Virus record (IMG/VR): IMGVR_UViG_3300010370_000038
Location: 1 to 64,000 of that record
DNA: 64,000 bases
Reading direction: 5' to 3' (one strand)
From: a virus
Position numbers and translations under genes: made by a program. Below are positions 1 through 64,000 of this stretch, piece by piece. The notes beneath the pieces were generated by a model. That model searched no databases. It had not been told where the DNA came from and saw only the letters and a program-made list of their open reading frames with translations. Numbering within the stretch: the stretch's first letter is position 1; every line of letters starts with the position of its first letter.

Positions 1-513
1 AAGACTTATCTAAAGCAGTTTGGTCCACACCTAGCATTAGGTAGTGCAGACACAAATGGTGGGACAACTGGCGAAGAGGCTTACAAACTTTATTCTGTCA
101 ATAAAAACGAAGACGTTTATTGTCAAGGATTGGGGGCAAATGGAACTGCTAGAATACATAATGATAAGACATTAGAAGTTGATGCTGGAATTCTAAATGA
201 AGACGGGCAAATGGATATGATATTCGTTTGTCATAATGGTCATTATCAAGTATCTGCAGAAAATGGAACAATCGTTTTAAAAGGAAAAAATATTATCCTT
301 GATGCTGATGAATCAATTGCAATAAAAGCAGGGGATGCAGTAAGTATCAGTTGCAAATCTTTTGGTGCCAAAGCAACAACATGTAAAAGTTCTTTTGGAA
401 GTGGAACATGGCAAAGTAATACTCCATTGGCACCAGGGGGAGCAGGAAACTTCTTTACTGGTAATGCATTTAAGGGTTCCAGAGTTTCTAAAGCTGGATT
501 GCTGGGCAAGTAA
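1..513 (+). CDS. Probable baseplate spike/hub protein, C-terminal part
   Basis: The frame is open from the first base, so the gene begins outside the window; 170 residues are visible. The middle has short alternating hydrophobic and charged strands (GTIVLKGKNIILDADESI then AIKAGDAVSI), as in the C-terminal beta-helix of gp5/VgrG-type spikes. The tail is Gly/Ser/Ala-rich and ends GSRVSKAGLLGK. In T4-like phages such a protein sits at the baseplate centre. A gp5-like identity is inferred, because the diagnostic N-terminal domains are missing. Other beta-helical virion proteins remain possible. Confidence 0.55.
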   Translation, partial: KTYLKQFGPHLALGSADTNGGTTGEEAYKLYSVNKNEDVYCQGLGANGTARIHNDKTLEVDAGILNEDGQMDMIFVCHNGHYQVSAENGTIVLKGKNIILDADESIAIKAGDAVSISCKSFGAKATTCKSSFGSGTWQSNTPLAPGGAGNFFTGNAFKGSRVSKAGLLGK

Positions 514-569
514 AAACACTTTACCAACTGGCACAGCACCTTGCGGGGTTCTGGTTGCCGTGCTATAAT
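512..569 (+). promoter_or_regulatory. Dyad-operator promoter, site 1
   Basis: Right half ACTGGCACA starts at 527. The left half AAAAACACT is weak, keeping only CACT, and includes the upstream stop codon. The -10 TATAAT is at 564-569, 37 nt from the right-half start. It serves the gene at 597. Confidence 0.7.
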
Positions 570-596
570 ATGTGAGTAATCGAGACAAGCAACCCA

Positions 597-794
597 ATGA
601 ACAACGCTGAAACTCTACTGGGCGTAGTTGTCGATGTATGCACTCGTTCTTTTCTCCTTGTAAGTGATCAAGGCAACGATAAGAAAGTGTATTGTGATAG
701 TGTTGAGGAGTTCACCAATGTCCTGAACTTCGTAAACTCTCAACTGCCCGAAGATCAAATTGAGTATGCAGATCTTGCTATATCCAAAAAGTAA
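597..794 (+). CDS. Small hypothetical protein (65 aa)
   Basis: This short acidic protein begins MNNAETLLGVVVDVC and ends just before the tRNA cluster. It has its own dyad-operator promoter, with the -10 box 33 nt before the ATG, so it is probably an early gene standing between virion genes. No signal peptide, membrane segment or known motif is visible. Function unknown. Confidence 0.7.
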   Translation: MNNAETLLGVVVDVCTRSFLLVSDQGNDKKVYCDSVEEFTNVLNFVNSQLPEDQIEYADLAISKK

Positions 795-806
795 TTTTTG
801 GATAAT

Positions 807-899
807 GGAAGTGTAGCTCAATTGGCAGAGCGAGAAGCTTATACCTTCTGTATGCACCAGATTAGTGCGCGGTTGGGGGTTCGACTCCCTCCACTTCCA
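807..899 (+). tRNA. tRNA with long variable arm, anticodon reads TAT (Ile?)
   Basis: It folds with a perfect 7-bp acceptor (GGAAGTG/CACTTCC), D arm GCTC/GAGC, anticodon stem AGAAG/CTTCT with loop CTTATAC, and T arm GGGGG-TTCGACT-CCCTC. Positions 34-36 read TAT, which would decode AUA as isoleucine. The region between anticodon and T arms is about 25 nt and holds its own hairpin TGCAC/GTGCG, a class II feature normally limited to Leu, Ser and Tyr tRNAs. The isotype is therefore uncertain. The CCA end is not encoded. Confidence 0.75.
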
Positions 900-901
900 T
901 T

Positions 902-974
902 GCTCCTTTAGCAATCTGGTGAATGCACCGAACTCATAATTCGGCTAAGGTGGGTTCGATCCCCTCAAGGAGCA
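902..974 (+). tRNA. tRNA-Met(CAT) or Ile2(CAT)
   Basis: Acceptor GCTCCTT/AAGGAGC, anticodon stem CCGAA/TTCGG with loop CTCATAA giving anticodon CAT, and T loop TTCGATC. Length is 73 nt. CAT could be elongator Met or lysidine-modified Ile2; the sequence alone does not decide. Confidence 0.9.
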
Positions 975-978
975 CCTC

Positions 979-1062
979 GGGACGGTGGCGGAATAGGTAG
1001 ACGCACCAGACTTAAAATCTGTTGGGCAATTGCCCGTGGGGGTTCGATTCCCCCTCGTCCTA
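979..1062 (+). tRNA. tRNA-Leu(TAA)
   Basis: Acceptor GGGACGG pairs with TCGTCCT. The D-loop GGTAGACGC is typical of tRNA-Leu, the anticodon loop is CTTAAAA (anticodon TAA), and a class II variable arm (GGGCAATTGCCC) is followed by T arm GGGGG-TTCGATT-CCCCC. It decodes UUA, a codon favoured by AT-rich phage genes. Confidence 0.92.
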
Positions 1063-1065
1063 TAA

Positions 1066-1073
1066 AATAAATA
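1066..1073 (+). promoter_or_regulatory. T4-type late promoter box
   Basis: AATAAATA lies just after tRNA-Leu and 20 nt before the ATG at 1094, the same layout as the late boxes before virion genes elsewhere in the window. Confidence 0.5.
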
Positions 1074-1093
1074 ATCGATATGGGAGTTATCCT

Positions 1094-1390
1094 ATGTCTT
1101 TTAAATATAAAATCACTCATGCATACTGTTGGTACAACAATGGAAGCATGATAGTAAAGATGTATTTTATCAATGAAATACCCTTTACTTTTGACGAACT
1201 ACCAGATGGGCATTTGTATGATCACGAACTATGCAGGTTAGCAGATCAGCAAAGAACGTTCGAAGTAGAAGACTTGTATAGAAATTCTTTTTATTTAATT
1301 GATGAAGAAGCCCACCCATGCCTTTTTCCAGTAGAATTGGAAAACCCTGAATGTTTGCCAGAATGCAATGAACCTTTGGAAGAACTATAA
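1094..1390 (+). CDS. Hypothetical protein upstream of bilin reductase (98 aa)
   Basis: Begins MSFKYKITHAYCWYNNG. The frame extends upstream into the tRNA, but this ATG fits the late box and the end of the tRNA. The C-terminus is acidic and Cys/Pro-containing (PECLPECNEPLEEL). It overlaps the bilin reductase gene by 23 nt, suggesting translational coupling. No known domain recognised. Confidence 0.65.
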   Translation: MSFKYKITHAYCWYNNGSMIVKMYFINEIPFTFDELPDGHLYDHELCRLADQQRTFEVEDLYRNSFYLIDEEAHPCLFPVELENPECLPECNEPLEEL

Positions 1391-1988
1391 ACAAATACTA
1401 TTCGAAACTTTCCCAGACTTGACGCTAGATCATGTGTGGTGCAAATGGGAAGACAAATTAAATCTGGATGCAAAGATCTACAAAGGAAAGTATTTCTTAA
1501 AATCCAGAGAAGCGGAGATTTATAACGATAAGTCTTGTATCTACAATAATATCATATATCCAAAAACAGGTTCCAATTTACCATGCTTTGGTATGGACTT
1601 GATGGGATTTTTTGATAAGAAAGTTATTATTGTTTTTGATTTTCAACATCCTGTAGAAAACTACTTATTCACTACGGATAAACTACCTAAGACTGAGGGA
1701 GACTTTAGATTCTTTCAAAAGGGAAATCATTTCTCCGATCACATTTACGTTGCTAAATGTACAATGTCTGAAGTAGATAATTATGTGCATGTCTTTAAGA
1801 AATACTTGGAAGTATATAAAGATATGGTAGAATCTGCTGAACCATCTGGAGAAGACACAAAGTATTATAGTGATTTTGATAATTACATGACAAATCTTGA
1901 TCCTGTTGGTGGTTATTTAAAGAGTAATTTTGGTGAGGAAAAGTCAGAATCATTTGTCAAAGACTTTCTTTTCTGCTATAATAAATAA
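1368..1988 (+). CDS. pebS: Phycoerythrobilin synthase, PebS-type bilin reductase
   Basis: This ferredoxin-dependent bilin reductase closely resembles cyanophage PebS, which turns biliverdin IXalpha into phycoerythrobilin by two two-electron reductions. Visible signatures are FLKSREAEIY, YPKTGSNLPCFGMDLM and DFDNYMTNLDPVGGY. Asp77 and Asp178 correspond to the catalytic pair Asp105/Asp206 of the P-SSM2 enzyme with identical 101-residue spacing. At 206 aa it is about 27 residues shorter at the N-terminus than P-SSM2 PebS (233 aa), in a poorly conserved stretch. No heme oxygenase gene is in the window, so the biliverdin source is the host or a gene elsewhere. PebA or PcyX are less likely alternatives. 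Confidence 0.88.
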   Translation: MNLWKNYKQILFETFPDLTLDHVWCKWEDKLNLDAKIYKGKYFLKSREAEIYNDKSCIYNNIIYPKTGSNLPCFGMDLMGFFDKKVIIVFDFQHPVENYLFTTDKLPKTEGDFRFFQKGNHFSDHIYVAKCTMSEVDNYVHVFKKYLEVYKDMVESAEPSGEDTKYYSDFDNYMTNLDPVGGYLKSNFGEEKSESFVKDFLFCYNK

Positions 1989-2033
1989 TGTGCTGGCGAT
2001 ACCAGTATCAGTAATCCCTTCCGTGTGACGCAG

Positions 2034-2053
2034 AACCTCCCAAACGGGAGGTT
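2034..2053 (+). terminator. Rho-independent terminator after pebS
   Basis: Perfect 8-bp stem AACCTCCC/GGGAGGTT with loop AAAC, followed by TTGTTGT. It separates pebS from the tail-fibre gene. Confidence 0.8.
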
Positions 2054-2062
2054 TTGTTGTAT

Positions 2063-2069
2063 CTAAATA
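2063..2069 (+). promoter_or_regulatory. Late promoter box CTAAATA
   Basis: CTAAATA lies right after the terminator and 31 nt before the start at 2101, in line with late boxes at the other virion genes. Confidence 0.6.
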
Positions 2070-2100
2070 GAACTAGCATAAATTAGTTTTTCGCGGGAAG

Positions 2101-5100
2101 ATGCCTCTTAGTAAACTAGAGAATTTTATTAAAAATACGGAAGGAAGAATCCTTTACGTTAATCCAAATGATATTGACGCTACTGACAGCCTTGATAATC
2201 AAGGAAACTCTTTGACAAAACCTTTCAGAACTATTCAAAGAGCACTTCTTGAATCTGCAAGATTTTCCTATATTAGAGGAAAAGATAATGATATTATTGA
2301 CAAAACAACTATTCTATTGTTCCCAGGTGAACATCTGATTGACAATAGACCTGGATATGGAATTAGAAATAACCTTGGAGCAAAAGCTGTATCACCATCT
2401 GGTGCAGAATCTGTTGCGAGTACAACTTTTGGTCTAACTTTAAGTTCTAACTTTGACTTATCGCAAGAAGACAACGATTTATATAAATTCAACTCAGTCG
2501 ATGGTGGTGCTATTCTTCCCCGTGGCACATCAATTGTTGGTCTAGATCTAAGAAAAACAAAGATTAGACCTAAGTACGTTCCAAACCCAACAGATCCAGC
2601 AACACCTAAGTCTGCAATCTTCAGATTGACTGGTTCTTGTTATTTGTGGCAATTTACTATTTTTGATGCAAACCCAGATGGCACTGTTTATACAAACCAT
2701 CAAAATTTCACTAACGAACTTTATATTTCTAGACCACTATTCTCACACCACAAACTAACTGCCTTTGAGTTTGCGAACGGTGTTACGAAAGCAGATGGTT
2801 TTGATCATACTGATCTCAGCATGTATTATTACAAGCTGACTCATGCATTTGGACCTAGCACTAATAGACCAATTGCATTCCAATGGCCAGACCAAGAAGG
2901 AGACTTTGATAAGCAAAGATCTGAATGGGAGATTGTTGGTGCTCTCGCCGCTGACCCAATTGCAATCTCAAATATTATCTCTGGTGATGGAACAACTCCA
3001 ACAACAACAATTACAGTTGATACTGATGTTCCACACTTGCTTGATATTGGATCTCCAATTCGAATTACTGGTATCAACGTACCAAACTATAACGTAAGCA
3101 CAACTGTCACAAACGTTCTAAGTGATACTAAATTCACGTATACGCTTGCAATTGTTCCATCAAACCTAGACCCAACACCTTCCACTTCTAACCCTAGAGT
3201 TACTGTTGAATCTGATACTGTTAAGGGGGCATCTCCTTATGTCTTTAACGTATCTCTAAGATCTGTTTATGGATTGAATGGCGCTCATGGTGATGGTACT
3301 ATCACTGACGGTTTCCGTTCGATGGTTATTGCACAGTACACTGCAATTTCTCTACAAAAGGATGACCGTGCATTTGTTAAGTATAACAAAAATGCAGGTA
3401 CTTATGATGGTATTAATATTAGCACTCCTTCTTATGGTGCCGATCTTCCTGCAGGCTCATCCTCAACGAACAGCGCACAAGTTTATCACCTAGACAGTAG
3501 AGCTGTCTATAGAAAGGGGTGGGAAACATCCCACATGAAATATACCAATGATGGTGTTTGTCAGGTTGTTTCTGTGTTTGCTATCGGTTTTGCTAGACAC
3601 TTTGAAGTGCAAAGTGGTGGCGACCAATCGATTACAAACTCAAACTCTAACTTTGGTCAGATTTCTCTTTATGCAGATGGATTCAAGAAAGAATCATTCT
3701 CGAAAGATAACCAAATCTATATTACAAGTATTGTTCCACCAAGAGCAATTCAAAGTCAAGAATCTAAGATTCAATACGTTACTTTAGATGTTGGACTAAC
3801 AACTGCAGTTGGTATCACGAGTCATCTTTATTTAAGAGGATTCACCGCAATAGACGGAATCCCCCCATCTGGAGCACAAGGATTTAAAATTGGTGCTAGA
3901 GATAATGATAAAATTTATGTGAATCTTGGCGCTGGAACTACCTACAGCGCAGAAATTCACATGATGAATAATACTGTTTCTGTATCGTCTACAGTTGCTC
4001 AGGGTATCACTCCTGGATATAAAGAGTGGAGAGTGGTTAACACTACTGGAGGTCCAAATGATGAGACAATCCTTCACACAAATGGTAATCACAGTTTTGT
4101 TACTGGGGAGTCTGTAATTCTCATCCAAAATAATGGTAATCTTCCAGATGGATTAGAAGATCATAGAGTTTATTATGTAATTAAAATGTCAGTTTCTACA
4201 ATCAAACTGGCAGCCAACTTAACTAATGCGTTGAATGGAAGAGGTCTCAACTTAAATAACGTCAAAGTAGATAAGTCATTAAGAATTTTAAGTAGAGTTT
4301 CTGATAAAGTACCTGGAGATTATGGGCATCCAATCCAATGGGATCCAAACCACAATAACTGGTTTATTCACGTTGAAAGATTTAATAATATCTACACCCA
4401 ATTTGCTTCCCAAGGTGTAAAAGGTCTCGGTGAAGCTACTTCAGAATCATTCTTCAATAGAGTTCAGGAAGATAGATCGCTTGACGAAAGGATCTATACA
4501 GCAAGAATGTTCATTCCTAAGGAAGCTCAAGATGCCAGAGATCCTAGTGACGGTTTCGTAGTTCAAGAATCAAGCCAAACTGGAAATATTTTATTTGACC
4601 CAACTGAGATTAATATTGATCAGTACCAATATAATAGAAATCCTAGATTCATTGCTACCTGTTCATATAATGCAGGAACTGGCGAAGTAACTTTATTCAG
4701 TGAAAAACCACACACTCTTTTCAAAGATAATCAGATTATTATAAAGGGAGTAAAGAGTTCTAATAATGTCAATGCAATTGAAAACCAAGGATATAACGGA
4801 ACATTTGCAGTTAAGAGTATAGTTGATGACCATACAATTACATATGATCTTGGTTCGAATCCTGGAACTTTCCAGAATGTTACTTCGACAAGAGATTCGA
4901 AACTACCTAGATTTGAAAAAAATAGAATCAATACGACTCTTTACATTTTCAGACCAAATATTCTCGAAAACTTTGCTCAGGGGTTCAACGATGGAATCTC
5001 ACAAGCAGACTTTGTTAGTGCATCCTATGCAATGGATATTGAGTTCACTGATCGTTATTATTCGCAACCAGTAGAAGATTTCTACCCACAGTTGGATAGA

Positions 5101-7215
5101 GATAATGCAAATGATAATCCAATGGCTTCTGTCACTTATGCAAAGAGAAGACCAATTGGGCAAACTGTCCTAAATGACAAGAAGAAGTCTCTAACCAGAG
5201 AGGCAATGGATAGTTTCATTAAAGATATTGGAATCGGAATCACAGTAACATCCGTAACTAATCCATCTGCAACTGGAATTGTAACTATTACAACCGCATC
5301 TAATCATGGATTTGGTGCAATCAGAACCTACGGATCACTAACAGCTGGTTCTGGATTTAATGATGGAGTCTACTACAATAAGAAACTCTTTAATACTGGC
5401 ACACTTAACTGGCAAGGTGCTCTAGCAAAAATTGTAGTTTCTGGTGGATCTGTTGTTGAAGTTACTATTACTGCAGGCGGATCTGGATATAAAGGTGGTC
5501 AAGTATTAGATATTCAAGGATTCGCAGGTGCATCAATTACCCTAAACGTAAAAGGAATCTACCATGGAGTTGGAGATGTTCTCCAGTTTACTGGATTAAG
5601 TACATCAATCGATAAGTATTTCCCAATCATTAGGATTCCATCAAGAAATACACTTGCTTTGGGAAGAACGGTCGGTGATGAAAGAATTTATGCTGGCGAA
5701 TATTTCTTGAATACTGGTGCTGAGATTAGCGTATCTTCAGTCCAATATAACTATGCAGTTGGAATTGCTACATTCAATACTACTAGTGGAATCGCTGGTC
5801 ATGGATTAGTCAAGGGAAATTCATTCCAGATTGTAGACTCCAGTGACAATAAGATTGGCGGCAAAACTGCAAATTATATCGTAGAAGACGTAGGAAGTCT
5901 GACACAATTTACCGCCAAAATGACAAAACCTCCAACTGGAGCTAGCAAGATCTATAAGGGTGGTTTTGCTGCAAATGCTGGTGCAATTCTAGGATCTGCG
6001 GATGAAAAGATTGCTGGTAGAGGTCATGCAATTTATGGAAATGAGTGGGGTGGATTAAAGGCATCGATTGGAAACGCCGAGGCAGATAACTTAATTAGAG
6101 TTGCAATCGGCACTGAATCCACAGGTAATGCATCACTTGTTGGTGTAGGAACAACTGCAAGATACCAGATTGGTGATTATATACAAATCGGAAATGAAAT
6201 TATGAGAATTGCTAAGAACAGTCTTTCTGGAACTAATAATGATTCATTGACTGTACTTAGAGGTTATTTTGGAACTGATAAGGCAACTCATGCAGCAGGA
6301 ACAAGAGTCAAAAAAATTCAAGTTATTCCAGTAGAACTTCGTAGAAACTCTATTCTCCGTGCTTCTGGTCATACATTTGAATACTTAGGTTATGGTCCTG
6401 GTAACTATTCAACTGGTCTACCTCAGGTTCAAAACATCACACTTACACCTCTTGAGACTTTCTTAGCACAATCTCAAGAACTATCTGGTGGTGTTGTTGT
6501 GTATACTGGCATGAACAACGATGGTGACTTCTTCATTGGTAACAAGTCTGTTTCCTCTGCAACTGGTAGAGAAACAAGTTATGATACTCCAATTGCAACA
6601 GTTACTGGCGAGCAAGGAACAAATGTCGTTGGTGCATTTGATGAAGTTGTTATTAACCAGAGATTGAAAGTTGAAGGTGGTGCCTCTAAGACAATTCTAT
6701 CGCAATTTGATGGTCCAGTAACATTCCAGTCAGAAGTTAAAATTAATAGTAATGTCTTAATTGATGGAAATAGATTCAGTGTTGATGCAGATACCACGAT
6801 GGTTGGTGATGTTACTATCACTGGAGATGTTGTTGCAAGTGGTATTGGTAGTTTTGGTGGAGATGGTAATTTTGGTGGAGACCTAACAGTTGCAGGATCT
6901 GTTACTGCAGGATCTGTTAAAACCGCAGCACCTGCTAGTGGTTCCACACTAACCTTTGGAACGGTTAATTTTGTAAATACATCGTCAAGTGCTGTCAACT
7001 TCACAGTTCCCGATCCAGGTGCTATTTCTGGTAAGACTTTCAGAATTATTGATATCTCTGGTAATGCTGCAACAAACAACATTACATTGAACTTCACTGG
7101 AACAACAGTTATGGGATATGCTGGTCAAACTCAGTTTATTATTAACCAAGATCATGCTGCACTTGGATTTGTTTACAATGCAACCACTGATTCTTGGTAT
7201 CCAACTGAGTTTTAA
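2101..7215 (+). CDS. Long virion structural protein, tail-fibre-like (1704 aa)
   Basis: The N-terminus (MPLSKLENFIKNTEGRILYV, then NPNDIDATDSLDNQG and PFRTIQRALLESARFSY) matches a large structural protein widespread in cyanomyoviruses. It reads like the start of a beta-helix or pectate-lyase-like fold. The body is beta-rich and Asn/Gly/Thr-rich, with GGSGYKGGQVLDIQG-type modules also found in other virion proteins here. The last ~150 residues (EGGASKTILSQFDGPVTFQS, GDVTITGDVVASGIGSFGG, ending WYPTEF) look like a trimeric fibre tip. It is followed by a second fibre-like gene with its own late box. The role in host attachment is inferred. Confidence 0.8.
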   Translation: MPLSKLENFIKNTEGRILYVNPNDIDATDSLDNQGNSLTKPFRTIQRALLESARFSYIRGKDNDIIDKTTILLFPGEHLIDNRPGYGIRNNLGAKAVSPSGAESVASTTFGLTLSSNFDLSQEDNDLYKFNSVDGGAILPRGTSIVGLDLRKTKIRPKYVPNPTDPATPKSAIFRLTGSCYLWQFTIFDANPDGTVYTNHQNFTNELYISRPLFSHHKLTAFEFANGVTKADGFDHTDLSMYYYKLTHAFGPSTNRPIAFQWPDQEGDFDKQRSEWEIVGALAADPIAISNIISGDGTTPTTTITVDTDVPHLLDIGSPIRITGINVPNYNVSTTVTNVLSDTKFTYTLAIVPSNLDPTPSTSNPRVTVESDTVKGASPYVFNVSLRSVYGLNGAHGDGTITDGFRSMVIAQYTAISLQKDDRAFVKYNKNAGTYDGINISTPSYGADLPAGSSSTNSAQVYHLDSRAVYRKGWETSHMKYTNDGVCQVVSVFAIGFARHFEVQSGGDQSITNSNSNFGQISLYADGFKKESFSKDNQIYITSIVPPRAIQSQESKIQYVTLDVGLTTAVGITSHLYLRGFTAIDGIPPSGAQGFKIGARDNDKIYVNLGAGTTYSAEIHMMNNTVSVSSTVAQGITPGYKEWRVVNTTGGPNDETILHTNGNHSFVTGESVILIQNNGNLPDGLEDHRVYYVIKMSVSTIKLAANLTNALNGRGLNLNNVKVDKSLRILSRVSDKVPGDYGHPIQWDPNHNNWFIHVERFNNIYTQFASQGVKGLGEATSESFFNRVQEDRSLDERIYTARMFIPKEAQDARDPSDGFVVQESSQTGNILFDPTEINIDQYQYNRNPRFIATCSYNAGTGEVTLFSEKPHTLFKDNQIIIKGVKSSNNVNAIENQGYNGTFAVKSIVDDHTITYDLGSNPGTFQNVTSTRDSKLPRFEKNRINTTLYIFRPNILENFAQGFNDGISQADFVSASYAMDIEFTDRYYSQPVEDFYPQLDRDNANDNPMASVTYAKRRPIGQTVLNDKKKSLTREAMDSFIKDIGIGITVTSVTNPSATGIVTITTASNHGFGAIRTYGSLTAGSGFNDGVYYNKKLFNTGTLNWQGALAKIVVSGGSVVEVTITAGGSGYKGGQVLDIQGFAGASITLNVKGIYHGVGDVLQFTGLSTSIDKYFPIIRIPSRNTLALGRTVGDERIYAGEYFLNTGAEISVSSVQYNYAVGIATFNTTSGIAGHGLVKGNSFQIVDSSDNKIGGKTANYIVEDVGSLTQFTAKMTKPPTGASKIYKGGFAANAGAILGSADEKIAGRGHAIYGNEWGGLKASIGNAEADNLIRVAIGTESTGNASLVGVGTTARYQIGDYIQIGNEIMRIAKNSLSGTNNDSLTVLRGYFGTDKATHAAGTRVKKIQVIPVELRRNSILRASGHTFEYLGYGPGNYSTGLPQVQNITLTPLETFLAQSQELSGGVVVYTGMNNDGDFFIGNKSVSSATGRETSYDTPIATVTGEQGTNVVGAFDEVVINQRLKVEGGASKTILSQFDGPVTFQSEVKINSNVLIDGNRFSVDADTTMVGDVTITGDVVASGIGSFGGDGNFGGDLTVAGSVTAGSVKTAAPASGSTLTFGTVNFVNTSSSAVNFTVPDPGAISGKTFRIIDISGNAATNNITLNFTGTTVMGYAGQTQFIINQDHAALGFVYNATTDSWYPTEF

Positions 7216-7221
7216 TTAACC

Positions 7222-7229
7222 AATAAATA
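7222..7229 (+). promoter_or_regulatory. Late promoter box AATAAATA
   Basis: AATAAATA is 28 nt before the ATG of the second fibre-like gene, in the 42-bp gap after the first. Confidence 0.6.
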
Positions 7230-7257
7230 ATTAAAACAGTAGTACCTCAATAGCATA

Positions 7258-10092
7258 ATGGCTAATAATTACAGAAAGGTCTTTACAGTCAGAGATGGTA
7301 TCCAAGTTTCTGGATCCTCTCTGGTTGTTGCCAACAATAACGTCGGTATTGGTACTTCTGCCCCAACAAAACAGGCAGAAGTTGTCGGTGAGTTATTGAT
7401 TTCTGGAACACTCAGAAACACTGGTGTTGTTACATTCAGAAACTTAGAAGTCTCTGGAATTACTACATTCTATGAGTTTGATTCTAAGACTGGATATAAA
7501 GGTCTAGGTGCAGGTACTACTAATCCTGGAACTGTTATTGGTATTGGAACTAGTTACGCTGGTATTCAAACTGGCGCAACAATGCAGGTTGGATTTGGTA
7601 TTACTTTATTCGCTAATACTGGTAGATTAGAAGCTGCTGCTTTCTATGGTGATGGTTCTACTCTATCCAATGTTCCTATTTCTGGTTGGACTTCTACATC
7701 AGAGGCACCACCTTCTCTAGTTGCGGCAAACACTACTGACATTTATAGACTTGCAAATGTTGGTATTGGTACTACTATTGTTACTCATAGACTTACTGTT
7801 AAGACTGGAAACTTTGATGGGCGAGACATCCAAGGAGATATTTACATTGATCGACATGCATACTTTGGAGGAATTGTAACTGCATCATCATATAGAGGTG
7901 ATATTTCACTTGCTAGTGGTATTGCACAAACGGCAGGATTTGCGAGAACAGCATTCTTCCTCACAAATAATCCAACAATCGGAATCACTACACTCAATGC
8001 GTTGGGTGCAGCAACCATTGCTGGAAAACTTACATTAACATCAAATAGAAATCATTTAATTACTGGTGCTGGTATTAGTATCACTGGTATTGTGACATCT
8101 AGAGATGGATTTGTTGGTAACATCACTGGAACTGTCACTGGAAACGCTAGTGGTTTATATAATAATCCAGACATCAATGTGAGCAGACTATATGCTACAA
8201 CTGCTGGTATTGGTAGCACAAATACTGGTATTGCAGCAACAACTAATGGTGCTGTTTTAATTGATGGTAGATTGGATGCATATGGAAACTCCTATAATAA
8301 CACATGGAACAATCCAAATCAAACTATCAGTCATCATCTATTCCTAAGAAATCCAAATAAGAAGATTAATGGAACTATTGGATTAGGATTTGGAGTTGGT
8401 TTAGGAACAACTGCTGGTGGTGCATTTGTCTATGAGCAAATGAATGCTCTGGGCGGTGACTTTGCAATTAGAACTAGAAATACAACTGCAAAAGCAACTG
8501 AGAAATTTAGAGTAACTCAAGGTGGTAATGTTGGCATTGGTTCAACAAGACCTGGCAGGAGATTTTCCGTTATTGGTAATGCAGAAGTTTATGGTGCCTC
8601 TAAGTTCGTTGGAGTTGTTAGCATTACATCTGGGTCTGATGCAAATGCTATTTTGATCAATCCATCAACAAGAGCAATTACTAATTTAAATAGAATTTCT
8701 GCGAATGCAACTGCTGGTCAAGTAAGTAATTTCAGTATTGCTAATTTTACTAACGGAAGTGCTGGCGTTGCTGTATCGATTGGTTATTGGCAAACTGGTG
8801 CCGATCAGGATGAAGCAAGAGTTGTAATTAATCCTACTGCCACTACAAATACAAAAGTAGCGACTTATAGAGCAAATCTCTATAATGCTGGAGTAACAGT
8901 TCTAGATGGCGTAGTTTGGATTGGCGATCAAGGCAGAATTTCAATTACAACCACAACCAATCTTAATTCTGTAGTTCTTGATTTAACAAAGTACGGAAGC
9001 ATTAATAGCGGAATTAGTAGTGGAATTGTGAGATTGCCTGTAATTTCAGATACTTTAAGAGCAGGAATTTACACTGGAAATAATACCACTGGACCATATG
9101 CTGGTGTTGGATTTATGCACCTTGAAGAGATTGAAAGTGTAGATCAAATTTCTATTGTATATCCAGTATTTAAGACCAACGTTGGTCTTGGAACTACAGT
9201 ATTTGGATTTGGTGCGATGTATAATGCTCCCGCACCTAGAGCACACGCAAGATGGTTCGGATTCCCAGTAGCACAAGCTTCAGATAGGACCAAAGCTTTA
9301 TTCGCTCGTTCTTATACTGGCGTCACTTCTGCAATGTCATATTATGATTGGGGATTGAATAAACTTGCATATCGAGATAACACACATTGGAGAACAATTG
9401 CCAACCAATATGAACTCTATGCTTTAGTTGGTGTCAGCACAAATACAGTAAATCTAGGAACATTTACTGGATCTACGATTGCAGACAGCACAAACATAAA
9501 GACAGCACTTCAATCTTTAGAAACAGCAGTAGAAACAAAAGCAGCTAGTACAACTGTAAGTGAAATTGATACTAATGTCAACGATGTAATAACACTTACT
9601 GGTATTGCAGAAAATACCAGTAATCTTGGTACATTTACTGGAACAACTATTGCAGACAATACAAACATAAAGACAGCACTTCAGTCTTTAGAAACAGCAG
9701 TAGAGGCAAGAAGAACATTTGCTTATAGAACACTTGCTATTACTGGAGATACTAACCAAACCGTAAGTGCAGCATCATATGATAGAGTTTATTGGACTGA
9801 TACATTTGGTGGAAATAGAACTCTCAATATTAGCAATCTAACAGATGGAAGAGAAGTTATTATCTTTATTAGAGAACAGGGGCAAACACCTCAAGACATT
9901 ACTATAAATGCATCTACTACTACATCTGGTTACAGTGGAGTTTTCCTAGCACAAAGCCGTGGCGAAGATGTAGAATCTCAAGGAACATCTACATTTGAAC
10001 TAGACGGAACTGTATTAGTTAATGGAATAGTCCAAGTTACAGTCGTGAATATTGGTGGAAACTTCGTCGGATCTGTAATTGGTAATACTTGA
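7258..10092 (+). CDS. Tail-fibre-like virion protein (944 aa)
   Basis: It starts MANNYRKVFTVRDGIQVSGS and continues with fibre-type repeats (NNVGIGTSAPTKQAEVVG, GDGSTLSNVPISGW). GIGTT-type turns recur throughout, typical of shaft repeats in cyanophage fibres. Near the C-terminus a 30-residue block (NLGTFTG.TIAD.TNIKTAL then QSLETAVE) occurs twice, encoded at 9451-9540 and 9622-9711. The final ~120 residues form a separate beta-domain ending VVNIGGNFVGSVIGNT. The stop codon lies inside the -35 box of the next promoter. Receptor binding is inferred. Confidence 0.78.
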   Translation: MANNYRKVFTVRDGIQVSGSSLVVANNNVGIGTSAPTKQAEVVGELLISGTLRNTGVVTFRNLEVSGITTFYEFDSKTGYKGLGAGTTNPGTVIGIGTSYAGIQTGATMQVGFGITLFANTGRLEAAAFYGDGSTLSNVPISGWTSTSEAPPSLVAANTTDIYRLANVGIGTTIVTHRLTVKTGNFDGRDIQGDIYIDRHAYFGGIVTASSYRGDISLASGIAQTAGFARTAFFLTNNPTIGITTLNALGAATIAGKLTLTSNRNHLITGAGISITGIVTSRDGFVGNITGTVTGNASGLYNNPDINVSRLYATTAGIGSTNTGIAATTNGAVLIDGRLDAYGNSYNNTWNNPNQTISHHLFLRNPNKKINGTIGLGFGVGLGTTAGGAFVYEQMNALGGDFAIRTRNTTAKATEKFRVTQGGNVGIGSTRPGRRFSVIGNAEVYGASKFVGVVSITSGSDANAILINPSTRAITNLNRISANATAGQVSNFSIANFTNGSAGVAVSIGYWQTGADQDEARVVINPTATTNTKVATYRANLYNAGVTVLDGVVWIGDQGRISITTTTNLNSVVLDLTKYGSINSGISSGIVRLPVISDTLRAGIYTGNNTTGPYAGVGFMHLEEIESVDQISIVYPVFKTNVGLGTTVFGFGAMYNAPAPRAHARWFGFPVAQASDRTKALFARSYTGVTSAMSYYDWGLNKLAYRDNTHWRTIANQYELYALVGVSTNTVNLGTFTGSTIADSTNIKTALQSLETAVETKAASTTVSEIDTNVNDVITLTGIAENTSNLGTFTGTTIADNTNIKTALQSLETAVEARRTFAYRTLAITGDTNQTVSAASYDRVYWTDTFGGNRTLNISNLTDGREVIIFIREQGQTPQDITINASTTTSGYSGVFLAQSRGEDVESQGTSTFELDGTVLVNGIVQVTVVNIGGNFVGSVIGNT

Positions 10093-10117
10093 CAAGATAC
10101 CATTTTCTCTCTATAAT
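10089..10117 (+). promoter_or_regulatory. Consensus sigma-70-type promoter
   Basis: TTGACA (10089-10094), exactly 17 nt, then TATAAT (10112-10117), a perfect bacterial consensus. TTGACA contains the stop codon of the fibre gene. It serves the gene at 10144. Confidence 0.85.
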
Positions 10118-10143
10118 ACCTTTGCTGAGGTTCAGACACCACT

Positions 10144-10395
10144 ATGAAATCTTTACTATTATCTCTGATTATTTTTGGAACTGCTGCTCCTGCCATGGCA
10201 GATCATGCTGTTCGACGAGAATATCATGATCATCATTATCGAAGAGAACCTGTTTGTCGCCCAATTCCTACAGTTTTAGGTGCATTGTTAGGTGGTGGTG
10301 TTGCTGCATCAATGAGTCGCGGTGATGGTTACTATTGGTCTGTTCCTGTTGGTGCTGCTATTGGTGGTGGTTTATTTGGTTGCACACAAGACTGA
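10144..10395 (+). CDS. Small exported protein, glycine-rich (83 aa)
   Basis: A clear signal peptide, MKSLLLSLIIFGTAAPAMA, probably cleaved before DHAVRRE. A His/Arg-rich stretch (HDHHYRREP) follows, then a Gly/Ala-rich C-terminal half (LGALLGGGVAASMSRGD, PVGAAIGGGLFGC) resembling glycine-zipper segments of small envelope proteins. It has its own consensus promoter, so it is probably expressed early. A role in the host periplasm or envelope is inferred. Confidence 0.7.
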   Translation: MKSLLLSLIIFGTAAPAMADHAVRREYHDHHYRREPVCRPIPTVLGALLGGGVAASMSRGDGYYWSVPVGAAIGGGLFGCTQD

Positions 10396-10452
10396 ACCAC
10401 TTTAAGAACTGGCACAGGACCCCTTTGGAAACACCCAGAGGGGTTTTATAAT
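10393..10452 (+). promoter_or_regulatory. Dyad-operator promoter, site 2
   Basis: TGAACCACT-N6-ACTGGCACA (10393-10416); the left half includes the preceding stop codon. The -10 TATAAT is at 10447-10452, 39 nt from the right-half start. A C-rich/G-rich hairpin ending GGGGTTTT lies between, its T run merging with the -10. It serves the gene at 10480. Confidence 0.78.
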
Positions 10453-10479
10453 AAGTGCATCAACAGGGAGATCCCCACA

Positions 10480-10848
10480 ATGACCACCACCATTGCCCGT
10501 AAGCAAGAGTTCTCTGACTTCTGTGCTCAACGTGATGCTCAGAATACTATTCAACTGAATGTTGTTAAGTGGACTTGGATGCTGTGTGATGCATTGCGTC
10601 ATGCTGCACCTGATGGTTACGATTATATCTTTGAGTCTGGTAATAAGTATCACAAGGTTATCATGATTGACTCTAGTGGTGCTCGTTCGGTTCATTGTTT
10701 CATTGATAAAAAGACTGGCGAAGTCTATAAGTCTGCTTCTTGGAAGTCTCCTGCCAAAGGTGTTCGCTACGATCTTCGTTTGATTCGTGATCGTGAATAT
10801 CTGTTTGCTCATGCCGATTGGGCAGGCGCTTACCTTTACATGAAGTGA
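10480..10848 (+). CDS. Conserved-looking hypothetical protein (122 aa)
   Basis: Begins MTTTIARKQEFSDFCAQRDA and ends AHADWAGAYLYMK. A compact alpha/beta protein with no recognised catalytic motif, signal peptide or membrane segment. It has its own dyad-operator promoter with the -10 box 33 nt before the ATG and leads an operon with the next two genes. Function unknown. Confidence 0.72.
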   Translation: MTTTIARKQEFSDFCAQRDAQNTIQLNVVKWTWMLCDALRHAAPDGYDYIFESGNKYHKVIMIDSSGARSVHCFIDKKTGEVYKSASWKSPAKGVRYDLRLIRDREYLFAHADWAGAYLYMK

Positions 10849-10850
10849 TC

Positions 10851-11129
10851 ATGATTGAGTTTCCACATAAAGCACCGAAAGGTTATTCATATGAAATTGA
10901 AGAGTTCAAAAGAAATGTTCTTGCTATATGGATTGTCAATCACTCTCACTTCGACTATAATGGTCGTTCTGATATTCGTTCTATTTGGGGATTTTACAAT
11001 TCAAAGACAAAACAATACCACTCCCCGATTAACTCTAAGACAGTCGGTTCTTGTGTAGATATTAACCAAACTACCCCATATTCTGCTATGATGATCAAGT
11101 TTAATCCCCTCATGTCTGCCTTTGTATGA
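10851..11129 (+). CDS. Hypothetical protein (92 aa)
   Basis: I chose the ATG at 10851, two bases after the previous stop, over earlier in-frame codons inside the preceding gene. It begins MIEFPHKAPKGYSYEIEEFK and resembles neither neighbour. It overlaps the next gene by 4 nt (ATGA), so translation is probably coupled. Function unknown. Confidence 0.65.
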   Translation: MIEFPHKAPKGYSYEIEEFKRNVLAIWIVNHSHFDYNGRSDIRSIWGFYNSKTKQYHSPINSKTVGSCVDINQTTPYSAMMIKFNPLMSAFV

Positions 11130-11326
11130 TTGATGATGCCTTTACTGTACAAGAAACTCGTTGGAAAACTTGGAAAAGTTATGATAAGGACGGGAACGTA
11201 CTTATTATTGCACTCACAGAAGAATCTTGTATTGCTGCAACCCGATTTTACCTTAAAGGATGCCAAGAGGGATGGAGTAATTCTGAGACAGCAACTTATG
11301 AAGGAACTGTAGGAGGCAAGCTCTGA
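11126..11326 (+). CDS. Hypothetical protein (66 aa)
   Basis: Begins MIDDAFTVQETRWKTWKSYD. It overlaps the preceding gene by ATGA and ends directly before the next dyad operator. The pattern of charged and aromatic residues suggests a small soluble protein. Function unknown. Confidence 0.6.
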   Translation: MIDDAFTVQETRWKTWKSYDKDGNVLIIALTEESCIAATRFYLKGCQEGWSNSETATYEGTVGGKL

Positions 11327-11385
11327 TATGCCACTTTAATAACTGTCACAGGGGTTCGTTTGGACCCCTGGTTTTGCTGTATAAT
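11327..11385 (+). promoter_or_regulatory. Dyad-operator promoter, site 3
   Basis: TATGCCACT-N6-ACTGTCACA (11327-11350), with 8 of 9 left-half bases matching. The -10 TATAAT is at 11380-11385, 38 nt from the right-half start. A terminator hairpin sits between. It serves the helicase gene. Confidence 0.8.
11349..11370 (+). terminator. Terminator hairpin inside promoter site 3
   Basis: CAGGGGT/ACCCCTG stem of 7 bp with an 8-nt loop, followed by GTTTTG. It ends transcription of the small-gene operon just before the helicase -10 box. Confidence 0.65.
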
Positions 11386-11400
11386 AACTTTATTGAATTG

Positions 11401-12642
11401 ATGACGATGTTTCAACTTCGCCCCCATCAGCAACGCGCCCTTGATGCTCTCGCAAAGTATCTGAAAGGTCAGGTGATCATCCCGACTGGCGGTGGTAAGA
11501 CCAACGTTGCTATCTTCGATGCAATCCGTCAGTTTCAGAGTGCAACTCCGCAGACGATTGTTGTTGTTGCTCCTCGCATTTTGCTTGCTGAGCAACTCTC
11601 TTCTGAGTTTCTTGAGTTTATCACCAATGCTGAAGTGATGCACGTTCACTCTGGCGAAACTCACCACTACAGCACCACCAAACCTGCTCAGATTGCTGTT
11701 CACACTGGCATGTGTCTTGCTGCTGGTAAGCATCAACTTATCTTTACCACTTACAATTCTCTGCAGCGTGTACAGCAGGCAGGTATTGATGTAAATACAA
11801 TTTACTTTGATGAAGCACACAATTCTGTTCAGCGTCATTTCTTCCCTGCCACCGAGTATTTCGCTGCTGCTGCTGACCGCTGCTATTTCTTCACTGCTAC
11901 TCCTAAGCATTCTGCCACTGTTTTCAAACCTGGCATGAATGATTCTGCTGTGTATGGTCAAGTGATCTGCAGTGTTCCCGCTCCTGAACTTGTGCAGGGT
12001 GGTTTTATTGTTCCTCCTAAGGTTGTTGTGCAGCAGTTTGAGATGGTCGGCAAAGGTCAGTATGTTGCCGATGTTGACTGTGAGAACATGATTGCTACCA
12101 TCGATACTCAAGATGTGAGCAAGGTTCTTATCTGCTCTAAGGCAACTAAGCAGATCATGAATCTTGTTTCTCAAACTGACTTCTGCCAGCAACTTGAGGA
12201 TCGTGGTTTCTCTTGGATGTATATTACTTCCAAGACTGGTGCTGTGATTGATGGTCGCAAGGTCAACCGTGAGGTTTTCTTTGAGACTCTAAGTGCATGG
12301 GGCAAAGATGACTCTAAGAAGTTTGTTGTTCTGCATCATAGCATTCTGAGCGAAGGTATCAACGTCTCTGGTCTTGAGGCAGTGCTGTTTATGCGTTCCA
12401 TGGATTACATCGGTATCAGTCAAACTATCGGTCGGGTGATTCGTCTTCATAAGAACGACGCAGAGGGTCTCAGAAGCGGCGCTATTGCCCCTGGGAACCT
12501 TGACACCTATACCAAGTCCTTTGGACTTGTTTGCATCCCCGTGTACTCTCCTGTGGGCATCAGCACCGCTAAGAAAGTGCAGGCGGTTGTTGACATCGTT
12601 TTCAACCAGGGCGAGGCGGCAGTCAGCGTGGTCAAACGCTGA
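11401..12642 (+). CDS. SF2 DEAH-type helicase
   Basis: A superfamily 2 helicase of about 413 aa, similar in layout to T4 UvsW/type III restriction helicases. Visible motifs: Q-like LRPHQQRALDAL near the N-terminus, Walker A PTGGGKT (28-34), DEAH (137-140), motif III TATP (165-168) and motif VI QTIGRVIRLH in the last fifth. It should use ATP to unwind or anneal branched nucleic acid. In-frame codons upstream of 11401 lie within the -10 box, so the start is the ATG at 11401 or 11407. It has its own promoter of the dyad family. UvsW identity is likely but not certain. Confidence 0.85.
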   Translation: MTMFQLRPHQQRALDALAKYLKGQVIIPTGGGKTNVAIFDAIRQFQSATPQTIVVVAPRILLAEQLSSEFLEFITNAEVMHVHSGETHHYSTTKPAQIAVHTGMCLAAGKHQLIFTTYNSLQRVQQAGIDVNTIYFDEAHNSVQRHFFPATEYFAAAADRCYFFTATPKHSATVFKPGMNDSAVYGQVICSVPAPELVQGGFIVPPKVVVQQFEMVGKGQYVADVDCENMIATIDTQDVSKVLICSKATKQIMNLVSQTDFCQQLEDRGFSWMYITSKTGAVIDGRKVNREVFFETLSAWGKDDSKKFVVLHHSILSEGINVSGLEAVLFMRSMDYIGISQTIGRVIRLHKNDAEGLRSGAIAPGNLDTYTKSFGLVCIPVYSPVGISTAKKVQAVVDIVFNQGEAAVSVVKR

Positions 12643-12687
12643 ACTGTCACACCCTCCCTTGGGGATCCCCCCTTTCTACCCTATAAT
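12628..12687 (+). promoter_or_regulatory. Dyad-operator promoter, site 4
   Basis: Right half ACTGTCACA at 12643-12651. The left half GTGGTCAAA is poor and lies inside the helicase gene. The -10 TATAAT is at 12682-12687, 39 nt from the right-half start. It serves the zinc-ribbon gene. Confidence 0.68.
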
Positions 12688-12712
12688 ACATAAGTCAAGC
12701 GAGATTACCGCA

Positions 12713-13525
12713 ATGAACAAGCAACAGGCATTTGAAACCCTCTGCAATCACTATTTCAGTGGGATTCGTGAAGAGATTGCTATGTCTCTTCAATTCAACG
12801 ATGGCATGACTTTCGACACTGGAAAGTTCGGTGAGCGTGTCAACTTTATCCTGCATGATACCACTGGTGTTCCTTCCAATGGTGGATGTGCATTTGATGC
12901 TGCTAACTCCAGCGAAGCGAAAGGTTGCAACAAGGCACAGACTTATGTGTGCCCTGATTGTGGTGCCAAGAACAACTATTATGCTTCTGAATGCCACAAG
13001 TGTGGTGGCACTGGTCGTAAAGATCCTAACGATACTCGCTGGGGCATTGATGCTGAAGCGCACTTCAAGTACATCGATCAAATGCCGTACTATTGCATGA
13101 CGATTGTTACTCCTATCAATCGTGATGTAGACTTTCCCCAGTTTAACATCAAAGTGTATCGTATTGATGCTAAGAATGAGTTTTTCAATGCTATGCTCCG
13201 CTATCAACTTGATAATGGTAGTAAGTCGCACAAAAACTTCATGCCTCTTGGACGTGATTTCTACATGTCTTCTCCTTTGATTTTGGTTGACTGCAATATC
13301 ACTGTGACTGACTTTGGTGTTGATTTTGTCTACTTTGATTTTGATTCTGAAGGTCGTGTGATGCACACTATGCCTATCAATTTGTTCACCAAGAAAGAGC
13401 AAAAGCAACTCCAAGATATTGGTGGTGGTCTTTGCTCGATTCTTGAGGCAGTCAATGTCATTGGTGTTAAGGAGTCTACCCACGGTAAGGATCGTGGCAA
13501 TCTGAACCGCAACAAAAACATTTGA
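12713..13525 (+). CDS. Zinc-ribbon hypothetical protein (270 aa)
   Basis: I chose the ATG (MNKQQAFETLCNHYFSG) because the dyad promoter's -10 box lies 31 nt before it. A zinc-ribbon is visible as Cys80-Cys83 (CPDCG) and Cys94-Cys97 (CHKCGG). The rest is beta-rich and ends in a basic tail (GKDRGNLNRNKNI). A nucleic-acid-binding role is suggested by the ribbon and basic tail, but no family is recognised. Confidence 0.72.
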   Translation: MNKQQAFETLCNHYFSGIREEIAMSLQFNDGMTFDTGKFGERVNFILHDTTGVPSNGGCAFDAANSSEAKGCNKAQTYVCPDCGAKNNYYASECHKCGGTGRKDPNDTRWGIDAEAHFKYIDQMPYYCMTIVTPINRDVDFPQFNIKVYRIDAKNEFFNAMLRYQLDNGSKSHKNFMPLGRDFYMSSPLILVDCNITVTDFGVDFVYFDFDSEGRVMHTMPINLFTKKEQKQLQDIGGGLCSILEAVNVIGVKESTHGKDRGNLNRNKNI

Positions 13526-13532
13526 GGTAACT

Positions 13533-13685
13533 ATGAGTAACATTCGTCGCACTGTTTATGCACTTTGGATCGATGATGAAGTGCATTCAATTTGGAAAAG
13601 GGCATGGCAGGCAGAGAGTCGCCTGATCTCATATCGTAAGCGCAAACCCAACTCTGTTGTTGAACTTGAGGAGGTTAATTACTAA
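13533..13685 (+). CDS. Small basic hypothetical protein (50 aa)
   Basis: MSNIRRTVYALWIDDEVHSI through VVELEEVNY. The start is 7 nt after the zinc-ribbon stop, preceded by GAGGTAA, a plausible ribosome binding site. The stop shares TAATG with the next gene. Probably part of the same operon. Function unknown. Confidence 0.55.
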   Translation: MSNIRRTVYALWIDDEVHSIWKRAWQAESRLISYRKRKPNSVVELEEVNY

Positions 13686-13831
13686 TGAGAGAGTTTCTTG
13701 AAATTATCGCAATCATTGCCCTTTGGTATGGTTGTATGCTGTTACTTCTTCCAGTTTCTCCATTCACTTCTGTAATTATGAGTGGATGGTTTGGTTGGAA
13801 TTTACTTCAAATTTTTAGAGGCAAACGTTGA
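13685..13831 (+). CDS. Small membrane protein (48 aa)
   Basis: MREFLEIIAIIALWYGCMLL continues as a hydrophobic run (LLPVSPFTSVIMSG) and ends in a basic tail FRGKR. One or two membrane segments are likely. The start overlaps the previous stop (TAATG) and AGGAGG lies just upstream. Function unknown. Confidence 0.58.
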   Translation: MREFLEIIAIIALWYGCMLLLLPVSPFTSVIMSGWFGWNLLQIFRGKR

Positions 13832-14058
13832 CGGATCCCTACATGCTAACTCTATCTGCAAAACCTCCAGACTACGTTACTAAAGATGGAATGTGGGCAG
13901 CGATACCCTTTTCGGGTACAAAGTATGTTATAATCAATCATGGAAAGCAGGTCCATGTTGCCAACAACTTTGATACTGCTGTCGCTTACATAAAGAAACA
14001 AGTTTCAATCTCACGCAAATCCAAAAGCAAAGCAAAACTCAATTTCGATCATGATTAG
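13828..14058 (+). CDS. Hypothetical protein (76 aa; TTG start uncertain)
   Basis: The TTG overlaps the previous stop (TTGA) and has AGAGG about 8 nt upstream, so I kept it; an in-frame ATG at 13843 would shorten the protein by five residues. It ends in a strongly basic stretch (SRKSKSKAKLNFDHD), which could bind nucleic acid. No domain recognised. Confidence 0.55.
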   Translation: MTDPYMLTLSAKPPDYVTKDGMWAAIPFSGTKYVIINHGKQVHVANNFDTAVAYIKKQVSISRKSKSKAKLNFDHD

Positions 14059-14281
14059 TATGCCAAACCCAATCACCAAAAGTATAGTTCACATGGAACT
14101 CACCGCTGCTGAACTCAGTGTACTTATTTCTGCACTTGCATACCTTGGAGCGAGTTATGAGCAGGAGTTGAGTGTCAAGTACACTTCTGTAAGTGCTCTG
14201 TTCAACAAACTCAAAGAAAACTGGGAGATTCTTGATACTTTCGATAAAATCGAAGTCGAAGCGGGGGCAGAGGCAGTCTAG
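14051..14281 (+). CDS. Hypothetical protein (76 aa)
   Basis: MISMPNPITKSIVHMELTAA and then a helical region (ELSVLISALAYLGASYEQEL), ending acidic (KIEVEAGAEAV). It overlaps the previous gene by 8 nt and is probably the last gene of this operon before a hairpin and a late box. Function unknown. Confidence 0.58.
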   Translation: MISMPNPITKSIVHMELTAAELSVLISALAYLGASYEQELSVKYTSVSALFNKLKENWEILDTFDKIEVEAGAEAV

Positions 14282-14340
14282 GTCCTCTGCAGCGAAATTT
14301 CAAAAAAATCAGGTTTTTGCCCCAGTCATAGCAAGGGGTT

Positions 14341-14370
14341 TGGGCAGGGTGGTCAATCCATACCTGCCCA
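14341..14370 (+). terminator. Hairpin before the halogenase gene
   Basis: 8-bp stem TGGGCAGG/CCTGCCCA with a 14-nt loop, followed within 10 nt by a TTTTT run. Confidence 0.6.
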
Positions 14371-14382
14371 TTAGGCATTTTT

Positions 14383-14389
14383 CTAAATA
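14383..14389 (+). promoter_or_regulatory. Late promoter box CTAAATA
   Basis: CTAAATA is 19 nt before the ATG of the halogenase-fusion gene, suggesting late expression together with the virion genes. Confidence 0.55.
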
Positions 14390-14408
14390 GCACAGAATTG
14401 TAATAATT

Positions 14409-16520
14409 ATGAAAATTTGTATTGTTGGTCAAGGTGTTGCTGGATGGATGACAGCAACTGCATTGTCAAGACGGGGCATTCCTAATCTTGAAAAAATTAC
14501 AATCATAGGTTCTGAAGAAATAAAATCTATTGGTGTTGGAGAATCAAACACAATGGCGTTATTGCATTTTTTTCAAAACTATAATATACCATTAGATAGT
14601 TTTATAAGAGACTCTGATGCATCTGTAAAACTTGGTGTTTATTATAAAGATTGGGGAGACCATGATTTCTTACATAATTTTAAGCAAGGATCTGCTATTG
14701 CTGATGATTTTTTATTCAAATCTCTTTCTAATAAACCACCAGAAGTTTCAGTTACAGATATAATTGCTCCAGAGTTATGGAAAAAAATTCATCATAACTT
14801 AATACCATTGACTGACGAATGGTATGGTAGATCCTGGCATTTTGATGCTGCAAAATTTATTTCTTTTCTTGAGAAATTAAATAAATCTAATTCATTAATA
14901 GAATCAATAAAAGATAATGTAGATGATTGTGTCTTTTCTGCTAATGGTGAATTAAAAAGTTTAATCTTAAAATCTGGAAATAAAATAAATGCAGATTATT
15001 TCGTATTTGCAAACGGTTCATCTTCTCCAACTTTAAATGCTAAACTTGGAAAAAAATATGTTGATCTCTCTGATATACTTTTAACCAATAAAGCCTGGGT
15101 TTATCCCCTAAAATTTACAGATAAAAGAAAACAATTTCATCCATATACAATGGCAAAAGCAATGAATTGTGGATGGAGATGGATAACTCCTACTTATTCT
15201 AGAATTGGGACTGGATATGTTTTTAGCTCAAGACATATTAGTGATGATGAAGCATTAAATGAATTTTTAATGGATATTGGTGATACCTCAATTTCTCCAA
15301 AATTAGTTGATTTTAAACCAAGATATGATGAACAAACATTTAAACAAAACTATTGCACTGTTGGAATGAGTAATGGATTTTTAGAACCTCTTGATGCACC
15401 AGGATTAAGTATAACAGTAGTTGCAATAGAATATTTGATTGAACTATTACAAATGAAAATTAATCAAAATTTAACTTTTGATGAAGTTGAGTTTTATAAT
15501 TTTGCTTTCAACATTCCTATGTCTGATTTATATAAAAAGTGGTGCTCTTTTATTTTAAATCAATATAAAACTTCAAACTCAAAACATACTAAATTTTGGA
15601 TAGATCATCGAAATGTTCAATATGATTACTATGATGATATGTGGAAATCTATTAAATGTGGTGTGGAAATTTGGGAAGATTTTAAGACAATGTTTTGTCA
15701 CACATCTGCATCAAGAAATTATCGTTGGGAAACAAATATTACACAAAAACCGATTTCTCAAAAGATACCAAAACAAGAATGGTTACATCATTTAGATTAT
15801 ATTGATAGTATTAGAGGCAAAACTAATACCAAAGAAGATACTTATAGTAAAGATTATTTCGTTTCTTTCAAAGAAAACATATGGGAGTTAAATAATAATT
15901 TGCAAATAGAAGAAGAAATTTTTGAAGATAGTAAAATATACTATGTTGATAACTTTTACAAAAATCCAGATAAAGTATTATCTGAAATAAAAAGTAAAAA
16001 TTCTCCTCTATGGAAGATAGCGGAACCAAATACACTCAACTCTACAATGTTTGAAGATAGAAGATTGGAAATGAAATATAAACAGTTAAGTTCTGTTTAT
16101 GATTTTATTTCATCTATCGTTCATCAATCACCGCAGTATAACAAACCTAATCGATTGATCACAAACAATCTTCTTTTATACAATCATCCATATAATAATT
16201 TTGAAGACAGTTATTGGTGGCCACATCAAGATGTTGGATATACTGGTATTCTTTATTTAAATAAAGATTGTGGTGGAAAAACTGGAACCAATCTATACCA
16301 AAATCTGGGAGAAGATTTAAACAATGATGAATTTGAGCATTCATCTCCTTGGAGATCGAAGAAACTATATGGTGTAATAAAATATCTTGAATCAAAGTTC
16401 AACCGACTTGTATTATTTGATGGTCGAAAATATCTTCATGGAGCACATATTGAAGATGATAGACACATGAAAGAACCTAGAATGAATCAGGTATTTTTCT
16501 TCGAACAAGTGGACAGTTGA
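14409..16520 (+). CDS. Flavin-dependent halogenase fused to a 2OG-oxygenase-like domain
   Basis: A two-part protein of 703 aa. Residues 1 to about 480 match the tryptophan-halogenase family: FAD loop GQGVAGWMTA near the N-terminus, a Lys in the ASVKLGVYYKDW context (Lys74, equivalent to PrnA Lys79), GWRWITP (255-261, a variant of WxWxIP) and LEPLDAPG (326-329 EPLD). In known enzymes that last motif is EPLES; the Glu next to the Ser is catalytic and here it is Asp. Residues ~495-703 resemble the DUF6445/2OG-Fe(II) type, with His606-x-Asp608 and a distal His at 677 or 680. FADH2-dependent halogenation plus hydroxylation of one substrate is inferred; the substrate is unknown. The late box points to virion modification or late host chemistry. 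Confidence 0.8.
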   Translation: MKICIVGQGVAGWMTATALSRRGIPNLEKITIIGSEEIKSIGVGESNTMALLHFFQNYNIPLDSFIRDSDASVKLGVYYKDWGDHDFLHNFKQGSAIADDFLFKSLSNKPPEVSVTDIIAPELWKKIHHNLIPLTDEWYGRSWHFDAAKFISFLEKLNKSNSLIESIKDNVDDCVFSANGELKSLILKSGNKINADYFVFANGSSSPTLNAKLGKKYVDLSDILLTNKAWVYPLKFTDKRKQFHPYTMAKAMNCGWRWITPTYSRIGTGYVFSSRHISDDEALNEFLMDIGDTSISPKLVDFKPRYDEQTFKQNYCTVGMSNGFLEPLDAPGLSITVVAIEYLIELLQMKINQNLTFDEVEFYNFAFNIPMSDLYKKWCSFILNQYKTSNSKHTKFWIDHRNVQYDYYDDMWKSIKCGVEIWEDFKTMFCHTSASRNYRWETNITQKPISQKIPKQEWLHHLDYIDSIRGKTNTKEDTYSKDYFVSFKENIWELNNNLQIEEEIFEDSKIYYVDNFYKNPDKVLSEIKSKNSPLWKIAEPNTLNSTMFEDRRLEMKYKQLSSVYDFISSIVHQSPQYNKPNRLITNNLLLYNHPYNNFEDSYWWPHQDVGYTGILYLNKDCGGKTGTNLYQNLGEDLNNDEFEHSSPWRSKKLYGVIKYLESKFNRLVLFDGRKYLHGAHIEDDRHMKEPRMNQVFFFEQVDS

Positions 16521-16566
16521 GAAAGTGGCACATGATCGGTTTTTTCCGATCATCTTGCCCTATACT
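16509..16566 (+). promoter_or_regulatory. Dyad-operator promoter, site 5
   Basis: GTGGACAGT-N6-AGTGGCACA (16509-16532). The left half encodes the last codons of the halogenase gene. The -10 TATACT is at 16561-16566, 37 nt from the right-half start. A hairpin lies between. Confidence 0.78.
16532..16553 (+). terminator. Hairpin within promoter site 5
   Basis: Perfect 8-bp stem ATGATCGG/CCGATCAT with a T6 loop. It probably ends transcription of the halogenase gene. Confidence 0.6.
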
Positions 16567-16588
16567 AACTTCATAATCAATCAAACAC

Positions 16589-16966
16589 ATGGCAACTCGC
16601 TCTCGCATTGGTATTCAACTTGCTGATGAATCTATCCTGTCTGTGTATCATCACTGGGATGGATACCCTGAGTGGTTGGGTCGCATTCTGAGGACTCACT
16701 ATAACACTAAAGATAAAGTTGCTGATCTCATCGATGGTGGTGACATGAGCACTTGCTGGGGTGAGAATAAAATGCCCGAGTATTATTCTGCTCGTGGTGA
16801 GAATTGCCCCCCTCGCCTTGATCCTGACTTGAATGAGTATCTTTGCAGCAGTGAAGAATACTCCTATATTTTTACAAATGGTGAGTGGGTATGCTATACT
16901 GACGACTACAGAGACTTGCATACTGTAAAGCAGGTTCAAATTCCTTCTGGTGCTCTTGCCGTATGA
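16589..16966 (+). CDS. Hypothetical protein (125 aa)
   Basis: MATRSRIGIQLADESILSVY, then HHWDGYPEWLGRIL and CWGENKMPEYYSARGENCPP. This looks like a small conserved protein seen in several phages, but I recall no function. It has its own dyad promoter and overlaps the next gene (ATGA). Confidence 0.7.
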   Translation: MATRSRIGIQLADESILSVYHHWDGYPEWLGRILRTHYNTKDKVADLIDGGDMSTCWGENKMPEYYSARGENCPPRLDPDLNEYLCSSEEYSYIFTNGEWVCYTDDYRDLHTVKQVQIPSGALAV

Positions 16967-17124
16967 TTAACTTTATCACTGGAACTATTTTCGGTATTAT
17001 TGTTGCTACCGTTGGTTTTGGTCCTATTGCCAAAGCATTGGATGGTGCAATGTTTAATCTACAGAAAACCACTGTAGAGATGACCAGACCTCCGCTCCCT
17101 CCTCCTGGACAGTCTGCAAACTGA
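16963..17124 (+). CDS. Small single-pass membrane protein (53 aa)
   Basis: MINFITGTIFGIIVATVGFG forms one membrane helix, followed by a Pro-rich tail (TRPPLPPPGQSAN). It overlaps the previous gene by ATGA; the dyad operator of the next gene overlaps its 3' end. Function unknown. Confidence 0.58.
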   Translation: MINFITGTIFGIIVATVGFGPIAKALDGAMFNLQKTTVEMTRPPLPPPGQSAN

Positions 17125-17163
17125 CCACTGCCCCCTTTCCTGGGGCAACAGTGGCTGTATAAT
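17105..17163 (+). promoter_or_regulatory. Dyad-operator promoter, site 6
   Basis: CTGGACAGT-N6-ACTGACCAC (17105-17128), located in the 3' end of the previous gene. The -10 TATAAT is at 17158-17163, 38 nt from the right-half start. Confidence 0.75.
17125..17154 (+). terminator. Hairpin within promoter site 6
   Basis: CCACTG/CAGTGG extended by CCCC/GGGG with a CAA bulge. It lies exactly between the operator and the -10 box. Confidence 0.55.
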
Positions 17164-17189
17164 TACAAGGTAATCAACGGAGCACAACC

Positions 17190-17303
17190 ATGGGGGACGA
17201 AATCCAAGACATGCCTGGTGAAATCTTCGACATTGAAGAGTGGGGGCATCCGCTCGCTGAGTGCTGGCATGACATGGAACTTAACCAAACTGAGGAGGAG
17301 TGA
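17190..17303 (+). CDS. Very small acidic protein (37 aa)
   Basis: MGDEIQDMPGEIFDIEEWGH then PLAECWHDMELNQTEEE. It is too short for most gene finders but sits alone behind a full dyad promoter, with the -10 32 nt before the ATG and AACGGAGC before the start, and is followed by another such promoter. Very acidic and Trp-containing; an inhibitor or mimic role is possible but speculative. Confidence 0.6.
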   Translation: MGDEIQDMPGEIFDIEEWGHPLAECWHDMELNQTEEE

Positions 17304-17357
17304 CACTTTAAAAGGTGGCACACCACGTCACCAAACCTCCCCCCTCTGCCCTATAAT
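17299..17357 (+). promoter_or_regulatory. Dyad-operator promoter, site 7
   Basis: AGTGACACT-N6-GGTGGCACA (17299-17322), with 8 of 9 left-half bases. The -10 TATAAT is at 17352-17357, 38 nt from the right-half start. The left half overlaps the preceding stop codon. Confidence 0.8.
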
Positions 17358-17381
17358 AACAAGGTAATCAAGAGACACCCC

Positions 17382-17630
17382 ATGCAACTCTCCGCAATCT
17401 CCCAGATCGACGGCAAACCTTCCATGGTTGTTGACTACTACCCTGTCAAACTGAGCAACCGTCATATGTTTAAGGTGCTCAAGTTTCAAGGCGTTGATAC
17501 TATGTCTTACAAGTGCATCACCAAGCGTGACTTTGAGCGTGAAATGGAAGAGCGTATTGGTCTCGGTTGGGAGGTAACTGGTTTCAACACTGAAGTCAAG
17601 AATGTTAATCCTATGATGGGTGCTTGCTGA
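17382..17630 (+). CDS. Hypothetical protein (82 aa)
   Basis: MQLSAISQIDGKPSMVVDYY through NVNPMMGAC. It resembles short cyanophage proteins with an alternating beta-strand then a charged helix (REMEERIGLGWEVTGF). It leads a run of tightly packed small genes. Function unknown. Confidence 0.65.
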   Translation: MQLSAISQIDGKPSMVVDYYPVKLSNRHMFKVLKFQGVDTMSYKCITKRDFEREMEERIGLGWEVTGFNTEVKNVNPMMGAC

Positions 17631-17836
17631 TGGAAAACAAGTTCCGCATTCTTTCTTCCTTGGTTCTCTGTGTAGCATACATCATTACATTGTATGTTGA
17701 CACAACTACAGGTTCTAGGTTGTATATGTTAGGCAATTCTCTGGCATTGCCTTACATGATTAAGAATAAGTGTTGGGACATTGTAGCACTTCTCGCATTC
17801 TTTATCATTGTCGGTTTACCTAAAGTAATTTCATGA
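17630..17836 (+). CDS. Small membrane protein, two predicted helices (68 aa)
   Basis: The ATG overlaps the previous stop (TGATG). Membrane segments: ILSSLVLCVAYIITLYV, and WDIVALLAFFIIVGLP near the C-terminus. A middle stretch (GSRLYMLGNSLALPYMIKNK) links them. Probable inner-membrane protein of unknown function. Confidence 0.63.
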   Translation: MENKFRILSSLVLCVAYIITLYVDTTTGSRLYMLGNSLALPYMIKNKCWDIVALLAFFIIVGLPKVIS

Positions 17837-17949
17837 ACGAACAGCAAACTCAACAAAAAGAACTGATTGACTATTACGTTGAAGATCTTGAATCTAAAGC
17901 GGCAGAACTTGAAGTCACTGTAGATTACTACATCGCTGAGTTCACCTAA
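17833..17949 (+). CDS. Very small acidic protein (38 aa)
   Basis: MNEQQTQQKELIDYYVEDLE then SKAAELEVTVDYYIAEFT. Almost wholly helical, with a heptad-like pattern that could form a coiled coil. It overlaps genes on both sides (ATGA and TAATG). Function unknown. Confidence 0.52.
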   Translation: MNEQQTQQKELIDYYVEDLESKAAELEVTVDYYIAEFT

Positions 17950-18107
17950 TGAAAGCATCCTACATCTTTCTTGCCTTTATTGGCATTCTCATGTATAATG
18001 TGTTTCTGATTCAACGTGATCAGAAAATGTTTGAAGCATACGATCGAGCGTGTGCTGCCCTGCCCAAACCTCATCCCGACTGTCGTTATTCTCCTTACAA
18101 CAAATGA
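17949..18107 (+). CDS. Small membrane-anchored protein (52 aa)
   Basis: MKASYIFLAFIGILMYNVFL is a membrane anchor or signal sequence. A short charged segment follows, with two Cys (RACAALPKPHPDCRY). It overlaps both neighbours by 1-4 nt. Function unknown. Confidence 0.55.
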   Translation: MKASYIFLAFIGILMYNVFLIQRDQKMFEAYDRACAALPKPHPDCRYSPYNK

Positions 18108-18247
18108 CTTGCAAAGTTAAACTCTACGTCGCTGGTAAAGTGTTTGAAGAAATTGTAGAAGCGCGTGATTATGCTGATGCAAAGCGTACTGCACTTGCTC
18201 GCAATCCTTCTGCTACAGTTCTAAACGTCACTGCAGTGTTTGGTTAA
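18104..18247 (+). CDS. Small hypothetical protein (47 aa)
   Basis: MTCKVKLYVAGKVFEEIVEA then RDYADAKRTALARNPSATVL. Beta-strand followed by a helix containing an ARDYADAKR segment, a pattern common in small phage proteins. The ATG overlaps the previous stop. Function unknown. Confidence 0.58.
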   Translation: MTCKVKLYVAGKVFEEIVEARDYADAKRTALARNPSATVLNVTAVFG

Positions 18248-18272
18248 ATAACACTGTGTTGTTTGAACTGAA

Positions 18273-18476
18273 ATGAGTAAAATTAAAGTTCATGGTAAGT
18301 ATGTTGATCAGTATGATGTCTATACAATGACATTGACTGATCAACATTTGTCTGTAAATTTCACCATGACGAAGGATGATCTGTTGGAGATCAAAGCATC
18401 AATCGATTCTTTACTTCTCAATCAAGAGAGTCTTGATATGATGCAACAACTTAAGGAGTTATTGGGCGATGAGTGA
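18273..18476 (+). CDS. Hypothetical protein (67 aa)
   Basis: MSKIKVHGKYVDQYDVYTMT continues as strand-helix and ends in a leucine-rich helix (SLDMMQQLKELLGDE). It overlaps the following oxygenase gene by 8 nt. Function unknown. Confidence 0.6.
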   Translation: MSKIKVHGKYVDQYDVYTMTLTDQHLSVNFTMTKDDLLEIKASIDSLLLNQESLDMMQQLKELLGDE

Positions 18477-19080
18477 TCTTTTGAAGAATGGTTGGTGCTA
18501 TCTTGAAAATATATTAGATAAGGAGGAAATATCCAAAGTCACAGATGGTATATTATATGGACCATCAATCATTGATGGAGAATATGATTCTTACCCTGGA
18601 ATATTGATAGATCAACCAATTGTCAATGATCCAGTAAGAGGAAATGTACTCAGAGCATATTGCCCAAAAGAAGCAGTATTTTTGGTCAAAAGAATGCAAC
18701 CAAAAATGGAACAGTTGATCGGAGAAGAACTGATACCAACATATTGGTTTAGCACTGTATATTTTAATAGATCAAGATTACATGCACATGCCGACAGAGA
18801 ATCATGTGAAGTATCAATTTCATTAAATTTATGTGGAGAGTATCCGTGGAAATTTAAATTGATTGATTTTCATGGAAAAAGACAGGAAATAGTTACTCCA
18901 CCAGGATCTGGTATAGCATATCTTGGAACTGAAGTATTGCATTGGAGAAGCCCATTGAGGCATGATGATAGATTCATACAGTTATTTTTGCATTATGTGA
19001 GAAAGTATGGAAAGTATGCTCATATGTGCTATGATAATACTGATGGAAATAATACAATACCATACGATTTATTAAGATGA
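18469..19080 (+). CDS. 2OG-Fe(II) oxygenase (203 aa)
   Basis: The iron facial triad is visible: His107-x-Asp109 (in HAHADRES) and distal His158 (VLHWRS), with Arg168 in the usual 2-oxoglutarate position (DDRFIQLFL). The double-stranded beta-helix core spans about residues 90-180. Members of this family hydroxylate amino acids, peptides or small molecules using oxygen and 2-oxoglutarate. It overlaps the following oxygenase-like gene by 4 nt and lies just before three tail-collar genes, so it could act on a virion or host protein. Substrate unknown. Confidence 0.78.
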   Translation: MSDLLKNGWCYLENILDKEEISKVTDGILYGPSIIDGEYDSYPGILIDQPIVNDPVRGNVLRAYCPKEAVFLVKRMQPKMEQLIGEELIPTYWFSTVYFNRSRLHAHADRESCEVSISLNLCGEYPWKFKLIDFHGKRQEIVTPPGSGIAYLGTEVLHWRSPLRHDDRFIQLFLHYVRKYGKYAHMCYDNTDGNNTIPYDLLR

Positions 19081-19745
19081 ACTCATTTCAACCAATTAAA
19101 AAATTTACTATTCCATACTTAATTCTAAAAGTAGAAGATTGGGATAAAAAGTATAATTTATTGTATGATCACATTTCCAAATTAAATTTATTAATTGGTA
19201 ATGAATCTGGAGATTCTTATGTTCCTACTGATTTTTGGAATGGGAATAATCATGAAAATTGTAATTTTATTTCAACTTTATTAAAAGATGAAATAGACAA
19301 AATAAGTCGAAAATTCTTTGAATATGCAAATGAATTTCAATGTTCTAATGATATGGGTTATGGCTTTGCAGAGAGTTATAATGAAGATCAACATAAATTT
19401 TTAATTAATACCAGTTGGTTTGAATTATCAAATACATATCATTGGCATCCACCCCATGATCATGGAACTACAGAACTTGCATGTGTTCTTTACATAAACT
19501 TTGATCAAAGAGTTCACAAACCACTTGAGATGATTTCTCCATTTCTATCTTTTAGTTCTACAAGAGTTTCTTTCACTCCAGAAAACATAGAATCTGGTGA
19601 TATTATATGTTTCCCTGGAAATATAATGCACTATACTTATCCAAATGATAGCGTAGTTCCAAGGTTAGTTGCAGCATGGAATATGAATAGAAAATTAACT
19701 TACGATCAGAATATTCAAATCAAAGAAATCACTAAAAATCAATGA
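19077..19745 (+). CDS. Putative 2OG-Fe(II) oxygenase, His-rich type (222 aa)
   Basis: The core motif YHWHPPHDHGTTELACVLYI (residues 121-140) followed by GDIICFPGNIMHYTYP (distal His185) and Arg196 fits the putative 2OG-Fe(II) oxygenases often found in cyanophages (PF13759-like). Metal ligands are probably two of His122, His124, His127, Asp128 or His129 plus His185. AT-rich like the neighbouring oxygenase, with a 4-nt overlap on each side. Substrate unknown. Confidence 0.72.
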   Translation: MNSFQPIKKFTIPYLILKVEDWDKKYNLLYDHISKLNLLIGNESGDSYVPTDFWNGNNHENCNFISTLLKDEIDKISRKFFEYANEFQCSNDMGYGFAESYNEDQHKFLINTSWFELSNTYHWHPPHDHGTTELACVLYINFDQRVHKPLEMISPFLSFSSTRVSFTPENIESGDIICFPGNIMHYTYPNDSVVPRLVAAWNMNRKLTYDQNIQIKEITKNQ

Positions 19746-19987
19746 CGTTTGCGCCTGGATCTGAAGGAATCGAAGTTTTTTATGATGCTCCGAATGGAAC
19801 AGAATACAAAGGAATAATCAAGTTTGCATGTGAGGATTATGTCTCACTGTGCATTAGAACTTATCCAATGCCAAAAGAGGTTGCAGTAAATGCAAGATGT
19901 GCTTTGAATGAAGTTTGTATTATTGTGTATAAAAACTACTGGGATCGTATTACTCCTATCAATGCTAGACATAAAGGACATGACTAA
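19742..19987 (+). CDS. Hypothetical protein (81 aa)
   Basis: MTFAPGSEGIEVFYDAPNGT and then GYVSL-like beta strands (FACEDYVSLCIRTYPMPKEV), ending RITPINARHKGHD. It overlaps the oxygenase by 4 nt and is followed by a late box and the collar genes. Function unknown. Confidence 0.6.
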   Translation: MTFAPGSEGIEVFYDAPNGTEYKGIIKFACEDYVSLCIRTYPMPKEVAVNARCALNEVCIIVYKNYWDRITPINARHKGHD

Positions 19988-19990
19988 ATA
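19984..19990 (+). promoter_or_regulatory. Late promoter box CTAAATA
   Basis: CTAAATA overlaps the preceding stop codon and lies 29 nt before the first tail-collar start. Confidence 0.58.
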
Positions 19991-20019
19991 TACACAGAAA
20001 AGTATACTTAGTTGGCTCT

Positions 20020-20646
20020 GTGGCACCACTGTTTTTAGACAGATTTAGAGATAACGTAAAAATAGGAACGATCATTCCTTGGTCAAATAGAACTACAACA
20101 CCCCCAATTGGTTGGTTAAAGTGTGATGGATCGCAATATCCTGGTCCAACTGTTAGTGAATTGTATTGGCAGTTATATCAAGAAATAGGTACAAAATACA
20201 ATACTGGTGGAGAAACCAGTGGATATTTTAGAGTTCCAAACTTACAAGATAAGTTATTAGGTAGAGCATCGGGAACCACAGTTGTTGGTCAAGAATATGG
20301 TTCGTTGAATAGTGCATCTAATTTCAGCAATTACACTACATTGACCAATGATCACATGCCGCAGCATAATCATGTGATAAACTTTAACGGAAACTCAACT
20401 GGATCTGCCAACGCAAATAGAGCAAATAATCAAATTCTCTACCCTGGTGGCGGCGCGGTTGGTTATCAGTTTCAGAACACAAATACAGTAACAGTATTCA
20501 CGAGTAATGTAACTGGTAATGCTCTTGGTGGTGGAACTGCTCAACATAGACATGCCTTAGGTAGTGGCAGTAATAAACAAACTGATTTATCTGTACTTTA
20601 TTTGATTAAATATAAGTACAGTTCAAAAGACGATTTTGGTTGGTAA
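20020..20646 (+). CDS. Tail-collar-domain fibre protein 1 (208 aa, GTG start)
   Basis: The tail-collar domain (PF07484) is visible: VKIGTIIPWSNRTTTPPIGW, LKCDGSQYPGPTVSELYWQL and FRVPNLQDKLLGRASG. The C-terminus has histidines (PQHNHVINFNG, AQHRHALGSGS), as in the metal-binding tips of T4 gp12-type short fibres. No ATG is available near the start; GTG (MAPLFLDRFRD) fits the late box. First of three tandem paralogues. A distal tail-fibre or receptor-tip role is likely. Confidence 0.78.
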   Translation: MAPLFLDRFRDNVKIGTIIPWSNRTTTPPIGWLKCDGSQYPGPTVSELYWQLYQEIGTKYNTGGETSGYFRVPNLQDKLLGRASGTTVVGQEYGSLNSASNFSNYTTLTNDHMPQHNHVINFNGNSTGSANANRANNQILYPGGGAVGYQFQNTNTVTVFTSNVTGNALGGGTAQHRHALGSGSNKQTDLSVLYLIKYKYSSKDDFGW

Positions 20647-20648
20647 AA

Positions 20649-21239
20649 ATGCCGATTTCTCAAAGTAAATTACAAAATAGAGGTGGTAAAGTTGGGACAA
20701 TCGTTGCTATGGCAGCGATTCCACCAGATCAAGAAAACTCTTTCATCTTATGTGATGGTAGGGGACTGAATACCTATGTTTACCGAAGATTACATGCAAC
20801 CATTAACAATACATATGGTGGAACTGCATATGTTGCTAATGTAACTGATCAACCAGGAGTAATAACAATATTCAATATTCCAGATTTGCGAGGAAAAGTT
20901 TTAAAAGGTGCAGTGAATATGAGTAGTAATGCCAATATTGCTCAATATACTGGATCAAATACAATGTCAATGGATGCCTATGCATTGCAAACTACTGATG
21001 TCCCATCACATCAACATGGTATAGATGGTGGTACAAACTACGCATTTACCATTAATGAAGCTGCCATTGCATCTCAGGGCAATGCTGTTACGTCCTATAG
21101 AATTTCAAGAGGCGGAGACTTTCGACCAAACGAAAATAGTGCTAATAGTATTCCAAATACTACGGGTGGTCATTCTCACACTGATGCTTCAACACTACAA
21201 CCATCATTAGTGCTAAATTACTATATACAGGTATTCTAA
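20649..21239 (+). CDS. Tail-collar-domain fibre protein 2 (196 aa)
   Basis: MPISQSKLQNRGGKVGTIVA, then ILCDGRGLNTYVYRRLHATI and FNIPDLRGKVLKGAV mark the collar domain. The C-terminal half holds histidine motifs (DVPSHQHGIDGG, GGHSHTDAS). The ATG at 20649 is preferred over an upstream TTG that overlaps the previous gene. A diverged paralogue of the genes on both sides. Confidence 0.76.
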   Translation: MPISQSKLQNRGGKVGTIVAMAAIPPDQENSFILCDGRGLNTYVYRRLHATINNTYGGTAYVANVTDQPGVITIFNIPDLRGKVLKGAVNMSSNANIAQYTGSNTMSMDAYALQTTDVPSHQHGIDGGTNYAFTINEAAIASQGNAVTSYRISRGGDFRPNENSANSIPNTTGGHSHTDASTLQPSLVLNYYIQVF

Positions 21240-21240
21240 G

Positions 21241-21969
21241 ATGGCAATAAGATACACTCAATATAAAACTGATTCTGCAGCAATTGGATCAATTATAACT
21301 TGGCCAGGGCAAACAATTCCTGATGGTTATATTGCATGTGATGGAGCAACATATACTATCACAGCATCATCCAATTTACAGTACAGAAGTCTTGCTTCCA
21401 TCATCACTAAACTCTATAATGCTGCTGACACATACCCCACTGGAAGTGAAACTGGTACAGGAACATTTACTGTACCAAATATGAATGTTGATGATGTAAT
21501 TATTGGTAAGGATGGATCCAATAATGTGGGATCAAGAATTGGAAGTAATGCAGCAGCATTTGGAGAAACTCGATTAGCCATTGGGCAATGGCCACAACAT
21601 TTTCATTCACTTCCAAGACAGAATTTCACACTCACAAACTCTCTTGGAGTAACAGCACCCACAACTCACGGCGGTGCAATCACTAATGCTCCAAGATGCC
21701 CCAATGGTCCTGCATGTATGGCATTTGCCGTTGGTTTTCGTGGTAGAGTTCCATGTCTGATTCGCCCTGGTGGTCCATTTCCTCCATGTGCTCCTGGTGG
21801 TACAACAAATGGACCAGCACAAGCAGGATCATCAGCAGCATTAGGTCCAGCAGTTACATTTAACACATCGATGGGAAATGCTGGATCAGCAAATCCATCA
21901 ACACACTCACATACAACAAACCCAGTACAACCAACTGTACGCATGTTATTCTTAATTAAAGCATTCTGA
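21241..21969 (+). CDS. Tail-collar-domain fibre protein 3 with Cys/Pro/Gly-rich insert (242 aa)
   Basis: Collar domain: AIGSIITWPGQTIPDGYIAC, DGATYTITASSN, TFTVPNMNVDDVIIG. A histidine pair (WPQHFHSLP) precedes an unusual insert at about residues 150-190 (PRCPNGPACMAFAVGFRG, then GGPFPPCAPGGTTNG) with Cys, Pro and Gly, absent from the two paralogues. It ends STHSHTTNPVQPTVRMLFLI. The insert could bind metal, form disulfides or vary for host range; none of this can be decided from sequence. Confidence 0.76.
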   Translation: MAIRYTQYKTDSAAIGSIITWPGQTIPDGYIACDGATYTITASSNLQYRSLASIITKLYNAADTYPTGSETGTGTFTVPNMNVDDVIIGKDGSNNVGSRIGSNAAAFGETRLAIGQWPQHFHSLPRQNFTLTNSLGVTAPTTHGGAITNAPRCPNGPACMAFAVGFRGRVPCLIRPGGPFPPCAPGGTTNGPAQAGSSAALGPAVTFNTSMGNAGSANPSTHSHTTNPVQPTVRMLFLIKAF

Positions 21970-21977
21970 GGTATTCA

Positions 21978-22583
21978 ATGAACGGAAAATTTGAAGATTT
22001 TATCGGAGTTTGGGAACGCGCATTACCCCAACCTAACTGTGAACGCATCATCGAAAAGTTTAAGATGATGAGAGATCTGAGCTGTATTAATGGAATGGAT
22101 GGAACGAATCAGTTTCCAGATTCTAATGCAGGTCGAAAGGATTATGCTTATAATCTACAACATCTTGATGACTTTTGTTATAATGATGATGAGCATACAA
22201 GAGATTTACCTGTACTGAATCAGTTTCTTTTACAATGCCTTGAGAGTTATGTAAAAGAATATGGAGTGATTGACCGCAAGAGATTGTACAGTCATTGTAA
22301 TAAGGTTCAGCACACTCCTGCTGGCGGTGGTTATCATGTATGGCACGATGAATTAGGAGAAAAGGCAGAACATTCTGATCGTGTCTTAGTTTGGATGTGT
22401 TATCTGAATGAAGAATTTGAAGGTGGAGAAACCGAATTCTTATATCAGAAGAGAAGAGTTAAACCAACCACAGGTACAATGTTAATCTGGCCAGCATACT
22501 TTACTCATCATCACCGAGGCGGATTGGTTCTCAATGGTGATAAGTATGTTGTAACTGGTTGGTTTCACCAGAACTATGCATAA
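21978..22583 (+). CDS. Prolyl-4-hydroxylase-like 2OG-Fe(II) oxygenase (201 aa)
   Basis: A P4H-type core: GGGYHVWHDE with ligands His123 and Glu125 (HxE in place of HxD), a distal His in FTHHHRGG (about 177-179) and Lys189 (GDKYVVTGWF) for 2-oxoglutarate. The GGETEFLYQKRR stretch is typical of phage prolyl hydroxylases. It follows the three collar genes by 8 nt, so hydroxylation of a tail protein is conceivable. Its last 10 bases overlap the end of the opposite-strand endonuclease gene. Confidence 0.82.
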   Translation: MNGKFEDFIGVWERALPQPNCERIIEKFKMMRDLSCINGMDGTNQFPDSNAGRKDYAYNLQHLDDFCYNDDEHTRDLPVLNQFLLQCLESYVKEYGVIDRKRLYSHCNKVQHTPAGGGYHVWHDELGEKAEHSDRVLVWMCYLNEEFEGGETEFLYQKRRVKPTTGTMLIWPAYFTHHHRGGLVLNGDKYVVTGWFHQNYA

Positions 22584-23599
22584 CGCCAACGATACCCATA
22601 ACAACTAATCCATCCATCACCTGCTCTATTCAAACGGTGATTGATGTTACCTGTGGCACTATAATCACCTTCACCCTTAATAAAGAATGAAGCCTCGCTA
22701 ATGCTGTTGAATCTCAACACATTATCGGGGTTATTTACTTCTATGGCAATCACTGCTCTCTTCTTTTTAGCATTACTAATTGCTGCTGCCTTCCGTGCAG
22801 ATTCACTACTAAAGGTATTACGCTGTGCAATCTTAAACTCGCCCAACTTAACTTTATGTTCCTGATTATCATAGAATAAGTACCAACCATATGCTGTCAG
22901 TTTATTATTCACAGGGCTCTTCAATGAAAGATTCACCGAACAATTATTCTTACGATCTCCCGACAATTCTTCACAACAATCCGCCTGATTCTTCCATTCC
23001 TTATATTCACCAGTCTCTAGGTTATAACCATAAACACCAAAGCGACGATTCACACGACGTATAATATCTTTAGGTTTCTCACCCTTATATGCCCATCTGT
23101 ATCCCATTGCCTGAAAGGTAATACCTTTAATACATGCATTGATTGTACCCTTTGCCTTATAATCACCTAAAGTATTCGCAGCAACTCCAGAGGTCTCATA
23201 ATCACAAACCCATTCACCTTCTAAGGTATAACAACTTACAGGTTTAGAATGAGGATGTCTATTCCAATCCTTAGGTTTCTTTTTAATACCTTCACCACCT
23301 AACGTACAGTTATATCCATTGTTATATGTGTCAAGTTTAGTAATCCAATATGTCTCTCTTTCATTGACTATATCATCCTTACATTCTTCTATCACTCTAA
23401 ACTTAAAGTTCTGAATACCATACTTATTCATTGCTTTTAGTATCGTCATTGAATGAGCAGAGTTATTCTCATTTAGATTAGTTAAACTCTTTGCTAACTG
23501 TACATGCTGCTTCCATCGATCATAAGGATTAGGTTTGCTAGTCTTACCCACATATTGTTTGTTATTGGTGAGGTTTGTAATGGAGTAGATGTGAGACAT
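22574..23599 (-). CDS. GIY-YIG homing endonuclease, freestanding (341 aa)
   Basis: The only clear minus-strand gene. N-terminal GIY-YIG nuclease: HIYSITNLTNNKQYVGKTS, with a downstream Glu in ERETYWITKLDTYNNGYNCT, followed by a linker and NUMOD-like DNA-binding repeats (KPVSCYTLEGEW, FGVYGYNLETGEYKEW, KRAVIAIEVNNPDNV). Such genes are selfish elements that cut related phage genomes and spread by repair. It sits tail to tail with the hydroxylase and next to a palindrome-rich gap, suggesting insertion. No intron boundary is visible. Confidence 0.88.
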   Translation of the reverse strand: MSHIYSITNLTNNKQYVGKTSKPNPYDRWKQHVQLAKSLTNLNENNSAHSMTILKAMNKYGIQNFKFRVIEECKDDIVNERETYWITKLDTYNNGYNCTLGGEGIKKKPKDWNRHPHSKPVSCYTLEGEWVCDYETSGVAANTLGDYKAKGTINACIKGITFQAMGYRWAYKGEKPKDIIRRVNRRFGVYGYNLETGEYKEWKNQADCCEELSGDRKNNCSVNLSLKSPVNNKLTAYGWYLFYDNQEHKVKLGEFKIAQRNTFSSESARKAAAISNAKKKRAVIAIEVNNPDNVLRFNSISEASFFIKGEGDYSATGNINHRLNRAGDGWISCYGYRWRYA

Positions 23600-23959
23600 A
23601 TGTATTCGTGTGTTCTGTCTTATATTATGTATTTGCTGAGTTTGATGTTTTATTGCTATTGAGAATCAATAGTTATTATTGAGAATTAATGTTTGAAAGA
23701 GTCATTAAATCCTCAGAGTTCTTGTGATCTAAGCGAGCGTAACATGAAGCGCCGATTTTGTCAACCCCCACCCCCAAAAACATAAGGATCTAGTCTAGAA
23801 TCCCACACAGAATCTCGACGAGACATACACATAATTCTCGACGAGCTCTGAGCATTATGTCAATCTCGACTAGACACTTCATAAACTGTCACACATCTCG
23901 ACGAGACATCATAAATAGTGCTATAATACTCGTGTACACAACAAATCTAGTCGAGAATC
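23600..23959. other. 360-bp gap without a gene: repeats and one dyad promoter
   Basis: I see no protein gene. The stretch holds two TATTGAGAAT copies (one inside the palindrome CTATTG-AGAAT-CAATAG at 23656-23672), a C-rich run (CCCCCACCCCC) near 23765-23775, six copies of a TCTCGACGAGA-type palindrome, and the dyad-operator promoter of the gene at 23960. Any promoter for the minus-strand endonuclease must also lie here; I found only weak AT-rich candidates. Confidence 0.6.
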
Positions 23960-24079
23960 ATGTACGACGATTATGCATACGAATATCTCGTCGAGACCTA
24001 TGACATGGGCGAGCAAGATGCGCCTGAGTGTAGAGATCTCGACGAGGATTATGCGCGAGATACACATGATCTCGACGAG
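23789..24079. repeat. Array of nine CTCGACGAG-type palindromes
   Basis: Copies at 23789-23799 (TCTAGTCTAGA), 23813-23823, 23836-23845, 23864-23874 (TCTCGACTAGA), 23896-23906, 23946-23956 (TCTAGTCGAGA), 23986-23996 (TCTCGTCGAGA), 24037-24046 and 24070-24079. The core is an 11-bp near-palindrome TCTCGACGAGA. Centre spacing runs from about 22 to 50 bp. The array crosses from noncoding DNA into a small gene. Confidence 0.85.
23870..23927 (+). promoter_or_regulatory. Dyad-operator promoter, site 8
   Basis: CTAGACACT-N6-ACTGTCACA (23870-23893). The -10 TATAAT is at 23922-23927, 37 nt from the right-half start. One CTCGACGAG palindrome (23896-23906) lies between them, and another overlaps the left half. 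Confidence 0.75.
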
Positions 24080-24103
24080 CTTGCCTACAAGCATTATGCA
24101 TGA
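23960..24103 (+). CDS. Small acidic protein encoding palindrome repeats (47 aa)
   Basis: MYDDYAYEYLVETYDMGEQD then APECRDLDEDYARDTHDLDE and LAYKHYA. The three palindromes in its sequence are read as LVE or LDE, so the repeat shapes the protein. Strong Asp/Glu/Tyr bias. It has a dyad promoter 38 nt upstream and a TATAAT overlapping its stop (24104-24109), perhaps for the next gene. Function unknown. Confidence 0.55.
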   Translation: MYDDYAYEYLVETYDMGEQDAPECRDLDEDYARDTHDLDELAYKHYA

Positions 24104-24135
24104 TATAATGATCTAGAACACACCCACAGACGATC

Positions 24136-24291
24136 ATGTATCTCGCACAGAAACGTAACGTAACTATCACGTTAGATATTACGTGTCATGAGGATCTAGA
24201 CCTAGAGGATATCAATTGGCGTGAAATGCTCAGGCTCGAGCATGATGAAGATATCCATGTTAGCATCCGCGAGGCACCTGATATCTGGTAA
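24136..24291 (+). CDS. Small acidic hypothetical protein (51 aa)
   Basis: MYLAQKRNVTITLDITCHED then LDLEDINWREMLRLEHDEDI. A beta strand followed by an acidic helix. The LDITxxEDxDxxDINWxEML pattern recalls short proteins in many cyanophages. A TATAAT box at 24104-24109 lies 32 nt upstream without a dyad. Function unknown. Confidence 0.6.
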   Translation: MYLAQKRNVTITLDITCHEDLDLEDINWREMLRLEHDEDIHVSIREAPDIW

Positions 24292-24306
24292 TTCACAAAT
24301 ATTAAT

Positions 24307-24335
24307 ATTCTCAATAAACGCCACTTATTGAGAAT
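24307..24335 (+). terminator. Long AT-rich hairpin
   Basis: Perfect 11-bp stem ATTCTCAATAA/TTATTGAGAAT with a 7-nt loop, extendable through TAATATT-like flanks with a TC bulge. No strong T run follows, so it may be a terminator or an RNA-processing or stability structure. Confidence 0.55.
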
Positions 24336-24347
24336 TCTAATATTTAC

Positions 24348-24406
24348 TGTGACAGTTCTAGAACTGTCCACTGTATACCCCACTGGGTCTCCTGGTGGGG
24401 TATATT
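24348..24406 (+). promoter_or_regulatory. Dyad-operator promoter, site 9
   Basis: TGTGACAGT-N6-ACTGTCCAC (24348-24371), a near-perfect dyad. The -10 TATATT is at 24401-24406, 38 nt from the right-half start, with a CCCCACTGGG...TGGTGGGG hairpin between. Confidence 0.82.
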
Positions 24407-24412
24407 ACTCTC

Positions 24413-24589
24413 ATGTTCACAAATTCCTCCGTGAAAGAGTACAGAATTCGTGTTGAAACCAACGACGGTTGTTGTACAATTTGGTATGAGAAGTCAAGGG
24501 CAAAGAATGCCAGTTCGATTATCTGCGATCGTGTTACAAACCAATTGATGGGTTTGAATCTCAAACGTGTGGAAGTTGACGTGATTTAG
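24413..24589 (+). CDS. Hypothetical protein (58 aa), possibly leaderless
   Basis: MFTNSSVKEYRIRVETNDGC then CTIWYEKSRAKNASSIICDR. Beta-rich. The ATG is only 12 nt after the start of the -10 box, so transcription would begin at or next to the start codon. An upstream start is ruled out because it would lie inside the promoter. Function unknown. Confidence 0.6.
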   Translation: MFTNSSVKEYRIRVETNDGCCTIWYEKSRAKNASSIICDRVTNQLMGLNLKRVEVDVI

Positions 24590-24596
24590 TATATCA

Positions 24597-24655
24597 TGTG
24601 CCACATGTAGAAGTGGCACAGTAAATCACCAAACCCACCTGCACCGTGCTACATT
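24597..24655 (+). promoter_or_regulatory. Dyad-operator promoter, site 10
   Basis: TGTGCCACA-N6-AGTGGCACA (24597-24620). The -10 is probably TACATT at 24650-24655, 38 nt from the right-half start. It serves the gene at 24677. Confidence 0.8.
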
Positions 24656-24676
24656 ACATTTGTTCCTGAGAAAAGT

Positions 24677-24904
24677 ATGACTTCCACCAACAACATTCGT
24701 GAATGGGCAGATCGTCAAAGTGTGCTTGAAGTGTATGCTGAGGTGATCATGGATGGCATGGACATGAAGACAATGGAGCAGTTCGTGTTTGATACTCTGT
24801 GCCAAAATCTTTCGGAGTATTCGAATGAAGAATTGATCACTGAGATCACTGAATCTTATGGTGAAGAGTTCTTCACTGAAAACGACCTGGAACTTCCTGC
24901 CTGA
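24677..24904 (+). CDS. Acidic hypothetical protein (75 aa)
   Basis: MTSTNNIREWADRQSVLEVY with an acidic helical C-terminus (EELITEITESYGEEFFTEND). It shares its acidic character with the next gene 9 nt downstream. A DNA-mimic or inhibitor role is possible but unsupported by a known family. Confidence 0.62.
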   Translation: MTSTNNIREWADRQSVLEVYAEVIMDGMDMKTMEQFVFDTLCQNLSEYSNEELITEITESYGEEFFTENDLELPA

Positions 24905-24913
24905 GTATAACAA

Positions 24914-25126
24914 ATGCAATTCCAAGTTACTGAAATCGAGTTCGATTTTGATGATGATGCATTTGATGATCCTGAGGAGTTTTGTTATAGCGATGCAATG
25001 GATCTGACTGATGAGATCATCGGATCGATTTGGGAGGCAGTTGATGGTGATGATTTGGTAGAAGAGATCACCGCAATGGTAGGATGGTGCATCAAAAGTA
25101 TTGATTACCGTATCATCCTTAAGTAA
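24914..25126 (+). CDS. Very acidic hypothetical protein (70 aa)
   Basis: MQFQVTEIEFDFDDDAFDDP then EEFCYSDAMDLTDEIIGSIW. More than a quarter of the residues are Asp or Glu. It starts 9 nt after the preceding gene. Function unknown; acidity of this degree occurs in anti-restriction and other DNA-mimic proteins, but that is only suggestive. Confidence 0.62.
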   Translation: MQFQVTEIEFDFDDDAFDDPEEFCYSDAMDLTDEIIGSIWEAVDGDDLVEEITAMVGWCIKSIDYRIILK

Positions 25127-25136
25127 CACAAACTCA

Positions 25137-25196
25137 TGTGCCAGTTGGCAAAGTGGCACAAGACCCCTTGATTTTTGCCCGAATCTGTGCCATGCT
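25137..25196 (+). promoter_or_regulatory. Dyad-operator promoter, site 11
   Basis: TGTGCCAGT-N6-AGTGGCACA (25137-25160). The -10 is CATGCT (25191-25196), 39 nt from the right-half start; it is weak but correctly placed. Confidence 0.72.
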
Positions 25197-25202
25197 TAGC
25201 GC

Positions 25203-25373
25203 ATGATCAAAACCACTTCAAACCCCTACATCGCTCAAATCTACGCCAAGGGTCGGGACTATGTGCCCACCCCTGCCAAACTGGGGGAGTTCCCCAAGAC
25301 CATCCACGGTCGCACTTTTGAGACTGAGGCAGAATACCGCGAGGCGATCGCGGACATGCTCAACGGGATGTGA
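25203..25373 (+). CDS. Hypothetical protein (56 aa), possibly leaderless
   Basis: MIKTTSNPYIAQIYAKGRDY then VPTPAKLGEFPKTIHGRTFE. The ATG is 12 nt after the start of the inferred -10 box. The 3' end contains GCGATCGC (25344-25351), the HIP1 octamer common in cyanobacterial genomes. The 3' end also carries the left half of the next operator. Function unknown. Confidence 0.58.
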   Translation: MIKTTSNPYIAQIYAKGRDYVPTPAKLGEFPKTIHGRTFETEAEYREAIADMLNGM

Positions 25374-25427
25374 CAGTCTCCGAACTGTCCACCAATTGCC
25401 CCATTGCCCCTCAGGGGGTGCCATACT
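25369..25427 (+). promoter_or_regulatory. Dyad-operator promoter, site 12
   Basis: TGTGACAGT-N6-ACTGTCCAC (25369-25392); the left half contains the preceding stop codon. The -10 CATACT is at 25422-25427, 38 nt from the right-half start. Confidence 0.82.
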
Positions 25428-25454
25428 ATTCACATCAACCAAAGGGAGTTCCCC

Positions 25455-25769
25455 ATGCGTAAGATTGAAAAGCAAATGAATGCCGCCATCACTGCTGGCA
25501 AAGATTGGAAATCTGCTAACACTGAAGTGATCGCATGTTCCAACGTTTCGGATGTATTTTTGCACGGCAATCTGATCGCCCGAATCGGTGAAACTTGGAT
25601 CGAACTTTTTGACGGTGGTTGGCAGACTGTCACCACCAAGTCCCGCCTGAATGCTATTCTTGCCGAGCACGGATTGCCTGGTGAGTTTGTCTTTCAGAAG
25701 AACTTTCAGTGGTTTGTGCAACAGGAAGGGGGTGCAATTCCTTTCTTCTCTGGTATGCGTCTTGCCTGA
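25455..25769 (+). CDS. Hypothetical protein (104 aa)
   Basis: MRKIEKQMNAAITAGKDWKS through QQEGGAIPFFSGMRLA. The ATG follows GGGAG and fits the promoter 33 nt upstream; an earlier in-frame codon is inside the operator. Beta-strand rich (VFLHGNLIARIGETWIELFD). It recalls a family found in several cyanophages, but I cannot name it. Confidence 0.68.
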   Translation: MRKIEKQMNAAITAGKDWKSANTEVIACSNVSDVFLHGNLIARIGETWIELFDGGWQTVTTKSRLNAILAEHGLPGEFVFQKNFQWFVQQEGGAIPFFSGMRLA

Positions 25770-25936
25770 TGTTTCACACTCTCACTAAATCCCGTTCCGC
25801 AAATTATCACCGCCAAAGTATGCTGAAACTCACCGCCTGCGCTCTGCTCCTGTGGTTGCTTTGGGAACCGATCCAACCGATCCGTGCTGTGACAGCTGAC
25901 GCACTGCACACTACCGCCAACCTGATTCACCGCTGA
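25769..25936 (+). CDS. Small membrane protein (55 aa)
   Basis: MFHTLTKSRSANYHRQSMLK, then a membrane segment LTACALLLWLLWEPI and a short tail. The ATG overlaps the previous stop (TGATG). The operator of the next gene is encoded inside its C-terminal third. Function unknown. Confidence 0.55.
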   Translation: MFHTLTKSRSANYHRQSMLKLTACALLLWLLWEPIQPIRAVTADALHTTANLIHR

Positions 25937-25947
25937 CCCCTTAGAAT
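25888..25947 (+). promoter_or_regulatory. Dyad-operator promoter, site 13
   Basis: TGTGACAGC-N6-ACTGCACAC (25888-25911), wholly inside the preceding coding sequence. The -10 TAGAAT is at 25942-25947, 39 nt from the right-half start. Confidence 0.75.
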
Positions 25948-25968
25948 ACTGACAACAGCACCGAACCG

Positions 25969-26190
25969 ATGCAACCGCTCAAGATCCGCGACGCTCACCG
26001 CATGATCGCCAAAGCAGGAGGCACCATCCACCAGGGGGGCAAGCACAACAAAGTGACCCACCCCAACCTGACGCAAACTTTCACCCTACCCCATAGGGGT
26101 GCAAAGGGTCGCCCGACCCTATCCCCTGGAATGACCGTAGAATTTAACAAATTTCACGCCATGATGCTGGCAGTTCGGGACGCTTCCTGA
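25969..26190 (+). CDS. HicA-like protein (73 aa)
   Basis: It follows the layout of the small HicA/YcfA mRNA-interferase fold: helix KIRDAHRMIAKAGG, then the loop QGGKHNKVTHP containing the conserved His (His26, in the place of the GSH motif), strand QTFTLPHRG and C-terminal SPGMTVEFNKFHAMML. HicA normally pairs with HicB; no HicB-like gene is adjacent. It could be a stand-alone RNA-binding effector or an unrelated double-stranded-RNA-binding-like protein. Promoter of the dyad family. Confidence 0.65.
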   Translation: MQPLKIRDAHRMIAKAGGTIHQGGKHNKVTHPNLTQTFTLPHRGAKGRPTLSPGMTVEFNKFHAMMLAVRDAS

Positions 26191-26235
26191 ACTGTCCACC
26201 AATCCCCCCAAAGGGGTCCGCTGACCCCTTATAAT
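26176..26235 (+). promoter_or_regulatory. Dyad-operator promoter, site 14
   Basis: CGGGACGCT-N6-ACTGTCCAC (26176-26199); the left half is weak and in coding sequence. The -10 TATAAT is at 26230-26235, 39 nt from the right-half start, with CCCC/GGGG-rich hairpin sequence between. Confidence 0.75.
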
Positions 26236-26261
26236 ACTTTCAGATCAAACGAACCGACCTT

Positions 26262-26429
26262 ATGACCATTGAGCAGGCAGAGCAAATCTGGCAGGACTGC
26301 TACAACAGCGCCGACCTCTCCCTCTGGAATCAGTACACCAGCGCCCAGCGTCTGCAGGCAATCGAAACCCGCGACGCTCATGCCAACGGTGGACAGTGGG
26401 GAATCTGGAACATCAGCGACCGCGACTGA
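26262..26429 (+). CDS. Small hypothetical protein (55 aa)
   Basis: MTIEQAEQIWQDCYNSADLS then LWNQYTSAQRLQAIETRDAH, ending NGGQWGIWNISDRD. Helical and Trp/Gln-rich. The start is 32 nt after a TATAAT box. The operator of the next gene overlaps its 3' end. Function unknown. Confidence 0.6.
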   Translation: MTIEQAEQIWQDCYNSADLSLWNQYTSAQRLQAIETRDAHANGGQWGIWNISDRD

Positions 26430-26448
26430 CCCCCAGACCCCTTAGGAT
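26389..26448 (+). promoter_or_regulatory. Dyad-operator promoter, site 15
   Basis: GTGGACAGT-N6-TCTGGAACA (26389-26412), inside the preceding gene. The -10 TAGGAT is at 26443-26448, 39 nt from the right-half start. Confidence 0.66.
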
Positions 26449-26473
26449 ACTCTCAAACAAACGAACCGACCTT

Positions 26474-26656
26474 ATGGCAATTTTCTCCATGGCATCCGAC
26501 CTCGCTACCCGTGAGGTGCGCTTTGTGCCCCGTAAGACTGAGACCGCACCCCAGAGCGTCTACGCTGGTCAGGTGCAGGCGCATGAGGGTTGGTGGTATG
26601 CAGGATGCTACGCTGACCGCTACGCTTCGGATGTCGTGCCTGTGACGTTCGACTAA
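26474..26656 (+). CDS. Small hypothetical protein (60 aa)
   Basis: MAIFSMASDLATREVRFVPR then KTETAPQSVYAGQVQAHEGW and WYAGCYADRYASDVV. The leader before the ATG is nearly the same as that of the gene at 26262. Beta-rich. Function unknown. Confidence 0.6.
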   Translation: MAIFSMASDLATREVRFVPRKTETAPQSVYAGQVQAHEGWWYAGCYADRYASDVVPVTFD

Positions 26657-26700
26657 GTGGCACAGGGGTCCCCACAGGGTCCCCTCCCACCCCTTATAAT
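26641..26700 (+). promoter_or_regulatory. Dyad-operator promoter, site 16
   Basis: TGTGACGTT-N6-AGTGGCACA (26641-26664). The -10 TATAAT is at 26695-26700, 39 nt from the right-half start. It shares 38 identical bases with the promoter upstream of the ArdA-like gene. Confidence 0.8.
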
Positions 26701-26708
26701 TCTTTCAG
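26671..26708 (+). repeat. 38-nt exact promoter repeat, copy 1
   Basis: Identical to 27009-27046. It covers the hairpin region, the -10 box and the first bases of the leader of two successive promoters. Confidence 0.85.
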
Positions 26709-26723
26709 ATCAAACGAAACGAC

Positions 26724-26993
26724 ATGACCGCAACCCTCAGCACCTACAACGGTTGGGCAACCTACGAAACCTGGAATGCTGCCCTCTGGGTTGGCAACGA
26801 TGAGTTCCTGTACAACACCGCCAAAGCGTGTGTGGAGTTCTGCTCCGATGATGAGACCCCGTGGGAGAAGTTCGTGCGCTGCATGACTGAGGGGCAGATC
26901 GGTCGCCACCTTGGCGGCACCCCTGACGGTGTGGCATGGGATAGCGTCGCCATCGATGCCGATGAGATGAATGCCATGATGGTCGATCTCTGA
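26724..26993 (+). CDS. Conserved phage hypothetical protein (89 aa)
   Basis: It starts MTATLSTYNGWATYETWNAA followed by LWVGNDEFLYNTAKACVE. The NGWATYETWNAALWVGND motif recurs in many phage proteins of unknown function (DUF7249-like, from memory). The C-terminal half is acidic. Followed by its own dyad-type operator overlapping the stop. Confidence 0.68.
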   Translation: MTATLSTYNGWATYETWNAALWVGNDEFLYNTAKACVEFCSDDETPWEKFVRCMTEGQIGRHLGGTPDGVAWDSVAIDADEMNAMMVDL

Positions 26994-27038
26994 ACTGTCC
27001 ACCTGACCCCCACAGGGTCCCCTCCCACCCCTTATAAT
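26979..27038 (+). promoter_or_regulatory. Dyad-operator promoter, site 17
   Basis: Right half ACTGTCCAC at 26994-27002. The left half (ATGGTCGAT) is poor. The -10 TATAAT is at 27033-27038, 39 nt from the right-half start. Confidence 0.72.
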
Positions 27039-27046
27039 TCTTTCAG
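27009..27046 (+). repeat. 38-nt exact promoter repeat, copy 2
   Basis: Identical to 26671-26708; the flanking leaders differ after this block. Confidence 0.85.
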
Positions 27047-27068
27047 TTCAAACAACCAAACCAAACAA

Positions 27069-27503
27069 ATGAGCATCACTTTCACCGCTAACTACAACGA
27101 AACCCTCAGCACCGAAACTGTTGAGAAGATCGAAGAATTGCTGGAGGATAACTACGCTCTGGATGACATGCTGGAGTTCATTGATTCCTACAATGAAAAC
27201 GATTTCGTTGCTTATTATGAGGAATATGTCCGCTGTGGTGAAGCGATCGGTTATGAGGCAGTTGATGCTTTGATCGCAGAAATGGGTTGCGTTTCTTATG
27301 TTGAAGACTGCGACGATCGCTACCGTGGTTGTTATGACAATGAGGCAGACTTTGCCGAGGATTTCTACTCTGAGTTGTATGATGTTCCCTCTGCTTTGGT
27401 GATTGATTGGGAGGCAACTTGGGAGCAGAATTTGCGTTATGACTTCACTGCATGTGACGATGGCACGTCTTATCGTTCCTGCCACATCTTCTCTGATCAC
27501 TGA
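27069..27503 (+). CDS. ArdA-like antirestriction protein (144 aa)
   Basis: A very acidic protein whose C-terminal half fits the ArdA family: EADFAEDFYSELYDVPSALV, then IDWEATWEQNLRYDFTACDD. ArdA proteins mimic B-form DNA and block type I restriction enzymes. The N-terminal half (YNETLSTETVEKIEELLEDN) is less like classical ArdA (~165 aa) and the protein is about 20 residues shorter. An early promoter fits a role protecting incoming DNA. I infer the function from the pattern only. Confidence 0.72.
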   Translation: MSITFTANYNETLSTETVEKIEELLEDNYALDDMLEFIDSYNENDFVAYYEEYVRCGEAIGYEAVDALIAEMGCVSYVEDCDDRYRGCYDNEADFAEDFYSELYDVPSALVIDWEATWEQNLRYDFTACDDGTSYRSCHIFSDH

Positions 27504-27535
27504 TCCTTTCCCCTTTCACATTCGTTCCCTTTACT
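27478..27535 (+). promoter_or_regulatory. Possible degenerate dyad promoter, site 18
   Basis: CCTGCCACA, 5 nt, then TCTGATCAC (27478-27500). TTTACT is at 27530-27535, 38 nt from the right-half start. It fits the family spacing but both halves are imperfect. It would serve the gene at 27547. Confidence 0.45.
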
Positions 27536-27546
27536 AACACAAACTC

Positions 27547-27687
27547 ATGACCACTTCCGTGATGATTTCCCTGCTCAATCGTGCCACCAATGGCAACGAA
27601 CTGCTGCAGATTCTTGATACTCTGGGCGCTGAAGATTGTGCCGCTGAGAGTATCAACGAACCGACCCTCAATCCCATTCAATTCTGA
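27547..27687 (+). CDS. Small hypothetical protein (46 aa)
   Basis: MTTSVMISLLNRATNGNELL then QILDTLGAEDCAAESINEPT, ending LNPIQF. A single helix pair rich in Asn and Leu. Codon use matches the surrounding early genes. Function unknown. Confidence 0.52.
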   Translation: MTTSVMISLLNRATNGNELLQILDTLGAEDCAAESINEPTLNPIQF

Positions 27688-27694
27688 TAGTCTC

Positions 27695-27892
27695 ATGATG
27701 AACTTTGCAATCGCTGATGATTTTGTTTCCGATCTTATGGATGACAATGTAATTAATGAATGCGGTGGATTTGTTATCCTTGATGATGAAGGTGAGATTG
27801 TACAGGTATTCGATTCTTATGAAGATGCAGAGGATTGGATTGCTGAGGATGTGGAACTTTACCGCATTGTGAATAACAATTATTCGTACTGA
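27695..27892 (+). CDS. Acidic hypothetical protein (65 aa)
   Basis: MMNFAIADDFVSDLMDDNVI, then NECGGFVILDDEGEIVQVFD and EDAEDWIAEDV. The FVILDxxGEIVQVFDSYEDAEDWI pattern is a strand-turn-strand-helix often seen in small cyanophage proteins. It is followed by a good terminator. Function unknown. Confidence 0.6.
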   Translation: MMNFAIADDFVSDLMDDNVINECGGFVILDDEGEIVQVFDSYEDAEDWIAEDVELYRIVNNNYSY

Positions 27893-27903
27893 GAGTTATT
27901 CGT

Positions 27904-27924
27904 GGGGGCAGGTATTATGCCCCC
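27904..27924 (+). terminator. Rho-independent terminator of the early block
   Basis: Perfect 7-bp stem GGGGGCA/TGCCCCC with a 7-nt loop, followed shortly by a run of six T. A second palindrome (TGCGTTTTAAAAACGCA) follows near 27947. Confidence 0.8.
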
Positions 27925-28004
27925 TTATGTTATATTTTTTGCGGGCGGTGCGTTTTAAAAACGCATAACTACCCTAACCTACAGAGGTGACAATTCGAGT
28001 TCTA

Positions 28005-28010
28005 TATAAT
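28005..28010 (+). promoter_or_regulatory. TATAAT box before the AbrB-like gene
   Basis: TATAAT with no TTGACA at the right distance and no dyad 39 nt upstream; a promoter is likely but its class is unclear. The leader to 28071 is about 50 nt. Confidence 0.45.
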
Positions 28011-28070
28011 AAGGACAAAAAAATTTTCCGAGAGTAACCGCATATATAAAAGCAAAAAGAGACAAGGATT

Positions 28071-28253
28071 ATGTTAAAAAAATTTCCAGAAAAAATTGTG
28101 CCCATAGAACTCGATGATGTAACGGGAGATCTATTCATTACGATACCTGAAGACATCCTCAATGAATTGTCATGGGAAGAAGGAACTGTAGTACAATGGG
28201 ATGTTACCAAGGAAGGGGACATTATGCTTAGAGAAGTAGATGAAGACTTTTAA
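28071..28253 (+). CDS. AbrB/MazE-like protein (60 aa)
   Basis: The body reads as a SpoVT-AbrB swapped-hairpin domain: VPIELDDVTGDLFITIPEDI, then LNELSWEEGTVVQWDVTKEG and DIMLREVDEDF. Such proteins bind DNA as dimers, as regulators or antitoxins. No MazF-like toxin is next to it; the two following tiny genes are unrecognised. It overlaps the next gene by 14 nt. It could regulate phage or host genes. Confidence 0.7.
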   Translation: MLKKFPEKIVPIELDDVTGDLFITIPEDILNELSWEEGTVVQWDVTKEGDIMLREVDEDF

Positions 28254-28395
28254 CATTACGATAAAAGATCGCGTGGTGTTCTCCGAGTTAAATGAAGAAG
28301 AAAAAGAGAAAACCTTAGATATGATCAACAAGGTACTCGGATTTGGTCTCATGCAAGGAAACATCGAAGACGTAAAGGTAGTAGAAAATTTATGA
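28240..28395 (+). CDS. Small hypothetical protein (51 aa)
   Basis: MKTFNITIKDRVVFSELNEE then EKEKTLDMINKVLGFGLMQG. A strand followed by helices. It overlaps the AbrB-like gene at its start and the next gene (ATGA) at its end, so all three are probably co-translated. Function unknown. Confidence 0.6.
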   Translation: MKTFNITIKDRVVFSELNEEEKEKTLDMINKVLGFGLMQGNIEDVKVVENL

Positions 28396-28580
28396 CTGAA
28401 ACAAGATTCAACGTTTATTATTCCCCGAGCAAATGCCCATCAAAAGCAAATCAGGTAGTTGCTCACCACTTAACTCATGAAGAAGTAGAACGTATGATTT
28501 CCAATGGAGAAATCAAATTTTCTCTTCATGAGATTCAACCCTTCGAATACTCAAAACCACTCGAAGAATCGTCTTATTGA
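28392..28580 (+). CDS. Hypothetical protein (62 aa)
   Basis: MTETRFNVYYSPSKCPSKAN then QVVAHHLTHEEVERMISNGE. A mixed alpha/beta small protein. Its stop codon lies in the -35 box of the next promoter. Function unknown. Confidence 0.6.
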   Translation: MTETRFNVYYSPSKCPSKANQVVAHHLTHEEVERMISNGEIKFSLHEIQPFEYSKPLEESSY

Positions 28581-28605
28581 CACGTTCTAAATAAGATGTT
28601 ATGAT
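28577..28605 (+). promoter_or_regulatory. Sigma-70-type promoter before the glycosyltransferase
   Basis: TTGACA (28577-28582), 17 nt, TATGAT (28600-28605). The stop codon of the previous gene is inside TTGACA, as at 10089. A late box CTAAATA (28587-28593) lies in the spacer, so the gene may be expressed at both stages. Confidence 0.78.
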
Positions 28606-28628
28606 AACTGATGTAACCTCACTCTATT

Positions 28629-29390
28629 ATGGCTAAAGGATTTACTGTTAAAGCAAAAACACCAACACCTACTGGTCAAGGACCTGTAGAGTATGATTAT
28701 GAACTCGCTAAGGAAATGGTCAAAGGAAAGTCTGTAGTCCTTTGTCTTCCTGGTAGGGGTTGTTCTTTTACTTTCTTAAAAAATTTCGTACAACTATGTT
28801 TTGATCTGGTGCAAATGGGCGTCAGCATCCAGATCTCTCAGGATTACTCATCCATGGTGAACTTTGCACGTTGTAAAGTTCTTGGCGCTAATGTTCTTCG
28901 CGGACCTAATCAGATTCCGTGGGATGGCAAACTGCCGTATGATTATCAACTCTGGATCGATAGTGATATTGTTTTCCAAACTCCTCAGTTCTTGCAACTG
29001 GTTCTTATGGATAAGGATATTGCCGCTGGTTGGTATATGACAGAAGATGGGCAGACTACTTCCGTTGCTCACTGGTTAGAAGAAGATGACTTCCGTAGTA
29101 ATGGGGGTGTTATGAATCATGAGACTGGCGAAAGTATGAAAAAACGCCGTAAGCCATTCACTGTAGACTATACAGGTTTTGGATGGGTATTGATCAAGCA
29201 CGGTGTATTTGAACATGAAGAAATGAAGTATCCTTGGTTTGCTCCAAAGATGCAACAATTTGAATCTGGTGAAGTTCAGGATATGTGTGGGGAAGACGTT
29301 TCATTCTGCCTCGATGCTATTGCTGCTGGTTTTGAAATTTGGTGCGATCCAAACGTAAGAGTCGGTCATGAAAAAACAAGAATCATCTGA
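28629..29390 (+). CDS. Glycosyltransferase, GT-A fold (253 aa)
   Basis: A metal-binding DxD motif (D111-S-D113 in LWIDSDIVF) and the GT-A-like strand VVLCLPGRGCSF point to a family-2-like sugar transferase. It also shows WYMTEDGQTTSVAHW and GFGWVLIKHG, with a C-terminal EDVSFCLDAIAAGFEIWCDP typical of this group. Similar proteins are common in cyanophages; donor and acceptor are unknown, and modification of a phage or host surface component is an inference. Confidence 0.75.
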   Translation: MAKGFTVKAKTPTPTGQGPVEYDYELAKEMVKGKSVVLCLPGRGCSFTFLKNFVQLCFDLVQMGVSIQISQDYSSMVNFARCKVLGANVLRGPNQIPWDGKLPYDYQLWIDSDIVFQTPQFLQLVLMDKDIAAGWYMTEDGQTTSVAHWLEEDDFRSNGGVMNHETGESMKKRRKPFTVDYTGFGWVLIKHGVFEHEEMKYPWFAPKMQQFESGEVQDMCGEDVSFCLDAIAAGFEIWCDPNVRVGHEKTRII

Positions 29391-29541
29391 TAAGTATTCC
29401 ATTTACATCAAAGATGTGTTAGCATGGCAGGATCTTTCGGAGGAAGAAATGTTCGATACTTTGGAAGATCTTGCCCAACAATACTATGAACAAGGGCATC
29501 CAGACCCGTTAAACATCAAAACCGTTATCCAAGGAACATAA
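29368..29541 (+). CDS. Small hypothetical protein (57 aa)
   Basis: MKKQESSDKYSIYIKDVLAW then QDLSEEEMFDTLEDLAQQYY. Acidic and helical. It overlaps the glycosyltransferase by 23 nt in another frame. Function unknown. Confidence 0.55.
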   Translation: MKKQESSDKYSIYIKDVLAWQDLSEEEMFDTLEDLAQQYYEQGHPDPLNIKTVIQGT

Positions 29542-29544
29542 ATT

Positions 29545-29694
29545 ATGGCAGCAAAATCAACTGGTTCATACAAAGTAAAGTCATATATCCCAGGTCCACC
29601 CAAAAAGTCTCGTCAAGGAGATGGTATGGGAACCAAATATGCAGCATCGTCGAGAAATAAAGCACGTAAAAAGTATCGCGGTCAAGGAAAATAA
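29545..29694 (+). CDS. Small, very basic protein (49 aa)
   Basis: MAAKSTGSYKVKSYIPGPPK then KSRQGDGMGTKYAASSRNKA and RKKYRGQGK. About 30 percent Lys/Arg; likely binds nucleic acid or acts as a virion-associated basic peptide. It is followed immediately by a terminator. Function unknown. Confidence 0.58.
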   Translation: MAAKSTGSYKVKSYIPGPPKKSRQGDGMGTKYAASSRNKARKKYRGQGK

Positions 29695-29701
29695 TTAAAA
29701 T

Positions 29702-29719
29702 AGAGGTAGCAATACCTCT
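29702..29719 (+). terminator. Rho-independent terminator with GCAA tetraloop
   Basis: 7-bp stem AGAGGTA/TACCTCT with GCAA loop, followed by TTTTT. Confidence 0.82.
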
Positions 29720-29730
29720 TTTTTAATGCA

Positions 29731-29738
29731 AATAAATA
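29731..29738 (+). promoter_or_regulatory. Late promoter box AATAAATA
   Basis: AATAAATA lies after the terminator and 36 nt before the speD start. Confidence 0.55.
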
Positions 29739-29774
29739 ATTTTTTTACTACAAATTGAATTGGATAAGATTTCA

Positions 29775-30101
29775 ATGGGTAATCACCTCTTATTAGAGGT
29801 GTATGATGTAACATATGACCTATTAAACGATGTAATTTCTCTTCAAGAATCCATGGAGAATGGCATTCAGAGGGCTGGAATGACTATTCTGAATATTTTT
29901 TCTCATAGTTTTGATCCTCAGGGGGTTACAATCGTAATTGCTCTATCAGAAAGTCATGTTTCATGTCATACTTGGCCAGAACATGGGTGTATTGCCATAG
30001 ATGTTTATACCTGTGGGCAAGGAAATCCAAAGTTAATTGCACTTGAATTGTTAAAATATTTGAATTCTGATAATTATAGTCTTCGACAATTGGATCGTTA
30101 A
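29775..30101 (+). CDS. speD: S-adenosylmethionine decarboxylase proenzyme
   Basis: The bacterial/archaeal SpeD motif SESHVSCHTWPEHGCIAIDV is intact. Self-cleavage between Glu59 and Ser60 turns the Ser into the pyruvoyl cofactor. It makes decarboxylated SAM for spermidine synthesis. speD is a known cyanophage auxiliary gene. ATG at 29775 (MGNHLLLEVYDVTYDLLNDV, 108 aa) is preferred over TTG at 29760 because GGATAAG precedes it. A late box lies upstream and a terminator downstream. Confidence 0.92.
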   Translation: MGNHLLLEVYDVTYDLLNDVISLQESMENGIQRAGMTILNIFSHSFDPQGVTIVIALSESHVSCHTWPEHGCIAIDVYTCGQGNPKLIALELLKYLNSDNYSLRQLDR

Positions 30102-30109
30102 ATAGAAAC

Positions 30110-30129
30110 AAGGAGATAGCAACCTCCTT
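30110..30129 (+). terminator. Hairpin after speD
   Basis: 6-bp stem AAGGAG/CTCCTT with an 8-nt loop, followed by TATAAAA; a weak terminator. Confidence 0.55.
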
Positions 30130-30168
30130 TATAAAAGTTCTGTTTTATTAATTAAAACAGGAGCTAAA

Positions 30169-30402
30169 ATGTCCAATTTACCAGTAGATAGAGATACAAC
30201 TTACATGAGAGAAATGTGGGGAACCACAAAATTAGTCACTGATTATGGTTCTACACCACAAAAAAAGTCAATAACAGAAGAATTTGTTAGGCACAATCTC
30301 AAAAATCAGACCGAACTTCATGAAAAAATTAGAAATGATGATGATTATGATGATTGGGAATATGGAACTGAACCCTGTTACGGTAAAAATCCTTTAGTAT
30401 AA
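30169..30402 (+). CDS. Hypothetical protein (77 aa)
   Basis: MSNLPVDRDTTYMREMWGTT, then a charged middle (EKIRNDDDYDDWEYGTEPCY). AGGAGCT just upstream gives a good ribosome site. It precedes the baseplate block by 28 nt and could be virion-associated. Function unknown. Confidence 0.62.
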   Translation: MSNLPVDRDTTYMREMWGTTKLVTDYGSTPQKKSITEEFVRHNLKNQTELHEKIRNDDDYDDWEYGTEPCYGKNPLV

Positions 30403-30404
30403 AT

Positions 30405-30412
30405 TATAAATA
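30405..30412 (+). promoter_or_regulatory. Late promoter box TATAAATA
   Basis: Exact T4 late consensus, 18 nt before the gp25 ATG, at the head of the baseplate block. Confidence 0.8.
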
Positions 30413-30430
30413 GCAAGAGAATCTATTGCC

Positions 30431-30838
30431 ATGCCTTTAGATAGCAGGATCGTATCAAAATCTTTTAAAGATATCAGCTTTTCGTTTGTACCTCATCCAG
30501 TTACAAACGATATGACTGTTTTAAGGAATGAAGACGCAATTAAAACAGCAATCAAAAATTGCGTCTTTACGATTCCTGGTGAAAAATATTTTAATGAAAA
30601 TTTTGGATCTCCCATCAGAAATAGTTTATTTGATTTAATTGATGATGCAACTGCATCTATTGTTTCGGATAGAATTATCGATACAATAGAAACTTATGAA
30701 CCAAGAGTAACTAACGTTTCGGTAGAGGTTGAAGCATTGCCAGACGACAATGCCTTTAATGTTGTTATCTTCTATGACATTATTGGCGAACAGTTCCCAA
30801 GACAAGACCTAGAGTTCATTTTAGAGGCTACCAGATAA
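30431..30838 (+). CDS. 25: Baseplate wedge protein gp25
   Basis: 135 aa, like T4 gp25 (132 aa). The W-shaped lysozyme-like-fold motif is visible: AIKTAIKNCVFTIPGEKYFN, then ENFGSPIRNSLFDLIDDATA. gp25 sits in the inner baseplate wedge and helps sheath assembly. It overlaps gp6 by one base (TAATG) and opens the wedge block in T4 order. Confidence 0.92.
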   Translation: MPLDSRIVSKSFKDISFSFVPHPVTNDMTVLRNEDAIKTAIKNCVFTIPGEKYFNENFGSPIRNSLFDLIDDATASIVSDRIIDTIETYEPRVTNVSVEVEALPDDNAFNVVIFYDIIGEQFPRQDLEFILEATR

Positions 30839-32730
30839 TGCCAGCAAACAAATTTACAAATTTAGATTTCGAAGATATTAAACAATCTATTAAAGACTAT
30901 TTGAGAGCAAATAGTGACTTTAATGGTTTTGATTATGAGGGATCTAATTTTTCTATTCTAATTGATACTCTAGCATATAACACATACCAGACAGCATTTA
31001 ATACCAACATGGTAGTAAATGAGTCTTTTATTGATTCTGCAACAATCAGAGAGAATGTAATATCACTTGCAAGGAACATTGGTTATGTTCCAAGATCAAG
31101 AGCAGCAGCAAAAGGCGTCGTGAACCTAATTGTTTCGGACCCAACATCAATCATCAATGGAAATACCTTAACTCTTAGAAAAGGTTTGATTTGCACTGGA
31201 GATTCTAGAGGAACTACCTATGCATTCTCTATTCCAGAAAATATAACTTTGGGAGTTATTAACGGTGTAGTTGATTACCACAATGTTAATATTTACGAAG
31301 GAGTTTTGCTATCAAAGGCATTCACTGTTGATGGTTCTTCCGAACAAAAATTCATTTTAGATAATCCATATATTGATACTTCTACAATTAGAGTTTATAT
31401 TTACAGACCTGGAGAAATTGGAGACGGTAGAAAATATAGATTAGTTGATAATATTATTAAAGTAACTAAAGATTCTGAAGTATTTTTACTTCAGGAAATC
31501 GAAGATGAAAAGTACGAAATCATTTTTGGCGATGGATTCTTTGGTAAGAAATTAGAAGTCAATACGGAAATTCGAGTAGATTATATTGTAACTGAAGGAA
31601 TTGTAGGAAACGGAGCGGCAAACTTTACATTTAGTGGAGATTTATATGATGGTTTAGGTGTAAGTGTAAATCAAAATGATCTAGACATAAGTTTAACAAC
31701 TATTCAGTCTGCTGTAAATGGCGCAGAGATTGAGTCAATTGATTCAATTAGGTATTATGCCCCTAGGTTGTATTCATCGCAGTACAGGGCGGTTTCTACC
31801 AACGATTACGAAGCGATTATACAACAAATCTATCCAGATACTGAAAGCGTTTCTGTTATTGGAGGTGAAGAATTAGACCCACCACAATTTGGAAGCGTTG
31901 TTATTAGTATTAAACCAAAAAATGCAAACTTTATATCAGACTTTACAAAATCTCAAATTCTATCAGAATTGAAAAAATATACCCTTGCAGGTATTAACCA
32001 AACAATTATAGATCTTCAAATTCTACATCTAGAGTTTGATACTTATGTTTATTATAATAGCAACATATTCAATGACGCCAATACTTTAAAAACAAAAGTA
32101 TACGATGCAACTAATAAGTATGCAAGATCTTTAGATCTCAATAAGTTTGGTGGAAGATTAAAGTATAGTAAATTTGTCAAATTAATTGACGATTCTGATA
32201 GATCTATAACTTCTAATATAACTCATATTAGAATGAGAAGAGATGTACGTGCAGAACTTGATATAGTAAGTCAATATGAAGTTTGCTTTGGTAATCAATT
32301 TCATGTTAATCTAGATGGAAAAAATATAAAATCAACAGCATTTAACATTAGAGGTGAAAGTTCGCCAGTATACTTTACTGATTTTCCAGGAGGAAGTAGA
32401 GAAATTGGTAGATTATCTATTGTAAAAATAGATAGTAATGGAGAGATTGTGCCAGTAATTGGTGATGCTGGAACCGTAGATTACATAAATGGAGAGATTA
32501 TTATAAATTCTGTTGTAATTACTGGAACATCTTTAGCAAATAATACTATAGAAATACAAGCTGTTCCAGAATCAAATGATGTAATAGGTCTAAAAGACCT
32601 GTATTTAAGCATGGATTTGTCCAAGAGCACTATAAATATCATCAGAGACACTATCAGTTCTGGGGATCAAATTTCAGGAGTTTCGTACCCAGTTTCGTCA
32701 AGTTATTCAAATGGAGCTTTAACAAGGTAA
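30838..32730 (+). CDS. 6: Baseplate wedge protein gp6
   Basis: 630 aa versus 660 in T4. N-terminal FTNLDFEDIKQSIKDYLRAN, then FSILIDTLAYNTYQTAFNTN and the baseplate-J-type region (RYYAPRLYSSQYRAVSTNDY) match gp6. gp6 forms the ring of the inner baseplate with gp25 and gp7. The middle has IFGDGFFGKKLEVNTEIRVD. It ends 1 nt before the next start. Confidence 0.9.
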   Translation: MPANKFTNLDFEDIKQSIKDYLRANSDFNGFDYEGSNFSILIDTLAYNTYQTAFNTNMVVNESFIDSATIRENVISLARNIGYVPRSRAAAKGVVNLIVSDPTSIINGNTLTLRKGLICTGDSRGTTYAFSIPENITLGVINGVVDYHNVNIYEGVLLSKAFTVDGSSEQKFILDNPYIDTSTIRVYIYRPGEIGDGRKYRLVDNIIKVTKDSEVFLLQEIEDEKYEIIFGDGFFGKKLEVNTEIRVDYIVTEGIVGNGAANFTFSGDLYDGLGVSVNQNDLDISLTTIQSAVNGAEIESIDSIRYYAPRLYSSQYRAVSTNDYEAIIQQIYPDTESVSVIGGEELDPPQFGSVVISIKPKNANFISDFTKSQILSELKKYTLAGINQTIIDLQILHLEFDTYVYYNSNIFNDANTLKTKVYDATNKYARSLDLNKFGGRLKYSKFVKLIDDSDRSITSNITHIRMRRDVRAELDIVSQYEVCFGNQFHVNLDGKNIKSTAFNIRGESSPVYFTDFPGGSREIGRLSIVKIDSNGEIVPVIGDAGTVDYINGEIIINSVVITGTSLANNTIEIQAVPESNDVIGLKDLYLSMDLSKSTINIIRDTISSGDQISGVSYPVSSSYSNGALTR

Positions 32731-32731
32731 G

Positions 32732-35700
32732 ATGGCAGTAAAAAGGGTTAAGATTAAAGACATTGTTGAGAGTCAACTTCCAAGATTTGTATTAGAAGAC
32801 TCACCAAAAGTTGCCGAATTCTTGAGACAGTATTATATTTCTCAAGAATTTCAAGGCGGTTCTGTAGATCTTGCTGAGAATTTAGATCAATATATTAAAT
32901 TAGATCATTTGGTCGCTAGTGTAATTAATCCAGCAATTACACTAGAATTTCCTATCTCTGCTTCAGATGATCAAATATTACTCTCCTCTGTAGAGGGATT
33001 GCCAGATTCTTATGGTTTGGTAAAGATTGATGATGAAATTATCACTTATACAGGAGTTGATGGAAATACTCTAACTGGTTGTGTTAGAGGTTTCAGTGGT
33101 ATTGTAAAGTATAGAGATGAGAATAACCCCGAAGAATTGATATTTGAAAGTACAAATGCAGCATCTCATACTTCTGGATTAGTAACATTTGACACTACTA
33201 CTTACTCCCCAGGGGACTATTATTATCAAGATGCTACCATTACAACCATGTATGGTATCATCAGAGTTCGCCCAAGTACTGGCACAGTAAAAACTGTAAG
33301 ATATAAAGTCAAAAATATCCAGAGTTCTTTTTATCAACTTTCTGGTCCAGATATTGATGATACGCAATTAAATCAGACTGTCGTAGTAAATCAGGGAGAT
33401 ATTGTACAGTTTGAAGTAGAAGCTTCTGGTCATCCTCTATACATCCAGTCAACTGGAGATGGTTATGATACAAATGCAGTATTAACTGTTGGAGTACAAA
33501 ATGCTGGTGCTTCAGTAGTCACTAGTGTACAAAATTTAAGCGTAGAGTTTTTAAAAGAGTTTTTCATTAAGTTAAAGACTCTTTATGCTCCTGGATTTGA
33601 AGATAGGAAACTATATGAAGGAGTTAACATTAAAAACTTCTTAGCAAATGTAAGGAGTTTTTATCAGACTAAAGGAACCAGAGAATCTTTTAGAATTCTT
33701 TTTAGTGTCTTATATGGAAAATCAGTACAGGTAGTTGATTTAGAAGATTTTGTTTTAAAATCATCAACATCAAACTATTTGAGAAGAGCTACTGTTGTTG
33801 CTCAGGTAATTTCTGGAGATCCTCTACTACTTACTGGTCAAACTTTATATCAAGATGATGACCCAACAAATCCAGAGGTAATAGCAGCATCTGGTCCAAT
33901 TTCAGAAGTAGAAATTTTCTCTCGTCAAGGAGAAGTATTTTATAAAATTCCTCTGTTTATTGGTTACAATGAACAGTCACTAGTTACTGGAAGATTTTAT
34001 GTTCCAGGATATACAAAAAATACATTAGAAGCTTCTGCTAATGCTAGAGTAATTAACGTCGATAGTACCGTAGGATTCTCGAAGAGTGGCAAATTAATCA
34101 TTGATGGTCTAAATGGAACAACCATAGTAACTTATACTGACAAAAACTTAACTCAATTTTTGGGTTGTTCTGGTCTAACTACAAATTTACCAGTAGGTTA
34201 TGCTTTAAGATCAAATGTAACCGCATATGGATTTGAAGAAGGTGATTCTTCCAGAAGAGTTGATTTGAGAATTACTGGAGTTTTAGGAGAATTCGAGTCA
34301 ATCGGTGATAATTATTATCTGGATGTTGGTAATGAAATCTATATTAAGTCAATTGGAGAAGATATTGGAGTTCCTGCAGATCCAACACAGGAACCAACAT
34401 ATAAGCAAAAGATTTTTAATTCTTGGCTTTATAATGTAGCGACGCGCTACCAAGTAAAAGAAGTTTCTGGATCAACATTCACATTATTTGACAATATAAC
34501 AAAAAATTATTTAAAGACTGGAGATCAAGTACATGTTTTACCGAGGGATTCCAGTACAATTTTGACTACGGCAGAAGTAACTGTACTTAATTCTAATACT
34601 ATTCAACTATCAAACACAACTGGCGTAGTAGCAAATGGAAAATATGATATTAGAAGAATTATAGAAAGGGCATCTTCAACTAATAATTTGATTGAATTTG
34701 GAAATGAGACTATAACATCTGACATTCAAAATACATACGTCACAAAGGACAAAACCTTTGAAAGTATGTACGTTGCATGTCAAGGTTTACCATCGTTTGA
34801 CATAAATGTTGATAGAGTACGTGTAGAATTTAATGGATTAGATATTGCATCTGGAGCAATTCAACAACTTGTATCCTTTGTAAATAACTTACCATTTGTT
34901 AGTGGAGATGAAGTAATATATGAAGCTTTGAATGGCGCTCCTTCAATTGGAGGGTTGGAAAGCGGAAAAAGATATTTTATTTGGATAAATCCATCTGCAA
35001 ATAATCAGTTAAAACTAACTGAAGCAAGATCTTTTATAGATGCGAATAAGTTTATCACTCTAACGCCAGCTGCAGGTACGCACAGACTGACACTTGCAGC
35101 ACATTATGATAAGTTAATTCAACCACAAAAAATATTAAGACAATTCCCATTATTCCCGAATGTAAAGTCTGGTTTGGCACAAACCACAACATACGGCGCA
35201 ACAGGTATGTTGATTAATGGTGTAGAAATTATCAATTACAAATCCAGTGATTTTATTGCGTATGGTCCACTAGAGAGTTTGTCTCTAATTTCTGGAGGTA
35301 CTGACTATGATATTATTAATCCACCAAATGTAAATATTTCTAATACTGGAGCTGGTGGCACAGAGGCTAGAGTGGATCCAGTTATTACTGGATCTCTTAA
35401 ATCGATTTATTTGCCAAACAAAGACGTTTATGATATTGACCAAATTTTTGGATTAAACATTGAAGGTGGCAATGGTCAAGGAGCAAGTGCATCTGTAACC
35501 CTATCAAAAAATTTCACAACAGTGGAATTTAATGCAAAATCTATTTTTTCAAATGGTGGTGTTGATGTTGCTGCAAATACAATCACTTTTACCTCATCTC
35601 ACAACTTCAGTACTGGTCAAAAAATAGTCTACAATGCAAACGGAAACAATCCACTGGGAATTGCCAAAACTTTAGGGTCTGATGATGATTATAGTTATGG

Positions 35701-38700
35701 TGATACATTAGAAAATGGAATCATTTACTTCCCACGAATTGTTAATACTTCAACAATTCAATTACACTTAACTGAAACTGATGCAGTAAATGGTATTAAT
35801 ACAGTTGGTATTACAACTCTAAACAATCTCGGTATCCATAAATTTAGATCATTTGATTTCAAGAATAAAATTCAGACTATTTCTGTAGTAACTGCTGGTG
35901 AGGGATATACTAGAAGGACTTATAATATTAAGTCAAACATCGGCATTAACACATCAATCGATGCGTTTTATGTACCAAACCATGGATATAAGGACGATGA
36001 AGTTGTAGTTTATCAGGGAACAGATCCTATTAGAGAATTAACTTCAAATTCTCAATATAGAATCATCAAACTAAGTGCTGATGAATTTAGATTGGCGAAT
36101 TCATCAATTGATGTATTAAGAAATAGGTATATCAACTTCAGTAATACTGGAAGTGGTATTCACACCGTAAAATATCCAGATATAACAGCAAAGATTGTTG
36201 CATCTGTTGGTGGAACTACAATTTCAATTGATACCGAACCAGATTTTAGAGGAGAAATTATAAGCACTTATCTTTCCGAAACAGGAAGTAATTATGGTTC
36301 AAATGTATTAAATTTTGAAAAATCACCAACAGTAACCGTTATTAGTGGTAGAGGAGCACAATTCCAACCATTTGTCAGCAACGGAGTCATAACAGGTGTT
36401 CAAATTATTGGTGCTGGTGAAGAATATACATCTGCACCAGATTTAGTTGTCAATGGAGAAGGAACTGGGGCACAATTAAAAGCAAAAATTACAAATAAAA
36501 AAGTTACGTCAGTAGAAGTCATATCTGGTGGACTTGGATATAATCCAAAAACCACAACTATTAGTGTAACATCTATTGGTCGTGGTGCAATTATTGAAGC
36601 CTCAATAAGAAAATTAACCGTCAACTTGAGAAATAAGTACTCAAGCGATGATTTCCTCAATCCAAATACAAATTATCCATTGCAATATGGTACTCTATCT
36701 TATTCTCAACAATTCCAAGATGCTTTTGGAGATAGTCTAGCAACTAGATCCCCTATTATTGGATGGGCATATGATGGAAACCCAATTTTTGGTCCATTTG
36801 GCACAAGAAATCCAAAAGAAAATACAGGTATTACAACATATATTCGTTCTGGATATGAGTTGAGACAGAATGAAGTTGAGAATAGACCGTCAACATCTTT
36901 ATTCCCAGCTGGATTCTTTGTAGAAGATTATAAATTTGTAGGCAATGGTGATCTCGATGAGTACAATGGAAGGTTCTTTATCTCCGATGATTTCCCACAA
37001 GGAATCTATGGATATTGCGCTACATTAGAAATTAACCCAGGAACTGGTTTGCCAAGACCAGCATTCCCATATTATATCGGAAATTCTTATATAAGTCCAA
37101 AGGCTTCTCAAGTAATTTCTCAAGATACTGATTTAAACACTTTAGATTTAAATAGAAATACATATCCATACAAATTAAAGAGTCCAACTGCATCTTACGA
37201 TTTTATTATTGAGTCTGATGAATTAGTTGGTCAGGAGGGAGTTGTTGATTCCATCATCACTTCTTCTGTTGAAAAATTAAATATTATCGAATCTGGAGAC
37301 TTATATAAAGTAAATGACAAGATTGTTTTTGATGAAGAAGGAACAAATGGTCAGGGAATAAATGCAGTAGTTTCTTTTGTCAAGGGAAAGGATGTAAATT
37401 CAATTCAAAGTACAAATGTTCAGTTTAATGACGTAACTTTCATTAAAACGAGTGATACTCAAATAACTGGCATTATCGAACCAAACCATCAATTCAATAA
37501 TAATGAAGTTATTGAAATATTTGATCTAAACACTGATGTAAAAGGTTTGTCTGGATTCCATGTAGTTGGAGTTGCAACAGAAAGAGCGATCATATTGGAT
37601 CCAATGCAAGGTGGAGGACCCGTAGGATTGGTCACTGATGTTATTGTCAGTAGAATTCCAACAAATGTAAGTGGTGGAAGTAGCATTAGGATGAGCAATG
37701 GAGAAGTTTGCAAAATTCTTAATGTTATTAAAAGAGGAAATATTCTAAGACTAGAAAGAAGTGGAATTGCAACATTCCAAGAGGCAGACACTATTACTTA
37801 TTTGCAAGATAAATTTATAATCGAAAGTGATGCCCCACAGTTTGAATCCGAATATTTCCCTAAAGAATACTTCAATCCAAAAACAGCAGTTGGTGTTGGT
37901 ACTACTGTAGGCAATTACAATTCTCTAGAATATTATGAAAATAGGGTTCAGAAGACCAGGGTAATAAATCACCAGGAAATTTTTGTAGACAAGCACCCAT
38001 TCTTTGATGGTCAAAAAGCTTTATTTGTAAAACCAGCAGGTTCATTGTCTGTTGCAATTGCAACTGCAATTGGAGTTGGAACAACAGCTATTTTAGTTAA
38101 TGATAGCATCCCAAGATCTGGAACATCTCAAGAAGTTTGGATTGTAAATAAATCAATCAATAGCATTGGAATTAAGACAGAAAGAAATGGCGCACCAGTC
38201 TTCTTCACATCAAATGGATCGGACTTTAGCGATTACTATATTCAGGGAATAGGAACGGCTGTACGTGGATCAGTAAAACAACCAACAACAACAGTAACCA
38301 CATCTGAAGCACATGGATTGCAAGTTGGAGATAAGGTTAGTTTTAATATTTTAGCAAATAATACAGTTGGAATTGGTACAAGCACTACAGTAAGAGTTGA
38401 ATTGAATAGTGCTGGTCTATTAGTAGTAGATTCTCAGGGTATATCCTCTGCTGGCATAAACACTGTTACAAACAGAATTACAGTTCCAGGTAACAATTTT
38501 AGGACAGGAGATAGGATTTTCTATGAACCAAGATGCCCAGAAGTAATAGGTGGTCTTGGAACTGGAAGATATTTCGTTTATAAAGATACTCCAGATGAGT
38601 TTAGACTATGTGAAACATATGAAGATGTCTTTGCAGATGTTCCTGTAGTAGTCTCATTAACAAGTATTGGTGGAACAGATCATAATTTTGCTCTGATTAA

Positions 38701-41700
38701 TCCAAAATTAGAAGTAGCAAGTAGATCATCTCTCAATTTTGACTTGCAAAGTTACAGTCTAAATGGATATGGATTTAAAATTTATTACGATAGGGGTTAT
38801 AAGAGCATATTTGTTGGGACGGGTAAGAGCACGACAGCGGAAGTTGGAGATCCATTAGACGTTGAAGGTAGACCATCTGGAATTGGTGCTACTTATACGA
38901 AAGTTAAGGTAGATAATAATACCTTCTGCCCACCAGTTCTTTATTATAATCTCACAAAAAATGGTTTCCCAATAGATCCAGATAAAGACGTTAAGGAATT
39001 TGGAACAATCAAGTATGTAAATAGCGCATATACTGGAGAATTTGAAATTACTAGTATTGGTTCGTCTCTTGCTGGAGTTGGAACAACCGCATTTAGTTTT
39101 GCAATAGCAAGAACTCCAGAAAAAGTTTCATATGCAGCAACTGAAGCAAGAGCATTCTACTCAACAGCATCATTGGGTGTTGAAGGTCCAATTGATAAGG
39201 TACAATTAGTTTCTGGTGGAGAATTCTATTCTCGTCTACCAAGATTCGTAAAAGTCGAATCCGAAAGAGGAAATAATGCTACTATCAAACCAGAATCAAA
39301 GAAAATTGGAAAAATTAATTCCATATCATTGATCAATGAAGGATTCAATTATTCTTCAGATCAATCATTAAGACCTATTGTTGATATTCCGAATGTTGCA
39401 GATATTACTTCATTCAATACAATCGATAATATCGAAATAACCGCAAATGGTAGAAATTATATTTCTGCACCAAAATTAGCATTGGTCGATAGATTTAGTG
39501 GAATTGCTGTTCCAAATGCTAATATTTTTGCGGAAATTAGTAGGGATTCTGGTTCTGTAACTAAAGTTGGAATTGATAGACCACCTACTGGATTAAAAAA
39601 TAGAGAATATAAGGTATATCCAACAAATAATACAAATGGTATTGTAATTGTTTCCACACAGTCAAATCCAACCAGAACTGGTATTGTAACTTTTACAATT
39701 GCAACTCCAGTATTAGGATTTACTGCACAACCATTCAAGGTCGGTGATATGGTTTGGATTGAGGGATTTGAAACAGATGCTGACGCAGATGGTTATAACT
39801 CAACCGATCATAAGTATAATTATTTTAAAATTGACAATATCGTTACTCAAAATCCATTTGTATTTGAAGTTGATTATTCCAACTATACTCTAAATGTTGG
39901 TCTCGGCGTTAGTGATACTGGTAGTTTCCCAAGAGTTATTAAGAAGTCAGATCTTGCCGATTTCAATGTAACATTGAAGCAATCGACATTTGAAAAAAAT
40001 GAAAAATTAGTTGTAAACTCAGTGCTTACTGATCTTCAAGTAATTTCTTTTGATAAGGTTGCAGGTAATATTAAGTACATTGGTCTATATCAATTACAAG
40101 TTGGCGATAATATAGCAGGTTCAAAGAGTGGATCAAGAGCTACAGTTCAAGATATTATTAGTTTCTCTGGAGTTTATAGTGTAAAAGGAGAAAGTGAAAA
40201 AACATTAGAGGGCGTAGGTGGTTCTGGTAAACTAAATTCCAGTTTCCAGGTTCTTGAAGACAACAACTATTATCAAAATCTATCATATACACTTAAGTCG
40301 GAAGTTGCTTATGACGATTGCATTGATGCTGTCAATAATACAGTACACCCAACTGGTCTTAAAAATTTCGTTGATAATCAAATTGTTTCGTCTATTCCAA
40401 GAGTTGGTATTCAAACTGCAACTACAACTTCATTAACAACTGTCGATCTTGTAGAAAATGTTAGGGTTGATGATGTTTATAATTATGATCTTGCAAGAGA
40501 TCTTGATGTTAAGATTAGAAATAATCAATCTATAAGTAATAAGATTGAATTGCAGAATGCAAAACTATCTGATTACATCGAATCCAAGACAAATAGAGTT
40601 TTACCAGTCGATGATATTTCTTCACAATTTAGTAACCTAAGTAATCCAAATACACTGGATTTATTTGAAAACATTTACAGGTATCCATTCAATTATACTT
40701 CAAATAGATTCTTAGTTCAGATTACTACTGAAGACTATAAGAAAGTACAAGTTTCTGAAATTACGATTCTTCAGGATGGTTCAAATACCTACTATACGGA
40801 ACCAACATTTAAAAAATTACACAATACTCCACAAGAAATTGGTACTCTTGAGGCAGATTTAGATGAAGAAAACTCTAATGTTAGAGTAAGATTCTATCCA
40901 ACAGATCCTTATAACACCAATTATAATATTAAAATTATCAACAACTTCTATGATACTGTACCAACTATTACTGGAATAGGTACAACTCAATTTGGATTTG
41001 CTGCTCTAATGGGAGCCGATGCCCAAATTGGAACAATGACATCAAAATCATTTGTTTCTGTTGCTGCAACAAATTACAACTACTTACATGCATATGTTGA
41101 GGCAGAAACATTATCAGTAGGACAAAAAGAAACACTTTTTGCTGAAGTTGTTGCTATTCATGACACTAGTGATAGTTACATTGGTGAATATAATATCATT
41201 TCCTCTGATGGTTCGTATGGTGGAACAAATGCTGGAACCTTTGGAACCTTTGGATCTACTTATGATCCGATTAATAATAAGTTTAGCATTGACTTTTACA
41301 ATAATAGTACCAAAGATATTGTACAATTAAAATCAAGAATTATCGGATTTGGCAAAACTGAAGGAACCACAAACAGAGATTATAGATTCCTAGCTAGTGG
41401 AATGATCCCAGGCAATGAAAGATCAGCAAGATACTATACTGAATATCAAACTGTTGGTGTTGGTTCAACTGCAAATTTTGCTGGAATCACAAGTGCAAAC
41501 CAATCTGTAAACCAATGTACGATGATTGTTGGTTATGGAAGGACCTTCTCTTGCTACCAGTACTTATTCCTCAATGATTATTTCTCTGGAAGTCTATATT
41601 TCTCAGAATATCCAGTATTATCTGTAGGAAACACTAGTGGTCTGGGGACAGTTTACGCGGATTATGATGCTAGAGGAAGAGGTGTATTAATCTTTACGCC

Positions 41701-44700
41701 CGACCCATCAATTACTGAAAAGATGTACATGAGAACCTTTAATGAGGTCATGTATCTTGAATTGGAACAAAATAATGTAAATCCACTACAATATGGAGTT
41801 GCAATTGAAGAGGTCTTCAACACAAAATATACTGCACTAAACTTAAGAAATATCTTCGAATTCCCAATGGATTGGAATGGATATCCAATCTATACCAAAA
41901 CATTTAACCCAGCAATCCCAGGTCAGTTCAACCCAGCAACTGGCGTATTCAATATCAAAAATCACTTCTTTACTACTGGTCAACCATTAGTTTATACTCC
42001 AGGTGGAAGTTTTGTTGGACTAGCAACAACTGCTATTTCTATGAATAGTGGTAGTTTTATGCCAGGAATTGTTTATGCTATCAAAGACAACGAAGATAAT
42101 TTTAGAGTCGGTTTAACTACTGCTGATGCACTTGCTGGAATTGGCACAACATTTGCAGATGTTGGTTCTGGCAACGTTCATAAATTTGATACACGAGGAA
42201 AATTAGAGAGATCCTTGATCGCTATTGATGGTATTGTACAAAAACCACTAACTTGGGCTCCAATTACTAGAACTCTTGAGCATAACATAGTATCTGCTGG
42301 AGGAACTTTAGGATTGGGTAAAACCGACATATATGCATCAATATCTGGTATTTCTTCAATAGTCCTTGGAGATTTGTTCCAGATTGAAGATGAATTAGTA
42401 ATAGTAGATTCCGTTGGTGTTGGAGTTAGTTTATTTGCGATAGATCCAAGTGGTATTGGAACATATAATTTAATTAAAATTCAAAGAGGGGCAGTTGGAA
42501 CTGCAGCATCTTTCCATGCAAATGGAACCTTAATGCAAAAATATACTGGTTCCTACAATATCGTAGATAGTAAAATCTTCTTTACTGGAGCGCCAAATGG
42601 TGGTAAGTCGTCCGATGAAGCTATCAATACTGGTATCCCAGAGAAAGGATCCAGCTTTAGTGGAAGAGTTTTCTTAAGAAAAGATTACTCGACCAATAAG
42701 ATTTTTGATGACATCTCTGGTCAGTTTACTGGTATTGCAAGAACCTTTACACTGAAGTCTGAAGGTCAAGATATAACTGGAATTGGAAGTGAAGGTGGTT
42801 TTGGTATATTCTTTGTCAATAACATGTTCCAAAAACCACAAACTCTCAATAATGTAAATGCCAACTTGTTCATTAGAGAATCTGGTGGTCAAAGTAATTT
42901 GACATTTACAGGAACTTTGAATGAGACTGGAGATGTTGTAACATCTTTTGTTGATATTAACCAAAACGGTGTTCCTAGAGGTGGTATAGTCGTAACCCTT
43001 GGTTCCAGTGAAGGACAAGGATTTGCGGAATTGGGCAACCCATCAATTGGTGCCTCAGTAAACCATGCTGGAGAAATTTGGAAGGTATTGACATCTCCAA
43101 CGACTCAAAATATGGTGGAGATTACAGATTTTATCTATGACCATACTACTGGATTATCTACTGTAACAACAAGCACTCCACATGGATTTATCGATGGTAC
43201 TTACATTGATATGGTAGGCATTGGATTTACTTGCAATCCAACAAAATCTGGTATTACCACTGGAGTATTCCCATATACCAGAGGTCAAAAGAAAAATATT
43301 GCAAATATCATTTATGATAATACCACTGGAATGGCAACTGTAACGACAGTAGAACCATTTGGAATCTTAAATGTTGGCGAAGAAGTATTTTTCAATGGAA
43401 TTGGATTTACTTGCATTGGGCAAAAGTATGCTCAGATTAGCCAGACTGCTGGATTGACAACAACAATATTCCCAACCAGAACTGGTATTGCAAAAACAAT
43501 TTCAGACTTTAAGTATCACAATTCTACTGGTATTGGAACAATCACATTATCAACACCACACAGATATCAGGCAGGAGATAGAATTTATCTCGAAGATCTC
43601 GAACTATCATGTGGATATGGAATTGGAATCACCGATGTTCTTTATAATGCATCTACTGGACTAACAACTGTTACAACAGCATCGGCGCATGGTTTCTCTA
43701 AAGGAGACAAAGTTAGATTATCTGGTATTGCATTTACTTGCCCAGGATATGGTACAACTATTGCAATTTCTGACTTTGAATATGACAATTCAACTGGAAT
43801 TAGTACTATTACACTTTCTGCTGAGCATGGAGTAAAACCAGGGCAACAAATTAAACTAGTTGGTCTTGGATTTACTTGTGATTCTGCATATATTGGCGTA
43901 ACTACTACTATCTTCCCAGATGGCACACAAGGAGACGTATTCCCAGTAATTAAGGTACTGTCGGCAACTAAGATTTTAACCAATGTTGGAGTTTCTACCA
44001 TCGTTCACCATTATGATGCTGGCGGTCATATGCAGGTTGGTATTACATCAACCATATTCCCATCAGGTAATAATGGTTTTGAGTTTATTATTACTAGTGT
44101 TCCAACCACTAAGAAGTTTAGAGTAAATGTAGGAACCTCCACAATTCCACATACTTATGTAAGTGGTGGTACAGCAATTCTTGGTCTAACCACAACAACC
44201 TTCCCACACCCAACTGGAATCGCCCACAGCCTGTCTGATTTTGTTTATGACAATACGACTGGTATTGCGACAATTACGGTTGCTAGAGGCGGTCACACGT
44301 ACTCATTAGGAGATAGAATTAATTTTGCTGGTATTGGATTTACTTGCGACGGTGGTTCTGGTTTAACAACCTCGGTATTCCCAAGTCCTTTAGGTAGACC
44401 ATATAATATCACTGGGTTTACCTATGATAATTCAACTGGTCTAGCGACAGTAACCACTTCAGTTGCTCACGACTTTAAAGTAACCGATAGCTTAAACTTT
44501 GAAGGAATTAATTTCAGTTGCCCTGGTGGATCTGGAATTACAACCACAGTTTTCCCAGATACAGTCAACTTCCCAACTAGATCATACAGAGTACTTGCAA
44601 TCCAAGATTCTACCAAGATTCAAGTTGACGTTGGAGTATCGACAATTATTCACACATATGTCGCTGGTGGCACCGTTTCTGCAATTAAGAAGACTGGACC

Positions 44701-47700
44701 ATATGAGGTAAACAGAATTATTGGCATCAGTACTTTCTGCTGCAATGTCGGAATCTCAACGTATAAGCATTATTATACACCTGCAAATGGCGTTGGAGAA
44801 GTTACAAAGTTAAACTTTGGTGGTGTTGATGATACTTATGTTGTTACTGGAATAGTAAGTGCAAAATCATTTACTATTGATGCTGGAATTTCCACATATA
44901 CCCACACATATGCTGGCGGTGGAATCTCCAGAAAGAAATTAAGGACTCAATCTTTTATTGTAGACACTGTTGTAAACGATAGAACTTTTAGAACCAATGT
45001 TGGACCTTCTACATATCGCCATGTATATGATCCACAACCAATTAAAGTTCCAGGTACTATCTTAATAAGTAATTTCCAATATAACAATCAAACTGGATTA
45101 GCAACTATCACAGCACCTTTCCATGGAATTAGAAAAGGTGGTGAACTCATTAGAATTTCTGGTCTCGCATTGAGTTGCCCAGGTGGATCTGGAATCACAA
45201 CAACAATCTTCCCATCTGCTGATGGATTAAGCAGAAATGTAACTAACGCAATTTATGACAATACTGTAGGAATTCTTACTGTGACAACTGCAGTTGGTCA
45301 TGGTATTACCTTTGTTGGTCAATTTGTTAAGTTAGAAGATCTTGGATTTGATTGTGCAGGTGGAAATACTAGTGTAACTGGAGCAACATATTTTAGTGAC
45401 CTTCCTATTACTGGATTTGATTACACAGAAACAACAGGTGTTGCTACAGTAACTGCTGTAGGTCATGGATTGACAACAGGAGAAAATGTAAGACTATCTG
45501 GTATTGCATTTACATGCCCTGGTGGATCTGGAATCACAACTACCATCTTCCCAGATGGTACACAAGGATTCTTCTTTGGAGTAAATGATGTTATTGATCC
45601 AGACACATTTGTTACTAACGTAGGAATTTCAACCATTGCTCACACTTATGTAAGTGGAGGAATTGTAAGAACTGGAGTTACTACTGATAAGTTCCCATCT
45701 CCTCAGGGAGCATTCATTAAGATCTTTGATTTTGAATATAATAACCAAACTGGTCTAGCAACAGTAACCACTAACGGTTATCATCAATTTGGATCTGGTC
45801 AGGTAATCAAATTCCACGATATTCATTTCACATGCCCAGGTGGTTCTGGAATCACTACAACTGTATTCCCCGATAATAACCAAACCACATTTGTAGTAAA
45901 AGAAAGAATTAATAGACATCAATTTACAGTTAATGTTGGAATTTCTACAATTCCACATACCTATGATAAGGGTGGTAGAGTTTCTCCAGTTAGATATACT
46001 GGTCCGTATGAGGTAATTTCAATTAATAGCAATACCGAGTATGAAGTCAATGTTGGAAGATCTGCCATTGCACACACATATACGAGTGGCGGAACATCAA
46101 AACCTCAACATTATACTGGTCCTTATGAACTTCTAAGTGTAGTCGATTCAAATACTCTAAAAGTAAGAATTGGTATTTCTACATATGTACACACATATGT
46201 AAGTGGAGGTAAGGTTACTAGGTTACGTTCTGGTATTGTTGAGAAAAAACTAAATCCAGGTCCATTCACAGTTGATAGTGTAATAGATTCTACCAAGTTT
46301 ACTGTTGATGTAGGTATTTGCACTTTCCCACACTTCTATCATTCTGGTGGTAAGGTGGGAGAATTGCTATCATTCTTCCCAGGAAGTGGATATTATGGAA
46401 ATACTGTTCCTGTCACTTTAGTATCTAAGAATGGCATTGGTTCTGGAGCAGCTATAAACGCAACTGTTGGTTATGGTGGATCGTTAGTTTTCACTCTCAA
46501 TAATGTAGGATCTGGTTATACGGATTCGCCAATTATCAGATTGCCAGGTCCATCATATGATGATGTACCCGTTAAGGGTCTCTTTAGACTTGGTATTGGA
46601 GAAACTACACAAACTGGATTTGGTCTATCAGTAACACTAAATGTTGGTGGTATATCAACCTCTGGTATAACTTCAAACTTGAGTGGCGTTAAGAACTTTA
46701 GCATTACTAATCCAGGTTATGGTTTTGCTGTTGGAGATAAATTAACTACCGTTGGATTAGTCACTGCGGCACAGATACTATCTGGAAAGACAGTAGGTTA
46801 TCGCACAGACACCGTACCATTTGAACTTCAGGTCTTGGAAACTTACAGTGATACTTTCTATGCTTGGCAATTTGGTCAGATTGATTATATTGATGATGTA
46901 ACTGAGTTGCAAAACGGAGAATCAAAGAGATTCCCACTAAGGCAAAATGGTCAGTTATTGAGTTTTGAAAAAGCAGATGGATCTGCAATTTCATTCCCAG
47001 CTCTTTTATTAATCTTCGTAAATGGAGTTTTACAACTTCCAAATACAAACTATATTTTTGAAGGTGGAACTTCATTTGAATTTACATCAGCACCACAACC
47101 AGATGATCAAATTGCAATTTACTTCTATAGAGGAAGTAACGATGATGTTATCAATAAAGAAGTATTTGAAACTATTAAGGTCGGAGATGAAGTAATAATT
47201 CTCAGAAAAGCGTTTGATCCCGACACAGTAGATCAAGACCCAAGAGTTGTTAATACAATTTTGGCATCAGATACAGTTGCTACAAATCTATACACTCTTC
47301 AAGGAATTAATGATACTACATATAGACCTTTAGTGTGGAGAAAGCAGAAAAATGACAGAATTGTTGATGGTAGGGTTATTTCAAAGTCTAGAGAAACTTT
47401 AGAACCACAAATTTATCCAACAGCAAGAGTTATTGGTTCAATCGGTTCTACTTCTACATCTATCTTTGTAGATTCTGTTGGTATATTCAATTGGGAAGAA
47501 CTTACACCAACAACCGATTTTGACATCGTACTCACCCAATACAACAATCCAGTAGTAGGTGTTTTATCAGTTGGAATAGCAACTACTGGGGCAAACGCTG
47601 GTTCAATTTCAACAATTACAGTCCTTGAAGGTGGAAGTGGTTATTCTGGAATAGTAACTATCTCAATATCAAACCCAAGCAACATTAGAGTTGGTTTTGG

Positions 47701-48373
47701 CACAACAGCATTGGCTACTGCAATTATTGGTGCTGGTGGATCAATTATTGGAGCAAATATATTAAATGCTGGAAGTGGTTATTCGACAACTAGAAATGCA
47801 TATGCACTTGCACCATATCCTCAGATTAAAGTTTCTGAGGAAATACTTGCCGTAACCGTTACAAATGGTTACGATGGGGCATTGATTGGTATTGATACTG
47901 GTGTTGGAATCGGAACAAATTTAGCACTCAAATTTACGTTAGATCTTCCAGATAGCCCAGAAAATACATTAAGAGATGGGTTTAGAATCTGGATTAATGG
48001 AACAAACGTTGGTTCTGGTGTAACATCAATTGATAATGGACCAAATGAGATAATTGGAATTGGCACTAACAAACTAGATAATATCTACAAAGTTCACTTT
48101 GTACAATATGATGGTGGATCTGGAGTTGTAACCGTAACTTGCAACGTCAAAGATGATACGAATATCAGCGGTCTTGCTACAGTTGGAACAGCATTCACTT
48201 CTGTTGGAAGATATAGTTGGGGAATTTTGACTGGATTTACTAGATCTCAAGATCCTATTTCTATCTCCGCAGATGGATTTACTCCAACTTCTGGTCTCTC
48301 AACATATCCATTAGTACAGAGAAGAGGATATGGTCTGAGAAACACGGGTGCTATACGAAGAGAACCAATATGA
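32732..48373 (+). CDS. Giant gp7-like baseplate/tail protein (5213 aa)
   Basis: An unbroken 15.6-kb frame right after gp6, where T4 has gp7 (1032 aa). The N-terminus (MAVKRVKIKDIVESQLPRFV, LEDSPKVAEFLRQYY) matches large cyanophage wedge proteins. Landmarks: GGxGYxxxP-type modules through the middle; a YHYH-like domain about nt 36747-37090 (SPIIGWAYDGNPIFGPFG, LDEYNGRFFISDDFPQGIYG), where the YHYH motif reads YGYC; and at 43120-46350 a tandem block of about eleven copies built from xTTxxFP and VGISTIxHxYxxGG units. The C-terminus is fibre-like (EPI). A wedge anchor joined to very long outward-facing fibre repeats is inferred. Confidence 0.8.
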   Translation: MAVKRVKIKDIVESQLPRFVLEDSPKVAEFLRQYYISQEFQGGSVDLAENLDQYIKLDHLVASVINPAITLEFPISASDDQILLSSVEGLPDSYGLVKIDDEIITYTGVDGNTLTGCVRGFSGIVKYRDENNPEELIFESTNAASHTSGLVTFDTTTYSPGDYYYQDATITTMYGIIRVRPSTGTVKTVRYKVKNIQSSFYQLSGPDIDDTQLNQTVVVNQGDIVQFEVEASGHPLYIQSTGDGYDTNAVLTVGVQNAGASVVTSVQNLSVEFLKEFFIKLKTLYAPGFEDRKLYEGVNIKNFLANVRSFYQTKGTRESFRILFSVLYGKSVQVVDLEDFVLKSSTSNYLRRATVVAQVISGDPLLLTGQTLYQDDDPTNPEVIAASGPISEVEIFSRQGEVFYKIPLFIGYNEQSLVTGRFYVPGYTKNTLEASANARVINVDSTVGFSKSGKLIIDGLNGTTIVTYTDKNLTQFLGCSGLTTNLPVGYALRSNVTAYGFEEGDSSRRVDLRITGVLGEFESIGDNYYLDVGNEIYIKSIGEDIGVPADPTQEPTYKQKIFNSWLYNVATRYQVKEVSGSTFTLFDNITKNYLKTGDQVHVLPRDSSTILTTAEVTVLNSNTIQLSNTTGVVANGKYDIRRIIERASSTNNLIEFGNETITSDIQNTYVTKDKTFESMYVACQGLPSFDINVDRVRVEFNGLDIASGAIQQLVSFVNNLPFVSGDEVIYEALNGAPSIGGLESGKRYFIWINPSANNQLKLTEARSFIDANKFITLTPAAGTHRLTLAAHYDKLIQPQKILRQFPLFPNVKSGLAQTTTYGATGMLINGVEIINYKSSDFIAYGPLESLSLISGGTDYDIINPPNVNISNTGAGGTEARVDPVITGSLKSIYLPNKDVYDIDQIFGLNIEGGNGQGASASVTLSKNFTTVEFNAKSIFSNGGVDVAANTITFTSSHNFSTGQKIVYNANGNNPLGIAKTLGSDDDYSYGDTLENGIIYFPRIVNTSTIQLHLTETDAVNGINTVGITTLNNLGIHKFRSFDFKNKIQTISVVTAGEGYTRRTYNIKSNIGINTSIDAFYVPNHGYKDDEVVVYQGTDPIRELTSNSQYRIIKLSADEFRLANSSIDVLRNRYINFSNTGSGIHTVKYPDITAKIVASVGGTTISIDTEPDFRGEIISTYLSETGSNYGSNVLNFEKSPTVTVISGRGAQFQPFVSNGVITGVQIIGAGEEYTSAPDLVVNGEGTGAQLKAKITNKKVTSVEVISGGLGYNPKTTTISVTSIGRGAIIEASIRKLTVNLRNKYSSDDFLNPNTNYPLQYGTLSYSQQFQDAFGDSLATRSPIIGWAYDGNPIFGPFGTRNPKENTGITTYIRSGYELRQNEVENRPSTSLFPAGFFVEDYKFVGNGDLDEYNGRFFISDDFPQGIYGYCATLEINPGTGLPRPAFPYYIGNSYISPKASQVISQDTDLNTLDLNRNTYPYKLKSPTASYDFIIESDELVGQEGVVDSIITSSVEKLNIIESGDLYKVNDKIVFDEEGTNGQGINAVVSFVKGKDVNSIQSTNVQFNDVTFIKTSDTQITGIIEPNHQFNNNEVIEIFDLNTDVKGLSGFHVVGVATERAIILDPMQGGGPVGLVTDVIVSRIPTNVSGGSSIRMSNGEVCKILNVIKRGNILRLERSGIATFQEADTITYLQDKFIIESDAPQFESEYFPKEYFNPKTAVGVGTTVGNYNSLEYYENRVQKTRVINHQEIFVDKHPFFDGQKALFVKPAGSLSVAIATAIGVGTTAILVNDSIPRSGTSQEVWIVNKSINSIGIKTERNGAPVFFTSNGSDFSDYYIQGIGTAVRGSVKQPTTTVTTSEAHGLQVGDKVSFNILANNTVGIGTSTTVRVELNSAGLLVVDSQGISSAGINTVTNRITVPGNNFRTGDRIFYEPRCPEVIGGLGTGRYFVYKDTPDEFRLCETYEDVFADVPVVVSLTSIGGTDHNFALINPKLEVASRSSLNFDLQSYSLNGYGFKIYYDRGYKSIFVGTGKSTTAEVGDPLDVEGRPSGIGATYTKVKVDNNTFCPPVLYYNLTKNGFPIDPDKDVKEFGTIKYVNSAYTGEFEITSIGSSLAGVGTTAFSFAIARTPEKVSYAATEARAFYSTASLGVEGPIDKVQLVSGGEFYSRLPRFVKVESERGNNATIKPESKKIGKINSISLINEGFNYSSDQSLRPIVDIPNVADITSFNTIDNIEITANGRNYISAPKLALVDRFSGIAVPNANIFAEISRDSGSVTKVGIDRPPTGLKNREYKVYPTNNTNGIVIVSTQSNPTRTGIVTFTIATPVLGFTAQPFKVGDMVWIEGFETDADADGYNSTDHKYNYFKIDNIVTQNPFVFEVDYSNYTLNVGLGVSDTGSFPRVIKKSDLADFNVTLKQSTFEKNEKLVVNSVLTDLQVISFDKVAGNIKYIGLYQLQVGDNIAGSKSGSRATVQDIISFSGVYSVKGESEKTLEGVGGSGKLNSSFQVLEDNNYYQNLSYTLKSEVAYDDCIDAVNNTVHPTGLKNFVDNQIVSSIPRVGIQTATTTSLTTVDLVENVRVDDVYNYDLARDLDVKIRNNQSISNKIELQNAKLSDYIESKTNRVLPVDDISSQFSNLSNPNTLDLFENIYRYPFNYTSNRFLVQITTEDYKKVQVSEITILQDGSNTYYTEPTFKKLHNTPQEIGTLEADLDEENSNVRVRFYPTDPYNTNYNIKIINNFYDTVPTITGIGTTQFGFAALMGADAQIGTMTSKSFVSVAATNYNYLHAYVEAETLSVGQKETLFAEVVAIHDTSDSYIGEYNIISSDGSYGGTNAGTFGTFGSTYDPINNKFSIDFYNNSTKDIVQLKSRIIGFGKTEGTTNRDYRFLASGMIPGNERSARYYTEYQTVGVGSTANFAGITSANQSVNQCTMIVGYGRTFSCYQYLFLNDYFSGSLYFSEYPVLSVGNTSGLGTVYADYDARGRGVLIFTPDPSITEKMYMRTFNEVMYLELEQNNVNPLQYGVAIEEVFNTKYTALNLRNIFEFPMDWNGYPIYTKTFNPAIPGQFNPATGVFNIKNHFFTTGQPLVYTPGGSFVGLATTAISMNSGSFMPGIVYAIKDNEDNFRVGLTTADALAGIGTTFADVGSGNVHKFDTRGKLERSLIAIDGIVQKPLTWAPITRTLEHNIVSAGGTLGLGKTDIYASISGISSIVLGDLFQIEDELVIVDSVGVGVSLFAIDPSGIGTYNLIKIQRGAVGTAASFHANGTLMQKYTGSYNIVDSKIFFTGAPNGGKSSDEAINTGIPEKGSSFSGRVFLRKDYSTNKIFDDISGQFTGIARTFTLKSEGQDITGIGSEGGFGIFFVNNMFQKPQTLNNVNANLFIRESGGQSNLTFTGTLNETGDVVTSFVDINQNGVPRGGIVVTLGSSEGQGFAELGNPSIGASVNHAGEIWKVLTSPTTQNMVEITDFIYDHTTGLSTVTTSTPHGFIDGTYIDMVGIGFTCNPTKSGITTGVFPYTRGQKKNIANIIYDNTTGMATVTTVEPFGILNVGEEVFFNGIGFTCIGQKYAQISQTAGLTTTIFPTRTGIAKTISDFKYHNSTGIGTITLSTPHRYQAGDRIYLEDLELSCGYGIGITDVLYNASTGLTTVTTASAHGFSKGDKVRLSGIAFTCPGYGTTIAISDFEYDNSTGISTITLSAEHGVKPGQQIKLVGLGFTCDSAYIGVTTTIFPDGTQGDVFPVIKVLSATKILTNVGVSTIVHHYDAGGHMQVGITSTIFPSGNNGFEFIITSVPTTKKFRVNVGTSTIPHTYVSGGTAILGLTTTTFPHPTGIAHSLSDFVYDNTTGIATITVARGGHTYSLGDRINFAGIGFTCDGGSGLTTSVFPSPLGRPYNITGFTYDNSTGLATVTTSVAHDFKVTDSLNFEGINFSCPGGSGITTTVFPDTVNFPTRSYRVLAIQDSTKIQVDVGVSTIIHTYVAGGTVSAIKKTGPYEVNRIIGISTFCCNVGISTYKHYYTPANGVGEVTKLNFGGVDDTYVVTGIVSAKSFTIDAGISTYTHTYAGGGISRKKLRTQSFIVDTVVNDRTFRTNVGPSTYRHVYDPQPIKVPGTILISNFQYNNQTGLATITAPFHGIRKGGELIRISGLALSCPGGSGITTTIFPSADGLSRNVTNAIYDNTVGILTVTTAVGHGITFVGQFVKLEDLGFDCAGGNTSVTGATYFSDLPITGFDYTETTGVATVTAVGHGLTTGENVRLSGIAFTCPGGSGITTTIFPDGTQGFFFGVNDVIDPDTFVTNVGISTIAHTYVSGGIVRTGVTTDKFPSPQGAFIKIFDFEYNNQTGLATVTTNGYHQFGSGQVIKFHDIHFTCPGGSGITTTVFPDNNQTTFVVKERINRHQFTVNVGISTIPHTYDKGGRVSPVRYTGPYEVISINSNTEYEVNVGRSAIAHTYTSGGTSKPQHYTGPYELLSVVDSNTLKVRIGISTYVHTYVSGGKVTRLRSGIVEKKLNPGPFTVDSVIDSTKFTVDVGICTFPHFYHSGGKVGELLSFFPGSGYYGNTVPVTLVSKNGIGSGAAINATVGYGGSLVFTLNNVGSGYTDSPIIRLPGPSYDDVPVKGLFRLGIGETTQTGFGLSVTLNVGGISTSGITSNLSGVKNFSITNPGYGFAVGDKLTTVGLVTAAQILSGKTVGYRTDTVPFELQVLETYSDTFYAWQFGQIDYIDDVTELQNGESKRFPLRQNGQLLSFEKADGSAISFPALLLIFVNGVLQLPNTNYIFEGGTSFEFTSAPQPDDQIAIYFYRGSNDDVINKEVFETIKVGDEVIILRKAFDPDTVDQDPRVVNTILASDTVATNLYTLQGINDTTYRPLVWRKQKNDRIVDGRVISKSRETLEPQIYPTARVIGSIGSTSTSIFVDSVGIFNWEELTPTTDFDIVLTQYNNPVVGVLSVGIATTGANAGSISTITVLEGGSGYSGIVTISISNPSNIRVGFGTTALATAIIGAGGSIIGANILNAGSGYSTTRNAYALAPYPQIKVSEEILAVTVTNGYDGALIGIDTGVGIGTNLALKFTLDLPDSPENTLRDGFRIWINGTNVGSGVTSIDNGPNEIIGIGTNKLDNIYKVHFVQYDGGSGVVTVTCNVKDDTNISGLATVGTAFTSVGRYSWGILTGFTRSQDPISISADGFTPTSGLSTYPLVQRRGYGLRNTGAIRREPI
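43120..46350 (+). repeat. Protein-coding tandem repeats in the giant gene
   Basis: Units of roughly 70-130 residues: YDNxTGLATVTTxxxHGF, then xLxGIxFTCPGGSGITTTIFP and VNVGISTIPHTYxSGG. About eleven TTxxFP and eleven or more ST(I/Y)xHxY elements are seen. The repeats are imperfect at DNA level, indicating old expansion. Confidence 0.8.
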
Positions 48374-48378
48374 TGAGT

Positions 48379-48386
48379 TATAAATA
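48379..48386 (+). promoter_or_regulatory. Late promoter box TATAAATA
   Basis: Exact late consensus, 26 nt before the gp8 ATG. Confidence 0.8.
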
Positions 48387-48412
48387 AATAAAAAACGAGT
48401 GTATTTTCAATA

Positions 48413-49969
48413 ATGCCAGCTATAGTATCAGATCAGTTTAGAATTCTGAACGCAAAAAACTTTGTCGATGATATTGAAGATTCCAACAACTCATATTATG
48501 TAATGTTGGGTCTGTCGAATCCTACTGCGGTTGGGTTCGGCAGAAGTGCCAATTGGGATGATTTGACCCCATATCCAATTGATGATTTGAATAATTTAAA
48601 TCACGTCAAAGATACCTTTTTATTCGGTAAGAAGATTACTTCAGATAATGTTAGAAGATTGATTAGAAGAGTAGATTGGACACAGGGGACAATCTATGAA
48701 ATGTATAGACATGATTATAACATCATCAATCCATCTCCAGTTACGAACTCGACTAGGTTATATGATGCAAATTATTATGTAATGAATTCAAATTATCAAG
48801 TCTATATTTGTCTACAAAATGGATCTTCAGGTATCAATACGAGTGGTAATCAATCATTAGATGAACCAACTTTTACTGACCTAGAACCTTCTAGAGCAGG
48901 TAATAGCGGAGATGGTTATGTGTGGAAATACATGTATACAGTTTCTCCTGGAGATATTATCAAGTTTGATACCCTTGAGTATATACCAGTTCCAAATAAT
49001 TGGGAAACGGTTAGTGGGCAAGTTGCAGCAGTTAGAGAAAACGGAAATTCGGAACTAAATTTGAATCAAATAAAAACAATTTATATAGAAAATCAAGGTT
49101 CTGGTTATGGTATAGGTCAAAATCAAGCGGTAGATATTTTGGGAGATGGAACAGGAGCTAAAGCTGTTCTTAACGTTGATAGTTCAGGAAAAATAACAGG
49201 AGCAACAGTTTCCTCTGGTGGAAAAGGATATACATATGGAATGGTAGATCTTTCAACCATAAATACAGGATCTATCACTGACAGGGCATTTCTAATTCCA
49301 ATTATTCCGCCATCAAAGGGTCATGGATATGATGTTTACAAAGAATTGGGTGCAGATAAAGTATTGATCTATGCTCGTTTTGATGATATTGCTGATTTTC
49401 CAACTAACTCAAAATTCTCTCAAGTTGGAATTCTAAAAAACCCAGTTTCTACTGGATCAACTGCAGTAATTAGTTCCGACTCATTTACAGCATGTAATGC
49501 TTTGGTGCTAGATACAATTTCTGATATTACGCAGATTACGGTTGGAGCAAAACTTAGACAAACTATAGGTGCTGGTCAAACTGCATTTGGTTATGTGACA
49601 TCTTTTGATAAGGACACAAAAGTAGTTAGATACTATCAAGATAGATCACTATACTTTAACCAAAGCACCGCAAATCAAGAAGATGACCCATTTGCTGCAC
49701 CAGAAAGTTTTATTAAGTATGACTTTACGGGTGCAGTAGCCAATGTAACTATTGGATCTGCAAGTTGCACAATCAACACTGGATTTACTGGAATTACTAC
49801 GACTACAACTTCTGGTGCTGTAGTTGACTTAGGCATTAACTTCACAGGAGGCGTAGCTGTTCCAGAAATAGATAAGATGAGTGGTGATCTCATATATATT
49901 GATAACAGGGCTACCGTCACCCGAAACTTGAGACAAAGAGAAGACGTAAAAATCGTACTAGAGTTTTAA
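48413..49969 (+). CDS. 8: Baseplate wedge protein gp8-like (518 aa)
   Basis: The N-terminal part resembles T4 gp8: DQFRILNAKNFVDDIEDSNN, SYYVMLGLSNPTAVG, then RRLIRRVDWTQGTIYEMYRH and YVWKYMYTVSPGDIIKFDT. gp8 is 334 aa in T4; here an inserted GSGYGIGQ...GGKGYTYG module lengthens it. Position after the gp7-like gene matches T4. Four nt separate it from the gp10-like gene. Confidence 0.82.
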   Translation: MPAIVSDQFRILNAKNFVDDIEDSNNSYYVMLGLSNPTAVGFGRSANWDDLTPYPIDDLNNLNHVKDTFLFGKKITSDNVRRLIRRVDWTQGTIYEMYRHDYNIINPSPVTNSTRLYDANYYVMNSNYQVYICLQNGSSGINTSGNQSLDEPTFTDLEPSRAGNSGDGYVWKYMYTVSPGDIIKFDTLEYIPVPNNWETVSGQVAAVRENGNSELNLNQIKTIYIENQGSGYGIGQNQAVDILGDGTGAKAVLNVDSSGKITGATVSSGGKGYTYGMVDLSTINTGSITDRAFLIPIIPPSKGHGYDVYKELGADKVLIYARFDDIADFPTNSKFSQVGILKNPVSTGSTAVISSDSFTACNALVLDTISDITQITVGAKLRQTIGAGQTAFGYVTSFDKDTKVVRYYQDRSLYFNQSTANQEDDPFAAPESFIKYDFTGAVANVTIGSASCTINTGFTGITTTTTSGAVVDLGINFTGGVAVPEIDKMSGDLIYIDNRATVTRNLRQREDVKIVLEF

Positions 49970-49973
49970 AACA

Positions 49974-52900
49974 ATGCCACAAAGAACTAACCTGAACATC
50001 AATCCATATTATGATGACTATGACCAAAATAGTAATTACTACAGAGTTCTATTTAAGCCTGGATTCCCAGTACAGGCGAGAGAATTAACTACTTCTCAAT
50101 CGATTCTGCAGAATCAAGTTGAAAAATTTGCACGTCACTTCTTTAAAGATGGGTCGGTAGTTATTCCTGGTGGAGTAAGTTACGACTTAGATTATCCTGC
50201 GGTACAGATCGAATCAACTTTTCTGGGATTAGATGTTTCTGCGTATATTAAAAACTTTATTGGCAAAGAAATTAGAGGTCAAAGTTCTGGAGTAGAAGGA
50301 CGAGTAGTAAATGTTCTTTCTGAGTCGGAATCGGATAGTGGAAATATCGTTCTCTATGTAAAATATACAACTGGTGCAAATGATAACTCAGTTGCTGTAT
50401 TTTCTGATGGAGAGACTTTAATTGCTCTAGATACAATAACATATGGCAATACTACTATTGCCAGTGGCAATACATTTGCGAATGTTATTCCCGATAATGC
50501 TACTGCTATTGGATCTGCAGCACACGTTGATAGAGGTACTTTCTTCTTCAGAGGGTTCTTTGTTGATGTAGAAAAGCAAAGTATCGTTCTTGATCAATTT
50601 GGAGATAAACCATCATATAGAGTTGGTTTACAAATTAGTGAAGAGATTATCAATGCTAAGCAAGATAATACTTTATATGATAATGCAAAGGGATTTACGA
50701 ATTATGCAGCTCCTGGAGCAGATAGATTTAAGATTGCAACAAAGTTAGTCAAAAAACCACTAACTGATTTAAATGACGCAAACTTTGTAGAGTTGCTGAG
50801 ACTCAATCTAGGTGTTCTTCAGATTGTACCAAATAAACCAGATTATGCTGTAGTTAAGGACTATATTGCACAAAGAGACTTTGAAAAAACAGGAAACTTC
50901 TTTGTAGAACCATTTAGTATCACTTTCCACGAAAGTTTAAACAATAGAAGAGGAAATGGTGGTCTATTCTATGAAAATCAAGTAACAGATCAAGGAAATG
51001 TCCCATCTGATGATTTACTTGCAATTTCTGTTGGTTCTGGAAAAGCATATGTAAAAGGATACGATATTGATAGACCAATTGCTAGTATTCTTGATGTAGA
51101 AAAACCCAGAACTACAAGAAGAGTAGAGAATGTAAATGTCTCATTTACTATTGGAAATAGTGTTCGTTTAACGAACGTAACTGGACATCCAGCAATTAAG
51201 CATGAGTTGGAATTATACAAGCAGAGATTGGGTGCTAATGGAACTACATTAGTAGGTCCAAAAATTGGAGATGCCAGGGTATATTCATTCCAACTAACAT
51301 CAGGGGAGTATAAAGATGATACTACCCAATTTACAATGTATGTTTATGACTTGAATTTATATTCGTTCTTACATTTAGCAAACCCACTGAGCGCAACAGA
51401 ACTTCCAGCAGGTTCTTATATTAAAGGTCAATCAAGTGGAGCAACTGGATATGTAACTGCTGCAGGTAGTGGATCTGCAAAAATTTATGTTAGAGATGTA
51501 CTTGGAACGTTTATTCAAGGTGAAGATATTTGGATTAATGATAATGTAGAAAATAAAAGAAGAATTCTAGATACTAGAACTTTCAGTTCTAAAGATGTAA
51601 AATCCGTATATCAACAAGCATCTGCAAAAGGTCTTGCAGCTGATTTCTATGCTGATCTGGCATTAGATACTGTCCCAATTCCAGGATATAAAGATTCTGA
51701 TGTATTTACATTAACAAACGCTGGACAGCTTACCATTGGCGATAAAGCAATTACTGGTATTACTACAGATACTCTGTATAGTATTAAGCAGGTTGGATTC
51801 CAAACCAGCACAATCTTTAGAGTAAAAGATATAGCAAAAACTGGGAAGGCAGTTACACTTGAAGCAGTAACCCCAGTTAATGGAATTAGTGGTGGAGGTC
51901 TTCCAGCAGCAACACTCAATACCACAATTGTAGCATTATCTCCTAGTTTGGCAAATACTTCCGATGATGGATTATTTGCTGTACTACCTACAAATAATAT
52001 TGCTTCGGTAACACTAGAAGAGTCTACTTTAGAATTTGTTGATCAAATTACAGCATTGACAACAAACGGAAGTGGTGAAATGACTATAACAAACACTACT
52101 GGTATTCAAGGTGCGTTGTTTGAAGATTTTGATGAAGATAGGTATTCTGTTGTCTATGACGATGGTTCTATCGCAACGTTAACAGCAGAAAAATTTGAAT
52201 TAAATAGCGGAACAAATACAGTTTTAATCAAAGGTCTAAAGGCAAACGAAACAAATGTAGTGGCAAATGTCACTATGAAGAAGCCTAAGATGAAGGCTAA
52301 GCAAAAAGTTCTTAATAGATCTAAGGTTGTAAACATTGTAAAATCCAGTAAGAAAAATTCTGGTATTACTACAGGAACTAGTTTACTTGATGGATTACAA
52401 TATAGTTCTTTCTATGCAACAAGGGTACAAGATAGTGAGATATGCATAAATTATCCAGATGTAGTTGAGGTTCTTGCAGTACATGAATCTTGGGATATCA
52501 ATGCCCCAACTTTTGATAAGATTAACTTTAACTCGATTGAGAACATCCAACAAAGTGCAATCATTGGAGAAAATGTTGTTGGAGATGACAGCAAAGCAAT
52601 TGCTAGAGTTGTTGGAAAGCCAGCTGCTGCTCAAATTGAGTTTATTTATTTAACTGATGCAAGATTTGCATTGGGTGAGAATGTACAGTTCCAAGAAAGT
52701 AAAATAATCGCAACGATTGATAGCATTGTAAATGGAAACTATAAAGATGTAACACATAGGTATTCATTAAATCAACATCAAGAAAAGTCGTTCTACAACT
52801 ATTCATCCATTCAGAGAACAGCAGTTAGTGGAAATCCGCCAACAAGACAATTAAAAGTTGTTTTTGACTATTATACAATTCCAGCTGGAGATGATGGTGA

Positions 52901-55900
52901 TATCATTACAGTAAACAGTTATCCACCAGAATCATACAGAAACAAGATTCCACATATTACGTCAAGGGTAAGTGATAGAGATACAAACTGGGCAACTGAT
53001 GTTCTTGACTTCAGACCATATGTAGATGTTTATAATCCAGATACAGCTTCGTATCCACCATATGATTTTGATAGTAGAAACTTTGACGCATCAGATAAAC
53101 CAAAGATTCTGATGGCTCCTGGAGAAAGTCAAATTGTATCATTTGAATATTATTTGGCAAGAAAAGATAAACTTTTCTTAAATAAAAATGGAGAACTATT
53201 TGTTGTAAAGGGTCAACCTGGGGTTGGAAGTCCAGATGACTTGAACGAAGATAATATGCTCCTTGGTACTATTTCGTACCCAGCTTTCTGCGATAATGCA
53301 AATATGGTCACTATTGACTTGGAAAATCCAAGAAGATATACCTTTGCTGATCTCGTAAAAATGGAGCAGAGGATTGAGAGAATTGAAAAAGCAGTTTCCC
53401 TTTCCATGCTTGAAGAACAAACCAAGAACGTCGATGTTAGAGACGCCAATGGAAAATCAAGATTTAAGAATGGATTTTTTGCTGACAATTTCCAAAGTAA
53501 TGATCAAATTGATACAAACCATCCAGATAATAAGTGCGAACAGTCAACAGAAGACGAAGGTGTTGTAACTCCAGTTCCTTCCAATGGAAGTTTGAAGTCT
53601 TTGATTGTTACAGAAGCTACAACAAATGCCCAAACATTTGATAGTACAGTTAATTATACTCTATTAGATAACAATATTCAAAAATCTGGAGATCTTCTAA
53701 CATTAAAGTATGTTGAAGAAGAATGGGTAAAACAGTTAGCTGCCACTGGAGTAAGCAATATTAACCCATTTAACGTTATTACATGGGCTGTTGCAATCAC
53801 ACTAACTCCAGATATTGATAGTTGGACTAGAAAAATTTATACTGAAAGAACTATCGAAATTAAAGGTCTCCAAAAACAAGTTGCTGTTGTTACTTGGAGA
53901 TGGAGATGGCACCGTAGAGGATACTGGTGGGGTTGGTGGGGTCATTATTGGCACTACTGGGCATACTGGGGTGGCTGGGCATGGGGTCACTGGGGAGGAC
54001 ACTGGTACGGTCACTGGGGCTGGGGCTGGTGGGGCTGGTGGGGCTACCGCTGGGGCTGGCACTATTATGGATGGTGGGGCTGGGGCTGGTGGCTCGCTCG
54101 TGGTTGGTGGTGGTGGGCACCATCTGTTTACTACGTTACTGTCGATCTTCCAACACCAGTACCTGCTGATACCATCGAAATGACATCGAGGGTTGATGAG
54201 GATTACATGAGGTCGAGAAACGTATTGATGACAGCGGTAAGCTGTAAACCTAATACTAGATACTATCATTTCTTCGACGGAACTAATAACCTGGATATCA
54301 TACCAAAACTTCTTGAAATCAAGGATGTTACTGGAGCATTCCAAGTTGGAGAAACTGTCAAGGGTACTAGTGGCAGCGCATCAATCACGTTTAGAGTCTG
54401 CACACCAAATCATAAGCAAGGACCATTTAATAACCCAGATAGAGCTTTCCAAACTAATCCATATAATAGTGGTTCTACAATTCCTTCAACATATTCAACT
54501 TCATCAACAATCTTGAATGTTGACGTTGCTGCTATGTCGGAAGAAGCGCAAGGTGCTTATTCTGGATATGTAGTTAATGATATGCTATTAGTTGGTCAAA
54601 CTTCTGGTGCTACTGCAAAAGTTGCTAACATTCGTTTCATTTCTGATAACTTTGGTGATATATACGGATGCTTCTTCATCAGAGATCCTTTGGCAGATCC
54701 AGCACCACCAAATAGATTTAAGACTGGAACAAAACAATTTGTCTTGAATACTGATATCAATGACACAAAACCAATTCCAGGAACAACTAAGATTTCTAGA
54801 GGCGCAGCTGATTACAAATCAACTGGTGTCGTTGAAACATGGAGAACGACTAAGTATAAGGTCTACTATCACAGAGACCCTCTTGCACAATCGTTTACTA
54901 CTGATGCTAGTGGTGTTTATATCACAAGTATTGATGTTTGGTTCTACCAAAAGGACAATAAGTTGCCAGTCTTCTGCGAAATTAGACAGATGCAACTTGG
55001 AACTCCTACCAGAAATGTTCTTGAATATAGTGAGGTTAAGTTAGATCCAGACCAAGTTAAATTGGTTCCTGATGATGGGGCTTCGGCAGGAGATGATACA
55101 TACAAGACTACATTTACATTTAAATCTCCTGTATTCTGTTCTCCAAACGAAGAATTCTGTTTCGTTCTTCTATCTGAATCCGACCAATATGAAGTATTCC
55201 TCGCTAGAATGGGAGATAAGACACTTAATTACCAAGCATTTGGTTTAGGTGCCAACTCTCAACATAGTAAACAGTGGGGTGCTGGTTCTCTATTCAAGTC
55301 GCAGAACGGTTCTATCTGGACTGCAACTCAGGAAGAAGACTTAACATTCAGAATCAAGAGAGCTAAGTTTACTTCTAAGTCTGGTACTGTTTATCTACAG
55401 AATCCTGATCTTGATGTAAGTAACAACTATACCAGAAAACTTCGTGCTGATGCTTTCCAAGTCATTTCTAGATCGGTAACTATTGGTATCACAACAGTAA
55501 ATCTTGGAACTCCACTAGCAGGTATCCTGACAACAGGCAGAAAGATTGGAGAAACAACAGCTGCAGAAAATCCATCATCTACAGGAAAATCTTATATCTA
55601 TGGCAATATCGAAAATGTTGGTGGTCCAATCGACATAACTTACGGATCTCTAGCTGGAGTTTCTACAGTTGCTATTGGAGGAACTGGTTATATTGATGGA
55701 CAATACACCAATGTAGAATTGTATGGCGTAAGTAGTAACGGAGATGGTGCTAGAGCAAACATTTTTGTTAAGGGTGGAAGTGTAACTGGTACTGGTGTAA
55801 CTATAATTACAGCAGGACATGGTTATAAAGTTGGAGATATTTTGGGCATCACAACTTCCGATATTGGAGGTGCTGGAGCACAAGCTCAAATTGCTGTTGA

Positions 55901-57401
55901 AAAAATTAAAGGAATTGATAGACTTTTCTTACAAAATGTCAAGGCAAAAGAGTTTAAAGTTGGAGAAAGACTAGTTTACTTTAAGGATGATGATACCAGA
56001 GTATCTCTTGCCAATACAACTATTACTTTGTCAGCAAGAACTGGTCCTTCCGCTAATGAAGGGGACCTAATGCTCGTATATCTACCAAACCATGGTATGT
56101 ACAGCGGTTCCAATAAAGTTGTTATTTCTGGCGTTGCTGACCTAGAGGATGCTACGCAATTAACAGCAAATGTAACATCATCCAGTACAGTAGTTTCCAT
56201 AGCATCTACAGTAAACTATGAGACATTTGAAGGTATGCCAGTTAGTGCAACAAATCCAGGATATGTCAAGATCGATGAGGAAATTATTGCCTACACATCT
56301 GTTGGTTCTGGCAATTTGGTAATTTCTTCAAGAGGAGTAGATGGAACCATCCCAACTCCACATGATACTGGCGAAACTGTAATGAAGTATGAAACTGCTG
56401 GCGTTTCGTTGAGAAGAATTAATAAGACTCATGACATAGACCCATATGAGTTTGATATTGATAATTACTATCTAAGAATAGATAGAACTGAAAGTGGAAC
56501 TGATCGTTCTTCCGATGGAAGTTTGACCAATGCTCCAATGCTAAGTTTCAATAAACTTGGCGCTGTTGGTGGAAACAATATCTATTCAACTTCAAACCTA
56601 CTGTTCTGTGCTATCAATCCACAATATAGAATTATTCAACCAACTGGCGCAACTTCTGTATCTGCTCAAGTCAGAACAATTACGGGAACAAGCCCAAGTG
56701 GAAGTGAAATATCATACATTGATCGTGGATACCAGGATATTCAATTGAATGAAGTAAATGAATTCCCAGATGTTAGAATGATTGCATCTAAAGTAAATGA
56801 AGATGCGTATAATACTGAACTATTCAGGAATAAGTCATTTACGACTGCAATTACTCTTGGAACCACAGATGAATATGTATCACCTGCTCTAGATTCCACA
56901 ATTGGTTCTACTGACTTTGAATTCTATAGATTAAACAAACCAGTATCTGATTATGCACTAGATGGTAGAATTAATATCTCTGGAGAAGATCCACATGCCA
57001 GCATATATGTAAGTAAACTGATCAACCTAGAAACTCCATCCGTTTCCCTCAAGTGTATCATTGAAGCTTATAGACCAGAAAGTGCCGATTTCCGTGTAGC
57101 ATATGCTATCAATACGGAGGGTCAGCAGGGAGAAGCACCATGGCGTCTCTTCCCAGGTTATGATAACTTAGTTGATACTGATGGGGATGGTATTGGCGAT
57201 AGCGTACTAAACCAGATTAATAATAATGGAAGAGCTGATCAAAAAATTAGAGCTTCTGCTAGTGGAGAATATATCCAATATGAATTTAATGCAGAAAATC
57301 TACAAAAGTTCAGCGCATTTAGAATTAAGATTATGATGTCTGGAACAAATGCGGCTCAACCGCCTAAATTTAGATCGATACGAGTTATCGCCCTAACATA
57401 A
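49974..57401 (+). CDS. gp10-like baseplate wedge/fibre connector with Trp-rich stretch (2475 aa)
   Basis: The N-terminus (MPQRTNLNINPYYDDYDQNS then YYRVLFKPGFPVQARELTTS) matches DUF4815, found at the start of cyanophage gp10-like proteins. Residues 1308-1381 (nt 53895-54116) are a low-complexity Trp/Gly/His/Tyr stretch with 31 Trp in 74. Before it is a KMEQRIERIEKAVSLSMLEE coiled-coil-like segment. The C-terminal third repeats GTGYIDG- and GHGYKVGD-type modules and ends in a domain like that of other large cyanophage tail proteins (FRSIRVIALT). Role in connecting fibres to the baseplate is inferred. Confidence 0.8.
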   Translation: MPQRTNLNINPYYDDYDQNSNYYRVLFKPGFPVQARELTTSQSILQNQVEKFARHFFKDGSVVIPGGVSYDLDYPAVQIESTFLGLDVSAYIKNFIGKEIRGQSSGVEGRVVNVLSESESDSGNIVLYVKYTTGANDNSVAVFSDGETLIALDTITYGNTTIASGNTFANVIPDNATAIGSAAHVDRGTFFFRGFFVDVEKQSIVLDQFGDKPSYRVGLQISEEIINAKQDNTLYDNAKGFTNYAAPGADRFKIATKLVKKPLTDLNDANFVELLRLNLGVLQIVPNKPDYAVVKDYIAQRDFEKTGNFFVEPFSITFHESLNNRRGNGGLFYENQVTDQGNVPSDDLLAISVGSGKAYVKGYDIDRPIASILDVEKPRTTRRVENVNVSFTIGNSVRLTNVTGHPAIKHELELYKQRLGANGTTLVGPKIGDARVYSFQLTSGEYKDDTTQFTMYVYDLNLYSFLHLANPLSATELPAGSYIKGQSSGATGYVTAAGSGSAKIYVRDVLGTFIQGEDIWINDNVENKRRILDTRTFSSKDVKSVYQQASAKGLAADFYADLALDTVPIPGYKDSDVFTLTNAGQLTIGDKAITGITTDTLYSIKQVGFQTSTIFRVKDIAKTGKAVTLEAVTPVNGISGGGLPAATLNTTIVALSPSLANTSDDGLFAVLPTNNIASVTLEESTLEFVDQITALTTNGSGEMTITNTTGIQGALFEDFDEDRYSVVYDDGSIATLTAEKFELNSGTNTVLIKGLKANETNVVANVTMKKPKMKAKQKVLNRSKVVNIVKSSKKNSGITTGTSLLDGLQYSSFYATRVQDSEICINYPDVVEVLAVHESWDINAPTFDKINFNSIENIQQSAIIGENVVGDDSKAIARVVGKPAAAQIEFIYLTDARFALGENVQFQESKIIATIDSIVNGNYKDVTHRYSLNQHQEKSFYNYSSIQRTAVSGNPPTRQLKVVFDYYTIPAGDDGDIITVNSYPPESYRNKIPHITSRVSDRDTNWATDVLDFRPYVDVYNPDTASYPPYDFDSRNFDASDKPKILMAPGESQIVSFEYYLARKDKLFLNKNGELFVVKGQPGVGSPDDLNEDNMLLGTISYPAFCDNANMVTIDLENPRRYTFADLVKMEQRIERIEKAVSLSMLEEQTKNVDVRDANGKSRFKNGFFADNFQSNDQIDTNHPDNKCEQSTEDEGVVTPVPSNGSLKSLIVTEATTNAQTFDSTVNYTLLDNNIQKSGDLLTLKYVEEEWVKQLAATGVSNINPFNVITWAVAITLTPDIDSWTRKIYTERTIEIKGLQKQVAVVTWRWRWHRRGYWWGWWGHYWHYWAYWGGWAWGHWGGHWYGHWGWGWWGWWGYRWGWHYYGWWGWGWWLARGWWWWAPSVYYVTVDLPTPVPADTIEMTSRVDEDYMRSRNVLMTAVSCKPNTRYYHFFDGTNNLDIIPKLLEIKDVTGAFQVGETVKGTSGSASITFRVCTPNHKQGPFNNPDRAFQTNPYNSGSTIPSTYSTSSTILNVDVAAMSEEAQGAYSGYVVNDMLLVGQTSGATAKVANIRFISDNFGDIYGCFFIRDPLADPAPPNRFKTGTKQFVLNTDINDTKPIPGTTKISRGAADYKSTGVVETWRTTKYKVYYHRDPLAQSFTTDASGVYITSIDVWFYQKDNKLPVFCEIRQMQLGTPTRNVLEYSEVKLDPDQVKLVPDDGASAGDDTYKTTFTFKSPVFCSPNEEFCFVLLSESDQYEVFLARMGDKTLNYQAFGLGANSQHSKQWGAGSLFKSQNGSIWTATQEEDLTFRIKRAKFTSKSGTVYLQNPDLDVSNNYTRKLRADAFQVISRSVTIGITTVNLGTPLAGILTTGRKIGETTAAENPSSTGKSYIYGNIENVGGPIDITYGSLAGVSTVAIGGTGYIDGQYTNVELYGVSSNGDGARANIFVKGGSVTGTGVTIITAGHGYKVGDILGITTSDIGGAGAQAQIAVEKIKGIDRLFLQNVKAKEFKVGERLVYFKDDDTRVSLANTTITLSARTGPSANEGDLMLVYLPNHGMYSGSNKVVISGVADLEDATQLTANVTSSSTVVSIASTVNYETFEGMPVSATNPGYVKIDEEIIAYTSVGSGNLVISSRGVDGTIPTPHDTGETVMKYETAGVSLRRINKTHDIDPYEFDIDNYYLRIDRTESGTDRSSDGSLTNAPMLSFNKLGAVGGNNIYSTSNLLFCAINPQYRIIQPTGATSVSAQVRTITGTSPSGSEISYIDRGYQDIQLNEVNEFPDVRMIASKVNEDAYNTELFRNKSFTTAITLGTTDEYVSPALDSTIGSTDFEFYRLNKPVSDYALDGRINISGEDPHASIYVSKLINLETPSVSLKCIIEAYRPESADFRVAYAINTEGQQGEAPWRLFPGYDNLVDTDGDGIGDSVLNQINNNGRADQKIRASASGEYIQYEFNAENLQKFSAFRIKIMMSGTNAAQPPKFRSIRVIALT
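53895..54116 (+). repeat. Trp/Gly-coding low-complexity G-rich DNA
   Basis: Repeated TGGGGC and GGCTGGTGG units on the + strand code for a W-G-rich stretch. It contrasts sharply with the AT-rich flanks. The strand has many G runs of three or four, able in principle to form G-quadruplexes. Confidence 0.9.
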
Positions 57402-57404
57402 TCC

Positions 57405-57430
57405 AAAGGCACCTAAATACAGGTGCCTTT
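57405..57430 (+). terminator. Rho-independent terminator with a late box in its loop
   Basis: 10-bp perfect stem AAAGGCACCT/AGGTGCCTTT with loop AAATAC and trailing TTT. The loop supplies the AAATA of the late box CTAAATA at 57413-57419. Confidence 0.88.
57413..57419 (+). promoter_or_regulatory. Late promoter box CTAAATA inside a hairpin loop
   Basis: It lies 24 nt before the ATG at 57444, at the usual distance for this window. Confidence 0.6.
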
Positions 57431-57443
57431 TTTAATAGTTGTT

Positions 57444-57911
57444 ATGCAACCCCCCAATCAATCGGATTTTAACAATTTCGTGAATATGACAAATATGCAG
57501 TCATATACACAAGCTGAATTGGAAAAAATGATGAGGGATAGGATACGAGATCCAAGAACCAATCCAGATGGTAGTGGAGAACCTCTTGGACCAAGTTGGA
57601 ATATGGCTCAGGTTAGAGAAGAACGTGAAGATGCCAGTATTTTTGATTATGAAGACCATTTTGATTTAAGACCAGTTAAAGGGGAACCTGGATTATATAA
57701 AGATATGCGTACAGGTGCTGTCATAAATGTTGATAAAACTTCTTATCAAATGTATATGACAAATAAAAAAAAGTTGGATTATCAAAGACAAAAACAAGAA
57801 ATTACCAATCAAAGAGTAGAAAAGATAGATTCTGATTTGTCTGATGTTAAAACAGAATTGTCTGAATTGAAAGGTCTAATTAAGGATTTAATCACTACAC
57901 TAAATACATAG
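57444..57911 (+). CDS. Hypothetical virion-associated protein (155 aa)
   Basis: MQPPNQSDFNNFVNMTNMQS, a helical middle with RDRIRDPRTNPDGSGEPLGP, and a C-terminal coiled coil (KIDSDLSDVKTELSELKGLI). The ATG at 57444 is preferred over an in-frame codon inside the terminator. Late box upstream. Function unknown. Confidence 0.68.
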   Translation: MQPPNQSDFNNFVNMTNMQSYTQAELEKMMRDRIRDPRTNPDGSGEPLGPSWNMAQVREEREDASIFDYEDHFDLRPVKGEPGLYKDMRTGAVINVDKTSYQMYMTNKKKLDYQRQKQEITNQRVEKIDSDLSDVKTELSELKGLIKDLITTLNT

Positions 57912-57927
57912 TGTGTGATAAAAATAA

Positions 57928-58248
57928 ATGCTATCTACATCCTACAGACTTCGTTTAGAGGAGATTTGCAGAAAGATTGTATCTCATGAAGAGGTCAGTT
58001 TAGAAGATATGATCTGGGCGGAGAAGTTGGCGAAAGCGAATAGATCCGCAGCAACACTTCTACGTCAAGCGAGAAGAACTGCAGAGAATCCAAACATGCA
58101 AGAAGGAGACCTTGATGATTTTTTAAATCAACTTGACATTGGTGGAACAGGGCATGAACGTTTCGGAAAGCGTGGATTTGATAGTGTAGATGAGCTTGCA
58201 GATTGGTTTACTCAAGATAAACCAGACGATTGGAGACAAAGGGATTGA
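57928..58248 (+). CDS. Hypothetical protein (106 aa)
   Basis: MLSTSYRLRLEEICRKIVSH then EEVSLEDMIWAEKLAKANRS. Helical, with ATLLRQARRTAENPNMQEGD in the middle. The end overlaps the next start. The same layout occurs upstream of gp13 in other cyanophages, as I recall. Function unknown. Confidence 0.66.
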   Translation: MLSTSYRLRLEEICRKIVSHEEVSLEDMIWAEKLAKANRSAATLLRQARRTAENPNMQEGDLDDFLNQLDIGGTGHERFGKRGFDSVDELADWFTQDKPDDWRQRD

Positions 58249-58454
58249 TGACTTACGATGAGTTTTTAGATAAAGATACAACTTTTCTGGATGATATGGA
58301 CAGATTAATCCAGATCAAACATAAGCATCGTATGGAATTTACCGAAGAAGAAAAGATAATTAATCAACATCTAATTACTTATGCAGAGGAAATGAAGATA
58401 AATGAACTTAGATTTCAATTTGAAAAATGTTTTAGAATTGATGAGGACTCATAA
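58248..58454 (+). CDS. Hypothetical protein (68 aa)
   Basis: MTYDEFLDKDTTFLDDMDRL then IQIKHKHRMEFTEEEKIINQ. Acidic, helical and probably coiled coil. The ATG shares a base with the previous stop (TGATG). Function unknown. Confidence 0.62.
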   Translation: MTYDEFLDKDTTFLDDMDRLIQIKHKHRMEFTEEEKIINQHLITYAEEMKINELRFQFEKCFRIDEDS

Positions 58455-58457
58455 ATA
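58450..58457 (+). promoter_or_regulatory. Late promoter box CATAAATA
   Basis: CATAAATA overlaps the preceding stop and lies 26 nt before the next ATG. Confidence 0.7.
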
Positions 58458-58483
58458 ATTAATAATAGTAGTCTTTTGCAAAA

Positions 58484-58819
58484 ATGTCAGTATATGTAAG
58501 AAATATTGTCATTCATTCGGGATCAACTTTTTCTGAAACTTTTAATCTGACAAACTCAGATAATTCAGCTTTCAGTTTGGTTGGTTGTGGTATAAGTGCT
58601 GTGATGAAAAAGCATCCACGAGCATCAACTGGTGTTGGATTTGCAGTTACAACTACAAGCCCATCAACAGGAGAATTGAGGGTTTCTATGGGATCGACTG
58701 ATACATCTTCTCTTAAAGAAGGAAGGTATCAATATGATGTATTAGTAACAAAATCAAATGGAGATAAGATAAGAGTTTTGGAAGGTTCTGTTATGGTTAG
58801 AGCAGGAGTTACCACATGA
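58484..58819 (+). CDS. Beta-sandwich virion protein, BppU_N-like (111 aa)
   Basis: The pattern SGSTFSETFNLTNSDNSAFS, then a Leu-Val-Gly strand, SGISAVMKKHPRASTG and GELRVSMGSTDTSSLKEGRY-QYDVLV resembles the N-terminal Ig-like domain of phage baseplate proteins. A structural role is likely; exact location unknown. Confidence 0.6.
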   Translation: MSVYVRNIVIHSGSTFSETFNLTNSDNSAFSLVGCGISAVMKKHPRASTGVGFAVTTTSPSTGELRVSMGSTDTSSLKEGRYQYDVLVTKSNGDKIRVLEGSVMVRAGVTT

Positions 58820-58932
58820 AAATAACAATACAAGTAGATGAAATCTTAAAGGCAAAGATTCAAAATACCAGCATTGGGAGGAAAGTAACCCTTCTAAATA
58901 ATAATAATCCTAAAATTAGAGTAAAAGGATAA
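58816..58932 (+). CDS. Very small basic protein (38 aa)
   Basis: MKITIQVDEILKAKIQNTSI then GRKVTLLNNNNPKIRVKG. It overlaps the previous gene by 4 nt and ends 2 nt before gp13. Function unknown. Confidence 0.5.
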   Translation: MKITIQVDEILKAKIQNTSIGRKVTLLNNNNPKIRVKG

Positions 58933-58934
58933 GA

Positions 58935-59777
58935 ATGGCTCAACCAGCTACGAGACAAGGGTTAATAGATTATTGCTTGAGGCAACTAGGAGCCCCAGTT
59001 TTAGAAATTAATGTTGACAATGACCAGATTGAAGATTTGGTTGATGATGCCTTGCAATTTTTTCAGGAGAGGCATTATGATGGTACGGAGCAGCAATATT
59101 TAAAATATAAAATTACTGAGGCAGATATTAACAGAGGAAAGGCAAGGGGAGGTAATCAAGCGGTTGGTATAACCACCACATCAGATATAGCAACTATTAA
59201 TGGCACATCAGTATCTTTCTCATTTGAAGAAAATAGCAATTTCCTAAAATTACCAGATGATGTCATTGGTGTTAATAAAGTATTTCGTTTTGATAGTAGT
59301 AGCATTTCTTCTGGAATGTTTAGTGTCAAGTATCAGTTATTTTTGAATGATATTTACTGGTTGGGTGCAAGTGAACTGTTGAGTTATTCGATGGTTAAAA
59401 GTCATCTAGAAACCATCGATATGCTATTGACTACTGATAAGCAACTAAGATTTAATAAAACTCAGGGAAAACTATTCATAGATATCGAATGGTCCCAGGC
59501 AACTGCTGGAGATCACATCATTATCGACTGTTGGAGAGCACTTGATCCTATTACAAATGGAAAAGTATGGAATAATTCTTTCTTAAAAAGATATCTCACT
59601 TCCTTAATTAAAAGGCAGTGGGGTCAAAATATGATGAAGTTTCAGGGCATCAAACTTCCTGGTGGTGTTGAATTAAATGGAAGACAAATGTACGATGATG
59701 CAACAGCAGAACTTCAGGAGTTGAGAGATAAGATGATAAGTGAATATGAAGTACCACCGTTAGATCTAATTGGGTAA
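58935..59777 (+). CDS. 13: Neck protein gp13
   Basis: 280 aa (T4 309). ATRQGLIDYCLRQLGAPVLE, then INVDNDQIEDLVDDALQFFQ and ERHYDGTEQQYLKYKITEAD match gp13, which caps the filled head and joins it to the tail. It shares a base with gp14 (TAATG), in T4 order. Confidence 0.92.
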   Translation: MAQPATRQGLIDYCLRQLGAPVLEINVDNDQIEDLVDDALQFFQERHYDGTEQQYLKYKITEADINRGKARGGNQAVGITTTSDIATINGTSVSFSFEENSNFLKLPDDVIGVNKVFRFDSSSISSGMFSVKYQLFLNDIYWLGASELLSYSMVKSHLETIDMLLTTDKQLRFNKTQGKLFIDIEWSQATAGDHIIIDCWRALDPITNGKVWNNSFLKRYLTSLIKRQWGQNMMKFQGIKLPGGVELNGRQMYDDATAELQELRDKMISEYEVPPLDLIG

Positions 59778-61162
59778 TGGCACTTAATCCTTTTTTCATT
59801 CACGGTTCTCAAGGGGAACAGAACCTCATTCAAGACTTAATCAACGAACAGTTGAGAATGTATGGCGTAGAAGTCATTTACATTCCAAGAAAGTTTGTTA
59901 ATAAAAAAACTATTATTGCAGAAGTTCAATCATCAAAATTTGATGACAACTTTGCAATAGAAGCATATTTGAATAACTTTGACGGTCCAACTGGAAATGG
60001 TGATATCATGACAAAATTTGGTATTACCATTAAGGATGAGATCTCATTGACTATTTCTAAAGAAAGGTATGATGACTTCATCAAACCATTCATGGAAGAT
60101 ATGGATGATTATGAAGTACCACTTTATGGCACTCCTAGAGAAGGAGACTTGATCTTTTTTCCATATGGAAAAAAATTATTTGAAGTTAAGTATGTTGAGT
60201 TTGAAAAACCATTTTATCAACTTCAAAAAGTATTTACCTTCGAATTAACTTGTGAGTTGTTTGAATACGAAGATGAGGTATTGGATACTGGCATCAGTGA
60301 TATTGACCTGAATATTCAGGAACAAGGATACATTGCGACTATAAACATTGTTGGGAGTGGTGTAACTGCAACTGGAACAGCAACGACGACAACTGGATAT
60401 GTCCAAAGAGTCATATTGGTTAACGATGGTCATGGATATACAAGCACTCCACTAGTAACATTTACATCTCCTCCAGTTGGATTTACTACGGCAACAGCAG
60501 TTGCAATAACAACTCAGAGAGGATTACTATATTCTGTTGAGGAAATAAGAATTACAAATGCTGGTTATGGATATACTCAGATTCCAAAAGTATACATTAC
60601 TGGTGGAAACGGAGCTGGTGCTATAGCAACTTGCCTATTCACTGTCGGATCGGCAACATCATTTGGCGTTGGTAAAATTAATATAGGTGCCGCTGGAACC
60701 AATTATGCAGTGGCACCGACAGTAACTGTATCTTCCCCACCAGGCGCTGGAGTAACGGCGATAGCAAGGGCGCAGATTGATGCGAATGGAGCTGTCACAT
60801 CAGTGTATATGTTGGATGCTGGTTCTGGATATACCAGTGCTCCAACAATAACGTTCTCCAATCCACCCGTCAATGGAAGTGGTAGCTATAAATTTAATGA
60901 GATTGTTACTGGTCAGGATAGTGGTGTTACTGGAAGAGTAAGAGAATGGAACAGTTCAACAAACACTTTAAAGGTTGGAATTGTTACTGGAGCATTCTAT
61001 AGGAATGAGCAAATCGTTGGTAGTGATTCAAATGCTACATATACTATAAGAAAGTTTGTTTCAGATAATCTCTGGGATCCATATGCTCAGAATGATGAGA
61101 TTGAATTAGAGGCAGACTCCATTTTAGATTTTTCAGAAAGCAACCCATTTGGTAATTACTAA
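59777..61162 (+). CDS. 14: Neck protein gp14 with inserted repeats (461 aa)
   Basis: The N-terminus (MALNPFFIHGSQGEQNLIQD then LINEQLRMYGVEVIYIPRKF) and the C-terminus (LDFSESNPFGNY) match gp14. About residues 185-400 hold GHGYTSTPLVTFTSPP-like repeats. T4 gp14 is 256 aa, so this block is a large insertion, probably surface-exposed on the neck. Precedes gp15 with a shared base. Confidence 0.9.
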   Translation: MALNPFFIHGSQGEQNLIQDLINEQLRMYGVEVIYIPRKFVNKKTIIAEVQSSKFDDNFAIEAYLNNFDGPTGNGDIMTKFGITIKDEISLTISKERYDDFIKPFMEDMDDYEVPLYGTPREGDLIFFPYGKKLFEVKYVEFEKPFYQLQKVFTFELTCELFEYEDEVLDTGISDIDLNIQEQGYIATINIVGSGVTATGTATTTTGYVQRVILVNDGHGYTSTPLVTFTSPPVGFTTATAVAITTQRGLLYSVEEIRITNAGYGYTQIPKVYITGGNGAGAIATCLFTVGSATSFGVGKINIGAAGTNYAVAPTVTVSSPPGAGVTAIARAQIDANGAVTSVYMLDAGSGYTSAPTITFSNPPVNGSGSYKFNEIVTGQDSGVTGRVREWNSSTNTLKVGIVTGAFYRNEQIVGSDSNATYTIRKFVSDNLWDPYAQNDEIELEADSILDFSESNPFGNY

Positions 61163-62028
61163 TGTTAGGAACTTATTTTTATCACGAAATTATAAGAAAA
61201 ACCATTATTGGTTTTGGAACTCTTTTTAATAATATTGAGTTGAGGCACCAGGACAAAAATGGTGCTGATATTAGTGTCCTGAAAGTTCCTCTTGCATATG
61301 GTCCTATGCAAAAATTTCTTGCTAGAATTGAGCAAGGAAGAACAGACTTAGAAAGAGATATTGCTATTACTCTCCCAAGAATGTCATTTGAATTGACGGG
61401 GATTTCATATGATCCAACTAGAAAGGTTGGGGTTACTCAAACTTTTAAAGCATTAGATGAGAATAAAAAAATCAAGCAAGTCTATATGCCAGTTCCATAT
61501 AACATGGATTTTCAGTTAAATATTTTTTCAAAACTAAATGATGATGTTTTGCAAATCATCGAACAGATATTACCTTTCTTTCAACCATCATTTAATATCA
61601 CTGTCGATCTAGTAAATTCAATTGGAGAGAAAAAAGATATTCCCATTGTCCTCAATAATATATCATTTACTGATGAGTATGAAGGAGATTTCACTACTAG
61701 AAGAGCTCTAATTTATACATTAACATTTACAGCAAAAACTTATCTGTTCGGTCCTATCGCAGAGAATTCAGACGGAATTATCAGAAAAGTTCAAGTCGAT
61801 TCTTTCACAAGTACAGATGTTTCTACTGCAAGACGATCTGTACGATTGCAAGTTACTCCTACTGCAACTAAAGATTATGATAATGACGGGCAAATCACAG
61901 AATCTGATGATGCAATACTTCAGTCTGGTCAAGCAGATGGTGATGATTTTGGATTTGGTGAGATCACAACGTTCTTTACTACTCCAAAACTTTGGAGTCC
62001 AAGTCAAGGAAAAGATGTTGACCTATGA
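61162..62028 (+). CDS. 15: Tail completion / sheath-stabiliser protein gp15
   Basis: 288 aa (T4 272). MLGTYFYHEIIRKTIIGFGT, then SRITLPRMSFELTGISYDP-like text (AITLPRMSFELTGISYDPTR) and QVYMPVPYNMDFQLNIFSKL match gp15, which stops sheath and tube growth and binds the neck. It overlaps gp16 by 4 nt. Confidence 0.9.
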   Translation: MLGTYFYHEIIRKTIIGFGTLFNNIELRHQDKNGADISVLKVPLAYGPMQKFLARIEQGRTDLERDIAITLPRMSFELTGISYDPTRKVGVTQTFKALDENKKIKQVYMPVPYNMDFQLNIFSKLNDDVLQIIEQILPFFQPSFNITVDLVNSIGEKKDIPIVLNNISFTDEYEGDFTTRRALIYTLTFTAKTYLFGPIAENSDGIIRKVQVDSFTSTDVSTARRSVRLQVTPTATKDYDNDGQITESDDAILQSGQADGDDFGFGEITTFFTTPKLWSPSQGKDVDL

Positions 62029-62459
62029 CAATGGATAAATTTGACAAGATTAGCGAATCTTTAGACATCGAAACTTCAATCGTAGAAACAGTTAAGGAAC
62101 CTGCCCCAGTTAAGGTTGAGAAAAAAACGACTGGAGATGTTGATAAAGATTATGAGTATACCAGAGCAAATCTTTATTCTCTAATTGAAAAGGGGCAAGA
62201 AGCACTGAATGGTGTTATGGAACTTGCTGCTGAGAGTGACAGCCCAAGAGCTTATGAAGTTGTTGGGCAACTCTTAAAAAATGTAAGCGATACAACTGAT
62301 AAGTTAATGGATCTTCAAAAGAAAGTTAAGGACATAGAAGATCAAAGTGAAAAGAAAACAACTAATAATGTTACAAACAATGCATTATTTGTTGGAAGTA
62401 CGGCAGAACTTCAAAAGTTACTAAAGCAAGGTTTTCTAAATAATAATGACGATAAATAA
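62025..62459 (+). CDS. 16: Terminase small subunit gp16
   Basis: 144 aa. DKDYEYTRANLYSLIEKGQE and ALNGVMELAAESDSPRAYEV match gp16, which forms a ring and regulates DNA packaging by gp17. The C-terminus has a coiled-coil region (LMDLQKKVKDIEDQSEKKTT). Confidence 0.9.
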   Translation: MTMDKFDKISESLDIETSIVETVKEPAPVKVEKKTTGDVDKDYEYTRANLYSLIEKGQEALNGVMELAAESDSPRAYEVVGQLLKNVSDTTDKLMDLQKKVKDIEDQSEKKTTNNVTNNALFVGSTAELQKLLKQGFLNNNDDK

Positions 62460-62487
62460 ATTCTTACTGCCAAGGAAGAGATAAAGG

Positions 62488-63564
62488 ATGACTGAAAAAA
62501 AGAAAGACCACGAAGTTTCCATGGCGCAATCTCAATTGGCGTCTGCAAAGACTAATATTTTGAAACTTCAAAAGAAGTTGGGCAAGAAGGAGAGAGATAT
62601 TCCAGCTTGGATTCAAGCAAAAATTACTGATACTGCACATAACATGGATGCTGCTACTAGTTACAAAGAAGGCGTAAGTTTTGATATTGGACCTGGGCAC
62701 AAAGGAGCACAAAGAACTCAAAAGATTTATAATAAAGCAAAAGAGGGTGCTGGAACTGAAAAGGAGTGGTTAAAGAAAACTGGTCCACAGCTTCCACTTG
62801 CTAAGAAAAACAATAAAGTTCAAATGGCTCATTATGAACTTGAGGGATCTTTAATATCAGAAAGAGAATTTGATGAACCAGGAGAGGAAGATTGGAGACC
62901 AGATGTTCGTGCCCATAATAAGAAGTATGGTGGATATAAACCAAAGGGTTACTGGCGTCCAAAACCAAAACCAGGATCTGGTCCAAGTTTACCTCAAGCT
63001 AAAGCAAAGACAAAAGTTCAGGTAGCACATTATGAAATTGATGGTGATGTTATTGACGAAGCAAAGGGCAAAAAGGATCCTTGCTGGAAGGGATATAAGC
63101 AAATTGGAATGAAAAAGAAAGGTGGAAAAGAAGTTCCTAATTGTGTTCCTGTTTCCGAAGAAAAGAAAGATCCATGTTGGAAAGGATACACGCAGGTTGG
63201 AATGAAAAAGAAGAATGGTAGAGAAGTTCCAAACTGTGTACCATCAGCAGGAGTACCAAAGGCAACTGGATATAAAGCAGAATCTCACGATCTCAAAACT
63301 TTTAAGCAATTCTGTGCAGAGGCAGCCTGGACACGAAAGGAGGGTCAAAACAAGAATGGTGGTCTCAACGAGAAAGGTAGAAAATCCTACGAAAGAGCTA
63401 ATCCTGGAAGCGACCTTAAGGCACCTTCAAAGAAAGTTGGAAATCCCCGCAGGGCGTCATTTTGTGCCAGAATGAGTGGCATGAAAAAGAAATTAACTTC
63501 TGCCAAGACTGCTAATGATCCAAATAGCAGAATCAACAAATCACTCAGAGCTTGGAACTGCTAA
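62488..63564 (+). CDS. Lys-rich hypothetical protein with DUF6321-like C-terminus (358 aa)
   Basis: Basic throughout. Two copies of a Cys-Trp repeat (KKDPCWKGYKQIGMKKKGGK and KKDPCWKGYTQVGMKKKNGR, each followed by EVPNCVP) lie at about residues 198-255. The C-terminus (AWTRKEGQNKNGGLNEKGRK then NPRRASFCARMSGMKKKLTS, TANDPNSRINKSLRAWNC) matches what I recall as DUF6321. Position between gp16 and gp17 suggests a packaging or capsid-associated role. Confidence 0.72.
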   Translation: MTEKKKDHEVSMAQSQLASAKTNILKLQKKLGKKERDIPAWIQAKITDTAHNMDAATSYKEGVSFDIGPGHKGAQRTQKIYNKAKEGAGTEKEWLKKTGPQLPLAKKNNKVQMAHYELEGSLISEREFDEPGEEDWRPDVRAHNKKYGGYKPKGYWRPKPKPGSGPSLPQAKAKTKVQVAHYEIDGDVIDEAKGKKDPCWKGYKQIGMKKKGGKEVPNCVPVSEEKKDPCWKGYTQVGMKKKNGREVPNCVPSAGVPKATGYKAESHDLKTFKQFCAEAAWTRKEGQNKNGGLNEKGRKSYERANPGSDLKAPSKKVGNPRRASFCARMSGMKKKLTSAKTANDPNSRINKSLRAWNC

Positions 63565-63565
63565 A

Positions 63566-63883
63566 ATGAAAAGTTACAAAGAATTCATCTCCGAAAGTAT
63601 TAATATTTCTGGAGACTTCAACGGGACAATGATTATCGGAGGTTCTACTCAACAAGAATCTTCTGATATGGAAGAGAGTTATACTGCTGATGTTCTTTGG
63701 CAGGGCAATCTTTATAGATTGGAGTTGACATCCGACATCGTACCTTCATCCAAAGAACTAACTGAACAATTGCAGGGAGAATATCCTGGAGCAATTGTCC
63801 AATACATTTATCCCTCAACACAGAAGTCTATTAACGTAACGAGTAGTAAAAGATATCACCCGTCAAAACTAGAATGGATTTGA
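63566..63883 (+). CDS. Hypothetical protein with MKSYKEFISES start (105 aa)
   Basis: The N-terminal MKSYKEFISE is a motif shared by several cyanophage head proteins and may act in prohead targeting. The C-terminus is beta-rich (VLWQGNLYRLELTSDIVPSS). Its start is 1 nt after the previous stop and it lies 4 nt before gp17. Function unknown. Confidence 0.66.
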   Translation: MKSYKEFISESINISGDFNGTMIIGGSTQQESSDMEESYTADVLWQGNLYRLELTSDIVPSSKELTEQLQGEYPGAIVQYIYPSTQKSINVTSSKRYHPSKLEWI

Positions 63884-63887
63884 TTTT

Positions 63888-64000
63888 ATGGCACAGTGGA
63901 ATAAGAACACACAAGATTTTCTAAATCAAGAAAGATCCTTATTTGAGGTTTACAACATTGCAGATCACTGGGGAAACCAGACGGATTGGAGACCTCAGTT
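63888..64000 (+). CDS. 17: Terminase large subunit gp17, N-terminal end
   Basis: Only 37 codons are inside the window (MAQWNKNTQDFLNQERSLFE then VYNIADHWGNQTDWRPQ). Position after gp16 and similarity to cyanophage gp17 N-termini support it. gp17 is the ATP-driven DNA-packaging motor and nuclease; its ATPase motifs lie beyond the edge. Confidence 0.8.
   Translation, partial: MAQWNKNTQDFLNQERSLFEVYNIADHWGNQTDWRPQ

What the first reader, a model, noticed from the sequence alone, without database searches (positions are those of the whole stretch)
807..899. tRNA with long variable arm but a TAT anticodon
The cloverleaf is clean, yet a 25-nt arm with its own TGCAC/GTGCG hairpin sits between anticodon and T stems, and the anticodon loop reads CTTATAC (TAT, isoleucine). 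Class II arms belong to Leu, Ser and Tyr. It may be a novel or decaying tRNA, or charged by an unexpected synthetase.
Basis: seen in the sequence. Interest (0 to 1): 0.6.

Follow-up and report, generated by a model that had tools for sequence, protein, structure and literature searches.

The report
Phage tRNA with two anticodon arms
A cyanophage carries a transfer RNA whose reading head says UAU while an extra hairpin displays GAU, the usual isoleucine anticodon; phages of at least three bacterial phyla share the design, which may let the host charge it with isoleucine although its reading head is one that bacterial enzymes normally refuse.

Summary
In detail: window 807-899 encodes an intact tRNA with anticodon TAT and a 25-nt insert containing a 5-bp hairpin. 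It is neither decaying nor class II. It belongs to a large phage family: over 100 IMG/VR contigs, and named phages of Synechococcus, Acinetobacter, Vibrio (43 records) and Latilactobacillus. In a scan that left the insert unconstrained, 42 of 46 distinct inserts carry a hairpin with GAU at the centre of its loop (2 more have GAC), although the hairpin stem changes by compensated substitutions. The five nucleotides after the hairpin (NGRUY) are an ordinary class I variable loop. The molecule is therefore a class I tRNA whose anticodon arm is replaced by two arms in tandem. One has UAU, with U33 and A37, fit to decode AUA. The other has a GAU loop, usually without U33. GAU is the common isoleucine anticodon, and among other anticodons tested the GAU arm was not found. 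Best explanation (inferred, about 0.6): the second arm is a surrogate isoleucine identity element for the host IleRS, which normally rejects U34, and the first arm decodes AUA, a codon rare in hosts but common in phages. No description was found in open-access literature. Charging was not tested.

The parts
807..899 (+). twin-anticodon-arm tRNA-Ile(UAU), whole gene (no encoded CCA)
   Evidence: ARAGORN, Rfam RF00005 58.2 bits, family model R1 96 bits
807..813 (+). acceptor stem 5' strand GGAAGTG
   Evidence: pairs with 892-898; all 7 pairs covary in the family
816..831 (+). class I D arm, GCTC AATTGGCA GAGC; U12-A23 invariant in the family
833..849 (+). first (decoding) anticodon arm AGAAG CTTATAC CTTCT
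   Evidence: all 5 pairs covary in the family
840..842 (+). anticodon TAT (UAU), reads AUA; preceded by U33 and followed by A37
850..852 (+). linker GTA between the two arms (2-4 nt in most relatives)
853..869 (+). second anticodon-like arm TGCAC CAGATTA GTGCG
   Evidence: 4 of 5 pairs show changes on both sides in the family
860..862 (+). GAT (GAU) at the centre of the second arm's loop; invariant GA, T in 52/54 and C in 2/54 aligned members
   Evidence: unbiased scan 42/46 distinct inserts
870..874 (+). CGGTT, equivalent to a class I variable loop 44-48 (family consensus NGRUY)
875..891 (+). T arm GGGGG TTCGACT CCCTC
892..899 (+). acceptor 3' strand CACTTCC and discriminator A73 (A in 54/54)
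902..974 (+). neighbouring tRNA with CAT anticodon (tRNA-Met or tRNA-Ile2, not decided)
979..1062 (+). neighbouring ordinary class II tRNA-Leu(TAA)

Best explanation
This is a class I tRNA whose single anticodon arm has been replaced by two arms in tandem. The first (UAU) has all the features of a decoding arm and reads AUA. The second carries the ordinary isoleucine anticodon GAU in an anticodon-like loop and serves as the identity signal for the host's isoleucyl-tRNA synthetase (IleRS), which reads G34/A35/U36 and normally does not accept U34. Because each arm is continuous with one strand at the base of the D stem (UAU arm through 25-26-27, GAU arm through 43-44), either could stack there: GAU during charging, UAU on the ribosome. 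The phage thus gets an AUA-decoding tRNA independent of the host's lysidine modification (TilS). Shown: the architecture, its conservation, the exclusive pairing of the GAU arm with UAU anticodons within the scans made, and the absence of a phage class Ia synthetase or TilS in six complete relatives. Inferred: that IleRS uses the second arm, the stacking switch, isoleucine charging, and AUA decoding.
For: (1) Unbiased scan: with the insert left free, 42 of 46 distinct inserts have a hairpin loop centred on GAU, 2 on GAC, and the remaining 2 are unrelated. (2) The second arm's stem covaries while its loop does not: 4 of 5 pairs with changes on both sides; whole structure 355 two-sided change cells against 98 in shuffles, 0/500. 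(3) A scan with the anticodon left free (fixed hairpin sequence) gave only UAU tRNAs, plus one non-tRNA repeat. The AGAU arm with any anticodon having position 34 not U, or U34 with position 35 not A, gave 1 unrelated hit and 0 hits, against 128 held loci with UAU. (4) GAU is the missing isoleucine anticodon. Loops such as CUGAUAA (L152, L108, L125, L160) equal the commonest phage tRNA-Ile(GAU) loop, ctgataa 20/33. The Acinetobacter arm AACGA-CAGATAA-TCGgc closely matches the tRNA-Ile(GAU) arm AACGA-CCGATAA-TCGtt of Vibrio phage Thalassa. (5) The linker NGRUY is the class I variable loop that follows a normal anticodon arm. (6) The best ordinary matches to the family model in the first 58 loci are tRNA-Ile(GAT) (L074:827, L087:5318). 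(7) U12-A23 and A73 are invariant; C4-G69, another reported Ile determinant, is present in 34/55 but not in the window. (8) No PF00133 synthetase and no PF01171 (TilS) in six complete phages; controls rang. (9) Literature: decoding with U34 in Mycoplasma mobile needed IleRS mutations and the E. coli ribosome did not prefer AUA (PMC4014445); unmodified C34 is not isoleucylated (PMC11938285); Ile identity lies in the anticodon and discriminator (PMC9976931). (10) AUA is 16% of Ile codons in the window; Latilactobacillus prophages use 15.7% against 4.3% in hosts (PMC10688831).
Against: No biochemical evidence. Two members have GAC instead of GAU. Position 37 is U in many loops (t6A37 is a known IleRS determinant) and 33-37 could pair (23/37, shuffle p 0.09), so the loop need not look like an anticodon loop in space. 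Whether IleRS can reach this arm sterically was not modelled.
Confidence: 0.6

Rival explanations
1. The GAU hairpin is a binding site for something other than IleRS: a modification enzyme for U34, a phage or host protein, or an RNA partner. The conserved triplet is then only by coincidence the isoleucine anticodon.
For: The loop is invariant while its stem varies, which any sequence-specific loop binder would produce. A33-U37 pairing in many members would make a GAU triloop rather than an anticodon-like loop.
Against: The triplet is exactly the isoleucine anticodon and is tied to an isoleucine anticodon, UAU. Hosts span Cyanobacteria, Gammaproteobacteria and Bacillota, so the partner must be nearly universal. 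The arm plus NGRUY linker copies a normal anticodon arm plus variable loop.
Confidence: 0.18
2. Both arms decode: the tRNA can present either UAU (AUA) or GAU (AUC/AUU) to the ribosome, one tRNA for all three isoleucine codons.
For: Both arms lie between the D stem and the variable loop, and either could in principle stack under the D stem (alignment). A few second loops have U33 (CUGAUAA). Some ordinary phage tRNA-Ile(GAU) lack U33 (ccgataa).
Against: U33 is absent from the second loop in 48 of 54 aligned members while it is invariant in the first. The second stem is often only 3-4 bp.
Confidence: 0.07
3. A class II tRNA with a foreign anticodon, charged with Leu, Ser or Tyr (as nematode nev-tRNAs or allo-tRNAs), so that AUA is partly recoded.
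For: Long insert and UAU anticodon, as in nev-tRNA-Ile(UAU) (PMC4300185) and 8/4 allo-tRNAs, where UAU is among the commonest anticodons (PMC7609411).
Against: Class I D arm and linker, A73 not G73, 7-bp acceptor and 5-bp T stems. None of 86 Leu/Ser/Tyr variable arms from the same contigs has a GAU-centred 7-nt loop.
Confidence: 0.06
4. Anti-defence decoy: the second loop is a sacrificial copy of the isoleucine anticodon loop for host anticodon nucleases, or the tRNA sequesters a host factor.
For: Phages are known to use tRNAs against tRNA-cleaving defences (general knowledge, not tested here). The loop resembles a tRNA-Ile anticodon loop.
Against: A decoy would not need to be tied to UAU decoding arms, yet with other anticodons it was not found. 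The whole tRNA, including its decoding loop and acceptor, is kept intact.
Confidence: 0.06
5. A decaying or chimeric pseudogene left by recombination of two tRNA-Ile genes.
For: The two-arm layout and the L186 linker, which resembles the end of a second D arm (GGTGAGAGCA), fit an origin by fusion.
Against: Purifying selection with compensated stems across many phages; full-length match to the tRNA model.
Confidence: 0.02

Closest known systems
Bacterial class I tRNA-Ile(GAU) (tRNA-Ile1)
   Same: U12-A23, A73, class I D arm and variable loop; the second arm presents GAU and in some members equals its loop CUGAUAA; it supplies the best ordinary match to the family model among the tRNAs of the first 58 loci
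   Different: here an additional UAU arm is inserted between the D stem and the GAU arm, and the GAU loop mostly lacks U33
tRNA-Ile(UAU) of Mycoplasma mobile and some lactobacilli
   Same: UAU anticodon to read AUA without lysidine
   Different: M. mobile relies on a mutated IleRS and adapted ribosome (PMC4014445), not on a second arm; the sequences of the lactobacillus tRNAs could not be read here
tRNA-Ile2 (CAU with lysidine or ava2C)
   Same: AUA-decoding isoleucine tRNA
   Different: no C34, so TilS cannot act; identity would come from an arm and not from a modified base
nematode nev-tRNA-Ile(UAU)
   Same: extra arm in a tRNA with UAU anticodon
   Different: those are charged with leucine in vitro (PMC4300185); no class II core here; presence of a GAU loop in nev-tRNAs was not checked
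allo-tRNAs (8/4 and 9/3)
   Same: long insert, odd anticodons including UAU
   Different: this one is 7/5 with A73 and a class I D arm
class II tRNAs (Leu, Ser, Tyr)
   Same: hairpin between anticodon and T arms
   Different: GAU-centred loop, 5-nt NGRUY linker, class I D arm

Membership tests
tRNA (RF00005) | full-length covariance-model match above the gathering score | tested here: met
   58.2 bits against 29, positions 1-71
tRNA-Ile | isoleucine anticodon with U33 and A37 | tested here: met
   CTTATAC; T33, TAT and A37 in 54/54 (the search patterns required CTTATA, but without an anticodon constraint gave the same)
tRNA-Ile | A73 and U12-A23 | tested here: met
   A73 in 54/54, U12-A23 in 56/56
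tRNA-Ile | aminoacylated with isoleucine by IleRS | not testable with these tools
   needs a charging assay
class II tRNA | variable region longer than 10 nt with its own helix | tested here: met
   25 nt, 5-bp helix
class II tRNA | class II D arm and Leu/Ser/Tyr-type variable arm | tested here: not met
   4-bp D stem with C13-G22 (47/54) or U13-G22, linker NGRUY; 0 of 86 Leu/Ser/Tyr arms have such a loop
allo-tRNA | 12-bp acceptor branch as 8/4 or 9/3, G73 | tested here: not met
   7 + 5 bp, A73
tRNA-Ile2 | CAU anticodon for lysidine formation | tested here: not met
   TAT encoded in window and relatives
nev-tRNA | nematode origin, leucine charging | tested here: not met
   origin: phage contigs; charging not testable

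The most novel reading that the evidence does not exclude
A new structural class of tRNA with two anticodon arms, in which identity for the synthetase (GAU arm) and decoding on the ribosome (UAU arm) are physically separated in one molecule, possibly by a stacking switch.
Probability: 0.5. Interest if true: 0.92.

Novelty: new variant of a known kind. Interest (0 to 1): 0.8.

Why it matters
In known tRNAs with anticodon-read identity, the same triplet serves the synthetase and the ribosome. If this reading is right, phages have split the two functions between two arms and so sidestep the host's lysidine step and the U34 restriction of its IleRS. That would be a natural route to adding decoders without changing a synthetase, relevant to genetic-code engineering. 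It would also correct the annotation of many phage genomes, where these genes are listed as plain tRNA-Ile or missed.

Tried and rejected
Class II or pseudogene reading: rejected by core features and compensatory changes. Removing one arm at a time and asking which isotype the rest resembles most: not informative, nearest neighbours were Met/Lys/Ile mixtures. A search of 84,980 bacterial genomes for the window's own hairpin sequence gave 12 hits, none in a tRNA; this covers only that one stem sequence. Family model over 1,165 sampled bacterial genomes: one member, in a 3-kb contig with nine tRNAs (L216); only 11-21 candidates per genome were scored, so rarity in bacteria is not established. 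First D-arm scan was spoiled by a miscounted gap. Prediction that UAU would be rare without the second arm: failed. Position 38 (C in most twin-arm UAU loops; A or T in most ordinary UAU loops) looked like a lost Ile determinant but is only suggestive. Minimum-energy folds recover both arms in the window but not in every relative, as usual for single tRNA sequences. Nothing on this architecture was found in ten searches of the open-access library; the key papers on lactobacillus and M. mobile tRNA-Ile(UAU) were not held.

Full report
What is there. Window 807-899 is a complete tRNA gene: ARAGORN tRNA-Ile(tat), Rfam tRNA 58.2 bits, full length. It heads a three-tRNA cluster with a CAT tRNA (902-974) and tRNA-Leu(TAA) (979-1062). 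The contig is a 64,875-base virus record with Synechococcus-phage relatives.

Relatives. BLAST finds the tRNA in Synechococcus phages DSL-LC02 (93/93, no annotated feature there) and SynMITS9220M01 (92/93, annotated tRNA-Ile). IMG/VR scans give 51 contigs for this hairpin with the anticodon fixed. With the anticodon left free they give the same 51 plus one more UAU tRNA and one non-tRNA repeat. Its 46 distinct inserts contain 42 hairpins centred on GAU, 2 on GAC, and 2 unrelated sequences.

Named hosts now span Cyanobacteria (Synechococcus), Gammaproteobacteria (Acinetobacter phage vB_AbaS_qsb1; 43 Vibrio records including Thalassa, Luma and henriette) and Bacillota (Latilactobacillus sakei phage TMW 1.1393 P1, 88.6 bits with the family model). 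Several of the Acinetobacter-type loci bear IMG isolate-genome identifiers, which suggests prophages (inference).

Structure. An alignment of 56 members shows the first arm with an invariant UUAUA (the search patterns required it, but one search did not) and the second arm with invariant GA followed by U or C. The second arm's stem has changes on both sides in 4 of 5 pairs; the structure as a whole has 96% standard pairs and 355 two-sided change cells against 98 in shuffles. After it comes NGRUY, the class I variable loop. Thus two anticodon-like arms stand in tandem between an ordinary D arm and an ordinary variable loop. In the Acinetobacter-type tRNA the second arm AACGA-CAGATAA-TCGGC is close to the real anticodon arm AACGA-CCGATAA-TCGTT of the tRNA-Ile(GAT) beside the Vibrio member. 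In L152, L108, L125 and L160 the second loop is CUGAUAA, the commonest loop of phage tRNA-Ile(GAT). L186 keeps what looks like the end of a second D arm in its linker, which fits an origin by fusion of two tRNA-Ile genes (inference).

Controls. Of 86 distinct variable arms of Leu, Ser and Tyr tRNAs from the same contigs, none has a 7-nt loop with central GAU. The AGAU arm combined with any anticodon whose position 34 is not U gave one unrelated hit (L217, a tRNA-like sequence beside a tmRNA), and with U34 and position 35 not A gave none; the same pattern with UAU fits 128 held loci, some overlapping. UAA, UAC and UAG were not covered. The family model separates two-arm tRNAs (most 77-103 bits; lowest full-length one 67.5) from ordinary ones (64 or less); L177 (55.9 bits, a GAU-arm candidate) falls below the gap. 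Among the ordinary ones the best in the first 58 loci are tRNA-Ile(GAT).

Mechanism. Shown: architecture, conservation, linkage to UAU, absence of PF00133 and PF01171 from six complete relatives with all controls ringing. Known: bacteria read AUA with a lysidine-modified CAU tRNA, unmodified C34 is not isoleucylated (PMC11938285), Ile identity lies in the anticodon and A73 (PMC9976931), and a U34 tRNA-Ile in Mycoplasma mobile needed IleRS changes (PMC4014445). Inferred: the host IleRS reads the GAU arm while the UAU arm decodes AUA. The phage has use for it: AUA is 232 of 1,423 Ile codons (16%) in the window's long ORFs, and Latilactobacillus prophages use AUA for 15.7% of Ile codons against 4.3% in their hosts (PMC10688831).

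What speaks against it. Ordinary class I UAU tRNAs with the same D stem are common in viral contigs (at least 120), and two contigs (L050, L074) carry one beside the two-arm form. So the second arm is not universally required; host-specific IleRS tolerance is a possible but untested reason. Two GAC members, variable position 37, and possible 33-37 pairing also leave room for another binder of the loop. No charging, structural or expression evidence exists here.

Verdict. A real and widespread phage tRNA architecture for which I found no prior description. The structure is well supported. The IleRS-surrogate mechanism is the best reading at about 0.6 and is directly testable.

Noticed in passing
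L050:2306-2378 and L074:7094-7166: An ordinary class I tRNA-Ile(TAT) lies directly beside the two-arm tRNA-Ile(TAT) in the same contig.
   Followed up: partly
L218-L337: Ordinary class I UAU tRNAs, rare in bacteria, are common in viral contigs; position 38 is A or T in most of them and C in most two-arm tRNAs.
   Followed up: partly
L186:2824-2923: Longer linker (TGAGAGC before the second stem) resembling the 3' end of a second D arm; may be a fusion intermediate.
   Followed up: no
L131:9815-9912: Two-arm tRNA with a 31-nt insert, its linker 11 nt instead of 2-4.
   Followed up: no
L176: tRNA-Ile(TAT) with a 22-nt insert but no GAU loop; not a member, identity unknown.
   Followed up: no
L213:2413-2485, L215:1413-1485, L184:951-1026, L157:424-498: Phage tRNA-Ile(GAT) with C33 (loop CCGATAA) instead of the near-universal U33.
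   Followed up: no
L217:3758-3852; L338:213-290: tRNA-like genes that ARAGORN reads with four-base anticodons (gaga, agtg).
   Followed up: no
fetched viral loci: Eight ARAGORN calls of tRNA-Pyl among 1,159 tRNAs; may be amber suppressors.
   Followed up: no
window 902-974: CAT tRNA next to the two-arm tRNA; a similar gene in phage Sf-FS3 is annotated tRNA-Ile2. If this one is Ile2, the phage carries two AUA decoders.
   Followed up: no
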